A DNA stretch of 64,000 nucleotides, from NCBI GenBank assembly GCA_004123355.1, contig SCHM01000002.1, forward strand, positions 10,637,569 to 10,701,568. Reading direction: 5' to 3'. The position numbers and the translations under genes were made by a program. Within the stretch, counting starts at the first letter, position 1. Each line of letters opens with the position of its first letter. The notes below the pieces were generated by a model. That model searched no databases, was not told the DNA's origin, and saw nothing but the letters and a program-made list of their open reading frames with translations. Of this stretch, positions 1 through 64,000 are shown piece by piece. The DNA is from Amphirosellinia nigrospora. Lineage: Eukaryota > Ascomycota > Sordariomycetes > Xylariales > Xylariaceae.

Positions 1-10027
<10,027 letters not shown>

Positions 10028-10687
10028 GTAGTGGTTCACTTTTTGGGGGGATCTCTGACTTGCCCTCAATTTCCGTTTTAGGGCGTCAAAGGAATCTCTA
10101 CTGGTGTGTTCGGCGTGGCATTTTGCGAGGCGTTCATAACGACGGTTGGCCGGGGGTTAGAAAGAACTAAGAATTACGGGAAACGTGACGAGGCCCAAAC
10201 CAGTACCTATAACGGATAGAGAGTTCTTATATTTATATAGTTCAGTCTGCAGATACATGCGAGGTCTAAGATACCTTGAACCTACAGTAAATAGGAACAT
10301 TCTTTATTGCTACAAACTATGAGGTGTCTTTGCGCAGAATGACCGTTCTTATGTTAATTCAACCGTTAGAGATTCTTTGTGGATATATCTATCGTATTTG
10401 AGATTACGTCACACACACACCTGCCGTACACGCGAGCAGTAGGGCGAATATCTACAGCTATATACAATGCCGGGCAAACGAATCACTAAAGTTCTAGTTC
10501 CTGAGTGAATCCTGTTATAGCACCCCCCATTTCTAGCTAGAAGTGCCCGTGCCTTGAAGTCCACATACAACACACGCATAGTTGAATCCTACTAGATAGG
10601 TGCCCAAGTTTTTTGTTTTTTTTTTTCGAGTTAAAGTCCTGTTCCCTCATATGAAAAGAAAAATCAGGAAGCCGCGATCTATCTATA
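10028..10687. other. Intergenic, convergent 3' ends of TRA1 and VAS1
   Basis: No gene is seen in these 660 bases between two converging genes. They hold a short CA repeat near 10410-10422 and a 15-16 base T tract near 10611-10626, compatible with the 3' untranslated and polyadenylation regions of both genes. Confidence 0.6.
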
Positions 10688-13600
10688 TCAAGCCTTTAGC
10701 TTTAATTTTTCAAACTCCTCAATGGTCCTCTCATAGTTGTTGACTGCAGTATTCGCCTCTTCTAGCTTCTCTCTTTCGGCAGCCTGCACGACCTCACTAC
10801 TCTTCTCAAACCCATCGCGCTTGATCAGATCCTGTTGTTTCTTAACGACCACCTGCTTTTTCTGTAGTTTTCCCTGTACCTTCTTGATGGCAGCTTCTAC
10901 GTCAGGGATCACGTCGGCGACAGAGAGAAGAACAATGATGTTGTTCGTCACAACAAATACGGCACAACCGGCTGGTACGGCATCTTCCAGGCCTAGGAGC
11001 GATAAGTCCGATAGGACCTTGCCACAAAGCGTCTTGATAGAGGTTATTTGCTTTGTGATGCTTGCGTTTGAGGCTTCATCGGTGGCTTTGATGAATGCAA
11101 TCCCACCATTCTTGATATTGTACTCTGCAGCTAGGGAGCGTAATGCTCGAGTGCATTGGAGACTAAGCTCATAGGACTCGGCTTCTGCCGGGAAGTATAG
11201 GCTGTCCTCGGCGACTGGATAGGTGCTAGCATAATGGATGCTGGGCTGGATGTTGTACCCTCATACTCCGCCCGGGGAAGGCGTTGCCATAGCTCCTCAG
11301 TAATAAAAGGCATGAATGGGTGTAAAAGTCTGAGTGCAACATCTAAAGCCCTGTATAGGGTTTGTTGCACGCTGTCTTGCTCAGTTGCGGTTCCCTCAGT
11401 CAACAAACTCTTGCTGTGTTCGATGAATACGTCGCACAACTGGTCATAGAAGAATCGATGAGCGATCTGAGTTGCCTTTGAGAACTCTCTGGCCTCCAAC
11501 GCCCCATTTAGATCCCTCACGGCACTGTTCATACAATGCAAGATCCACTTCTCGGGGGTCGAAAGGTTGGCAACCTCGAGATTGGTGACAGGTTTGAAGT
11601 TCTCAGGTAAACGACCCATTATGTACTTGCTCGCCTGCCAGATCTTATTGCAGAATCGTCGATAAGCTGCCATAACTTTAATATCAAAGCTGATATCACC
11701 ACCACCCGTGGTGTAGGAAAGAAGAGTAAATCTCAGAGCATCAGCACCGCATTCTGGAATTCCGCTGGGGAATGCAGTTTTCTGATATTTAGCTGCCCTG
11801 GCGATTTCAGTTTCCTTAAGGTTACCTACGCGGAGCTTCGCGTGAAGCGACTCAAGATCAATGCCATGAATGATGTCCAGAGGGTCGATGACATTACCCA
11901 ATGACTTACTCATCTTTCTGCCCTCGGAATCTCGAATTAAACTATGACAGTAGACCTCGCTGAAGGGTACCGATCCCGTAAGCTTGACGCTCATCATGAT
12001 CATACGGGCCACCCAGAAGAACACTGCGCCTCTCGTTAGTTTTCCTGTTATGTAAAAGATCCAACCATTTCTACGGATGCACGCATACGCGCGTTTTTAG
12101 GATAACTTTTTGCTTAAAAACGACTTACTAATGTCCCAACCTGTCTCAAGCAAGCTGGTGGGGAAGAACTTTTGGAAGTCGGGAGTCTCTTTGGGCCATC
12201 CGAGAGTAGCCATTGGCCATAGGCCGGAACTAAACCAGGTGTCCAGACAGTCGGGGTCTTGCTCTAGGCGGAATTGTTTTCCAGGGAATTTAGCAGTCGC
12301 CTTCTCCTGGGCCTCTTCTGGTGTTCGGCCAACAATCCAGCGAGATTCGTCTCCCTCGTCCGACGCTTCTTCGTTCTCAAATACAACATAATACGCTGGT
12401 ATGCGATGGCCCCACCAAAGCTGACGAGAGATACACCAGTCATTGATGCCAGAGAGCCACCGTTGATATGACTTCTCAGCACTTTCCGGTGCTATCTTTA
12501 TCTTCCCTCTTCCACCACCTTAAGGGCGTCGGATGCCATGTCAGCCATCTTGACCCACCATTGTTTCTTCATCAACGGCTCTATAACATCGCGGGTCTTT
12601 TCGCACAACGGTATCGACATAGCATGAGACTCCTTCTTGACAAAAAGGTTTAGTTTGGTTAACTCCTCGACGACCTGGTACCGACAGTCGAACCTCTTCT
12701 GGCCTTGGAAAGTGGGCCGGCGTTTTCATTCATAGTACCATCCCCGTTCAAAATATTGATAAATTCCAAACCGTGGCGCTTTCCCAGCTGGTAATCGTTG
12801 TAATCGTGAGCGGGCGTAAGTTTAACGGCACCAGTTCCAAGTTCTGGGTCGACATAGTTGTCTGCCACGATCTTGAGGAGGCGGTTGGTAAAGGGGTGGC
12901 GCGCATACTTCCCAACAAGGTGAGCATGGCGCTTGTCGTCGGATGAACGGCGATACCCGAATCGCCTAGCATGGTCTCAGGTCGCGTTGTAGCAACCTCG
13001 ACAAATAAGTCACTACCTTCAATGGGATACTTGAAATAGGTCATCTCGCCGAAAGCAACTTTTCTGTCATAGCCGGGTACGTCGAGAAGGGTACGGCCGG
13101 GGATTTCCTTATTATCGACCTCAAGCGAACTCAGGGCCGTCTGAAGGTTTGTGCACCAGTTGACTAGGCGATCGGAACGATAGATCAGGCCCTCGTCATG
13201 GAAACGACAAAAAGCCTCCATCGTAGCCCTGGTGCAGTTTTCGTCCATAGTAAAGGCCTCGCGTGACCAGTCCATGGAACCGCCCATAAGGCGCTGTGCA
13301 TTATTGATGCGCTGGTGGTACTCGTCTTTCCAGTCCCAAACCAGCTTTGTGAAGTTGTCGCGACCAAGCTCGAGTCTCGTCTTTGACTCCTTCTTCCAGA
13401 GCATCTTCTCGACGACGGACTGGGTGCTGATACCGGCATGGTCACAGCCTGGAACCCACAGGGTGTTGATGCCGCGCATGCGATTCCACCGGACGAGGGA
13501 GTCCTGTATCGTGTTTGCCAGGGCATGGCCGCAGTGCAGGGCGCCGGTGACATTAGGCGGCGGCAGCGGAACAACAAAACGTGAGTCGGCGGGCCGGAGC

Positions 13601-13928
13601 TCGGCTGGAAGAAGCCCGACTTCTCCCACCACTGATACCACGACGACTCGACGGCACTGGGGCTGTAGGCGCTGAAGTGGGCGTGGTCAAAGGACTGCAG
13701 CACCTTCTTCTCGCCAGGGGATGTGGGGTCGACGAAGGGCTCGGGCGCGGGCGCGGGCGTAGAGGCGGCTTTCGATGCTTTTTTGCTCGTCTTCTCGGAT
13801 GTGGATGCGGCCGCGGCCGTCGATGCCGGTGCCGACGCCATTCTGAAGAAGTGAGGGTTCCTGAGGCGCGGTGGTGTCAATGACGAGATCGGCCGAGGAA
13901 AACGAAAACAACGGCCAAAGGTGTACAT
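10688..13928 (-). CDS. VAS1: Valyl-tRNA synthetase, probable dual mitochondrial/cytosolic
   Basis: Charges tRNA-Val with valine. Class I signatures are visible: HIGH-type HCGHAL (near 13530), the editing-domain [10 protein letters not shown] stretch near 12965, GWDI plus [14 protein letters not shown] in [10 protein letters not shown] (near 11905), and a C-terminal coiled coil rich in K/E ending EKLKLKA at 10688. One intron at 12024-12128 splits GWDI from MFFWVARMI. Two in-frame starts exist: 13928 adds 29 residues beginning [13 protein letters not shown], rich in R, S and F and almost free of acidic residues, before the second start MASAPAST at 13841. In yeast VAS1 two starts give mitochondrial and cytosolic enzyme, and the same use is inferred here. 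At least five frame changes (near 13600, 12945, 12705, 12505, 11200) interrupt the gene, mostly explained by one missing base. Essential gene, so consensus errors are the likely cause. Confidence 0.93.
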
Positions 13929-15918
13929 TGATTGTGGCAGCAGAAAAAATAGCAGAACAAGACGTGAGTCACTAGAACCAATTGCACCCCAACGCCCGCA
14001 GGTGGGTACCTCCCACTGCATATCGCGCCCCACCCAATTCTAAGTACAAACACGGCCGACTTATAGTACAGACAAAATCTAAACAATCCTACCTAGTAGC
14101 CATACGGACGGACCTACGCGTACAAATATCAATAGAGTCATACAGGCCTAAGGTATAAATCTAGCTAAGTATGAAATTAGGCACGGCGCAACATTTCGTT
14201 TGAGAACGAGTATATCATGGTATATCATCAGTGCTGCCAAGTCAAGCACTAGGTACACTTGCCGGACCTCTTTCTGGCCCCGCCCGGCTACATAGACCAG
14301 TCTAAGTTGGTACATGATAGATAGAACCAAGTCCCTTCCCTTTGCTATCAACATCTCACCGAGATTGTACTGGTGGCCAATAGCTAAAACAACCCTTATA
14401 AGAGTATGTATGAACTTATGCCGCAGCCATGACCTTGAGGTTGGATATATCAGCTTGGACGTGAACTGCGCTGAACCATCTTTGCTGTGCACTATTCATC
14501 TTTTGGTTCTGGTTTTGAATTGCGGGGCTTGAGTTCTGGGAGGAGGGTAATTCATTGGTCTGGTGGCGGGGTGCCGCGGGGTAAGTGAATTTGGTAGGTA
14601 CCTAGGTACCTTGACAGCGACCATCGGCAAGATCGCCTGAGTCATTGTGGCTGCAAAATTTGGCCATTAGTTGTGAGCAGCCATTCTAAGATTGTTGAGC
14701 GTGGCTACCTATCTATAGGCGTGAGATAATACTTGGCCCGTAGAATAATTCAGATTATCTAGGTATTTTTGTATTCCACTGGCAGTTTGCCGTTAACAGG
14801 GCTACTGCGAACACTATTTTTTTAATATGTCCGTCTCTCATTGGACAATGCTCTCACCTATTGCCATATTAGGAAATAACCTTTTTGCGTCTAGAACAGG
14901 ATAGGTATACCAGGCAGATGGCCACTCCGAAGCACGGCCGTGGGTGAATTATTTGATACACTTTGCGAAAGCCGCTGACATTAGTTTTTTTCACACGTTC
15001 AGGGGAAGGGACGAGGGATGGTGCACGAACTACCTACATAGCGTCTCAGATTGCATTGCAAGTCTCGAGCGTGCTTCTAAACTACAACATCAATATATTA
15101 CTCCGACGACCGAGCGGTTGCTCAACTTCCAAGAGGGCTTTTCAGAAGGGTTCTCTATCAGTAGATGCAATTCATAATCTCAATAATATTCAGGATCTAT
15201 TTCGTTCCCCATCTCCACTTTGTATGCCCTAATTCAGGATGAGCAAAGATGAAGAATCTTGCTGACGTCCAGTCACGAAGAGACTGCAAGCAACGGCAAC
15301 TGAATCTCTCTCGGAGTCCTTATTTCTGCACAAGCGTTAAGATGGAATATATGCTATAGCTCGAATATGGAAGAATTATTCCTCCCAGGGCGGATTATGG
15401 CTACCATGAGTAGCATCAGAGCAGAAAATAAAGCTGATTTCGGGTTATGTATCAGGGTGCCAACAACAATATTACAGTTAAACATGGTAAATCAGAATCA
15501 ATCTGGTTGGCGTCAGATGTATTCCAGTACATGTTGGTGCCCGACGTGCTGCAGAATATCTCGCCGTTTTTATTCCCTTATAGGCGGGCAAAGACTGGCG
15601 ACCATCTGGTGGATATTTGATTCGCTACGATATACGACAACTACCCCATTGCTTCGCCCCAGGCGGATACGATAGCTTTCGCCCAAGCTTGTCTCTTTTC
15701 CTGAACATTTACAGCCTTATCTGGTCAAGCTGGCTAAGCCTATATTGAATGCATACATAAAAGTTTCGAATCCAGCCGAGGCAAGTTACCTCTCTTCTGA
15801 ATTCGATTCTCTTCGCCCTCTTCAGATCGACTCTCGAATGCATAGACATTCTTATTCGCATTGACATCCATCTCTACTCGTACCAGTTATCTCAAAACCG
15901 CCCTAAGATTCCCGGTCT
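13929..15918. other. Intergenic, upstream of VAS1 and of the 15919 gene
   Basis: About 2 kb between divergent genes. No convincing coding sequence was found. It contains a CCTAGGTA palindrome at 14601-14610 and several CTAGGTA-like repeats. The last 200 bases before 15919 are pyrimidine-rich, as is usual for a 5' untranslated region. Confidence 0.5.
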
Positions 15919-18900
15919 ATGGCGGAAATGTCTATACAAAAGATCGCCGCATCAGCCGCATCGCTCAATCAGGAGACCAATTTGGGACTCGTTCACTTCA
16001 ATTTCGATTTTGCCCTCAATAAATATGATGCCCCTCGAGAATTCCAAGGCCTTGGCCGAGAGCTGTCCACAGCGAGGCTCAAAGCCGCCGAAGATGGTCC
16101 AGTCCATATCACGGCTCGAAAACTAGGCGCCTTGTTTCGACAACGCTTGCCCTCGACACCTCATCTCATCAAAGCCTACGGAACTCGTGCGTCTGATATC
16201 GCTTCAAACCCAAAAGTTAATCACAAACCATCCAAGAAACACGGATTTCTTGCAGATCATGTGGGATCGACGGCACAAGTATCTGGGCAGCTGCGACATC
16301 CGGGGCCGAATCAATCGCAGTCCATCTGCTTGCGTGTATGTTGGCGCGGATGTGGTCGCGGTCCGAGGCTATTGCAATCTGGGCAGAATTGGTTTCAGAA
16401 AGAAAGAAAGAACTTGAGCAGACCGACGTAGCCGATTCGCAGTATCTGATAGCCCTAAACGACTCACGTATTGATATCGCCAGAGACCAGCTTGCCCAGT
16501 GGGACTCGTCCGCACGGGCGTGGCTTCAGTCAGCTGATGAAGCAATGAAAGTCAAACAAACTCAGCTAATGTTGATTCTGGACAATATTAATCTCCCCGT
16601 GAGCACAAAGCCGACGTTATATCATAATGTGCTACAGGCTTGGATTTCAGCTATGCTTGCTACTGATAACCTCATTCGGGTGTTCCTCAATCAGTAGAAA
16701 CTGGTTCAATCCTCCTCGGCATTTCATCGTGGCATATATATCCAGATATGGTGGTGCTACAGAATTCTACTACCCCTATTAGACAGGATGATTCCTTGGT
16801 CAACGATGCTGGAATGCTGACAATAGGACTGAATGCTGAACGACCTAGCAGAACTGGGGTGTCTTGGTCTTTACCACTGGGGCAACTCCGCTACTACGGA
16901 GGTGCAGTGGTCTCAGAAAATTCGCTCATCACCCAAGGAAATCGGGTTACTGTTTGTCAGCTGATACAGCTATCCATTGGCTGTATGACGCGGCACTGGG
17001 CAGTTCCTTGGCCAGATCTTGTACAGTTCATCGTGGACCTCTGGAACCTCATTGAGCCTATAGCCAATGCAGCCGCAGATGAAACATTGTACTGGTTGGG
17101 CCATCTTGCGCCATCTTGCGCAAGCGGTAAAACCCTTACTTGACTCGGAGTCCCTAGATGCTCAAGTTGGTTTTCGATTATTGAAAATGGGCGCTCGACG
17201 ATGTCCCGATTTCCTAGGCTCAGATGAGACAATGAAGAAAGACGCCGGGACGATGTTATCTAGCATACCAAAGCTATTTGGTTTGGATGATATCAGCGTT
17301 TTCGCCAGTCTTCTGTCGGACCCAGAGGATTGTGTTTATTACTTTCGAGAATTTGTTAAACGCCCTCTCCTGAGTAACTTAAGCAACAGATTGCTAGTAA
17401 TCAGGTATAAAAGTCCCGACGGTTCAAGTTATGAATATGCAACCGCGCTTCCCGTGCAGAAAGAAAGTCGCAGAACACCACATGATAGCGAGGAGCATCT
17501 AGTTTTAGAGCCTCCTCGTCATCTCCGCTGGCTACAGATGGACACAGATAATCTTTTCCTACGGTTTTCGCTCATCGAGGAGCGTATTAAATACCTCAGA
17601 AGCCAGGGCGAAGAGTCCTTTATGTTAGGACTTATTGAAACCAGCGGCAAAAATATGAAATGGAAAGGCTCTCGGGACGACTTTATAAACTATGGCATTT
17701 TAAATCATATCACTCCCGTTCAACAAGTCAGCTCCAAGAATACGGGCGACTCTACCACGATTTTTAATGATGATTGGCACTCCTATTCTGAATTCTTCGA
17801 TGTCGAACATCAAAGCCTCTATGAATGCATAGATTCCAGCGAAAGCGAACCCTTAAATCCAGGGCTAGAACTGTGCTCTATTGATTTCGAGATCATTGTA
17901 GGGACATGGATGGTACCGCACTTCTAGTTAGCACAAGGGCGAACATTTGAGTACAAGTATTAGTTCAAGTAGTGCGTTATCATTACCGGTTCTCTCGCAA
18001 GCCATAAGAAACGAGAAAGGGGTCGTTTCGAGGAAGAAAACCCTATCACACTTAACTCGACAAGTGAATGAGCCAGATAGGATTACATTGCTCCGATCAT
18101 TGCGAACATTAGCTACTGTGTCATCCATATACAGCCAACTTCCAAGCTCTACAATATCCCTCGGTATCATTTCACACTGTATCCCAGAGATGGCTTGGGT
18201 ACCTACTAATGAGAATAATTCCGTCCTTGGGGAGGAAATCACCAAATTCCGACTGTTTCAGTTAAACAGATCCTCAACTTTCTCGTGTCTCCTCTTACTT
18301 GAGACCGGTAGCCTATCAGTGCCACCAACAGCGCTCCCGAATGTAATGGCAATGGCAACTGGCGATTCTATCTACATCGCTAAAGGCTTGATCAGCGATC
18401 CTTCAACGAAATGCTTCACCCACGAAATATGTCAGATTAAAGGTAGTATCGGAAAACCCGGAATAGCATTGATGATCCCACCAAAAAATCCTCTCATTCG
18501 TGAAATGGATTTATCAAAATGGCATTGTGTAAACCACGGGGAGTTTGACGGCAAACTCCAGGATTCCTTTAGCTCTACAACCTTGCACCTTACATTCACT
18601 GACTACGTCTTCCCTATTGATGTTGGAAATTATGGCCATCGAGACTCCGAGGTCTATTTCCTAGAATCTCTAGTGCAAGCCTACGACCAAGGGGACTGGG
18701 TTGCCGACTTAGACGTTCTTCGAATGCTAGAACAGGACGTTGCCTGGAGTGTGGGTAAGAAATACTGGAAACAGCCCATGTTTAGCTCTATCGACGAATG
18801 CAAACATGTGGAACATGCCAAAGTCGACTGCATGGAAGAAGGAAAGCACTCGCCTCTCACAGCTATAGATGACTGGAACGAGATACTCGATCCCCAAGTA

Positions 18901-19177
18901 CGATTTCCATTTTCGTTCTATTGATAATTGGCTAGGTCGACTCGCTACCGCTGCTGCCTGCCGACAGCTTGGGTTTCTAGTAATAGTATTACCAAATAGG
19001 GTATGCTGGCCCTGTATCCATGACAAATGGCTACGGCTCTCGACGCCTCCATCTTCACTCGATACGCCCGAGGATATGAAAATTGAAGTCATTGTGAACG
19101 GGAAAAGTCAGGTAAGAAGGGCGGGTGTCGTTAAGAAAAATATGATGAACCAAGGAAACATCTTTCTGATATGTTAG
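15919..19177 (+). CDS. Large uncharacterised filamentous-fungal protein (about 1,060 residues)
   Basis: I do not recognise a functional domain. The start MAEMSIQKIAASAASL at 15919 and the following text (LVHFNFDFALNKYDAP, KLGALFRQRLP, LIKAYGTRASDIAS, SIWAAATSGAESIAVHLLACMLARMW) resemble hypothetical proteins I have seen in Sordariomycetes such as Colletotrichum and Fusarium. The coding trail changes frame near 16270, 16676, 17110, 17930 and 18895, and ends NQGNIFLIC at 19177. The change at 17110 is a perfect 10-base tandem duplication, unlike the one-base gaps elsewhere. No signal peptide or membrane segment is evident. It is divergent from VAS1 and converges on the ankyrin gene 178 bases away. 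Reality of the gene is likely because codon-like sequence runs for 3.2 kb; function unknown. Confidence 0.7.
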
Positions 19178-19355
19178 ATATTTATGTCTATTTGATGCTC
19201 TACTGGAATTACGACTTGGGTTATGATGAAGAGATCATACACGCAGAAGATTGCTGGGTGGTGTTATCGGGTTTCCTTACATGATTCATTCCTTTATTGG
19301 TCGCCGCTGTTACTTTGGTATACGAATTAGTCGATATTTAGTTAAGGATCGCTTC

Positions 19356-20801
19356 CTAGTGTGCCAGGAGCTGTATTTTAGATATGTACAATGCTTCTAG
19401 CTCTGGATCGCCAACAGCACCAAAAACATTTCGTACAATATACCTAGGATAATAGTGACAATCTCCGGGCAGCACGGTGTAAACTAGAAAGAAGACTTCC
19501 TTCACCCTTATACCGACGTTGTTCTGTTCAAACTCCATTATCCAGGCTTTATCGTCAATTTCCCAGCCTTCTGACTTATACAGAGCCAAAATCTGCTCTC
19601 TATCACCATCTTTCACCTCCTCCCATTGATACCTCCCGTACCAATCTTTCGTTGGCTTCGCTCCATTTCTCAAACACCACTTCACAACTGCTATATTTCC
19701 GCCGGAGGTCGCAACATGCAAGGGGGTATGCTCCAGCGGCGACACACCTTTCGCTTTACCTCTGGGGTTGATAATAGAATTGACATCTAGATTCATAGGC
19801 CGCAGGACTTCTAACATTTCCACGCCGAGCGGAACCCTTCCTACAAGTCGGTCCACGATCGTCCTCCCCGCTGCGTCCGTAAGCAGGAAGTGCGGTCGCG
19901 GTTTGATTTTCTGGTGCGGTAACCTCGCGAGCATGTGCGCCACCACGGCCGGCGGGCCCATTTTCACCGTCTGCTCGATGGTGCTGAGAACGCTCGTCGG
20001 TAGGCCCGCGTTGCTCTGCAGTACCCGCTCGAATATATATATGGCGTGCGAGGACTCTTCTGCGGTGTCTTGCGCGCGGTAGACGAACTCCATCATGTCG
20101 CCGCAAGGAGCTACCCATTCGGCGCGCAGCAGCGCCTCCCAGGCTCCGAGAGGCTTCCCGCCCGTCCGCCCTGAGTGCAACCAGTGGGACCACAGCCACG
20201 TCTTGCATGAGCCCTCGTGCCGTGGTCTCAGGTTGAAAAGGTTGCGACGCGGTGGAGGAGACCATGCTACTAGATCTGAAACGAGCTTGTTGTTGTGGTG
20301 ACTGAACGCCACGGCCACGAGTATCTGCAACAGCAGCGGCGTCGCGAGCGCCGAGATGCCTGAAATTGTTTCCAATATGCCATTCAAAGCTTTGATCATT
20401 GCCATATCTCCCTCGGCGCAGGCTATAAGCAAGGTGATAAACGCATCTTCCTCCGCCCGTGATTTGAACTTGAGATTCGGATACGTCTCCGTCTCGAGCA
20501 TGCAGATCTTGATCGAGGCGGCGACGATGTCCTTCTGAGCTAGTTCATGGATCTCATGATCTCGATGCTTGTAGTCATTCTGGTGCCGCTCACCGTTCAG
20601 ATGTCGTAAGGCATGACGAAGGTAAGCCGCGAAGTCGCCGTCGGTGTGCCTGCGCCAGCGCTCTACGGCGATCTCTTCAAAACACGGTGTCAGCGGCCGA
20701 AAGACGAGGACCGGTAGGCTTGGCTCGTATAATCCCGCCCTGGCTTCATGGTGGTCTGTGTTCACGGCCGCGTCACGGAGATGGTCGTGGTAGAGCGACA
20801 T
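19356..20801 (-). CDS. Ankyrin-type protein, 481 residues
   Basis: A single uninterrupted reading frame with start at 20801 (MSLYHDHLRDAAVNTDHH). A recognisable ankyrin unit lies around residues 365-395 (HTPLHVATSGGNIAVVKWCL, followed by NGAKP). The more N-terminal part (residues 105-340) has weaker repeats, including DEDAF-like EEDAFITLLIACAEGD and a PHFLLTDAAGRTIVDRLV segment, which look like diverged ankyrin repeats. No signal peptide or membrane helix. Ankyrin repeats mediate protein-protein contacts; partner and process cannot be told from sequence. In fungi, single ankyrin genes of this kind vary between species. The frame is intact although the neighbour at 15919-19177 is broken several times. 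Confidence 0.8.
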   Translation of the reverse strand: MSLYHDHLRDAAVNTDHHEARAGLYEPSLPVLVFRPLTPCFEEIAVERWRRHTDGDFAAYLRHALRHLNGERHQNDYKHRDHEIHELAQKDIVAASIKICMLETETYPNLKFKSRAEEDAFITLLIACAEGDMAMIKALNGILETISGISALATPLLLQILVAVAFSHHNNKLVSDLVAWSPPPRRNLFNLRPRHEGSCKTWLWSHWLHSGRTGGKPLGAWEALLRAEWVAPCGDMMEFVYRAQDTAEESSHAIYIFERVLQSNAGLPTSVLSTIEQTVKMGPPAVVAHMLARLPHQKIKPRPHFLLTDAAGRTIVDRLVGRVPLGVEMLEVLRPMNLDVNSIINPRGKAKGVSPLEHTPLHVATSGGNIAVVKWCLRNGAKPTKDWYGRYQWEEVKDGDREQILALYKSEGWEIDDKAWIMEFEQNNVGIRVKEVFFLVYTVLPGDCHYYPRYIVRNVFGAVGDPELEALYISKIQLLAH

Positions 20802-21624
20802 CGGACTGCTCTACTCTACATTGCCAACCTATAATGCTCTTGACCGAGGTTGCCTCGTACAGCTTCCCGTCTCTAAGCGGCTGACATGGTCAATCCGCAT
20901 GAAGCTTGTGCACAATGAGGCAAATCAGAGTCAATTAAAGGAGCACGGACGAGAATGGATTCCGCCAAGATACTCAGAAGTGTCAATCCAGGCACTAAGT
21001 CTGAAGGAGTAGCTAAAATTAGCGGGTAACAATCTAAGGTAAATCCTCCCAGGTAAGCTGGCTGAGATCAGGGGCTTACGGCGTTTAGCGAATCGGAGTT
21101 TATGAACGCCTGCTAAACTCCGACGCGCCTGTGTTAGTTGTAAGGACCTAATGCCAACCGATCTATCGAAAGGGATAGCGTCGGTAGTCTTGAAGCCAAT
21201 GAAGGTTGATCATGATCGCATTAGATGATCTCAGACGATTTTGTATGTCGTTTGCCAGCAGGGTGAGGTCCGGCAACGGCTGAGGTGCGGTTGTTGGCGG
21301 CTTATACTTTGACCTCATTGCGCCCTACAAGTTTACATGCGTGTAGGTTAAACCACAAAACCCACGTGATGGGTAGGATCAATCCCCTTCGTAGGGAGAG
21401 TTCGGTTCTAGTATCTGCGGTTTATTCACGCAAGAGCTACGGCTGAAGAAAACTAGCTTTCATAAATATCATAGAAAACTTTCACGTCAATTAGGCCAGT
21501 CCCTCTACAAATTAGCACATCTCCCAGTCGACTCGGTATTTCAATCAAACCTCGAAAGGCTTACCACTCTTCTACTTTCACCCATGACCTTGCCTCTCTC
21601 CTTGTGAGCACATAATCAGTCAAG
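20802..21624. other. Intergenic, shared upstream region
   Basis: Divergent promoter region of the ankyrin gene and the dehydrogenase gene. Nothing else is supported; the short open frames here have no coding character. Confidence 0.5.
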
Positions 21625-22479
21625 ATGCGTATCGGTTTCTTGGGTTTAGGCACGATGGGCACGCCTATGGCCCTGAACCTATCTCGCCATTTCCCCGTGA
21701 TAGTCTGGAACCGAAGCTCATCTAAATATGCTCCTCTCACAGATGCTGGCGCCAAAGTCGGTTCTTCACCATCACATGTGGCTCGGGAATCGGATATCGT
21801 ATTCATAATGCTATTCGATGCCGCCGCCATCAAAGACATACTCGACGAACTCAAAACATCGCTCGCGGGAAAGACGGTCGTAAACACGAGCTCCGTCCCC
21901 GAGGAATTTAGCCACTACCTCGCCAAAGAGGTGAGCCAAGCAGGGGGCGAGTTCGTCGAGATGCCAGTGAGCGGTAGCAAATTGCCCGCAGAGCAAGGTC
22001 AACTAGTCGGTATGCTGGGTGGCGACGCCCAGGTGGTGGAGAAGATACGGCCTGTTTTGAAGCCCATCACATGTGCCGCCGTCCACTGCGGTCCAATTGG
22101 CTATGGGTTAAGAACGAAGTACGCCGTGAACCTCTATGTCACTGCCCTCGCGGTCGGTCTCGCCGAATCGATGAACCTAGCAGCAGCCCAAGGGATTGAT
22201 CTCGCTGTATTGGGGGAGGTTCTCAATGCAGGACCCGCGGCTTCTGCGTACTCTCGCAACAAGATCACGAAAATCATCAACCAAGATTGGTCTCCTCAAG
22301 CGGCTGCCAAGGATTGTTATAATAGCAGTAAGCTTATTTGCGAGGCAGTCGAAGCGTCAGGGGCACGATCGCCTCTAATACAAACATGTCGCGCGATGTA
22401 TAAGGAGGCGACCGACGCCGGGTTTGGTGAAGAAGATATGATAGCTGTCATAAAATCCTTATCCAGATCCCCAAAGTGA
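21625..22479 (+). CDS. NAD(P)-dependent 3-hydroxyisobutyrate dehydrogenase-like enzyme, 284 residues
   Basis: Beta-hydroxyacid dehydrogenase family: NAD(P)-linked oxidation of 3-hydroxyisobutyrate or a related short beta-hydroxyacid, or reduction in the other direction. Seen: Rossmann start MRIGFLGLGTMGTPMA with GxGxxG at residues 7-12; substrate motif EMPVSGS at 112-118; and the catalytic lysine region GLRTKYAVN, with Lys165 and Asn169 at the family positions. The residue pattern after the second strand (WNRSSSK) carries an Arg, which in this family often goes with NADP. Length and all motifs are complete and there is no intron or frame break. No mitochondrial presequence precedes the start, so a cytosolic 6-phosphogluconate-dehydrogenase-like oxidoreductase is as likely as the valine-catabolic enzyme. 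The true substrate is open. Confidence 0.9.
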   Translation: MRIGFLGLGTMGTPMALNLSRHFPVIVWNRSSSKYAPLTDAGAKVGSSPSHVARESDIVFIMLFDAAAIKDILDELKTSLAGKTVVNTSSVPEEFSHYLAKEVSQAGGEFVEMPVSGSKLPAEQGQLVGMLGGDAQVVEKIRPVLKPITCAAVHCGPIGYGLRTKYAVNLYVTALAVGLAESMNLAAAQGIDLAVLGEVLNAGPAASAYSRNKITKIINQDWSPQAAAKDCYNSSKLICEAVEASGARSPLIQTCRAMYKEATDAGFGEEDMIAVIKSLSRSPK

Positions 22480-22649
22480 AGACCGAGAAAAACAGCGGGA
22501 TCATGTGTTGGCCAGTTCAACCTAGAACATCAGTTACAGACCATTGGAAACCAGGATTAAGACAAGGCAAGGTAGGGCAGGGCAGGGGTTAATGCGTATG
22601 ATCTCAGAGCCCATAAATTTAATACACATTATCATGTCCTGAATGAATC

Positions 22650-24190
22650 TTACCGCCGTTCTTTCGCGCCCGTGGTGTTTCTTGCTCCATGATAATCTAG
22701 AGCACTGGATTTCGACACCTCGCTCTCATCACTGGCAGTTTTAACACTCCTAGACGGCCTTTCTCGTAAGTCTCTCCTAGCTCGCCTCTTGCTTTTGCAT
22801 GTCAAATCCTTGTTTGCCTGAGATAAAACCTCTTTCTGCGCTCGATCTCTCCATATACGAGCTATTGCTTCGATAAGGCCCTCGACGTTGGACTATTCGT
22901 CTCCTCTGTGCCGCGCCTCTGCGTCAACTTTGTGAATTCTCGAAGTACAACAGGTACGCTTCATCCACACAAGCTGCTGATTAAATCTCTTCTCTGGGCA
23001 TATTGTGGCGCGAGCCCTAATCGTACTCGTCCTATTCGCGTTTGCCCCTCTGTCTCATGCTCATCCCTCGCTGGACTTCTCGTCGCTCGCGCCACCCTCG
23101 TCCCAATCTCTCCCATGGGTATGGAACAATCCCCTGTTGAGATGGCTCTTCAACACATCTATGCTGTCGAAAATGAACGCTTCTTCAAACATGCTATGAT
23201 AATGTAAGCCCTCCCAAGTACCTTGTTCGAATCGGAGAGCCTTGGTCACCTGGCGCGTCCCAGCCGCATTATAGTTATGTTCGGTTGGCGACCCAACTAA
23301 TGTATCGGCATTCTTGCGGGTCATTTTTCTGTCTGCTACATCCCTCTCTAACGCAGCACCCGCGATTGTTGAGGCCCAAGACGGCAAAGTGTCTTTACTC
23401 TCTCCTTCTGATCGCTTAGACTCGTTTTCGTTAAAAATGGCTCGCCAATGACCCTCACTCTCTTCGTCTGGCTTATTCATCGGCAATGGTACTACCCATG
23501 GTCGGCAGATGATGCCTAAGGCTCGGTTCTTGCCCGAATAGTCAATTGCTCATTTGACAAATTTTACATAGACGTCTGACCAGGATATCCCATAGTCCAC
23601 ACTTTATGGCCTTGGGATGATTTTCTTCGCTAGTTATCTGACCAACTTGTCTCTCACTAATGCGGCGCCGGTCTTGAGTGCTAGATGCTCGTCATAATCT
23701 ACTTTTGGGACTGTATCCCTCGCAACTGCGAAGAGGGAATAGACCACATCACGAGGCTCGGTTGCTTCGAAAGATATAAAGGGAGAGATGAGGTATTCGA
23801 GCACTGGATTGTTTTCCCCTCGTGATTACTCTGATCTATACAAAGAAAATCAACTCCAGATGTTAAAGGCTTTTATGAGACGAAGTTCTCTTAGCGCAGA
23901 CTTGAGGTCTGAAGGTACTGGATAATAGAAGAATTTGTCCGATTGTGATATACAGATCTCTGTCAACGTCGATTGTACCCCAACACCATGAGAGTGTATC
24001 ATAATCGCCAACATCTCTCGAGCCTACATTCGATGTCGTCACGATCGTTGTCCGCAATCTCGAGCACTTGGAAATCATTTGATGGGTTGCTTAGGGGGCA
24101 ATATTCGTAGGACTATCTGTGTTGACCTTGGTAGTTTGTCGCTGCCTGGCGTCTTATCACTCGCTGCAAAGTATACTCACCAGTAACAAT
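22650..24190 (-). pseudogene. HET-domain (heterokaryon incompatibility) gene relic
   Basis: The minus strand holds, in order, pieces of a HET-domain protein: DYDTLSWCWG near 24000 (the hallmark YxxLSWCWG box), an SALREL and DFLCID stretch near 23870 (the ALR and DxxCIxQ region), FEATEPRDVVYSLFAVARD near 23760, and a charged C-terminal part ending GARNTTGAKERR at 22650. HET proteins govern non-self recognition and can trigger cell death on hyphal fusion. Compared with the family, the middle is shortened and several frame interruptions remain, so it looks like a decayed host gene rather than a working one, although the window's general consensus errors may add to the damage. Confidence 0.62.
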
Positions 24191-24639
24191 ACTAATCTCA
24201 ACGCAGGCACGGCGGGAACTTAACGGACTGACAGGACAGTGGTTGTGATATTTAATGGCCACAGCGGATCATAATAACCCCTGGTGATAGTCTGGCTCTC
24301 GATAGTTGTACTGGAAGTAATTTGGAAGGATTTGCTTATATTCCAACAGCCACTGATTTAACGACTGAACTATATTTTCAACTGTTTTTGGCGGTGGCGG
24401 AATCATTGTATTGCTGGGAAAAGGAGTCCGTGTTTATTTTCTGCCAAATCCAACACAGCTATCCCCAACTCCACCACCATCCATCCCAGAACCTACCATC
24501 TACACCACTAACACGCCTGCACACCATCATTCTAGACTGACGCCCGCACGACTCATCTTTTGGCAACAACTGCACGCATATCCCTTGGTTGCAATTGAAA
24601 GCACATATCTTTTGACACACCGCATACCTTGGCCGCGCA
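24191..24639. other. Intergenic, between HET relic and retroelement fossil
   Basis: No gene recognised. The plus strand at 24696-24860 has a short open frame (MVVNTRNTHREADLD...) that lies opposite the retroelement fossil and is not believed. Confidence 0.4.
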
Positions 24640-25120
24640 GCTAATACATTCCCTGACCTAAAAAACCCCAATCCACTAAACAACCAAACGGTAGGATGGT
24701 TGTTAACACGCGGAACACACACCGCGAAGCGGATTTAGACAACATATACAACATCATGGGAATGGATGGCACTGGCGACGAACCGGACCACCGCCCATTC
24801 CCCAACAACGATGAAGTCCATTGTCGCCGCATGGAAAGGGAGTGGTTCGGTGGCTATCGGTTGCAGTAAGCCTGGTTTCTTTCTTCTGTCCTGTCTATTG
24901 TTGATGCATTGCGGGCAGTGCTCGAGATACTTCTCGACCCGTCTGGTCAGGTTTCGGATAGTGAATCCATCTAGTTCTTGTATGATTCGTTTGATGCGAA
25001 CAGGGTGGTCGTAGGGATCAGGGGTTGTCCAATGGACGTCCGTTGGAACCTTGGAGGTATCGGGAGATAGTCGGATGGTTATGGTGGTCCTGGGTGAGCG
25101 AACAAGTCGCTAGCTACCAT
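24640..25120 (-). mobile_element. Fossil fragment of a Ty3/gypsy-like LTR retrotransposon (integrase part)
   Basis: The minus strand contains an integrase-like stretch with RRVEKYLEHCPQC followed by KPGLLQPIATEPLPFHAATM and DFI, matching the zinc-binding (HHCC) to catalytic-core junction of Ty3/gypsy polyproteins of fungi. Only this roughly 0.45 kb part of the element is recognisable: no gag, protease, reverse transcriptase or LTR pair was found nearby. It is broken, old, and clearly truncated at both ends. Family assignment rests on the motif alone. Confidence 0.55.
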
Positions 25121-25174
25121 TTGTCACTCATTACGAGGAGTCAGAATTTGTGATGTAAAAGGCTTGTCCCTTTT

Positions 25175-25691
25175 CTATATTTGCGCCATTAGTCGAGCTT
25201 GGTCCCTGTTGATCCTGGCTACGCTGGTCATTTTCTGCGCGTCTAAAGACCTAGGAAGCTGTCCTTTCAAAGCTTCGTGGATATTGTAGATACATGTTGC
25301 AATGGTATGACGGCGCAATCGACTCTTATCGAGTTCGAATAGTTGGAGGGTATCGGTCGATATCTCTGCTGTAGAGGTGTACGTACATAGATCCTGTAGA
25401 GCTAAGCTGGGCTTCATGCTATGCAAACGAGCTTTTCGAGTTATATCCGCATATAACACAAACTCTGCTAGAGCTGCAGCAGGAGAGGTTATCAACTCAG
25501 CACAGTACTCTATAAGAAGTACGCTCGTACGATAGATAGCGGCCGGGCATATACAGAGGCGAAATATCACGTACGAGCATTTAGAGAAGTGGACATCACG
25601 TACGAGCAGTAGAAAAGTTAGAAAATCACAGCAAAAACAACGACTGAAATTTATACCCCGAAAAACAACGCGTACGACTAATCCCCCCCCC
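25175..25691 (-). other. Open frame of unknown meaning
   Basis: A minus-strand open frame whose last 100 residues (LAEFVLYADITRKARLH, STDTLQLFELDKSRLRRH, ending ARINRDQARLMAQI) look more protein-like than the first half. I do not recognise it. It lies between the retroelement fossil and the DUF3716 fragment and could be a relic of either a host gene or a mobile element. It may equally be chance. Confidence 0.25.
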
Positions 25692-25697
25692 CCCCCC
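25683..25697. repeat. C15 homopolymer
   Basis: Fifteen consecutive C residues directly downstream of the DUF3716 stop codon. It is the longest G/C homopolymer noticed in the window, and its exact length is unreliable given the indel pattern elsewhere. Confidence 0.8.
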
Positions 25698-25706
25698 AAA
25701 CCCAAA

Positions 25707-26006
25707 CTATGCATGGTGCGAACAACGAGCGCCGTGCGATCGCCACACACAGGCGCCGCAAGCGCCGCCCTGGAAACCCGGAACCGTACGACATTGGTCA
25801 AACGGCGCACCCCAGTGATTGACGCAGCCGCCGCGCGGACCGTCCAGGCATGGGACGACGACCTGGCCGCGACTCTGGACGAGAATCGCACGGAAGTATC
25901 CTTCCCGACGGACGAACTTCGCCTGCATGTCGGCGAGAACAGCGGTCGAAGACACCCGGAAGATGATGTCGTGCGACGGGGCGGAGGCGACTGTACCCTC
26001 TTCGTC
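25707..26006 (-). pseudogene. DUF3716-like cysteine motif, 3' exon or fragment
   Basis: The minus-strand frame encodes a C-terminal region with PCLDGPRGGCVN, FDQCRTVPG, GACGACVWRSHGARCSHHA and then a stop at 25707. The spacing of the cysteines and the closing ACxxCxW...ARCS pattern match DUF3716, a fungal domain of unknown function often in proteins with coiled coils. Upstream the frame is closed by a stop unless a splice acceptor (ATAG before GACGAAG at 26006) is used. No 5' exon was found, so this is either the last exon of a gene I could not complete or a fragment. It is in an accessory island beside a HET relic and a retroelement fossil. Confidence 0.5.
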
Positions 26007-26136
26007 CTATCGTACGAATGATTTCTGGTGTGCGCTTTAGCTAATCTGTTTCGTCGTACGAGTGGCCATCTCTTCTACAACTCAATAAACACACACCTCA
26101 CATATGGATGATCCATCACAAACTGGTAGCTAGCGA

Positions 26137-26481
26137 TTGTCATCATCGCACCAGGCTTTTCTTTTCACACCAGGCCTTTTATTTTCTCAGTTAATTTGCC
26201 CTTTTCCCTGTCGATTGGCACCACCCCTGTCGTCGGCACCAGTTCTGAGCTGCCCTGCTACGGCATCAGAGGACACCCGGCTGGCACGACAACTACTCAG
26301 ATTCGTTGCCAATTGCCCAGATCACCCTCACACTCAGCTTCTCCAAGACTACGATATCCATCTAGCTGAGCACCTTACCCAGGACTCCGATATTGACCAC
26401 AGAGACGGTTCCCTTGAGCTAGATTTCCCACTTCCTTGGGTAGAGTCAAAACGCACATTCACGGCTTTCCTGAAACGTTAG
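26137..26481 (+). CDS. Hypothetical small protein, 114 residues (weak)
   Basis: An open frame from 26137 whose last 70 residues (EDTRLARQLLRFVANCPDH, ...DIHLAEHLTQDSDIDH) have mixed, protein-like composition with many D and H. No family recognised; the N-terminal part is hydrophobic and proline-rich. It may be a relic or chance. Confidence 0.25.
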   Translation: MSSSHQAFLFTPGLLFSQLICPFPCRLAPPLSSAPVLSCPATASEDTRLARQLLRFVANCPDHPHTQLLQDYDIHLAEHLTQDSDIDHRDGSLELDFPLPWVESKRTFTAFLKR

Positions 26482-27202
26482 AGAGGCATTCACGCAACCT
26501 ACGAAGCCAACAATTACTACAACTCGGAGCCTTGATCCATCACACTATTCGTAGCCTGTCGGCTTTACCGGCTTTCCATTTTGTTTTGAAGGCATCGGAT
26601 GATCCGTTTTGCAAACCAAATCAAATAAATCCCACAATCATACGTATTATTCTGAGTTGGATATTCGATGACCGTAACTCTGGTAATTCCATACGAAGGC
26701 AAGATAGGTGAACGTTGGGAACTCTTGGGGCCGTATTACTGTGCGATGGATCATATAGCAAGCTTATGATTTGTTGAGCCTTTGCGTCCCAGATCTGGGG
26801 TTCTTTTGATTTGGTATACTGTACCATAACCTAGGCATACTTGGGTGGAATAACCGACATATATAAAGCAAATAACCCAAAAGTATAAAAAGAATAATCA
26901 AGGCTTAAACCTTAATCTTTTTACGTTATTCAAGGTTCTTATTTAACTAAGAAACCGTGAGCTTAAGACGCTGCAGGATAATACAGTACTTGCGTAGTGT
27001 TTTAGTAGAAAGTTGATAGAAGGAGCCAAGCTAAGCTAGATAAGGCCGGCCCACTGACGTAAGGTAAGGTAACGTCCGATATCGAAGTTCGCATCTATCT
27101 ATCTAAATTTCTTGCGCGCAGTATATCGCCGACCTCGTCAAAGTTACCAAGCCCTACAAGCCCGAAACATCAAACCGCAGACTCGATCGGGAGAAAGAGA
27201 GG
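26482..27202. other. Intergenic, upstream of the hydrolase gene
   Basis: No gene found. Moderately A+T-rich sequence with no coding pattern, ending in the 5' region of the gene at 27203. Confidence 0.45.
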
Positions 27203-28591
27203 ATGGCTGTGACGCAGCGCATTCTCGCGACGAGCGCGAAAAGGTCCTCGCGACCCCTCCACCCGCTATCCCGACTCTATTCGTCCTCGTCCTCTTCCTC
27301 GACAACCGGCGGCCGAGTCCCCCTGGTGTTCGATCACCATGCGCCCCGGCCTCGGACCGACATCGACAAGATGCGCCCATCATATTCATGCACGGGCTGT
27401 TCGGGTCCAAGAAGAACAATCGGAGTGTGAGCAAGTGAGTACGGGGACCCCGCCACGACCAGCAATCCCGCGCCAAGTAGCACGGGCGCAGGCGCAGTAG
27501 CCCTTAGAATTTGCTGACCGAGGTCTGTTCTTCTACAGGGTTCTGGCGCGCGATCTCAAGCGACATGTATATGCTATTGTAAGCTCGTGAAGCCGAAGCG
27601 CCTCAGTCGAGGCTACGGTCTTGGAAGACCCCCGGGAGAGGGCGAGAGAAAAAAAAAGGCAGAGAAAAAATAAAAGGGGAGGATCAATAAGAATATCCCG
27701 GCCTAACGGATCTCCTCTACGTCTAGGACCTAAGAAACCACGGCGAGTCACCGCACGCGCATCGCCACGACTACATCGCCATGGCCGACGACGTGGCGGG
27801 TTTCATCAGCGAGCACGGACTGAAAGAGCCGACGCTGATCGGGCACTCGATGTGAGTTTTCACATACCTCGCAACGAAAAGAAATAGAGAGAAAATTCAA
27901 CCCGAATTCTGACAGGCTTCTCCCCAGGGGCGCAAAAACAGCCATGACACTAGCCCTCGACCAACCCTCCCTGATCTCAGACCTCGTATCCGTCGACAAC
28001 GCGCCCATAGACGCGACGCTGAGCCGGAACTTCGCGACCTACATCCGCGGATGCGGCACATCGAGGAGGCCGGGGCGACGCGGCAGAGCGAGGCCGACAA
28101 GATCCTAGAATCGTACGAGTCCGACGTCGGCATCCGGCAGTTCCTGCTCGGGAACCTATACCGGACCACCACCACCATCACCGACACTGACGACGCGGAA
28201 AAGGAGAAGAAGAAGAAGGACGTCGTCAAGTTCAGGATCCCGCTCGATACCCTCGCCAAGAACCTCGACAACCTGGGCGACTTCCCCTTCCGCAATCCCG
28301 ACGAACGCCGCTTCGAGAAACCCGCCCTGTTCGTGCGCGGCACGCACAGCAAATATGTCCCCGACGAGGTGATACCCGTCATCGGGCGCTTCTTCCCGCG
28401 GTTCTCGCTCGTCGATATCGAGGCTGGCCATTGGGTCATCTCGGAGAAGCCAGCCGAGTTCTCAAATGTGAGTTTTTCCTTCTGGAGGAGTGCATTTCTT
28501 ATGCATGTCATATGATATGGTTAAGAAAGAAAAGAAAGGCCAACTGATTCCATCCTTAGCCGTAATCGAATTTCTCACTCCCAAAGAGTGA
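27203..28591 (+). CDS. Alpha/beta hydrolase, ABHD11/IMO32-like, mitochondrial
   Basis: Serine hydrolase of the ABHD11 family (yeast Imo32), a mitochondrial matrix protein; acyl-ester substrates are inferred for the family. The N-terminus MAVTQRILATSAKRSS...RLYSSSSSSS is Arg/Ser-rich without acids, a typical presequence. Seen: oxyanion region FMHGLFGSKKNN, LRNHGES, nucleophile elbow GHSMG with the serine just before an intron, and catalytic His in AGHWV. Exons by hand: 27203-27434, 27539-27578, 27727-27851, 27928-28467, 28560-28591; introns 27435-27538, 27579-27726, 27852-27927, 28468-28559. Expected length about 323 residues. One base appears to be missing near 27371 (AAA to AA), near 28045 and at the last exon junction. 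Intron 27579-27726 is strongly purine-rich. The 3' end converges on the Rab gene. Confidence 0.85.
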
Positions 28592-28881
28592 ACGGAAACA
28601 GACACCAGGGACTAAGACGCTGAGAGTGTTCCAGTCGGCATAGACTTGTGTATAATGTTGCATTAGGGGATATCATTTAGACAAACTGGTCGGTTATGTA
28701 CATGCATGAAACCAGTTCCGCATATAGAGGGAGTCCGGCGTTCTCAGCATCAAATCATCCAACTTTCTCACAGACAGGTAGACCTCTATAAAAACACCAT
28801 AGACATTACGGATAAACGCCGGAAAAGACGCAGACAGGAGTTAGAGAAGGAGAGTACAGACGCCGCCCTATGGTCCTCGAA

Positions 28882-30205
28882 TTAGCAAGAACAAGGATTG
28901 GACGGAAGTCCGCCTAAGTCGAACTCAATGGATTTTGAACCGGCCGTGTACCAGCTATTAGCTGTGGCTTTTGCACGATCTGGTTGACGACCTCGACGAA
29001 GGGCCGCTTGACGTTCTCCCTCGTCTTGGAGCTTATTTCACAGAACCCGGCGGCGCCCTGTGCCTCGGCGAATGCTTTGCCCTCCTCGATCGACACTGCA
29101 CGGCCGCCTGCGGCCACCTTGTCCAGCTTACTCCCGACCTACGACACCAAGTTAGCTAGCTGCACCAAACATATGTAGAAAAGTTCCGTTCTAGAAGTAT
29201 TAGGTAGTGATGGATGAGGGGTGGAAAAGAAAACAGTGTATAGGCTGCACGCACGAAATAGAGAACAGCATCAGGGTTCGCGTTCATCTCGCCTCGTCAA
29301 CCCACTTTTCCATACTCGCGAAGCTCTTCTTGTTAGAAATGTCGTAAACTAATATCACGCCACTGTGGGAAGCCAGTGTTAGTAGTCGCCGTCTATGATA
29401 AAGGCCTAGCAAAGTATGTAGAAGGACGTGCAGAGTGGAGAGAGGGGAAACACCAAATACATACTGGGCGCCGCGGTAATAGCTTGTCGACAGTGTGCGA
29501 AACCTTTCCTGGCCGGCCTAAATTACTCACAGAACCTGGTTAGAGAATGGCGCCATATTTTCACAGAAACACATTCGTAAAGTAAAATACCAAGGTCGGA
29601 AAGGGAAAGGTTGCTTACAGTGTCAAATATGTTAAGTTTATACGCCTTGCCCCTGACGGCCAGCTTCTTCGTCTGTGATTGAGATCAGGAGATGTTAGTC
29701 GATGGGATGTTGATACGCGGAACCAGCTTTAGCAATGCTGGGGCCAGGGTGTGCACACGATCATAACACCGTAGCTCATACGAGGTTTTGCCAAATGCGT
29801 ACCTTGAAGTCAATCCCGATTGTCGCCGTGGTCGACTCAGGATCGAACTGGTCCTCGCAATCTATAACATCGACATCGGCGAAGTCAGCATATGTCAGAG
29901 CGACTCGGGTCCAAGTCCGGAGGCCCAGCGACCGGGATTTTAGAGATAACCTTACACCTTAGCAGTACTACAATATTAAATCAGCTATACATCAACAACT
30001 TCGGGTAATAAGATGAAGAGTTGGCCAGTTCTGGCGGGATACGTGTCGGTGGTATTGAAGGCGAGGTAAGGCGAGGTGAGGTGAGGTGAGGCGAGGCGGT
30101 AAACTCACATGCGGATTTCCCTGCGCCGGAAGGCCCGATGAGCAAGATCTTGAGGACAGGGAGGGAGTCCTCGGACGACGATGCCGGGGCCATGGCGACG
30201 GACAC
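28882..30205 (-). CDS. Rab18-like small GTPase, seven exons with a 12-base microexon
   Basis: Membrane-trafficking GTPase of the Rab family. Boxes seen: GPSGAGKS (G1), TTATIGIDF (switch I Thr), DTAGQERFRT (G3), GSKLDK (G4, Ser for the usual Asn), SSKT (G5), then KRPFVEVVNQIVQKP resembling Rab18. Exons: 30109-30193 (start MAPASSS; an upstream ATG at 30205 adds four residues), 29956-29967 (12 bases), 29803-29861, 29619-29672, 29465-29517, 29255-29362, 28882-29138. The microexon supplies LLLRY between GKSA and CEDQFDPE. Two one-base gaps are inferred, near 29290 and 28952. With the second corrected, the protein ends NPCSC, a CxC geranylgeranylation motif; as written it stops early at 28914 without cysteines. 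Predicted length 209 residues. Intron 1 carries GGTGA/GCGAG pentamer repeats. Confidence 0.88.
30055..30098. repeat. Pentamer repeats (GGCGA/GGTGA) in Rab intron 1
   Basis: About seven imperfect copies of GCGAG/GTGAG in tandem lie within the first intron of the Rab18-like gene. Probably a simple-sequence expansion. Confidence 0.6.
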
Positions 30206-31710
30206 GTGATTATCTCGTTTCGGTTTCGGCGGAATGAAAAAGGCGAAAGTGGTTTGACCGTTGTGTGGAGTGGTATGTATGTATGTTATGTCTCACTACC
30301 TAGATTTCTAGGTGAAGCCGCAAGCCTTATGCAAGAGCTATGAGGCCTGTGTTTTTTTTAATTCGCCACCTCGAAATTCGCTTAGCTCCGGTCGTTGATC
30401 TTCACGACAACAACGACAACAACAACAAAGACCCGCGTCTTTTCACCAATCAATTATTCAAAAATTTAGTTGTGTTTTACGTGTAGCACTTATCGTCGTT
30501 CGTGGGGCCGTGAAGAAGAAACCAAAGGGCCGATGCGGGAAAACCGAGAAGGACGATGGATGGGTGTTTTAGTTGGCTGAGATAAGTGAGAGAGAGCAAG
30601 CAAGAGTGATGACGCAGAAAGGTATGTAGAATCCCGTAACACGTGGACAATCTGTCATAGGGAAGTATATTGCAGTTTGTTATTATTCATCGACACTCTG
30701 ACCGGTCAAGTGATCGAAATCGATACACGAGGAACGTAATAGACAAAATTAGCTATTAGCTTAGGTAGGGAATTATAGATACATATGGGCATTGAATAAT
30801 TGTACGGCATATTGAAAGTTGATCCAACACCAAATAGTCCTGGACGCTTGCACCTGAGAAAAAAATGGGGCTGCCAAAAGGCAAATCATTATGACACTAA
30901 TTTTGGCAGGTGACGGCTCATACATAGTACCTTTAGCACCTATTAGTAACCAGGTGGTAACATGAGAACGAATAAATAATATGATGAGCAGGCAGCTAAA
31001 CATCTAGATCGATAATACACTTTGTAGGTAGCTAAGTAAGGTATTCAACACGAAGATTCCCGCAAGCCGAAGGCTTATCAGTAGCATCAGCATTAAGTTA
31101 GGTAGCTGAATAAGACCTCTATAGGTTTGCGGCCTCGGACGCTGGGTTTTCCATATATTAAGAGCCAGTGACGCTTCATAACACTCATCCAGAAATTTAG
31201 CGGGGAGCCCTATCATATTGAACTTATAGGTAATTGTCTTTTAACAGGCCATGGACATGAGCTGCCGGGCCTTCCTACATCTATTCGCCTTCGTTAGCGA
31301 CGTGGTAACGATTCAAATAGCCCCTCTGTCACCACTACTGCCTGGTAACACCATGATTTAGCAAATCAAAACAAGGTAGACTATTTGCACCGTTCATACA
31401 CTCAAGAAAGGAAATTCAACATTTTGATATAACGAGCCAAACGCCTGTGAAGAGGAACGCCGAAGCCTATTCTCCGTGTCGTGGCCACTTCCAATCCAGG
31501 GTTTCATGCATTGTAACAAGACATACTATCATCACGTTCGTTATCGAACATATGGATTCATTCGCAGTCAGCTAGCATTCTCATTCATCGTTTTTGAGGG
31601 GTAGCTGTGTATCCGTGACGTCCTTGCCACGCCGAATGCAATCAGAGTTAGGACCTAATGCCATTGCAGAAAAAACCCACGCCGTTCCATGACCAGAGTT
31701 CGTTGCACAA
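30206..31710. other. Intergenic between Rab promoter and eS1 3' end
   Basis: No gene is supported. An imperfect CAA/CGACAA tract lies at about 30405-30430 in the Rab upstream region. Open frames at 30773-31216 have no recognisable protein character. Confidence 0.5.
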
Positions 31711-32833
31711 TTAGACCTCTTCTAGCACCCGCTCCTTGAACTCCCTCTCCACCTTCTGTCCATCTCGTTTGTCGTCGACTCGCCGTGTAGCGCCATCAGG
31801 GCACCGAGATCGAATTTAGGAGCTTCAGGAGCTTGACTTTGCGGATGTGAACCTGTAGAGTTATGTTAGCACCCAGCAGTTACCTGGGACTATTAACAGT
31901 ATGGTTGACATACGTTCTGGAGGGGGTAGATGCCCTGTGTGGACTTCTCGATCTCACGGCCGATAACCTCGGGGATCAGCTTGGAAGTAAGCTGCTGCAG
32001 GGTGCAGGTAGCAGCCTCGCGCTGGATAATCTCGATCATCTTCTTTCGGATGGCGCGAATCTGAGATGAGGCGGCGTAGGTGGTCTTGCGAACCTGGTTG
32101 GGTCGGCGCTTGGTGAAGGCAATGGCGAAGAGACGGAGGAGGTAGTCGTCGGTAGTCTTGACGGTGACATTGGCCTCGATCAGAGACTGCCACTTGCGGA
32201 CAAGGACCGCAGCTTATCGGAGGTGAAGTCCAGACCGTAGAAGTTGGTCAAGCAGTTCTTGCCTGAATCTCGTCTACCCGTAGCTTGACCTTGCGGAAAG
32301 AATGGTCCTCATCCTTCTGTAGATCGGCAAGCGAGACCTCGACGATTCGGCCCTTGAGGGGCGTCGTTGGCGTTCTTCAGACCGCTGGTACGGTTAACCA
32401 GGGTTTTGCCGACACTACAATTTTTTGTCAGAAACGATTCGTTCACGCGCGCGAGGATATGGTTCATTCGTACTCTCTGACGTTAAGGAGCCGGAGCCTA
32501 TATCAGAAGAATTAGCCACGGTCCATCAGGTGGCGCGTAGAGAGATCCATTTCTGGTCCTGGATTCCTCGTTTTCATGGCGGGGCGTACCTTGATGGAGT
32601 ACCAATCCTTGCGGGCGAAGGGGTCCTGGGCCTTCTTCTTGAGGCCCTTCTTGCCCTTTGACAATCTCTTGTTCCTGTGTAAAATAGTCGATTAGCCCGG
32701 GTGAACTGCAATACAAGCGGCGGGGTGCAGTGGCAGGGCGATGGACTGTTTTGACACTAAATCCGATGGAAAACGAGGGAGTCGCGTGCGAGGGCTGCAG
32801 GGCTGTTCGGGAGACTCACTTTCCAACCGCCAT
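31711..32833 (-). CDS. RPS1: 40S ribosomal protein eS1 (S3a family)
   Basis: Structural protein of the small ribosomal subunit near the mRNA exit. Start MAVGK at 32833. Exons: 32820-32833, 32590-32674 ([19 protein letters not shown]...), 32474-32497 (APAP-NVR), 31914-32414 ([17 protein letters not shown] through GIYPLQN), 31711-31852 ([10 protein letters not shown] to VLEEV). Expected length is 256 residues, the usual size. The assembled text has about seven indels relative to the conserved protein: two bases short in the 24-base exon, one extra C near 32358, and single missing bases near 32259, 32210, 31825 and 31770. Since eS1 is essential and usually single-copy in filamentous fungi, these are very likely consensus errors. 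Short 5' exon followed by introns is typical of fungal ribosomal protein genes. Confidence 0.95.
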
Positions 32834-33988
32834 GATTGCGAGGTGTTCTGGATGGCTCGCAAAGTCTGGACGATATTGAGAGTGTGGAAGTTGCGGTTGC
32901 GGTTACGGTTTGAGGTCAGATGGAGCGTGCTGTAAATTCTAGTGCGGCCAGAATAATTTTCAAAGCCCCAATTGTGTGGGTGGAAATCTCCCAAGTGGGC
33001 AAGCGATTGTGGCTCATTGATTTGTTTCCCCGACCCCGATAAGCACTAACCACGCCACCAGCCACAGTGGCCGCCGGCAGCTGGCAGAATAGGCTGTAAG
33101 CTGTAAGGTACCTACGAATCTCACACCCACCTCCATCTGCTGCCTAGGTACCAAGTCAGTGAGTTAACACGGAGATTTGCGCCGTCGCATAATCGGGAAG
33201 GATAACACAATTGATTGGGTCTGAATTCTCAATCTTCGCTTCCCTCTAAGAGTACTGGATATATAAAGGAGCTTCAAATGAGCATCTAGCCAGCCGCTTT
33301 AATCGTTGTTTTTATTATCTGCTCACTCTATCTTCTAGTACACACCGCACTGATTAAACACACTCACTCAATTGCAGTCGGGCTATTTGGTCAGGTGTGG
33401 TGGTTGTGATTCTCTTTCTGGTTAAGAGAGCATGGTCGTGTATAATATACACGAGATTCCTATAAGTATATGACCCTGCGTATGCGAATCCAAAGTCCAC
33501 TACACCGTAGCGCTATGCTGTCTCGATATGCCTGAACGCCGTACCATGCCATCCCGTCTTTGTCTTGCCTGTCCTATCCTATCCGATCCTATTTCCGGGG
33601 TATTCCGGCAACGAAAACAAAGGGAATATCAAAAAACCCCCACGTTGTCCAGGGTGACGACTATTGGTCCTCATGGGATCCATGAACACCCCAACGCCTA
33701 TTGATTAACCAGTATTACCACCTCGTTGCTCTTCGTTGCTCATTATGTGTAGCATATGACGTCAGCGCATCAAAGCAGATGCAGTCGCGGTGCTACTCGG
33801 CACACGCGGCTCCAGTCTGACAATAAGCTGTGTCAGACTCGTCGCCTCGGCCTTACTGCAGTACTGTGCCCTGCGTCCATATGGCCAGTGGCTTTGATAG
33901 AGAATGTCAACCCGTTTAGGATCTCCTCTCTAGCGATTTCTCTTCATCTTGCCTCCGTTCCTCATCCCAAGTGTCGAAGCTTGGGAAG
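32834..33988. other. Intergenic, eS1 promoter region
   Basis: Upstream region of the ribosomal protein gene. Contains a TGCCTAGGTACC box at 33141 and several simple repeats. No gene seen. Confidence 0.5.
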
Positions 33989-34384
33989 CTAAAGTAGCAC
34001 GCAGAGGAATCTTTTTAATCTCAATGTTAGCTTCGGCCATATCACAGACAGAGAGAGAGAGAGAGAATACGAACATGATTCATGGTTTGTCTGAGTTAAC
34101 CGTTCAGATTCCAGTACCGAATTTCTTGACGATGTGCTTGTTGGCGATACTGAGTTGTTGCTGGACACGGCTACCCGGTTCAGTAATTCGGCAGCTCGTC
34201 GGGATGAGTACGTTGGTGACGTAAGCAAGCCTTTGCATGCGTTCTCGGTGGTGATTGATGGCTCAGTAGCGTAGGCGCGTAGAAGTCGAGGGCGTCGGCC
34301 GCTCAACGACTTGTTGCTAGACGCGGAGTCCCGGCGATGGTGGTGGTGGTGGGCTAATTCCGACGAAAACGAGGCTGTAGCCAT
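33989..34384 (-). CDS. Hypothetical protein, 131 residues (weak)
   Basis: Open frame starting MATASFSSELAHHHHHRRDS with a histidine run, then a Ser/Thr/Arg-rich stretch (SGRRPRLLRAYATEPS, SVSPTSTSSRNSVLE). The final 25 residues (SLSLSLS...) come from a GA dinucleotide repeat and are probably not coding, so a splice site or earlier end is likely. I do not recognise a family. Composition favours a real disordered protein over chance, but only modestly. Confidence 0.35.
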   Translation of the reverse strand: MATASFSSELAHHHHHRRDSASSNKSLSGRRPRLLRAYATEPSITTENACKGLLTSPTYSSRRAAELLNRVAVSSNNSVSPTSTSSRNSVLESERLTQTNHESCSYSLSLSLSVIWPKLTLRLKRFLCVLL

Positions 34385-36807
34385 TGTAGTTTATGTATAC
34401 GCCCCTGTGGGTTGTCGGGTCGTCGACCTTGGGATATCGAATATGTATATCGGTTGGTGAATGTAAAACCTTGCGAAGCAGGATAGCTGCAGAACAAGCA
34501 CTCTTGTCGGTAGGTGAAAGGCACTTGTCGACTCTGTATGGATATTGCTCTGTGACCTGTTGGATCGAAGCAGGTATATGCTTTGGTTGTGGTAGGAGTT
34601 GTATGAGAATGGGAGGGTAAGACTGCCTGGGCAAAACCTGGAGAAGATGAATAGATGATGGCTCAACCTTGGCTTTAACAAGCCCGAGAAGGAAAGGATG
34701 GGGCGATTGCCAGGTTTAAAGACCAGGAACCGGAAGTGATCGCGGTACCGAAGTACGTAGACAGGGAAAAGCGCGCTACTCTACGACCTTTACCTCATGG
34801 TGCCTGTCTTTAGTATTACATGGATCCCGAGTTTCCGGTAAGTTACTTGTGGCACTACTTGTCTACTTGTCGGCAAGGCAGGCAAAGCGTATAGTGGTAT
34901 AGGCAGGCAGGCATTCCTTACCGTCTTTCTTCATCTTGTGATTTACCACGCATGCCTTGTGTCATCAGAGGCCCGTAGACGAGACCAGAGGGGAAAAGGA
35001 GCACGCCTACCCCAGAAAACGTAGGTCGGTCTAATTCGTGCTGTCCGAATCTGGCTTCCCAGCGATGGCATCGTGTGCGTCTCGCCCTGGTTGCTTTGTC
35101 TGGTTGCTTGCCACATGTCAAGTCTAGATGGGGTTGATGTGTTGGCCCTGGGCGTGGTTGGTTCCTGATGGATCCCGTCCGTCAGCCGGGACCACCCCGT
35201 TTTGGGCGTTGGACGCGGTAAGTTGTCTCAACGCTGGCTTGGTTGGGCCGTCGTGCACCGCCCTACCAAGACCTCCCCTCCACCCACACCCCCCTCGCTG
35301 CCACTGCTAACCGGCCACGCCCATATAAGCCCACATACACCATACAAGACAACATGCAACACACCCATCCCCACCCGAGCGCGAAGGAGGCCGAAGTTGA
35401 GTGGTGCTTTATTTTGTGGTGGTGTAGTGGGGTATAAGTGGTGAAGGAGTGTATGTGTGTGTGTGTTTGTGTACGAGTATGTGTGTGATACAAGGAGGTA
35501 AGGTAGTACTGTAGGTAGTAGTAGTAGGTAGTATATAGACTATGGTAGCTCGTGTGCACAGGCGTGCTACGGCAATATAGCGAGTATTTAACCTAGTCTC
35601 AGTGGGTTCGTTGGCTACTATTTCAAGTTCCGGCCCATGACCGAGTGCTCATCCATACTCTTCTAGCTCTAGCAGATTCAGGCAAGGTAACCCACTGTAG
35701 CTCTAGAATCCAAACCTCGCTGTATCCAATTGGCCTATGATGTGCTTCACATCGTCGTCGTCTCGCACATGCTGGAACACCACCTCTACACACTTACACA
35801 GCTAGGTAGTAGATAGATAGCTAGGGTGCCTACCGGAACTACCTACGAAATGGAGAAAAGGGCACCGTTTACTACCTAAGTAGGTAGTCAGCTTACATGC
35901 CCGTTGCATTCAACACTGGCCATTCACCATGATCATTTTACACGCATAGTCAAGTATGAGGCAGAAAACATGCAGCGAGACTTGGAGAAGCGCCCCATTG
36001 CCGCCAAAAAAACAACTCATCCACTCATCGCGTGCTCAGTTCCGTGCGTGTAATTGGGCTTCGTATGAGCGATAAATGTGATGAATGTGATGATAAGGGG
36101 AATATTGAAAACGATCCGAGCGCACAGGCACCGCCGTTGTTTTTCGGGTCGTTCGTGACGTATACTATAGCACCAATTTCTGACCACGCCAAACTAACCA
36201 ACCGGCTAGCGAATCGGTTTCGCGTCATGGCACCGAGGGAGGATGTGAGTCGAATGAACCGAATCAACATGCAGTGCGCTCGGAAAGCTCGAAACGCCAT
36301 TTCGCCACTGCCGTGAGACATGGCATTTAGACAAGGCCATACAGCATAAAGCACAGAGTTGGTGCTACCGACCGGTCTGCGCCTCCGGAATGTCACAGAA
36401 CGAGTCGCGACACACTGCAACAGACACCGAACAATCACACGGTCACTACTGTAAGGGAACCAAACATAGCACACGCTTCTAAGCGGCGATGTGAGCCTGC
36501 ACGCGTGGACGATCATTTTGCGGGGTTTCGATTCATCCAGAGAGGACGATATGGTCCTACCTAAGCCAGAACCTAAGTCTTCTGTATGTCTGATGCACAG
36601 GGTTCTGGCACAGGCTCCGAGGTTGGCTAACTATCTACTAATATCTACTACTTAAGTAGACTACAGTTGCGCTGCATGGATCATCGGTCATCGGTTATCG
36701 GCGAAACCAGCCAATCCCCAGCCCATTGGCCGTTCCTTAGTGATCGATGCTGATAGTGTGGTCAATACGAGGCTCCTAAGTTTAGTCCAGTAGACGGTCG
36801 GGAATAC
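34385..36807. other. Intergenic with simple repeats
   Basis: No gene is supported. A TG-rich microsatellite lies at about 35454-35486, and TAGGTAG-type repeats at about 35505-35535 and 35810-35890. The 163-residue minus-strand frame at 36025-36516 lacks protein character. Confidence 0.5.
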
Positions 36808-39331
36808 TCACTCTTCCCACATTCGCCCTTGAACAGCCTGGAGTTCGGCTTCGGTCATTCTGTGGCCAGTCGTAAAGTATCCTGCCCTACCGGTTAACAC
36901 TCCTTGTTCCCTGTAGACTGACGATCAGCGGGGTGAGGCCTACCGGCAGTGATCTTCGCATCTATTTGACACGTGAATCCGCAGGAATCAACTCTTCAGG
37001 TAGCTCGACTCGCTCGTGTATGGGGATGCTACAGTATCATTTATTAGCCTGGATGGAGACGTATGCAAAACAATATAAGCTTCGTACCCCTGGCCGACTA
37101 TCGCATCATGCTTCATGCTGTGGGGTTTAGTTAGACGGCCAATATCTGTTTTCCAGCGTGTCAACTCACTTGCTCATACTCAGCATTCTATCAATCTTCT
37201 TGATGCCGAGCCAATGAAGGATGTCAGGCATGAGCGCTTGAAATCTCATGTCTTTGACTCCGGCGATATTCTCGGTCCTCTTGAAGTAGTCCGAAGCGCG
37301 ATCTTCGCCACGCTTCCGGGCATTGTATACAACTGTTAAAAGTGTGATTAATAACAATACAGGACTGCCAAGATAAGCACACTGATTCAACGCTTACGAT
37401 ACTACATATTGTGGCGTTAGCAGATCAAAGTCGGAAGGAGGCCAGGCCCGTCGGATACGTACCTTGGTCACTTCACCGAGCGCTCGGCCTTCCTTTCTGA
37501 AATAAATGACAACTCCGCTACCACCATTCTGGGCTTCTTTGACAGCCTCTTCAATGCCAAAGATGAGATACGGCCTGCAGGTGCAGATGTCGGACCCAAA
37601 CACATCACTGCCGTTACACTACATCCCCAGTTAGCCGACCCCCGCTGAAGCACTGCCGTAGGCATGACGTATTTACCTCATCGTGGATTCGCAGAGACAA
37701 TCTCACGTTCTCGTCCGACATCTTGGCTGGGTCTCCAAAGCAGTAAACCGTTAATCCGCCTAAAGAATGTTAAGCACTGTCGTTTGCCACTATCTAGGGA
37801 GTAAAAAACTGCGGTTTACCAATTGGAGGCAAGAAGACTTTAATGTCGCCACGAGTGATAAGCTATTGATGTGAGATAAGATACCATTCAAAAGTTTGTG
37901 GTTTGCGTACCTCGGGATAGCTACCGCCAGTGTGCTCAAAGAGGGACCGACGCAAGACACCCTCGTCTGTCCCAAGTGAATCTCGTCAGAGGCAAAGTAA
38001 CGAATGAAGCTTTAACATCCACATACCAATGCCGAATCGCTCGGCTACTCCTGGTAGATACCAGACCTAAATCCAATGAGCTAGGTTACTCCAAAAAAAG
38101 ACAATCCAGTATGCGAAACAAACTCACCGGCTCCACGGCGAACTTCGTCACTGCGAGTTCTCCGGCCGCGTTCAGACAAACCTTTCCATCAGGTACTCTA
38201 AGAGTTGGTGAGCTCTCAGAACTAAAACAAATTGGGTCGCGTCTTACAATCTACCACTCCGAACGCTCTCTTCGAGCTCCGGTAGCTGTTTGTGTTACTA
38301 AGCCGTTGGTGACGGATGTTCGGTGCCTTCGCTTACCTTCATGTGCGCCTTAGTGATGGCAATGGTTGGCCGGATATCAACTATGCACAGCTCAGTTTAG
38401 CGGTGCTTTGGCGACTCTATATGACACACCAGGGTTTCTTTTCTCACCATTCTCTTTCTGCATGGTATCTGCGTACAGCCAAGGAGCCAGGTGGCCCCAT
38501 GGGTCCATGGCTACAATCTTCTTCTCGTCAGACCATTGTGGGAACGGGCCAATATTCACGGCTGGCTCAGTGTTGGTGAAATCCGGTCTGTGAAGCGAGG
38601 CTCAGTCAGCCATTCACCACAATTTTGTCATGCCATCTTATCACTCACCTATGGTTGACATTGAGCTGTTTGCTCGCAAGGGCGAGCGCAAAATAGATGG
38701 AATATGATCCACCATGTGCTGGAAAGTAGAACATCTATGAGTGCTGGCCGGTTCTCTGTGATGAGAGATTCTTAGAGAGATTCTTACCTCCAATAGCTAT
38801 TATATAGAAAGTTTGTTAGTGACTTGTCATATGAAAAGATCTGGACTATCTCACAATTGCGTTTTCGGATCGTTGATGAAGACCTGGATACCACGACCGG
38901 TCCTCTTTCTGGTCCTGGAGCGCCCCAATTTAGGGGTATGGGATTTATGCCTATTTGCTTCGGATACGTTCTTAAATTCAGTCAGTATAATTCACTTAAA
39001 ATGGACACATGAAGGGATTGGCTCACGTGAGAATGATTCGGGAAGAAAACCCTGCCTTCTCTGCTTGTGCTTTCACGACAGAGCTCTCTTTTGAAGACGT
39101 GGCCAAAGCTGCTTGTGGAAGCGCAGCCTCTGCAGGGAGATTATTCTCGGGTGGTGATTTCTCCGTGAGGGTTGGGCTGGTTACAGGCGGCGCAAGGCTA
39201 TCAAGTCGATGAGAAAAGGACTCGAAATCGGCAGCGATCTTTGCCTGGTTCTCCTGAATAGCCTTCAAAGCCTGAAGGACATCGGCCATACCATTGCCTA
39301 CATTACTCGTATCTGACCCTGAGCTCGCCAT
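36808..39331 (-). CDS. URC1: URC1, GTP cyclohydrolase II-like protein of uracil catabolism, 18 exons
   Basis: Fungal GTP-cyclohydrolase-II homologue; the family member in Lachancea kluyveri is required to use uracil as nitrogen source. Start MASSGSDTSNVGNG at 39331. Zinc-site cysteines CNGSDVFGSDICTC near 37600; KEGRALGEVTKYLVYNARKRG and GIKKIDRMLSMSN follow; end GRMWEE at 36808. Exons: 39027-39331, 38855-38970, 38788-38796, 38649-38718, 38448-38587, 38337-38380, 38248-38285, 38128-38197, 38027-38066, 37911-37966, 37820-37862, 37677-37759, 37463-37618, 37398-37401, 37170-37332, 37088-37117, 36944-37028, 36808-36881. All introns are GT-AG, mostly 50-70 bases. The 9- and 4-base exons restore NSIGAHGG and KYLVYN. 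Protein about 508 residues; only one missing base is inferred (near 36962). Identity secure; the mini-exons rest on conservation and splice sites. Confidence 0.92.
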
Positions 39332-42300
39332 AATGAGGTCGAATCAGTGGAAAAGGAAACAAGCACAGCAGACGTAGTTCGGTATAATCGGGCGTTTATG
39401 GAACAAAGCGTGTAGCGTTTCGGAACAATACTGTCTATTATGGATAGCAGGCTCACGAGAAGTCCAGTGTGAACAATTCAATGTGAGTAAGGAATCACTG
39501 CAGGAATAGGCGACCGTCTGACAGGAAGTTGAACCGGTGATCGGAATGGGCGGCTTGGTTCAACGTCGCTTTGTTGCTTGTCTTATTAGACGGCCCAGCC
39601 CCGCAGATCTGTCTATCTAGTCTAAGTCGGTAAGTAACAGACACGTTCGCTCTACGACTATCTTAGGTTCTCCTATCTTTAGAGCTAGCTGATTACTTAA
39701 GTACTCCAGGCAGTGTGAGATCCTTTGGCATTTGTTGATCTCACTTATCATTCCAAGCAGGTCAGCAGTGCTCTTAGTACGTGGCACGGCGTCATATTTG
39801 AGTAAGTGTTGAGACTGAGCTGAACTAATGAATGGGCAGCGCGTAGGTGGAGTTCCGGGGGGGTTGAGGGGTACGACGCTTGATTAGGTAGCGGATAGAG
39901 GCTCATGCTAACGATATGAGGTTTAGTCCGCAGCGCCCGCAAGCTATAGCTACCGGGGAACTCCGCGGTTAGGTTCCTATAGATATATAGATGCGACCCC
40001 ATACAAATTATATCTCCAAGTTATGATAAGGCACATCTTACCTCTAGACAATAAGTTTAATTCGGGCTGTAATTATTTCACTCATTAACTGATTCCAGAG
40101 TGAGTATAAGCGTACTTGATCACTCTACCGTCTATAAGGTACCTCGCCCTCCACTTGTTTTCGCTTGGCGCTCAGGATAACACAACCCGGATCCCGTGAC
40201 AACAACAGATGCATCCCATGACCTTACAGCTGTCATCTCCACTAAATTGATTCGCGTTTCCATTAATTGATAGGCATAGCAGCCTTTTTTCGTCACCGCT
40301 TCGTTACCTTACAGAAGTCCGACAACGCCTTCAAAGTTCAGGGTGCCCCCAGTAAGGAAATTTCTTCAGTTGTCGTGTACGCTTCTGGAAGGGTTTCGGA
40401 ATGTAATGAATTGTTGCCGGTGGCCCAAAACGTAGTAGCCATCACGTAAGTTCTGCGGCCAGTGTACACCGCAGAGCTGTGTTACAGCTGAGGGATGGCG
40501 GCGGTGACTCCCACGAGGTTAATCTAATCAGAACTTAAACATCGGTACCGGCTATGGGCAGCGAACTTTTGAGGAGTGTTTCGGGAATCCGCAGGAATGA
40601 TTAGAGTGCTCAATTGCACATCCGGAAGCACCCGCACGCACGTGTTCAAGAGGGGCGAATTAAATGTCCCGGTCCATAATGTGATCGGCGCCCGACGCCA
40701 AGATCGCAACTATCATGATCGTACCTGAAATAAACTTAAAAGATATATATCATACCTATGAGGAGGATTAGGCTTCGGGTCACTGGTAAAACTCAAAAGC
40801 TGACTCACCACCTACGATAATTGTATCACTGAATACGAGCCTAAGACGTTTCTATAACAGAGCAGGAGCGTTCGCGAAGCAATTTTGTGCATATAGTATA
40901 AAATCAATTGGCCTACCCCTAGCTCCTCCTGCTCCATCGCTCGATACGTCTCAAAAAGCTCCAGCAATTAGAAGATAGAATTTAGATCAGTTGGAGTATC
41001 AGCCCAAAAAGTATACATGACAAAGCTTATGTAGTTTCATACTTCCAGAACTGTATCACCTTGTAGCTAGGGAAGCTAACAGAGTTATCATACGTCAACT
41101 ATTTGCGATAAACTTACTAGCTATATTAGAATAGGAGAACACTACCTAATTTATTACCTTGTGACCTTAACATTATAGCAAGACATCTAAATGTCAAGCT
41201 TGGTTGTCAATGAAATCAATGCAGAGGTAAAAAATTGTCATTAAGTTTATCTCTACCTGCGAGTACAATTGCCAACTTTGTCTTCGTCATGCTAGTAAGG
41301 CACCAGGCTGTGGGCGTTTTAGTTTCTCCTAGGTGGCTTTTGACTGGTTTCCCTTTAAGTCTACCATGGCAGCCCTATATTTTAAAGATGGTACCAGCAG
41401 TCAAACGTCACTGGCCAGCCATTAAATCTCATGCAATCCCTCCCCACGGCACAATGGTGTGTGCTTTTAAATTGGGACAACAAACATGCCTCAAATATTG
41501 GCACATGATGGCTATCCGTTCTTCCGGTTGGAACTGTAGTCCGTAAAAAATGCCGTGACAGTCTAAATACTGTTGTACCTCTGAGAGTGGACGGGTTGTA
41601 CTATGTGTTATAGAAAAAAACAATCGATATTGTTTGAAAGAGAGTGACATGTTTTATAAATGCTACTAATTCCCGAAAGTAGTAAAACAAAGGGAACTTT
41701 GTTATTATTCGAGAATAAGACTGCAAAGAACTTCACTGATGACAATAGACAAACTGTACCCATGCTCAAACATCAGGAGAGGCTTCTAACGGTCTTATGT
41801 GATGCGACGGCTTTCTGCCCCTTATCCTCGGTGACACTCGACACTTACCTCTGGAATCGAATTCAATCCACTCTCACATACATACATACATACATACATA
41901 CATATTCTTATATCACAGTAAACACACTAAACGCCCTTGTCATAGGAGTTAACGATTAATACAGAGGCAAGAGCGACGCGTATAGCCGCGAATCACTCTG
42001 AAAACCTGACCGATTTCAGAACCTAGATGTGCCTAGAATTTAAAAGCCTTCATAAGACACCACCTAATCTCACAATACCTCACCCGGACCCCCTCGTTTC
42101 ACGTAAACCCCATAGAACCCAAAGCCATGGGAACAAAGGTACTGACAAAAGCCATGGTTAATCTAGGCTTCAGAGGCTTCCTGCTATAGTACACGCTTAT
42201 TCCTCTGATTAGATCACTTGCCATGTAACCCAACACTTGTATTACAGAGCAACGTATAAACTCGAGATGAATCTTCTACCTGCGACTGAGAGTCGTTAAT

Positions 42301-42447
42301 GTAAATGTATAATTGATGCTAATGACAATCTAACTTAGGATAATGGCCTATAAGACGAGAACGAAAAACCTGTACTGTCATCCACCTCGCAATCGATTTC
42401 CACCAGCCCCTACTACTATCAAACACATACAGGACTACCCCCAAAAA
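39332..42447. other. Intergenic, 3.1 kb, no gene recognised
   Basis: URC1 upstream sequence followed by A+T-richer DNA (about 40730-41240). Short open frames on both strands at 41235-41650 have some protein-like text (for example SLSFKQYRLFFSITHS on the minus strand) but no family and no consistent frame. They may be a decayed gene. Confidence 0.4.
41876..41903. repeat. (ACAT)7 microsatellite
   Basis: Seven perfect copies of ACAT in tandem, in non-coding sequence. Confidence 0.85.
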
Positions 42448-44076
42448 TTACATGCCGGGGAGCTTGTCCAGCCCTATAATGCAAGGTCAGTAGGCCGATA
42501 CATAGGGAACAACTGGATAGTTTGGACTTACAGCCATCGGTTACCTCGCCGACCATGTCCTTGACGGTACACTGGTTGGCGGTCGCCATCTGCTGCTTCT
42601 GGAGAGAGCCGCAGCCGTCGTAGAAGCACTCGGACTTGTCCATGGCACGCTGCAGGGCGTCGCCTTTCCAGCCGAACATGTAGTCGGCGTGGTTGCCTGC
42701 GATCGTTAGCTTTGTTGAACATTAAGAAAAAGATGCGGAACTTGATATACCTTTTCCGTTTACTCCCTCGAAGCTCCATACGTATGGGTTAGGGGTTCCC
42801 GAGGTCCACACTATCAGAATTCGAGTGTTAGAGATTATGTTTATAGGCAGGCGCTCATCTATCATTGGCGGTTTCGGAGTCATATAGGGGACGTAATTTT
42901 GCGAAGACGGGAGATAAGAGAGTTAAGAATACGCACTGCTGTTGAACTTGGATGTGTCCCAGACCGTCTCGTAGGTTACCTATGTGGTATAATTAGCAAC
43001 TGCTCGGGCTAACAACAAACTGTAGCCGGCTTTATGAATAACAGGAGGGCAGTTACCTGCGGCATCCGAACAGGGTGAGAGGCCGGGCAGTTAGGAGCAG
43101 CGACAAAGCCATCCATAGTAATGGTGTTGTACATGTGCGATTGGTGGTCTGGGCTGTCAAGGTCCTTTCCGTTCCAGCATCTAAGTGCAGTCAGCGTCAG
43201 ATACTCATGGCTCCAGTACTGGCAAGTCAGTACTTACGCAGGGAAGTGGTTGGTGACAAAGATACCTATCAATAAATTATTAGTGTGATATCCATTGTTT
43301 GACTTAGGGGGTCAACCCTTACCGCCAGCACATGGCGACGTTGGGAAATCTGGTGTCTCCGGGCCTCGACCACCACCGGCAGACAAGCACTGGTATCGTA
43401 GACCGACGTGGGGAGCGCCGGTTGTGGTTGGGCTACCGACGGTCATACGGAATCCCTAATAATTATTAGTATCTTAGGTTCTCAGCTGCCTGGTGCACGT
43501 GAGTAGGGATAATTACCGGTGGGAAGGTCTTAACAGGATTCTGTGCTATCGAATCCCTGAGAAGGTCGTGCTGAGTATAGTAGACAGTGATTCCGCCTTG
43601 AGTGCCGGAATAGCCGTCGAGGTTGCCGGGGTTCACGGGTATGACTGGCACACGGTGGTACGAGCCGTTCTGGTGCTTGAAGTATAGACTAATACACTTG
43701 GTGTCAATTATTTCTATTCAAAGCCTGGCTTTTGAGTGTTTCGGAAGCTTCTGGAAGTGATACCAGCTCGAAAGAGAAACTTCCTACTCCAGTGGCCACT
43801 GAGACAAGAAGGGGGAATGGCTCACGTTGCAGTCCAGTAGTTACTGAAATCTTCCGAGAACTCGCAGGTGGTGCAGGTGGCCCTCGTAGCCACATCGCCT
43901 TCCATAGAAGCGTTGAACGCATTTCCACCAACAATGTGGTGGACGTGAGCGGATGGGTTGGACCCGGGCTGGACAACGGGGTCAAGTCTTTGGATCGTGA
44001 GCGTCGAGCATTGGAAACGAAGACCTGCCTGGACAGGCACGACCAGAGCGAGGGCTCCGGCAGAAATCCACTTCAT
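42448..44076 (-). CDS. Secreted DUF1996 protein, 333 residues, nine exons
   Basis: Extracellular fungal protein of unknown function. Signal peptide MKWISAGALALVVPVQA, then the family opening LRFQCSTLTIQRLDP and the paired motif PSAHVHHIVGGNAF; later LYFKHQNGSYHRVPVIP, GLRYQCLS, NHFPACWNGKDLDSPDHQSH, PASHPVRMPQ, HADYMFGWKGDALQ and end DGWLDKLPGM. Exons: 43826-44076, 43517-43688, 43323-43455, 43238-43265, 43057-43180, 42937-42979, 42751-42810, 42532-42696, 42448-42473. Sum 1002 bases, in frame throughout with no indels. Conserved His and Cys suggest a disulphide-stabilised, perhaps metal- or glycan-binding fold, but the activity is not known. An ordinary saprotroph/pathogen secretome member. 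Confidence 0.92.
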
Positions 44077-45678
44077 GTTGACGATAGACTTAGTCTCAAC
44101 AGTATTGGCAGTAGGGAATCGAGAATCACAGTTGGAGATCTACAGAGGGCAACACATCACAGACGAGCGGTCATCCAGTCCCGCATGGCATTTTATATAT
44201 GTACAGATCTGGACTATTTTGTGTGTCTCCATTAGTTGCCATTATCTGCTCTGCTATTGACCAAAGACGGAATGACGTTTCCAGTTGTTGACAAGGCGGA
44301 TTAATAGAAACGGCGATCGACGTAGTCTACGGCACATCGTGTGCAAATCAGCTTAGATTTCTCATTACCCGGGTTATTATCCAGTGATATGGAGATTCCA
44401 TCACCAATGTGACTGTTACTATATTTACTCCCGGTAAATATCTTGGTGGATGGTCAGAATTGCCGGCAAATAGCTGTCTCATGTTATATTGGGAACAAGG
44501 CCACCAGTGGCCGTTAACGTGGCCTCACCTGTACATAGCGTACCGAATACGCCTTTCCAAGGGCCACGATGCCGACTACGATCGCGGCAAGGCTGTACGA
44601 GTTGCCGAATAGGGTGTCATGTAACATCCACAACTTGGTTGTTTGCCACCAAGCCCCTCCTGACACAGAAGCACGACACCATTTCGAGGTAACGGTGAAG
44701 CGCAACCTCGTGCCGTCTGCCTTGGACACGCCCGGTTGCGCTGACGTAGTCACTTTATATTGTGCATAATGCAGGTGATGATGATTAACCTCGAGATTGC
44801 TAGAGCTAAATAAAGATAGGGACGTGAAGAGCCAGCATGTCATTGATTCCTAGGACCGGGTTATACCAGCGCCGCACACAAAGCAACCAATGTTTTGATT
44901 GACTGCCAAATAACTTAACAAATCAAGCAAAACAATATTTTCAACTCGGTTTGAGACAAATCAAGATGTTTATTCTTGGTAATTAGTTGACAATTAATTG
45001 CCAGTAATTCTGTGTGTTTTTCCTATTATTTTTACGGTGAAAATCTGATAAGAAATGGATATATATTGAAGCTCTCGGCATTGCCCAGGTACATAATTCA
45101 CTCACGCTTCTTCCAACACCTTCATTTCTTAAACTCTTTATATTTAGTTCATTGAGATAAGAAGAGCCCACTACTTGTGCAGCGCTAGGTTATATACTGT
45201 TGACCAACTTAACGGCGGCTACAACCGCATGGGTATTCTGGTTTTCCCATACAACTGGTTATCTATGGCGCTGGGGCCTTGGCTTATCGATTAGTCTATC
45301 AGCAAGGTACCTAGGTACAGTCTTAAAGTTAGTCGTACATGACTGACGTGTCTGGGGCGCACGCAGCCGTTGCGAACGCGACGCACCCAAGCCGCACATT
45401 GTTTGAACTGGCGCTTGTCCTTTACACTACACGGCAACAGCAATGTTTGCCTGGGATGCGTGTCTGGCCCTTAGTTTTCGCAACAAACCTAACGTGAAAC
45501 CATCTTAGGGCGCGCGCTGTCGCATTACGTCATTTCTTGAGGCGCCGCCCCCTTTTGGCGTAAAAAAGAGACCCTTTGTTTTGTTGCTTGCGCCTTGCAT
45601 CTCTAGGCTTGACTGTTGCGCCCACGTTTTGTGTCGCCTCCAAAACAACAACGAACCACCAGCGACCGAACGTTCACG
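44077..45678. other. Intergenic, divergent upstream region of DUF1996 and ELF1 genes
   Basis: No gene found. A+T-rich at 44920-45150; a GGTACCTAGGTAC palindrome at about 45306-45318. Confidence 0.5.
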
Positions 45679-46278
45679 ATGGTAGGCGTTTTAAAGCGCA
45701 TTATTGTTCCCTCCAAAGAACAGTAGACTGACGATGGTTCATTTGTAGGGCAAACGCAAGAAGAGTTCGCGGAAGCCTCAGGCCCAAGAAGGTACGCAGC
45801 ACCGAAGCGACAACAACCAGAATAGCGAACACGGCATGCCCGTACTAACAAGGTCCGACTCTAGCGCGAGGGACTGGCCAAGGAGTTTACCTGCCTGTTC
45901 TGTAACCACGAGAAATCTGTACACGTCAAGCTAGATAAGAAACGGGCGTGGGTCAATTAACTTGTGCGGTGTGTGGCCAAAAGTTTCAGTGTGGAATCAA
46001 TACCCTCACGGAAGCCATCGATGTCTATAGCGACTGGGTCGACGCTGCAGTACGTTGAAGGATTACTTGGTTCTGCATCCCAGTGAGGTGAAAGCCATGG
46101 TGCTAACATGTAGACAGATGCTGTCGCTAAAGAAGCGGCGAACGACAGAGCTTCTGGATCAGCTGCCTATCCACGTCCTGGTGCCCGAGCACCCGTCCGA
46201 GATCGCGAGATTGATGATGAGGAGGATGACCATAGATACGAGGGTGAAGGCATCGTGGGCGATGACGACGACTATTGA
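45679..46278 (+). CDS. ELF1: Transcription elongation factor ELF1, first coding exon is only ATG
   Basis: Small zinc-ribbon elongation factor that rides with RNA polymerase II on chromatin. Seen: basic N-terminus GKRKKSSRKPQ, zinc ribbon CLFCNHEKSVHVKLDKK then CAVCGQKFQC, INTLTEAIDVYSDWVDAA, and an acidic tail ending GDDDDY. Exons: 45679-45681 (ATG alone), 45749-45791, 45865-46049, 46114-46278; the second intron has the branch sequence GTACTAACA. Predicted about 132 residues. Two indels are inferred: near 45780 (the PQ-to-KKREGL region) and near 45938, where AAAACGGG reads AAACGGG. Fungal ELF1 proteins are longer than human ELOF1 because of the acidic tail, as here. Divergent from the DUF1996 gene and converging on UPRT. 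Confidence 0.92.
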
Positions 46279-46571
46279 TCATGTCTGGTCATCTTGACTT
46301 GGGATACCCTACCATCCTTCAACATAGCCCTATCATCGATACTGAACGATCCACTGGACAGGCTTTTTAGGATGAGCATTGGATTTGATTACAGGTGTTA
46401 TTGTACTCAACCGCTTCGAGGTTATTATTTAGGTCGCTCCTGTAACATGATGAACGTGGGATGTACCTTAACTAGTGCAGCCCATGAAAACAAAAAGAAA
46501 AAACCACCAACTAGCTCCAGCACTACAGGGTCTATCCGCTATACTAATATACTTGTGCGTCTTACGAGCCA

Positions 46572-47590
<1,019 letters not shown>

Positions 47591-48331
47591 GGTATACAAG
47601 CGAATTAGAATGCAGGCTCCTCAGAAGACTCGTGTGCTGAACCTTCAGAACGACCAAGAGCTGGCTTTGAAGACTAATCAGTAACTGTTAACCATGGCAT
47701 TTATTCGACTTGGTGAACTTCGGGGACCTCCGACCAACCTAGCTATGAAAGGAATCCAGCACAATGCTCAGTTCGAGGATGTGGGCTGCTGAGCTAACGA
47801 ATGCAACTGTGTTAAAGACGATGTAGTAGTTTTTATAAGGAGGTAAGGAGTAGTAAGAAATTTAATTCCTAAGCGACAAGCTGAAGTACGCGCCTGTGGG
47901 TTAGATTTGTTTTTCAGGTGATATAAACTTGGCAGTATTGAATGCACCCAGCTACCTTTGAGATACCTAGGTAGGTTTTACCATCCTGAATCGGAATAGG
48001 AATGCGCAGGTCAGTTCCAAGGTTATTCGCACATTAACTTTCAGTAATCGAACATCAAACTAGCCATTTCTGGCCAAGACGCCTTCTATGTACGTACTCT
48101 ACCACCCCATTTCTAACCCAACTTGTATAGGCGTTTTGGCATAACCCAATAGAATCTACCGCTCTAAATTGAAAAGACGGTTGTAGTGTTAGATCTTTGC
48201 GACCTACGTATCAAATATAGTATTTACAGTGCTTTAGCTACCACCTGCACTGCAACTAAATTAATAGTTCTTGACCCAAATGGTTTTATAAGTAAGTTTG
48301 TTTAATTGCGTACTGCTTAACAAATAATTTC
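47591..48331. other. Intergenic, UPRT upstream region
   Basis: No gene found. One ACCTAGGTAGG box at about 47965. Confidence 0.5.
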
Positions 48332-48441
48332 CCTGAAGTGGTGTAATGGTAGCATTCCAATCTGACACATGGGGAAGCCTACAGCGCGGAACCATGCCCC
48401 TCGGGGATAAAAGAGATCTGGGTTCGAATCCCAGCTTTAGG
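48332..48441 (+). tRNA. tRNA-like gene with ~38-base insertion; isotype unresolved
   Basis: Seven-pair acceptor stem CCTGAAG with CTTTAGG (one G-T pair), an A box TGGTGTAATGG, a perfect T arm CTGGGTTCGAATCCCAG carrying the B box GGTTCGAATCC, and a T6 run just after the 3' end as a Pol III terminator. Total 110 bases, about 38 more than a mature tRNA, so an intron after position 37 would be expected. Reading the 5' half by standard numbering gives stem CCAAT and loop CTGACAC, but no ATTGG partner exists in the 3' half. A CTG (Gln) or GAC (Val) anticodon is possible depending on register. Either an intron tRNA with an unusual anticodon arm, a consensus error, or a pseudogene. Confidence 0.6.
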
Positions 48442-50014
48442 AAAACTTTTTTATTTTTTTTAAGTTTAAACTATTATTAAGTTATTTCAATATCAATAAT
48501 TATAATTGCTTTACTTATTAAGCCAAAAAAAAAACCTGGTTTTATTATGTATAGCTAATGTATACTTTATGTATAAATAAATTATTAATAGCTAGGTATG
48601 TAGCCATGTATAAATGGAGCTTTGCAGCAATAGACAGATAGATCAATACACACATCACTGAATCTGACACTTAATACCTACCTAGCTAGGTACCCTACTA
48701 GGTAAGTGCCACCTTGGTAGATGCAAAGTATGCTGTAAATCGTCTAAATTGGCTAACTGGAGGGCTGTATTCTACCTAATCAAGTGGAAGGTTCAAACCA
48801 AAGGGCTTTCAACATCATTGACCAACCCCGCCCTTGACCACATATTGGACTTCCTTGTATTCGGTGGAATAGGCTTAGTCTACCTCATGTAGGTAAGGTC
48901 GAGGCCCGGGGCACTCCGCATTGCCTAGCTTACTTTAGCTTTGAAGGAGATAGGGAGATAGGACTCTTATTACGATTCTAGGTTTGATTCGAACATGACA
49001 CGTGAATCGGCCAAGCGGTACAGTACGCAGAAGGTTACTATTGACCAGGGCCAAGGGATTACACAGGTATCGTAGGTGTGTAGATCAAATATACATAGTG
49101 CTAGATATAGATCTAGCACTGTAATACAATAATCTCAATCTAAGCTTGATTAGCATGATCTAAGCCTCATTAGTCTAATCCAGAGGGGTTCAAGTTGTTT
49201 ACTTCAGAATAAGGTTTTGAAACAGAAGGAGCTATGGTCGGCTGTAGGGACTAATTTAGGATATTTAGGATGGATATATGGATGGGGTCGCATTTCTTTA
49301 CCTACTATGCATCAATAGACCGTCCTCTTGCAGCACTCTCTTGCAGGAAAAGAACCCTTTGCCCCCGACATTAGCCACAACCGGAAGTCCCTTTCTTTGG
49401 TCGCCTGTAGTGGTTGGTTGGTTCCTGCTTATTCGTGGATATCGACATCAACATTGTCATTGCCAGCAACCAATCGCACTTCCTCCCATCTCGCAACTCC
49501 CGGTCTACAACATCATTTTTTACCGGTACGCAACACAATCAAAGTACATACATACACACATACTGAACTCTGTTCCTTTGTCTACCTCAACCTATTGAGC
49601 TGTCAGCCGCCTGCTGCCTACCGTGGGTTTCGTTCGCTTTGCCTACATCCTACCGCTCACTTGCGCTCGATCCACCACCAACACGCTCCGTTGTTCCGCT
49701 CCAATTCATTCGTGACAACCTCTGTTCTCGCGCAACCACATCAACAACGCGAGCCATATCTGGGTAGCGTAAGCTACTCGCTGCGATCGCGACTATCTCT
49801 AGCTCATCTGTTTCGAACTCAATCTCTCTAATCGGGATTGACTAAGTAGCCGGCGTCTAATTCCTGCCTCTAGGGCTATTCCCCCATCTCTCTAGTTGGC
49901 TTATGCCCTGTTCGCATGACCGTAAAAATGAAGCATTCTTGACTCAACTTCCTCTAAGATCTAAGTCTTGCGACGTTTTTTTGTCTCGTCACAAAATCGG
50001 TATTACAGACAACC
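48442..50014. other. Intergenic, WAPL upstream region
   Basis: A+T-rich to about 48640, then TACCTAGCTAGGTACC-type repeats near 48680. From 49280 the strand becomes pyrimidine-rich, consistent with a long 5' untranslated region of WAPL. No gene is supported. Confidence 0.5.
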
Positions 50015-52700
50015 ATGGGAGCTGAATATGAATTCGGCGCACAGCGCAAGAAACGGATGGTGGCCACATATGGCAAGGCTGGAAGGAGGCGGCTACCGAA
50101 GACTGTTTTCAACCCTGTGACCGCGTCCGAGTCCGTGTCCGAGGAAGATCCCATCATTGCATCTGACAGCACGGTAGCACATCACCACCTCCCGCCCGTC
50201 TCTTCGCCGAAGCCCAGATCGCCACCTACGCGCTTCAAAAGCCCCGAATGGCATCATAACACGCAAACAAGACCTACATCCTCCCAAAATATAGCAAACC
50301 TCGATCGAAAGCGCAAAGCGTCACAGATTCACAAGCCCAGAGAACGACCACAGCCGGTCACAGATGGATCAGAAGGTGGGGATCTCTCTTCTGCTCCGGC
50401 AGTTCGTCGATCACGTATCACAGGACCCGAAATTAGACCAGCCACGAAATCGAGCGGTAAGGAACGTACAGCCATTCAACAATACGCTGCGTCTGATCCA
50501 ATGGATATCGAGGCAGTCGAACCCCGGCTCTCCAGTCCTCCACCTACGCCTACGCCACCTAAACCTTCCAAGTTAACAGCTAAACCATCGTCTCACATTT
50601 CCAGACAACAAAAGTCTGCAAATGCGCCATCAGGAAAGAACGCACAGAAACAACCTGTCCAACGGCAACACCAAATACCTCTACATCTCGCGCGAGACTC
50701 GGCTCCAAAATCAAAACAGTCGAATGCGCTCTCTGCTAGAATATTGAAGGAGCAGAGCCGAATTCTATCGATCGAGAAGCCCTCAGTTCCTCATGTCGCA
50801 AAGAAGTCACGGAAACGATTGATAGATGCCCTGGTGGAACAAGAGTCGAGCAATGATGTTACCTTGGGTGAAGATGTGGTCGATTCACAAGCCACCTTGA
50901 GCCAAACGACGCTCAGTCAATCCAGCAACACGTCTGATTTGGATAGCCAAAGTATATCGGAAACCCCTAGACACAAGACCCGAACAGCTCCGGCCACAGG
51001 GATACGCACGTTTACCCGGTCCAACAGCGCGCTTAAATTCACTTATGGGGAAGGGCGAAAAGTGCGTGAAGAAGAGGATAGTCTACTGGAATCCTTAGCC
51101 CTCCCAGAAGACTCGTCTTACTCTCGAAGGCGTTTGGATCTTGGAACCCCCAAAAAGTCAACATCAGGAACGGCAACGTTCGATTTCGATGATGAGGATG
51201 GCACTGGCAAATCACCCGGCTCAAAACTACTGGGTATTCATGAACTTCGGCAAGCTGGTGCCAATTCGCGCGTGGCGGATGCAATGCAGGACCTGGTTGA
51301 CCAACTGGGCAAGCCCGGGACCGGCGCTATGTCATCTCGTCGCGCGGCGTTGGTGCAAGTGGCCGAGAAACTGCGAGACAAGACTTTTATACGACAATGT
51401 CGTGACCATGGTGTAGAAAGTGCGATACTCAAAGATATCGGAAAGGAAGTTGATACTATTTGCAGCTACCTTATCTTGTCTTCGCTCGTTGCGTTTGTTG
51501 CCCGGGGCCCTCCAGCTCACATAGGTCAATTGCTTTGCACAGAAGACGCTGGCTCGATGTTTGCTCGATTGCTTAGCATGAGCGAAGACATCAAGAAAAT
51601 AGCGAAAGACCGCAAAAGTAACCTCTCTAAGCGAAGTCAAAACTCAATTGCTACGATTGAAAGCCTACTTCGAGAAATGCCAATCTGGGATGGGGACGAA
51701 CCTTCATTCATCTCGCCAAGGAGTCTTGCCATTAAATCTCTTCAGCTTCTCATTGCTCAAGGCGTTCCCATTGGCGGAGACTCAACAGTTTTTACAGAAG
51801 CTGTTACGAAGCGTCTTTTCGAGGTCCTCTCAGATGCCAGTAACGATACTGAGTACTGGGATTATCCGAAGACCGCGCGATCAATTGAGCATTGCAGTGC
51901 TCTCTCTGTGCTCGATGCACATGCTGTGAGCGTAGCAGCAACCCGAGGCGGCAATAGTGAATGGGCAGTACAATACCTTCCAATCATAGCCGATGTTTTC
52001 TATACCTCGCTTCAAAAGGCCGCGCACGACGGCAAAATAGTGGAACGCTTGATTTTGAAACTTACGATCAACGTGACGAATAACAATCCTGCTGCTCCTA
52101 GCATCTTCGCCTCGAAAGGACTTTTGCCGGCTTTAGCTTTCTCCATTTCCAGTAACTTCAACCAGGCCTTGGCCCTTATCGCCCAGGGCACATGGGCTGA
52201 GGGATAATAGATAGCCTAGTTCTACGACTCGGCATCCTTATCAACTTTGCCGAGAATAACGGGCTGGTCCGGCAAATAGTAGACGAATGCCAACATGAAG
52301 GTCGTGAGCCGGTAAAAGAGTTAATTCGGCTCTTTATAGAAAATCATCGCCGAACTGGCGAGGTAAGTCATGTCCAGGCTTGTGATTGTGAAGGTAGAGC
52401 TGACGAGCCGTGACCAGGCCGACTCTATGGAAAAGACTCACCTCAACGTAGCCTTCGTTACTTGTCGGTATTACTCGGGTACCTGTCATTACATGGCCCT
52501 GTACGACACAAGATTATTCACAGCCATTCGGCAAAAAGTATCGGCCCCTGGTTGGGTCAATTCGCGAGTTCATCGCTCATTACGAACAGGTGGAAAACGC
52601 CATGAGCGAGAGTGATGATGGCGATGGCCACCACGGCACTTACGCTGAACGGCTACAGGAGTTGGTACAACAATTAGAAGAAAAGGCGGTTCACGACTGA
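50015..52700 (+). CDS. Wings apart-like protein (WAPL), cohesin release factor
   Basis: WAPL opens cohesin rings and unloads them from chromosomes. Start MGAEYEFGAQRKKRMVATYG at 50015, a polar, disordered N-terminal half with many Ser/Pro, then the WAPL domain from about residue 400 (LGIHELRQAGANSRVADAM, LVDQLGKPG, MSSRRAALVQVAEKLRDK, FIRQCRDHGVE, SLVAFVARGPP). After an apparent frame change near 52200 it continues SLVLRLGILINFAENNGLVRQIV, with an intron at 52363-52417, then YLSVLLGYLSLHG, IGPLVGSIREFIAHYEQVE, and ends LEEKAVHD at 52700. Two more single bases are missing near 52465 (G) and 52550 (C). Protein about 900 residues. A clean 2.2 kb first part contrasts with three breaks in the last 0.5 kb. 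Confidence 0.9.
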
Positions 52701-53840
52701 GGCTCTCGGGAAAGATGGCAATCTTGCTATTAATCGGTGCCTGATCCCTGCTACTCAGATTGCCCGAGGCGTGCCATTTGGTGGTGGCGGCAAATGTATT
52801 GGAAGACGATGTTTCTGCATATTCACGATGATGATACATTAGACATGTAGCATTAGGAATGTTTTTCTTTATCCGGACGGGCATATCATGGACGGACAGG
52901 GTAGAGGATTGCGCATGAGTTTATGGTAAGGGTCGAGGGGGGGTTTATTCATCGATATAAATACCCATGAGCACGCATAGATGACAAAGAACAAATACCC
53001 AAGCACAATGAAGAGACGGCGATAAATGATTTTGAGGTTTTATAGTACTTATTCGATGCCTTATCACATGCTACTTACAGTATACATTTGTGTCAGTGAT
53101 AATGAATCGCAGATTGGCGCTACCGACGGCATTGGATGAGCCAATCCGTAGTACCACTGGGCGCCATCGCGCTGATTAACCACATTCCTTCTAAAACTGA
53201 TGTTTATCCCTGCCTCCCTATACATATTTATATATAGTTAGTATAGTCGACTACCTATGTCGGTAGGTAGGTAGTCGATAGCGACATTCGGAAGTATTGA
53301 CTGTCTACCTAGTATGTAGTACCTACTTGCTTGATCCTGCCCCGCATTCCTTTAGGTTCATAGTGCTAGTACGGTGCCCGACCGGTTGTATAGTGCCTCC
53401 GCTAGACGCGTTTGCTCTTCGGGCACGCAGTCCAATTCCGCGACGGATCCAGACGTCGAACAAACCTCAAGTTAGACAAACAACATCACGTCATCACCTA
53501 CGCGTCTAGCTGAAGCGAAGCAGGGCCAGACGACGGCGATAACTGGTAGAACAGAACTTACCATACTTGGTAGAAGCCTTGGAGGTACGACATGATTCCT
53601 GCCTCTGCCACATGCTACTTACACCAACTAGCCCGCCCCTGTTGCGTAATCTGCTATATCCCACCCCTCATCCCCCTTCAGCCCCTTCTGACTGATCACT
53701 TAACCACTATCGCACAGCGTTATCATAACCCATAACCCATAACCCCCCTCCCCTTCTCCCAATTCCGGTTGGCGAACCTTGCAGTACTCACCTATAGCTC
53801 ACCTAGTTATCGTGCGCCACCCGCCGAGCACGCCATCCTA
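52701..53840. other. Intergenic, WAPL 3' and Rheb 5' regions
   Basis: No gene found. An imperfect inverted repeat GTCGACTACCTA...TAGGTAGTCGA lies at about 53245-53278, able to form a hairpin. The 200 bases before 53841 are C/T-rich. Confidence 0.5.
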
Positions 53841-54845
53841 ATGCCGACGCCATCAAAGCAGCGGAAAGTCGCTATCGTCGGCAGCCGCTCCGTCGGTACG
53901 ATTCCTCCTCGATTCCTCCCACTCCCGATCCCACTCCCGATCCCACTCTCAGCTCTTCAACCACGAACAGCCCTCTCTCCTACCCTCGCATTATCGTCTC
54001 CCTCTCTCTACGTGCCACACACCGAGTCCTCCGTCCATCCATTGCTGACTATGCGCACACGTCGCGCCCAATACAGGGAAATCCTCCCTCGCAGTTCAGT
54101 TCGTCGATGGCCACTTCGTCGAGAGCTACTACCCGACCATCGAGAACACCTTCAGCAAGGTGATCCGATATAAGGGCCAGGATTACACGACCGAGATTGT
54201 CGACACCGCCGGCCAGGTACGAGGCAGAGCTACCTACTCGCATAAACTCCAATCCACTGACACGAATCCTCGTCGCAACGCAATAGGATGAATACAGCAT
54301 TCTCAACTCGAAACACTTCATTGGCATCCATGGCTACATGCTAGTATATTCAGTCTCCTCCCTCCCATCCTTCGAGATGGTGCAGGTAATCCGCGAAAAG
54401 ATCCTAAGTCACCTGGTACGTCACCTCCCCCCCTCTATCTATATATACCGTTGTACGCCTGTCTTTTATCCTCGCTTCCGCCGCACTCGTTTTCCCCTGT
54501 GTTCCCAAGTTCGATCCTCTCCTCGGATTGGCTCACACTAATCGTGGAATGACTTCATGGGAGGGGGCTTGGCTAACGTATTGGGTAACCCCTCGCTCGT
54601 CGCAGGGTGCAGATTGGGTCCCGATCGTCATTGTGGGTAACAAGAGCGATCTGCGGCCGGAGCAGCGCCAGGTTAGTCAGGAGGATGGGCGCAAGCTGTC
54701 AGAGAAGATCAACTGCGGGTGGACCGAGGCCAGCGCCCGCTACAACGAGAACGTCGGCAAGGCCTTTGAGCTCCTGATTGCGCAGATCGAAAAGTCCCAG
54801 AACCCCAACGAGAGTACCGGCGGTGGTAAATGTGACATCATGTGA
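53841..54845 (+). CDS. Rheb-family GTPase, 187 residues
   Basis: Small GTPase acting upstream of TOR and in arginine uptake in fungi. Boxes: GSRSVGKSS at residues 14-22 (Arg-Ser in the P loop is the Rheb mark), effector loop YYPTIENTF 36-44, DTAGQDEYS 61-69, NKSD 120-123, SAR 151-153, and a CaaX box CDIM at the C-terminus for farnesylation. Exons 53841-53895, 54077-54216, 54287-54415, 54606-54845; 564 bases in frame with no error. Intron 1 holds a short tandem duplication of CGATCCCACTCC. The start MPTPSKQRKVAIVG is the usual fungal one. Confidence 0.96.
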
Positions 54846-56730
54846 AGATTGTCTACATGCCTCGAAAGAAAGGAGAGGATTGGAAAGTCGAGGGACGAGG
54901 ACTGCTAGAGACGGGCCATCACGAAGATTTCAACGGCGGTTTATGGGCATATGAATGGGGTACGCGTGGATTCATGGGACCTGGGAAATACATGCGCAGT
55001 GGGTTTCTGGTTTTTTTTTGCTCTGGTTTTAGACAGGGGGCTCATGGTCGGTCATGGCATGGAATGCTTGGTGGAATCATCGTCTGTTGGTCGGTGGTGG
55101 CATGTTGCTGCCGTCGTTGTGTTGGACGTTGGGTTTCTTGTTGATTGATTGGTGGTCAGCCGATACAACCAGCATGGCCACGCTTGTGTGATAACATTAC
55201 ACCTAATAGAACCGGGCCGTTTCGTGGTGTGCATTATATATATATTTATTAGTAGTTTTTATACCACGTTATGGGATCATGCGGCAACGTGCATTATTAT
55301 TTTTCTGATGCTGTTACTAAGTGCGGCCAGAAGTCCAAGTATGACCCCCTTCCAAAAAGGATGTCTTCTGCAATCTATAATAGATAATAGATACTAATGA
55401 ATAATGACTAACTATCCGGCGTGGTTTGTTGTGCCGAGAAAGACACTCACGAGGAGAGGCAAGCATCAACTAATATACCGAAGTTAAATGCCTGGCATGT
55501 GACCGGCTGACAGTTTCACATGCTGTACCCACACATGCAGCAGTGTTTAACGGGTAGGAGTCTTTTGGTCGTCTTCGGGTCCTACTTGTTGGCGCCTGGT
55601 ACCTACCTAGGTAGCATCTGAAACTTATGAAAATACCGAACGGCAACCTGCATTCAACTACCCTCTACACGTTATTAATGTTGTCCTGAGGTGTAGTATG
55701 AGGTGGTACTTGGTGTCGTGCTTAGAGCGCTTGCGGGATGTTCCCTTGCACTGCAGGACGGAGGATACAGGCACGTTTTGATTGGCTGCGGGCGTTCTAA
55801 ACGAAACCAAAATGGATGGACCCTGGGGGGGGCTTTAGCAGTAGAACACCTCAACTGAAGATTAGCGCACGAGTCTATTCACCGTCTTACAATATTGGTC
55901 ATCACTTGGCGGTTAATTTTGCCTTACTGTCTGGGTAGCTATTAGATAGGTAGTTCGATGCGTTACCTACTTGGTAGGTAAGTAGGTATTACAAGAACAG
56001 ATACCTAGAGCACAAGCCATCGCACCACGCCTTAGACGCTTCCGGCGGTAGCTAGCTAACAACGGACCTTACAACTACCCAGGTACCCATCCCCCTACCT
56101 AATCCTGTAAGCAAGGAAAGGGGGTGAAAAAGATATGCTTGCTTGTTGTAAACAAAACTCCACAGAGCGATACCTGCAAAAGTAGGACGCCGAAGACTAT
56201 CTATCTTAAGGTATTGCTCTGTCTGTTGTGATTGTGGTGTCCTGCTTGCCGACTATTGATTTATTTTGGAAATGAACACTTCCTGGTCCTATTCTATTCT
56301 TACCCCCTGTCCTACCGTTGACCACCAGGTACGGCGGTAGTGTACAGTAGTACATAAAACGTACCCGAAACTAAAGTAAGTAGAGAGATTACACTACCAG
56401 CGTCCCAGCTCAGCCATCGACCACGACGACGTGCCACGACAGTGACACGCGCGCCTGGATGCTTCTGGGACTTTTATCACCTTACCTCAGAAGAGACCCT
56501 TTTCCAACCAACAGTTTGACGGCTTATATCTTTTCTTGAAGAGGGGTCTAAAGCCATTTCCACTCAGTTGTTCCTCCTAGGTACCTTAGTTATTATATAT
56601 TGTCCCAACAATAAGGAGCCCGTCTCCAGCTGAGCTGAGCTCCACATGCCCGGACTTTCAATAAAGTGACAAAAGTCCGACTATAGATTTGAGAGACCTG
56701 CATCGTCGCCGTCGCCGTCTCTGCACCACG
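54846..56730. other. Intergenic, Rheb 3' and ZUP1 5' regions
   Basis: No gene supported. Contains ACCTACCTAGGTAG at about 55601-55614, CTAGGTACC at about 56577 and several TAGGTAGG repeats at 55940-56000. Confidence 0.5.
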
Positions 56731-59044
56731 ATGTCCTCGGGGAATTATACTATGACCTGTCCGCTATGCGGGTTCAAGACAGACCTCGAATATAGCATTC
56801 TGCTGGTAAGTTCGATAACCCTACTAGATTTCCCAACCATGTTCATCTTTGGTGTATTATACCATTCCAGCCCAACAACTACCTACCTAGCTGGCTATTT
56901 AGCGGGTCACTTTACTTACGATGTGCAGCACATGGAAGAGTACCATCCCGAAGGCAAATCCGGGTTTGTTGCAGACCCAGAGCTGGATGGGTCGAGGGAT
57001 AGGGATGGTACCCCAGCAACGGAAGACGCCAACAGCGACGAGGACGCAGAGCTCCTCGTAGACTGCCCGTGGATGGGTGTCTGGAACAGGTCAGCTTGGC
57101 GGAGCTGGAAGACCACATCAACTTCCATGAGATAGCGGAGAACGAAGAGGCGACCGCGGCGGCGGCGGCGGTGGCTGTCGGTGCGCCGAGCGCCGATAAC
57201 GAGAGAGAGTACCACTCCCCTTACTCTCGCCCACCACCAGACGCGGCTCGCTCAAGCCGAGAACAAGAACGCGAGAAGGCGCGGTCGTCGACGCACCACG
57301 ACAGCGCCGTTGATGCTTGGAAGAAGATCTTCAGCCGACGACAGGCCAGGAAGACGAAGGACTCGGAAAGCAGACCGGCCGATGGGAAGGCGCCGCGGAA
57401 GCGTCTTGGTGTAAGACCCCCTTTTGCATTACACTGACTTGTTGAAACTTTCACTAGAACATGGAAGTTGGGCTAATATGAGAACATACCTACCTAATAG
57501 AAATCTGAGCTGGGAAAACATGCCTATGAAAATAAAATGCCAGATACGCTCGTCGAGTTGCTTAAGAAGGGGAAGTATACGAGCGCCGAAGGTTTGTCAA
57601 CGCTCTCCCTTCACAGCCAACCGGGCTCAATAAATGACATAACGACTTGTTCTCGTTCATACATTAGGTTGCTTACAGACTTTCACAGGGATCGTACCAG
57701 TACTCGCAAGACTATTAGAACAAAATCCGTCAACAGAATACGCCTACCTATGCGACCCAGCCGTTCAGCACATCTCCAAATTACGCGGGGAAGGTACGTT
57801 TATCGTACATCTGTGAGCTCAAAACCTGCAATAACATGCTAACGAACCAGCCAGGTGGATTCTGTGGTTACCGTAATATCCAAATGCTCTCATCATACAT
57901 CGTAGGCGCCCGCACAGAGGGCACGGAGCAGCTCGGGAATAAGATCCCGAGCATATTTCGGATCCAGGAGTACATCGAAAACGCGTGGGACATGGGCATC
58001 AACGCCTCGGGGCGGGTAGAGACCGGGGGATAAGGGGACGCGGAAATATATCGGGACGCCAGATGTGAGAATTTCTTGATCCGACTTACACACACCTCTT
58101 TTCGTGCCAATATCTCTCTCCTCTGCTGTACTGAAGTCGCGTAACCTATTCCATCCACTGACATGAATAATCGAATTTCAACAGGCGCAAGCCATGTTTG
58201 TCGGCCTCCAGATCCCGTACGTTTGAACACCCAGCACAGATACTTGCCATGGCGCTTATCTATCTACCTACCTACCCGCCCTTTTGCAAACCCATGCTAA
58301 CAGCAGGGGCTTGAAACGGCGCAGGTGCGAAGTCGAAGGGTTTAAGTCGCCCAAGCACGGCGCGGCCGAAGCGGCGCTCTTCGCGTCGGTGCAGCAGTAC
58401 TTCGAGCGGGCGTCGTCGTCGTCGTCGTCGGGCGACGACGACGCGCAGGACAAGGACAACAAGATCCGCTGCACGAACCTGCCGCCCATCTACTTCCAGC
58501 ACCGGGGCCACAGCCTGACCATCGTCGGCCTCGAGCGGCGGGTCTCGGGGTCGCTCAAGCTGCTCGTCTTCGACCCCTTCTTCCGCGACCCCGACGGCGT
58601 CACCCGGCTCGTCGGACGACGGGACGACAAGGACAAGGACAAGGACAAGGCCGCCAAGGTCCGCCACCACGCGATGCACCGGAGCCCCGACGGCATGCTG
58701 AAGCTGTATCGGAGGGGCAACGATTACTTGAAGAAGTATCACGAGTTTGAGCTTTTGAGGTATATGTTTTTTTTTTTCTTGTCTTGTCTTGTCTTTTCGT
58801 TTCTTGTATTTTTGTCTCGCTGCTTTCACCGCCCTTCTTCGGCTTGCCGTATAGCCAGCGTGGTTTCTTTCTGTTATCTGAAACACCTTTTTGCTTGGCT
58901 GCCCTACCTCTCAAGTCTCGTGCTTAGATTTCCCATTCCCGCCAAGCAAGCGAGTAGACGATCCTCTGAATTCCTCCGCAAAACGCACTCGCAACCGCTA
59001 ACCTTCACGAACCCTTTGGCAGGTTAAAGACTAACACAACCTAA
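56731..59044 (+). CDS. ZUP1/ZUFSP-type C78 deubiquitinase
   Basis: Peptidase C78 family; animal ZUP1 and fission yeast Mug105 cleave K63-linked ubiquitin chains and act in genome maintenance. Start MSSGNYTMTCPLCGF at 56731 with a C2H2 finger CPLCGFKTDLEYSILLHMEEYH, then a second Cys/His unit DCPW.GCLEQ...HINFHE, a disordered basic linker, and the peptidase core: GGFCGYRNIQML (catalytic Cys), NAWDMGINASGR, RGHSLTIVGLE (His), LLVFDPFF (Asp). Exons: 56731-56805, 56929-57410, 57501-57591, 57689-57793, 57855-58064, 58185-58216, 58325-58759, 59023-59044. One G is missing near 57073 and two bases near 58031. The end LRLKTNTT after a 263-base intron is less certain. All three catalytic residues are present. 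Confidence 0.88.
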
Positions 59045-59786
59045 CCAACAAAAAATCTAGAATAGACTAATCAACATAGATTTGAGGTGGAAGCGGGAGG
59101 CAAAAGATGTTTTTTCTTTTTTTTTCTTTTTATTCTCGAACCATTCGCTACTCAAATGACTTTCAGCGTGTTACTTTTGAGCGAGTTTGATACCAGAACC
59201 CAAGAAAGAAAGAAACCGATGTAAAAACAGGAATCATCCATCAGGCAGGCGCTTGCCACATACCGAAGCGATCATTATAGATATCGATGCAGAAGATGTG
59301 ATAGAGACGCTTGTCTAATGAACAATCCCATCAAGCCTTTGTTTGAGGTTTGCACACCACCTAGATCCGTTTCATTCTTGCGGGTAGTAGATCGTGTTTG
59401 TGTGTGTTGAGTGCCTACTAGGTAACCATCCCCTTTTAACCATTGCCGACTGGTCATGGCAAATAATGACTACGAGAACCTTGATGCGAGTTCGATTATT
59501 TTCTTCCTTATTCTATATGCCTCACTTTCCCCCCACAATAGAAAGAGTTGACGATATAGCGCCGGTATTTACCATCTCTAAAATCAACGCCCCCTCAAGT
59601 CCTGTATGCCTGTTTTATCATTCATGTATTCGTCACCCCGTGACCGATTGCCCCGTGGCTTATCTAGTTTAGTACCAGGATGCATTCATTATTGTCATCC
59701 CCCCATACCCTCGTCGACCTAACAACCATCGATCGCCCGACTAAGCGACCCAGGAAGGGTCAAGATAACTTGGTGAGGTACCAGAC
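59045..59786. other. Intergenic, convergent 3' ends
   Basis: No gene; T-rich tract at 59108-59135 after ZUP1. Region lies between two convergent genes. Confidence 0.5.
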
Positions 59787-60898
59787 TTAGTTTAAGCCAC
59801 CGGTCTCCATCCACCGGCGCAGCTCGTCGAGGGCCTTCCCGCGGTGCGAGATCTTGTTTTTCTTGCCCTTGTCCATTTCCGCGTATCTATATTAATCGGA
59901 AAATCCGTTAGCTCTCCCCTCTCTAGGGTTTACGACTCCTTACGAGATATTTGAGCGCGTCATGCATTGGATGTTAGATTATGGGGAGAAGAGCGAGACG
60001 AGGTAGGTGGATGGATCGGAAGCAGGCAAATAACTTACGTCTCTCCTTCATATTCGAAGACTGCGTCCCAGCCTGGGTTTATGATTAGTCATCGCCGTAG
60101 ACGAGATGGAGATCAACGGCTGGAGAGGGGTTGAAATAAAGGGTGGAGGCTGATTACCATACATACCGAAGTGAGTCGGTCCCCTAGCAGGCACGATCTT
60201 GCCCTGCGTATATATAATTCGATTAGCTATGTTTTTAACGTTTCCTATTATTTTGGTTCAAGGCAGATGGGATATGTGTGTGAAAGGAACAGTAGGGAGA
60301 GGAAAAGAGTGAATGAGAGAAACTCACGTCCGTCCGTCCCTGGAATAATAAAATCTCTTGCCCGGGACCTTTGCAGAAGCCGAATGTGGCGACGGCCTGT
60401 GCCGATTTGTCGTCGTAGGCGGCGAGGAGGTTGTTGAGGCCCTCGTGACCGATGGATTTCATGAACCATTTACTATTTTCCCACAAAAAACATATCAAGT
60501 TAGCGATCTCTCTCTCTCTCTCTCTCTCTCCAAGACAAAAGCACCAAGAGAAGAAAAACGAAAAGGGGGTATAACACAGAAGACGAGAGAGCATCGAGAA
60601 AGAAGAATCAAAAGAGAGAAACATACACATAAGGCCCCGGCAGCCCGTTCAGCGCGTTGAAGCAGAGGCACGTGTCCTCGACGAGCACGGGGCCCCCGAC
60701 CAGGTCGGCGGCGACGCGGCACTTCTCGCGCGTCACGTCCTCGAGGGACCCCTGGATCTCGGGCAGGTCCAGCGCCTGGCTGCGCACGACGGTGCCCGTG
60801 GGCTCGAGGATGGCGCGCACCTCGGAGAGCTTGTTCGCGTTCCCCGTGATGAAGTTCACCTCGCGGGGCGCTGTCGTCGTCGTCGTTGTTGTCGCCAT
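59787..60898 (-). CDS. HAM1: Inosine triphosphate pyrophosphatase (ITPA/HAM1), 195 residues
   Basis: House-cleaning enzyme that hydrolyses ITP, dITP and XTP to monophosphates, keeping deaminated purines out of nucleic acids. Seen: [16 protein letters not shown] at the N-terminus, catalytic [49 protein letters not shown] and the substrate lysine/Ser-His-Arg motif [14 protein letters not shown], ending METGGLN. Exons: 60627-60898, 60328-60472, 60167-60203, 60039-60072, 59787-59886; 588 bases, no frame error. Intron 1 contains a CT dinucleotide tract at 60507-60531. A run of six to seven Thr follows the initiator Met. Identity secure. Confidence 0.96.
60507..60531. repeat. (TC)12 dinucleotide repeat
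   Basis: Simple repeat within ITPA intron 1, read as GA on the coding strand. Confidence 0.85.
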
Positions 60899-61595
60899 GG
60901 TGCTTTGATGGGTTTCTGTGAAATTTGACCTGCTCTTTAATATACGTTCAGGGGTTGACTCGTGTAAAGGAGTAAAAAGGAATAAGATTGTAAGTCTTGG
61001 TGATAATTAATGGGTGTGGCGCCTTGAGGTGAGAGATGCGATGTGGGTTATTTTGGTGTAGTATTTTGATCTAAGTCACCTTGGAGGCGAATACCCTTTA
61101 TATACACCACACAACCGCCGTCGTGAGATGTTGTATTCTTATGTCGTTCACTCACTCTATGCCGTGTTAATGGTGTATAAAATTTGTAAGCTTCAATTGA
61201 GATGCTTAGGCCAATGACACATCCGGCGTCGACCAATTCCCGCCCCGGCCTATGGGATGCGCTGCGGATTCGGCCCGGCACAGCAAGCACACTGGCTGTT
61301 GGCGGGGCTCTGGAAAACACTATAGGTTTGTGCCAACTAAAGTTTCAGAGCAGAAGCTTGGGTTACCTACCTCCTCCAGCTGTCACCTACCTACCAGGTA
61401 CCTGTGCTAATTCGTATATAGGCACCTTGTGATTATGAAATGTAAAGAAAATACGTGATAGAACAAAATTGAAGGCCGCGCTCTCAGTAGGCGTGTAGAT
61501 AATATCTACACAGTTTGGATTTAAGGCATCACATTAACTTGGTGGATAATTTTATTCGTCTGCTAGAGGCTAACATCCAGAAAACAATCCCTCGC
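60899..61595. other. Intergenic, ITPA upstream and FAP7 3' regions
   Basis: No gene found; contains CTACCTACCAGGTACC at about 61385-61400. Confidence 0.5.
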
Positions 61596-62492
61596 TCAGT
61601 CTGCCCCGTCGCCATTCTCGCCGTCGGGTGGGTTATCCTTCTTCCATTGCTTGACCCAGGCCTCGATGCGATCGACGTTGCTGTCCATCTCCTCCGTCGT
61701 GTTGCTCGTGAGCTCGACGACGATGTTCTCGTCGTACGAGTCCCGCGCTTCCTGCAGTAGTACGTCCATGATCTCCGAGTCAAGATTCTCCTGTAATTTC
61801 TGCTCGGGGTATTTCCTGCATGCGTTCTCTATCAGCCACTATGCTCTTTTCACATATGCCACGCCCTTCATCATGGGATGTCCAGATTGGCGAAACTGGC
61901 TTCATGATGGATATGAAAATACATAGAAGGGGACGGCCAAAACACTCACCTCGCCTTCAACCGGTCGTATAGAGTGCTTGTGTCCACCCTCAGCACCACG
62001 ACGAGATCGACCCATCGCTCTGGAAATAAATCGCAGGCATGCCAATCGATGATACAGCCGCCCGTCGCAACCTCGTCTTCGAGGGCGTCGAGAAGCTATA
62101 CGGGCACACTTTCAGTTAGTTTCGTGTTTCGACTTGATCTTCTCCCCGGTCCCCCGTGCGCAGAACGGTGATTCCATCACTCCCATATATGCGATACACT
62201 CCTCTCGACATCACGCTGCTTTCCTTTCTTTCTCCTCGTTGCCATGCCAAGAGGGCAATTAGAAAGGGGGTCGGTAGAAAATATACAATCAGCAAGAGGA
62301 ATAACCCACCTTGTCCTCATCCACGATCCAGCTCTGGTACTCCTCATCCCAGCCTTCATGACAATCCTTGTCCTTGACGATCTGGTTGACCGACACATGG
62401 CGAAGGCTGGTGCGCTCGGCCAGCATCTCACAGTGCGTCGTCTTGCCTACGCCGGGCGTACCCGTCACGACGATGTTTGGGTTCGCGCGCAT
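61596..62492 (-). CDS. FAP7: FAP7/adenylate kinase isoenzyme 6, 182 residues
   Basis: P-loop NTPase of the AK6 family, needed for late 20S pre-rRNA cleavage in 40S subunit maturation and with adenylate kinase activity. Seen: NIVVTGTPGVGKTTHCEML (Walker A at residues 11-18), VNQIVKDKDCHEGWDEEYQ, DALEDEVATGGCIIDWHACD, FPERWVDLVVVLRVDT, YDRLKARKYPEQKLQENLD and EIMDVLLQEARDSY, EIVVELTSN-like DENIVVELTSNT, end ENGDGAD. Exons: 62310-62492, 61950-62095, 61596-61815; 549 bases without error. Length is normal for the family. Confidence 0.95.
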
Positions 62493-63647
62493 TTCCCGTC
62501 TCTTTGTCTCTCTTCCTTCGTCTCTGAAACAGTCGTCGGCTACGTCCCTGCACCCCCTACTGATGCTTGTACTGTTTCCTTCTCCGCTGGTCCCGTGTTA
62601 ATGTTGATCACCTAGACGGTGGTAAGAAGGGGTATGTCCGTGCGCCTTGTCTTCTTAGTCTCTGAACCCTTCTACTTTGCGTGTATAGTTTTGGTAATTG
62701 ATTGACCAATGCGGAGGCGAGAGTGCGCAATAGATAATCGAGCAGGAGTAAACGAACAGGTTGATCTAAAAGCTTGATCGACGAGAAATTATAGTTGGTC
62801 TTGTGAGGTAGCAAAGTAGTAACTAAGTACTCAGCTGAGAATTCCGTTTTTTTCAGTCAGTGCAAGAAAAGTCGGCTAAACTAACGTAAATATCACTCTC
62901 TTATTCTTGTTTAGCCAAGAAGCTATTATCGAAGCATATAATTTTCGTGTAGTTGAAGTTGGATGCGATTGCGTGTAGCACTCACTAAGATACCCTTCTT
63001 AGTGGTATTAGCCATGTGCCCGCCTTGATGAATTTTTATGCACTGTTTGACAACTGCCCGCATTAGAGGCAGAGGATGGCGGGTCACGTGCATGGAACTT
63101 TCGCTCTTCGTGCCACACCTACCTTTATCAATAACAATCTCTTAGGTTAGTCAACATCAACCTTGATGCTTCGATGGTATAGAATTGCTCTAAAAGTAGG
63201 GAGGGTCTTTTTCGTCCCCCAGCAATGATGTACACCGCCACACATAGATACTACAAAGCGTTTATCGTACTTCGATACTACCTTTCTTGTCCCGGCTCCG
63301 GTGAGCCTCCAAGCATGCATGACGACATAAAAAAGCAGCATTGTAACCCCACCCATGGATCGCGTGTGAGCTCTCTAGTTCAATCATGTCTCGATATCCA
63401 TTAAATAGCTGTACACGCAAGTAGCCACTTGCTCGTCTGACGGCCTGGGGCCTCTGCACCAGCCCGGATGCACCCCAGCAAGTCGTCAAGGGAAGCCAGT
63501 CCGGTCTTAGCTCATTATTGTACCCGTTATTTTCCGCCAACCGTAATATCTATCATATATTATCTTCTTCAAGTCATGAGCATCCCATTACGAGATCCGT
63601 ATTGGTTGGTAATTGAAGTCTGAAAATCTCGGTGTGAGAGTGCGGCT
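62493..63647. other. Intergenic, FAP7 upstream region
   Basis: About 1.15 kb without a supported gene. Open frames on the minus strand at 63147-63540 have no protein family resemblance. Confidence 0.45.
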
Positions 63648-64000
63648 CTACGCACCATCTGCCTCGACTTCCTCGACATCGGCAAGTTCTTCCTCGCCGT
63701 CATAGGCCTCTAGCTTTTCTTGCTGAGCAATGGCTTGGGCAGATACTATCTCCGCTAGCCGCTTTAGCCTTGGCGTTTGTAGCCCTGTAGAATGACATTA
63801 GTTGCTGTCCTGATACGATTGCACCGCGTCAACTTACATGATGGCGTGTATGTTTCAAGCGCTGTGATGCACGTGGCTCGGCAATTGCATACGGGCCGCT
63901 ATCATCCATATCCACAGCCTGCAACAGGAGAACGTCGCTCTTCTCCGTTACTCTGGAAGCCACAGCTTTCATGATCTCTCCATTGATAGGTTGTTCATAA
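63648..64000 (-). CDS. Unidentified gene, 3' end only
   Basis: Runs off the right edge. An upstream exon (63838-64000 and beyond) reads INGEIMKAVASRVTEKSD, LLLQAVDMDDSGPYAIAEP, SQRLKHTRHH; a 53-base GT-AG intron (63785-63837) follows; the last exon ends with an acidic tail EEELADVEEVEADGA and a stop at 63648. The two exons join in frame only if one more base is assumed in the last exon, as in several other genes here. I do not recognise the family. Confidence 0.5.

Follow-up and report, generated by a model that had tools for sequence, protein, structure and literature searches.

A predicted 4-base coding microexon in a URC1-type gene of Amphirosellinia nigrospora

Location and anatomy of the exon

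Analysis of a 64,000-nucleotide stretch of the Amphirosellinia nigrospora genome (hereafter, the window) indicated that a URC1-type gene, GTP cyclohydrolase II-like by sequence, with high likelihood contains the 4-base sequence TATC as a constitutive coding microexon. This gene is located on the minus strand, at approximately 39.0 to 36.8 kb of the window, in an intron-rich genome of 48.1 Mb (11 contigs). The bases concerned, their splice sites and reading frame, the strengths of these sites and the residues typical of the family were all determined by computation. The local features are as follows:

37463..37618, minus strand: upstream coding exon of 156 bases, ending in GEVTK (AAG, then gtacgt)
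37402..37462, minus strand: intron before the microexon, 61 bases, GTACGT...TAG
37416..37422, minus strand: branch site TGCTAAC of the first intron, with its A at 37417
37398..37401, minus strand: 4-base microexon TATC, giving the codon TAT (Tyr) and the first base of CTT (Leu)
37333..37397, minus strand: intron after the microexon, 65 bases, GTAAGC...CAG
37170..37332, minus strand: downstream coding exon of 163 bases, starting TT GTA TAC AAT (L-V-Y-N)
37333..37458, minus strand: rival single intron of 126 bases, donor shifted by 4 bases (TAC, then GTATCC), product T-K-V-L-V

Read along the minus strand, the order is GTGACCAAG, gtacgtatcc, gatctgctaacgccacaatatgtag, TATC, gtaagcg, cacttttaacag and TTGTATACAATGCC, with exon/intron borders on both sides of TATC. 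Judged from the sequence and the spliced alignment, TATC is a microexon in the sense of an internal exon of at most 30 bases between two spliceosomal introns. The original prediction had set TATC between GT-AG introns of 61 and 65 bases, with TGCTAAC 15 bases from the AG, and had it supply tyrosine and the first base of leucine in frame. All of this was reproduced: coordinates and borders agree, the branch A lies 15 bases ahead of the last base of the first intron, and the spliced product with TATC reads GEVTK-Y-L-VYNARKRG in frame.

The junctions expected in the three possible mRNAs are:

microexon included: ACCAAG-TATC-TTGTATAC; longer junction word ACCAAGTATCTTGTATAC
shifted donor: ACCAAG-GTAC-TTGTATAC; longer junction word ACCAAGGTACTTGTATAC
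microexon skipped: ACCAAG-TTGTATAC; longer junction word ACCAAGTTGTATAC

Skipping of TATC causes a frameshift, with 28 foreign residues followed by a stop, and retention of either or both introns also leads to a stop. Thus, production of the protein requires either the TATC exon or its bypass with valine.

Identity of the gene and residues at the disputed position

A 118-residue piece of the predicted protein, in which the two disputed residues (Y-L with the microexon, V-L with the single intron) had been masked, matches NCBIfam NF005536 (PRK07198, GTP cyclohydrolase II) with E=1.9e-66. The score of 224.6 bits lies below the whole-protein cut-off of 403, the scanned fragment being only 118 residues long. 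RibA families were matched more weakly by the same piece. It also matches the solved GTP cyclohydrolase II chains 7ej3 and 7eev (E=1.7e-52), both of which have F-L at the masked positions. Moreover, columns 17 to 425 (of 429) of a spliced profile built from 72 bacterial homologues align to the gene. By sequence, the gene is a URC1-type GTP cyclohydrolase II homologue, with a putative role in uracil catabolism; a role of URC1 in uracil breakdown is described for Lachancea kluyveri (PMC7530994). A genome search for a second copy found none, its two matches being exons of the same locus. Scanning of viral contigs detected no relative, the prokaryote collection yielded bacterial homologues only, and a literature search with three family peptides found no paper.

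The bacterial loci read across the microexon site without introns. The disputed pair is Phe-Leu in all 80 loci taken as the best of at least 550 confirmed relatives, and in all of 30 additional loci, although the two sets may overlap. The additional loci were obtained by surveying two phyla, with matches in 6 of 396 genomes of one and 26 of 398 of the other (two of them already counted). Neither Val nor Tyr occurs at the first position in any of the 80 or the 30 loci. Tyrosine nevertheless fits better than valine, since the bacterial proteins carry phenylalanine there and tyrosine is its nearest replacement. In the bacterial profile the difference is a modest two bits (0.1 half-bits for Tyr, -3.9 for Val).

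Alternative joinings of the flanking exons

We enumerated all GT/GC-AG joinings of the flanking exons that remove either a single intron or two, with a minimum intron length of 30 bases. Only two of the 28 stop-free in-frame joinings have the length of the family: T-K-Y-L-V, made with the microexon, and T-K-V-L-V, made from the shifted donor. Two-step and nested splicing, enumerated for GT/GC-AG removals with the same minimum intron length, gave no third product of this length, and none of the enumerated routes of family length places Phe at the disputed position. It had been argued that the flanking exons alone could not encode the conserved protein text. This argument is incorrect, because the shifted donor with the 126-base intron keeps both frame and length, at the price of Val for Tyr.

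The main competing model is thus one without a microexon, in which the intron 37458-37333 is removed as a whole and TATC is intronic. Its product has the expected length and keeps the frame. When run splice-blind, the spliced aligner preferred this model to the microexon, as the Tyr/Val gap is modest and one intron is saved. Introns of such length are not out of range for this genome (4 of 39 training introns measure 117-148 bases), and valine, being hydrophobic, might be tolerated at this position. On the other hand, valine would stand where the bacterial loci uniformly show phenylalanine, and the strong first donor, the top-ranking branch site with its acceptor, and the second donor would be left unexplained. 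Taken together with the splice-site scores presented below, these observations make the 126-base intron an unlikely explanation.

Two consecutive short introns standing so close together raise the suspicion of a stwintron. In this or another two-step route, the removal of an inner intron would create the splice site of an outer one, and TATC would not be a separate exon. In the above enumeration of two-step removals, T-K-Y-L-V was obtained only from the two non-nested introns, removed in either order, and from no nested route. Fifteen nested routes give T-K-V-L-V, and the six that were inspected all use the weak shifted donor. A nested arrangement is therefore extremely unlikely.

Splice-site strength

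Models of donor, acceptor, branch site and intron length were trained on 39 other introns of the same genome. Twenty-six of these come from tubulin, actin-like and Hsp70-like genes (75 rows, of which 31 passed the filter, 26 of them distinct). The remaining 13 belong to the URC1 gene itself; of the 16 introns in the splice-blind path, the tested one and the two doubtful terminal ones were omitted. The training introns have a median length of 62 bases.

The first donor, AAG/GTACGT, scores 9.0 bits, above 29 of the 39 training donors, and the microexon's own donor, ATC/GTAAGC, scores 5.1 bits, exceeding 4 of the 39; among all GTs in the window, 7.6% match or surpass it. In contrast, the shifted donor required by the 126-base intron, TAC/GTATCC, reaches only 0.6 bits. 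This value is lower than that of every training donor (one of which reads GTATCT) and is equalled or exceeded by 37% of the 7,344 GTs of the window. The branch site of the first intron, TGCTAAC (10.0 bits), ties with the best of the 39 training introns, and of the 8,158 AGs in the window, 0.26% reach the 14.4 bits scored by its acceptor and branch together. The second intron is less well equipped. Taken by itself, its acceptor is ordinary and exceeds 18 of the 39, its best branch match within the last 40 bases (TATTAAT, 2.4 bits) is weaker than those of all 39 training introns, and the combined 7.2 bits are likewise below all 39 and are reached by 20% of the AGs. Given the weak branch match and ordinary acceptor, splicing of intron 37333-37397 may be inefficient; the same acceptor is used in the microexon model and in that of the 126-base intron.

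When splice-site scores were included, the spliced profile alignment contained the microexon, and the splice-blind gene model, which has the 126-base intron, was set aside. At an intron-opening cost of 1/90 the microexon model led the best one lacking the exon by 17.9 bits, at 1/1000 by 14.4 and at 1/10000 by 11.1; with the 26 housekeeping introns only, the corresponding leads were 15.4, 11.9 and 8.6 bits. Thus, wherever the 126-base intron is the runner-up, it trails by 8.6 to 17.9 bits. When the training set was reduced to the 13 URC1 introns, the lead was 19.7 bits at each cost over a different runner-up, a 1-base exon 'T' between longer introns, which was rejected, its product (T-K-F-V) being one residue short. 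The microexon is the winning model only if splice-site strength is counted.

Probability of such an exon arising by chance

As a null model, the 130-base interval was shuffled 200,000 times with its dinucleotides preserved, and an exon was counted only if its donor, acceptor and branch site were each at least as strong as those of the weakest training intron. Seven shuffles gave an in-frame 4-base exon with the product [FY]-L, 678 gave any in-frame 4-base exon, and 4,496 any in-frame exon of 1, 4, 7 ... 28 bases. Only one shuffle contained an in-frame 4-base exon with sites of at least the observed strength, and none contained such an exon encoding [FY]-L. This test was devised after the case had been seen, and its figures serve as a guide only. 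A genome search for further copies of the 130-base intron pair, as an origin from introners (repeated introns) would suggest, gave no other match at E<=10. The splice-site scores, the alignment that uses them and the shuffles together make the central reading of the original prediction, a 4-base coding exon, the best supported one.

Remaining exons of the gene and an apparent frame break

The spliced alignment revealed a second microexon:

38788..38796, minus strand: 9-base exon (CTATTGGAG), residues S-I-G
38854-38797 and 38787-38719, minus strand: its flanking introns, of 58 and 69 bases
37117-37088, minus strand: exon of exactly 30 bases in the splice-scored model

Four stop-free in-frame GT-AG joinings exist around the 9-base exon, and only the one encoding S-I-G gives a product of 8 to 14 residues. 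Apart from TATC, this is the one exon of fewer than 30 bases in the splice-scored model of the gene.

Upstream, an open frame with a Met (39027-39343, minus strand; MASSGSDTS...) runs into the conserved start of the enzyme and perhaps encodes an N-terminal extension of approximately 95 residues.

Near the 3' end there is an apparent frame break (36970-36962, minus strand), with conserved residues before and after it in different frames. Of the 10 stop-free GT/GC-AG joinings with a single intron enumerated there, not one keeps both conserved parts, and an intact frame to the C terminus was not found among them. Either an error in base calling or a genuine, perhaps recent, event may account for the break, and for this reason full function of this copy of the gene is not certain; the local case for the microexon is unaffected.

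The break does bear on a further explanation, namely that the locus is decaying or mis-assembled and that in vivo the exon is skipped, introns are retained or no product is made. The weak branch match of the second intron and the early stops that result from skipping or retention are in keeping with this. However, the other exons were found open and family-like, and beyond the break residues of the family resume in another frame, again across a GT-AG intron. A single break would fit a base-calling error or a recent event, and we regard decay or mis-assembly as very unlikely.

Proposed splicing mechanism

Inclusion of TATC in the mRNA, the order of intron removal and constitutive use of the exon are inferred here. 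Being short and equipped with a donor and an acceptor each, the two introns are probably recognised as units across the intron (intron definition). According to PMC8378409, this mode is a default for short introns, and in yeast the donor is linked to the branch point by PRP40, whose role in microexon splicing is presented there as a speculative model. The two introns would probably be removed in turn, as an exon of four bases can hardly hold acceptor-bound and donor-bound factors together. With removal in turn, the small size of the exon would be little obstacle, and its inclusion would keep the frame and add Tyr and the first base of Leu within the conserved GEVTK-YL-VYNARKR. The earlier remark that so short an exon is hard for the splicing machinery to define concerns exon definition and applies poorly to introns of 61 and 65 bases, close to the training median.

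It is also conceivable, but decidedly unlikely, that TATC is a control point at which inclusion, bypass with Val or skipping tunes the uracil-breakdown enzyme. If so, its non-triplet length would make skipping a source of null transcripts, and the donor 4 bases downstream would offer a frame-saving bypass with Val.

Comparison with known microexons

Exons of four bases or fewer are already known from animals, plants and fungi, and the TATC exon would add one such case. The closest counterpart is the 4-bp exon of human MPC1, which, like that of TNNI1 and like TATC, is coding and not a multiple of three (PMC9929638). The MPC1 exon is described as constitutively included, as TATC presumably is, and its splicing is reported to persist after shortening to 2 and 1 bp. 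However, it has long flanking introns and is reported to depend on exon definition, whereas the introns of approximately 60 bases on both sides of TATC point to intron definition. The 1-nt microexons of plant APC11 and VPS55 are even smaller, also coding and also missed by annotation (PMC8831610). These are backed by RNA-seq, RT-PCR and conservation, whereas TATC is predicted from the genome sequence and spliced alignment.

Very short coding exons are also described for fungi. Tuber NACHT-ANK genes contain codon-sized ones (PMC4986451), gene models of Phanerochaete P450s include some as short as 6 bp (PMC1184071), and Trichoderma Xlr2 has a 20-nt exon that the public gene model had overlooked (PMC11121469). 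This last exon is regulated and exceeds TATC in length. The smallest exons quoted for Tuber and Phanerochaete are whole codons, in contrast to the four bases of TATC, whose length means that skipping breaks the frame. The view that annotation misses exons of this kind is in agreement with the plant and Trichoderma examples, and long reads are reported to align poorly where exons are very short in Ganoderma (PMC11590231). In the parts of PMC4014442, PMC3990503 and PMC8022950 that mention microexons, these appear only as a setting for RNA-seq mapping. No description of a TATC exon in URC1 was found in the titles and abstract openings of the open-licence papers that the literature searches listed.

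The gene offers a well-defined test case of how genomes with short introns, in which tiny exons are less problematic, splice exons too small for exon definition. It is also a warning for annotation. The rival gene model differs by three bases and places another residue at a conserved site, but would pass the usual checks, being equal in length and frame. The additional presence of the 9-base exon makes this gene a compact benchmark for gene finders.

Other genes in the window

Neighbouring open frames at 3-9776 (plus strand) show successive matches to Tra1 central, Tra1 ring, FAT and PI3/PI4-kinase domains and together represent a large Tra1-like gene. Further Pfam matches were obtained for:

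11134-13686, minus strand: class I tRNA synthetase
21616-22476, plus strand: NAD-binding 6-phosphogluconate/3-hydroxyisobutyrate dehydrogenase domains
49958-52204, plus strand: WAPL
54408-54842, plus strand: Ras
58227-59024, plus strand: peptidase C78
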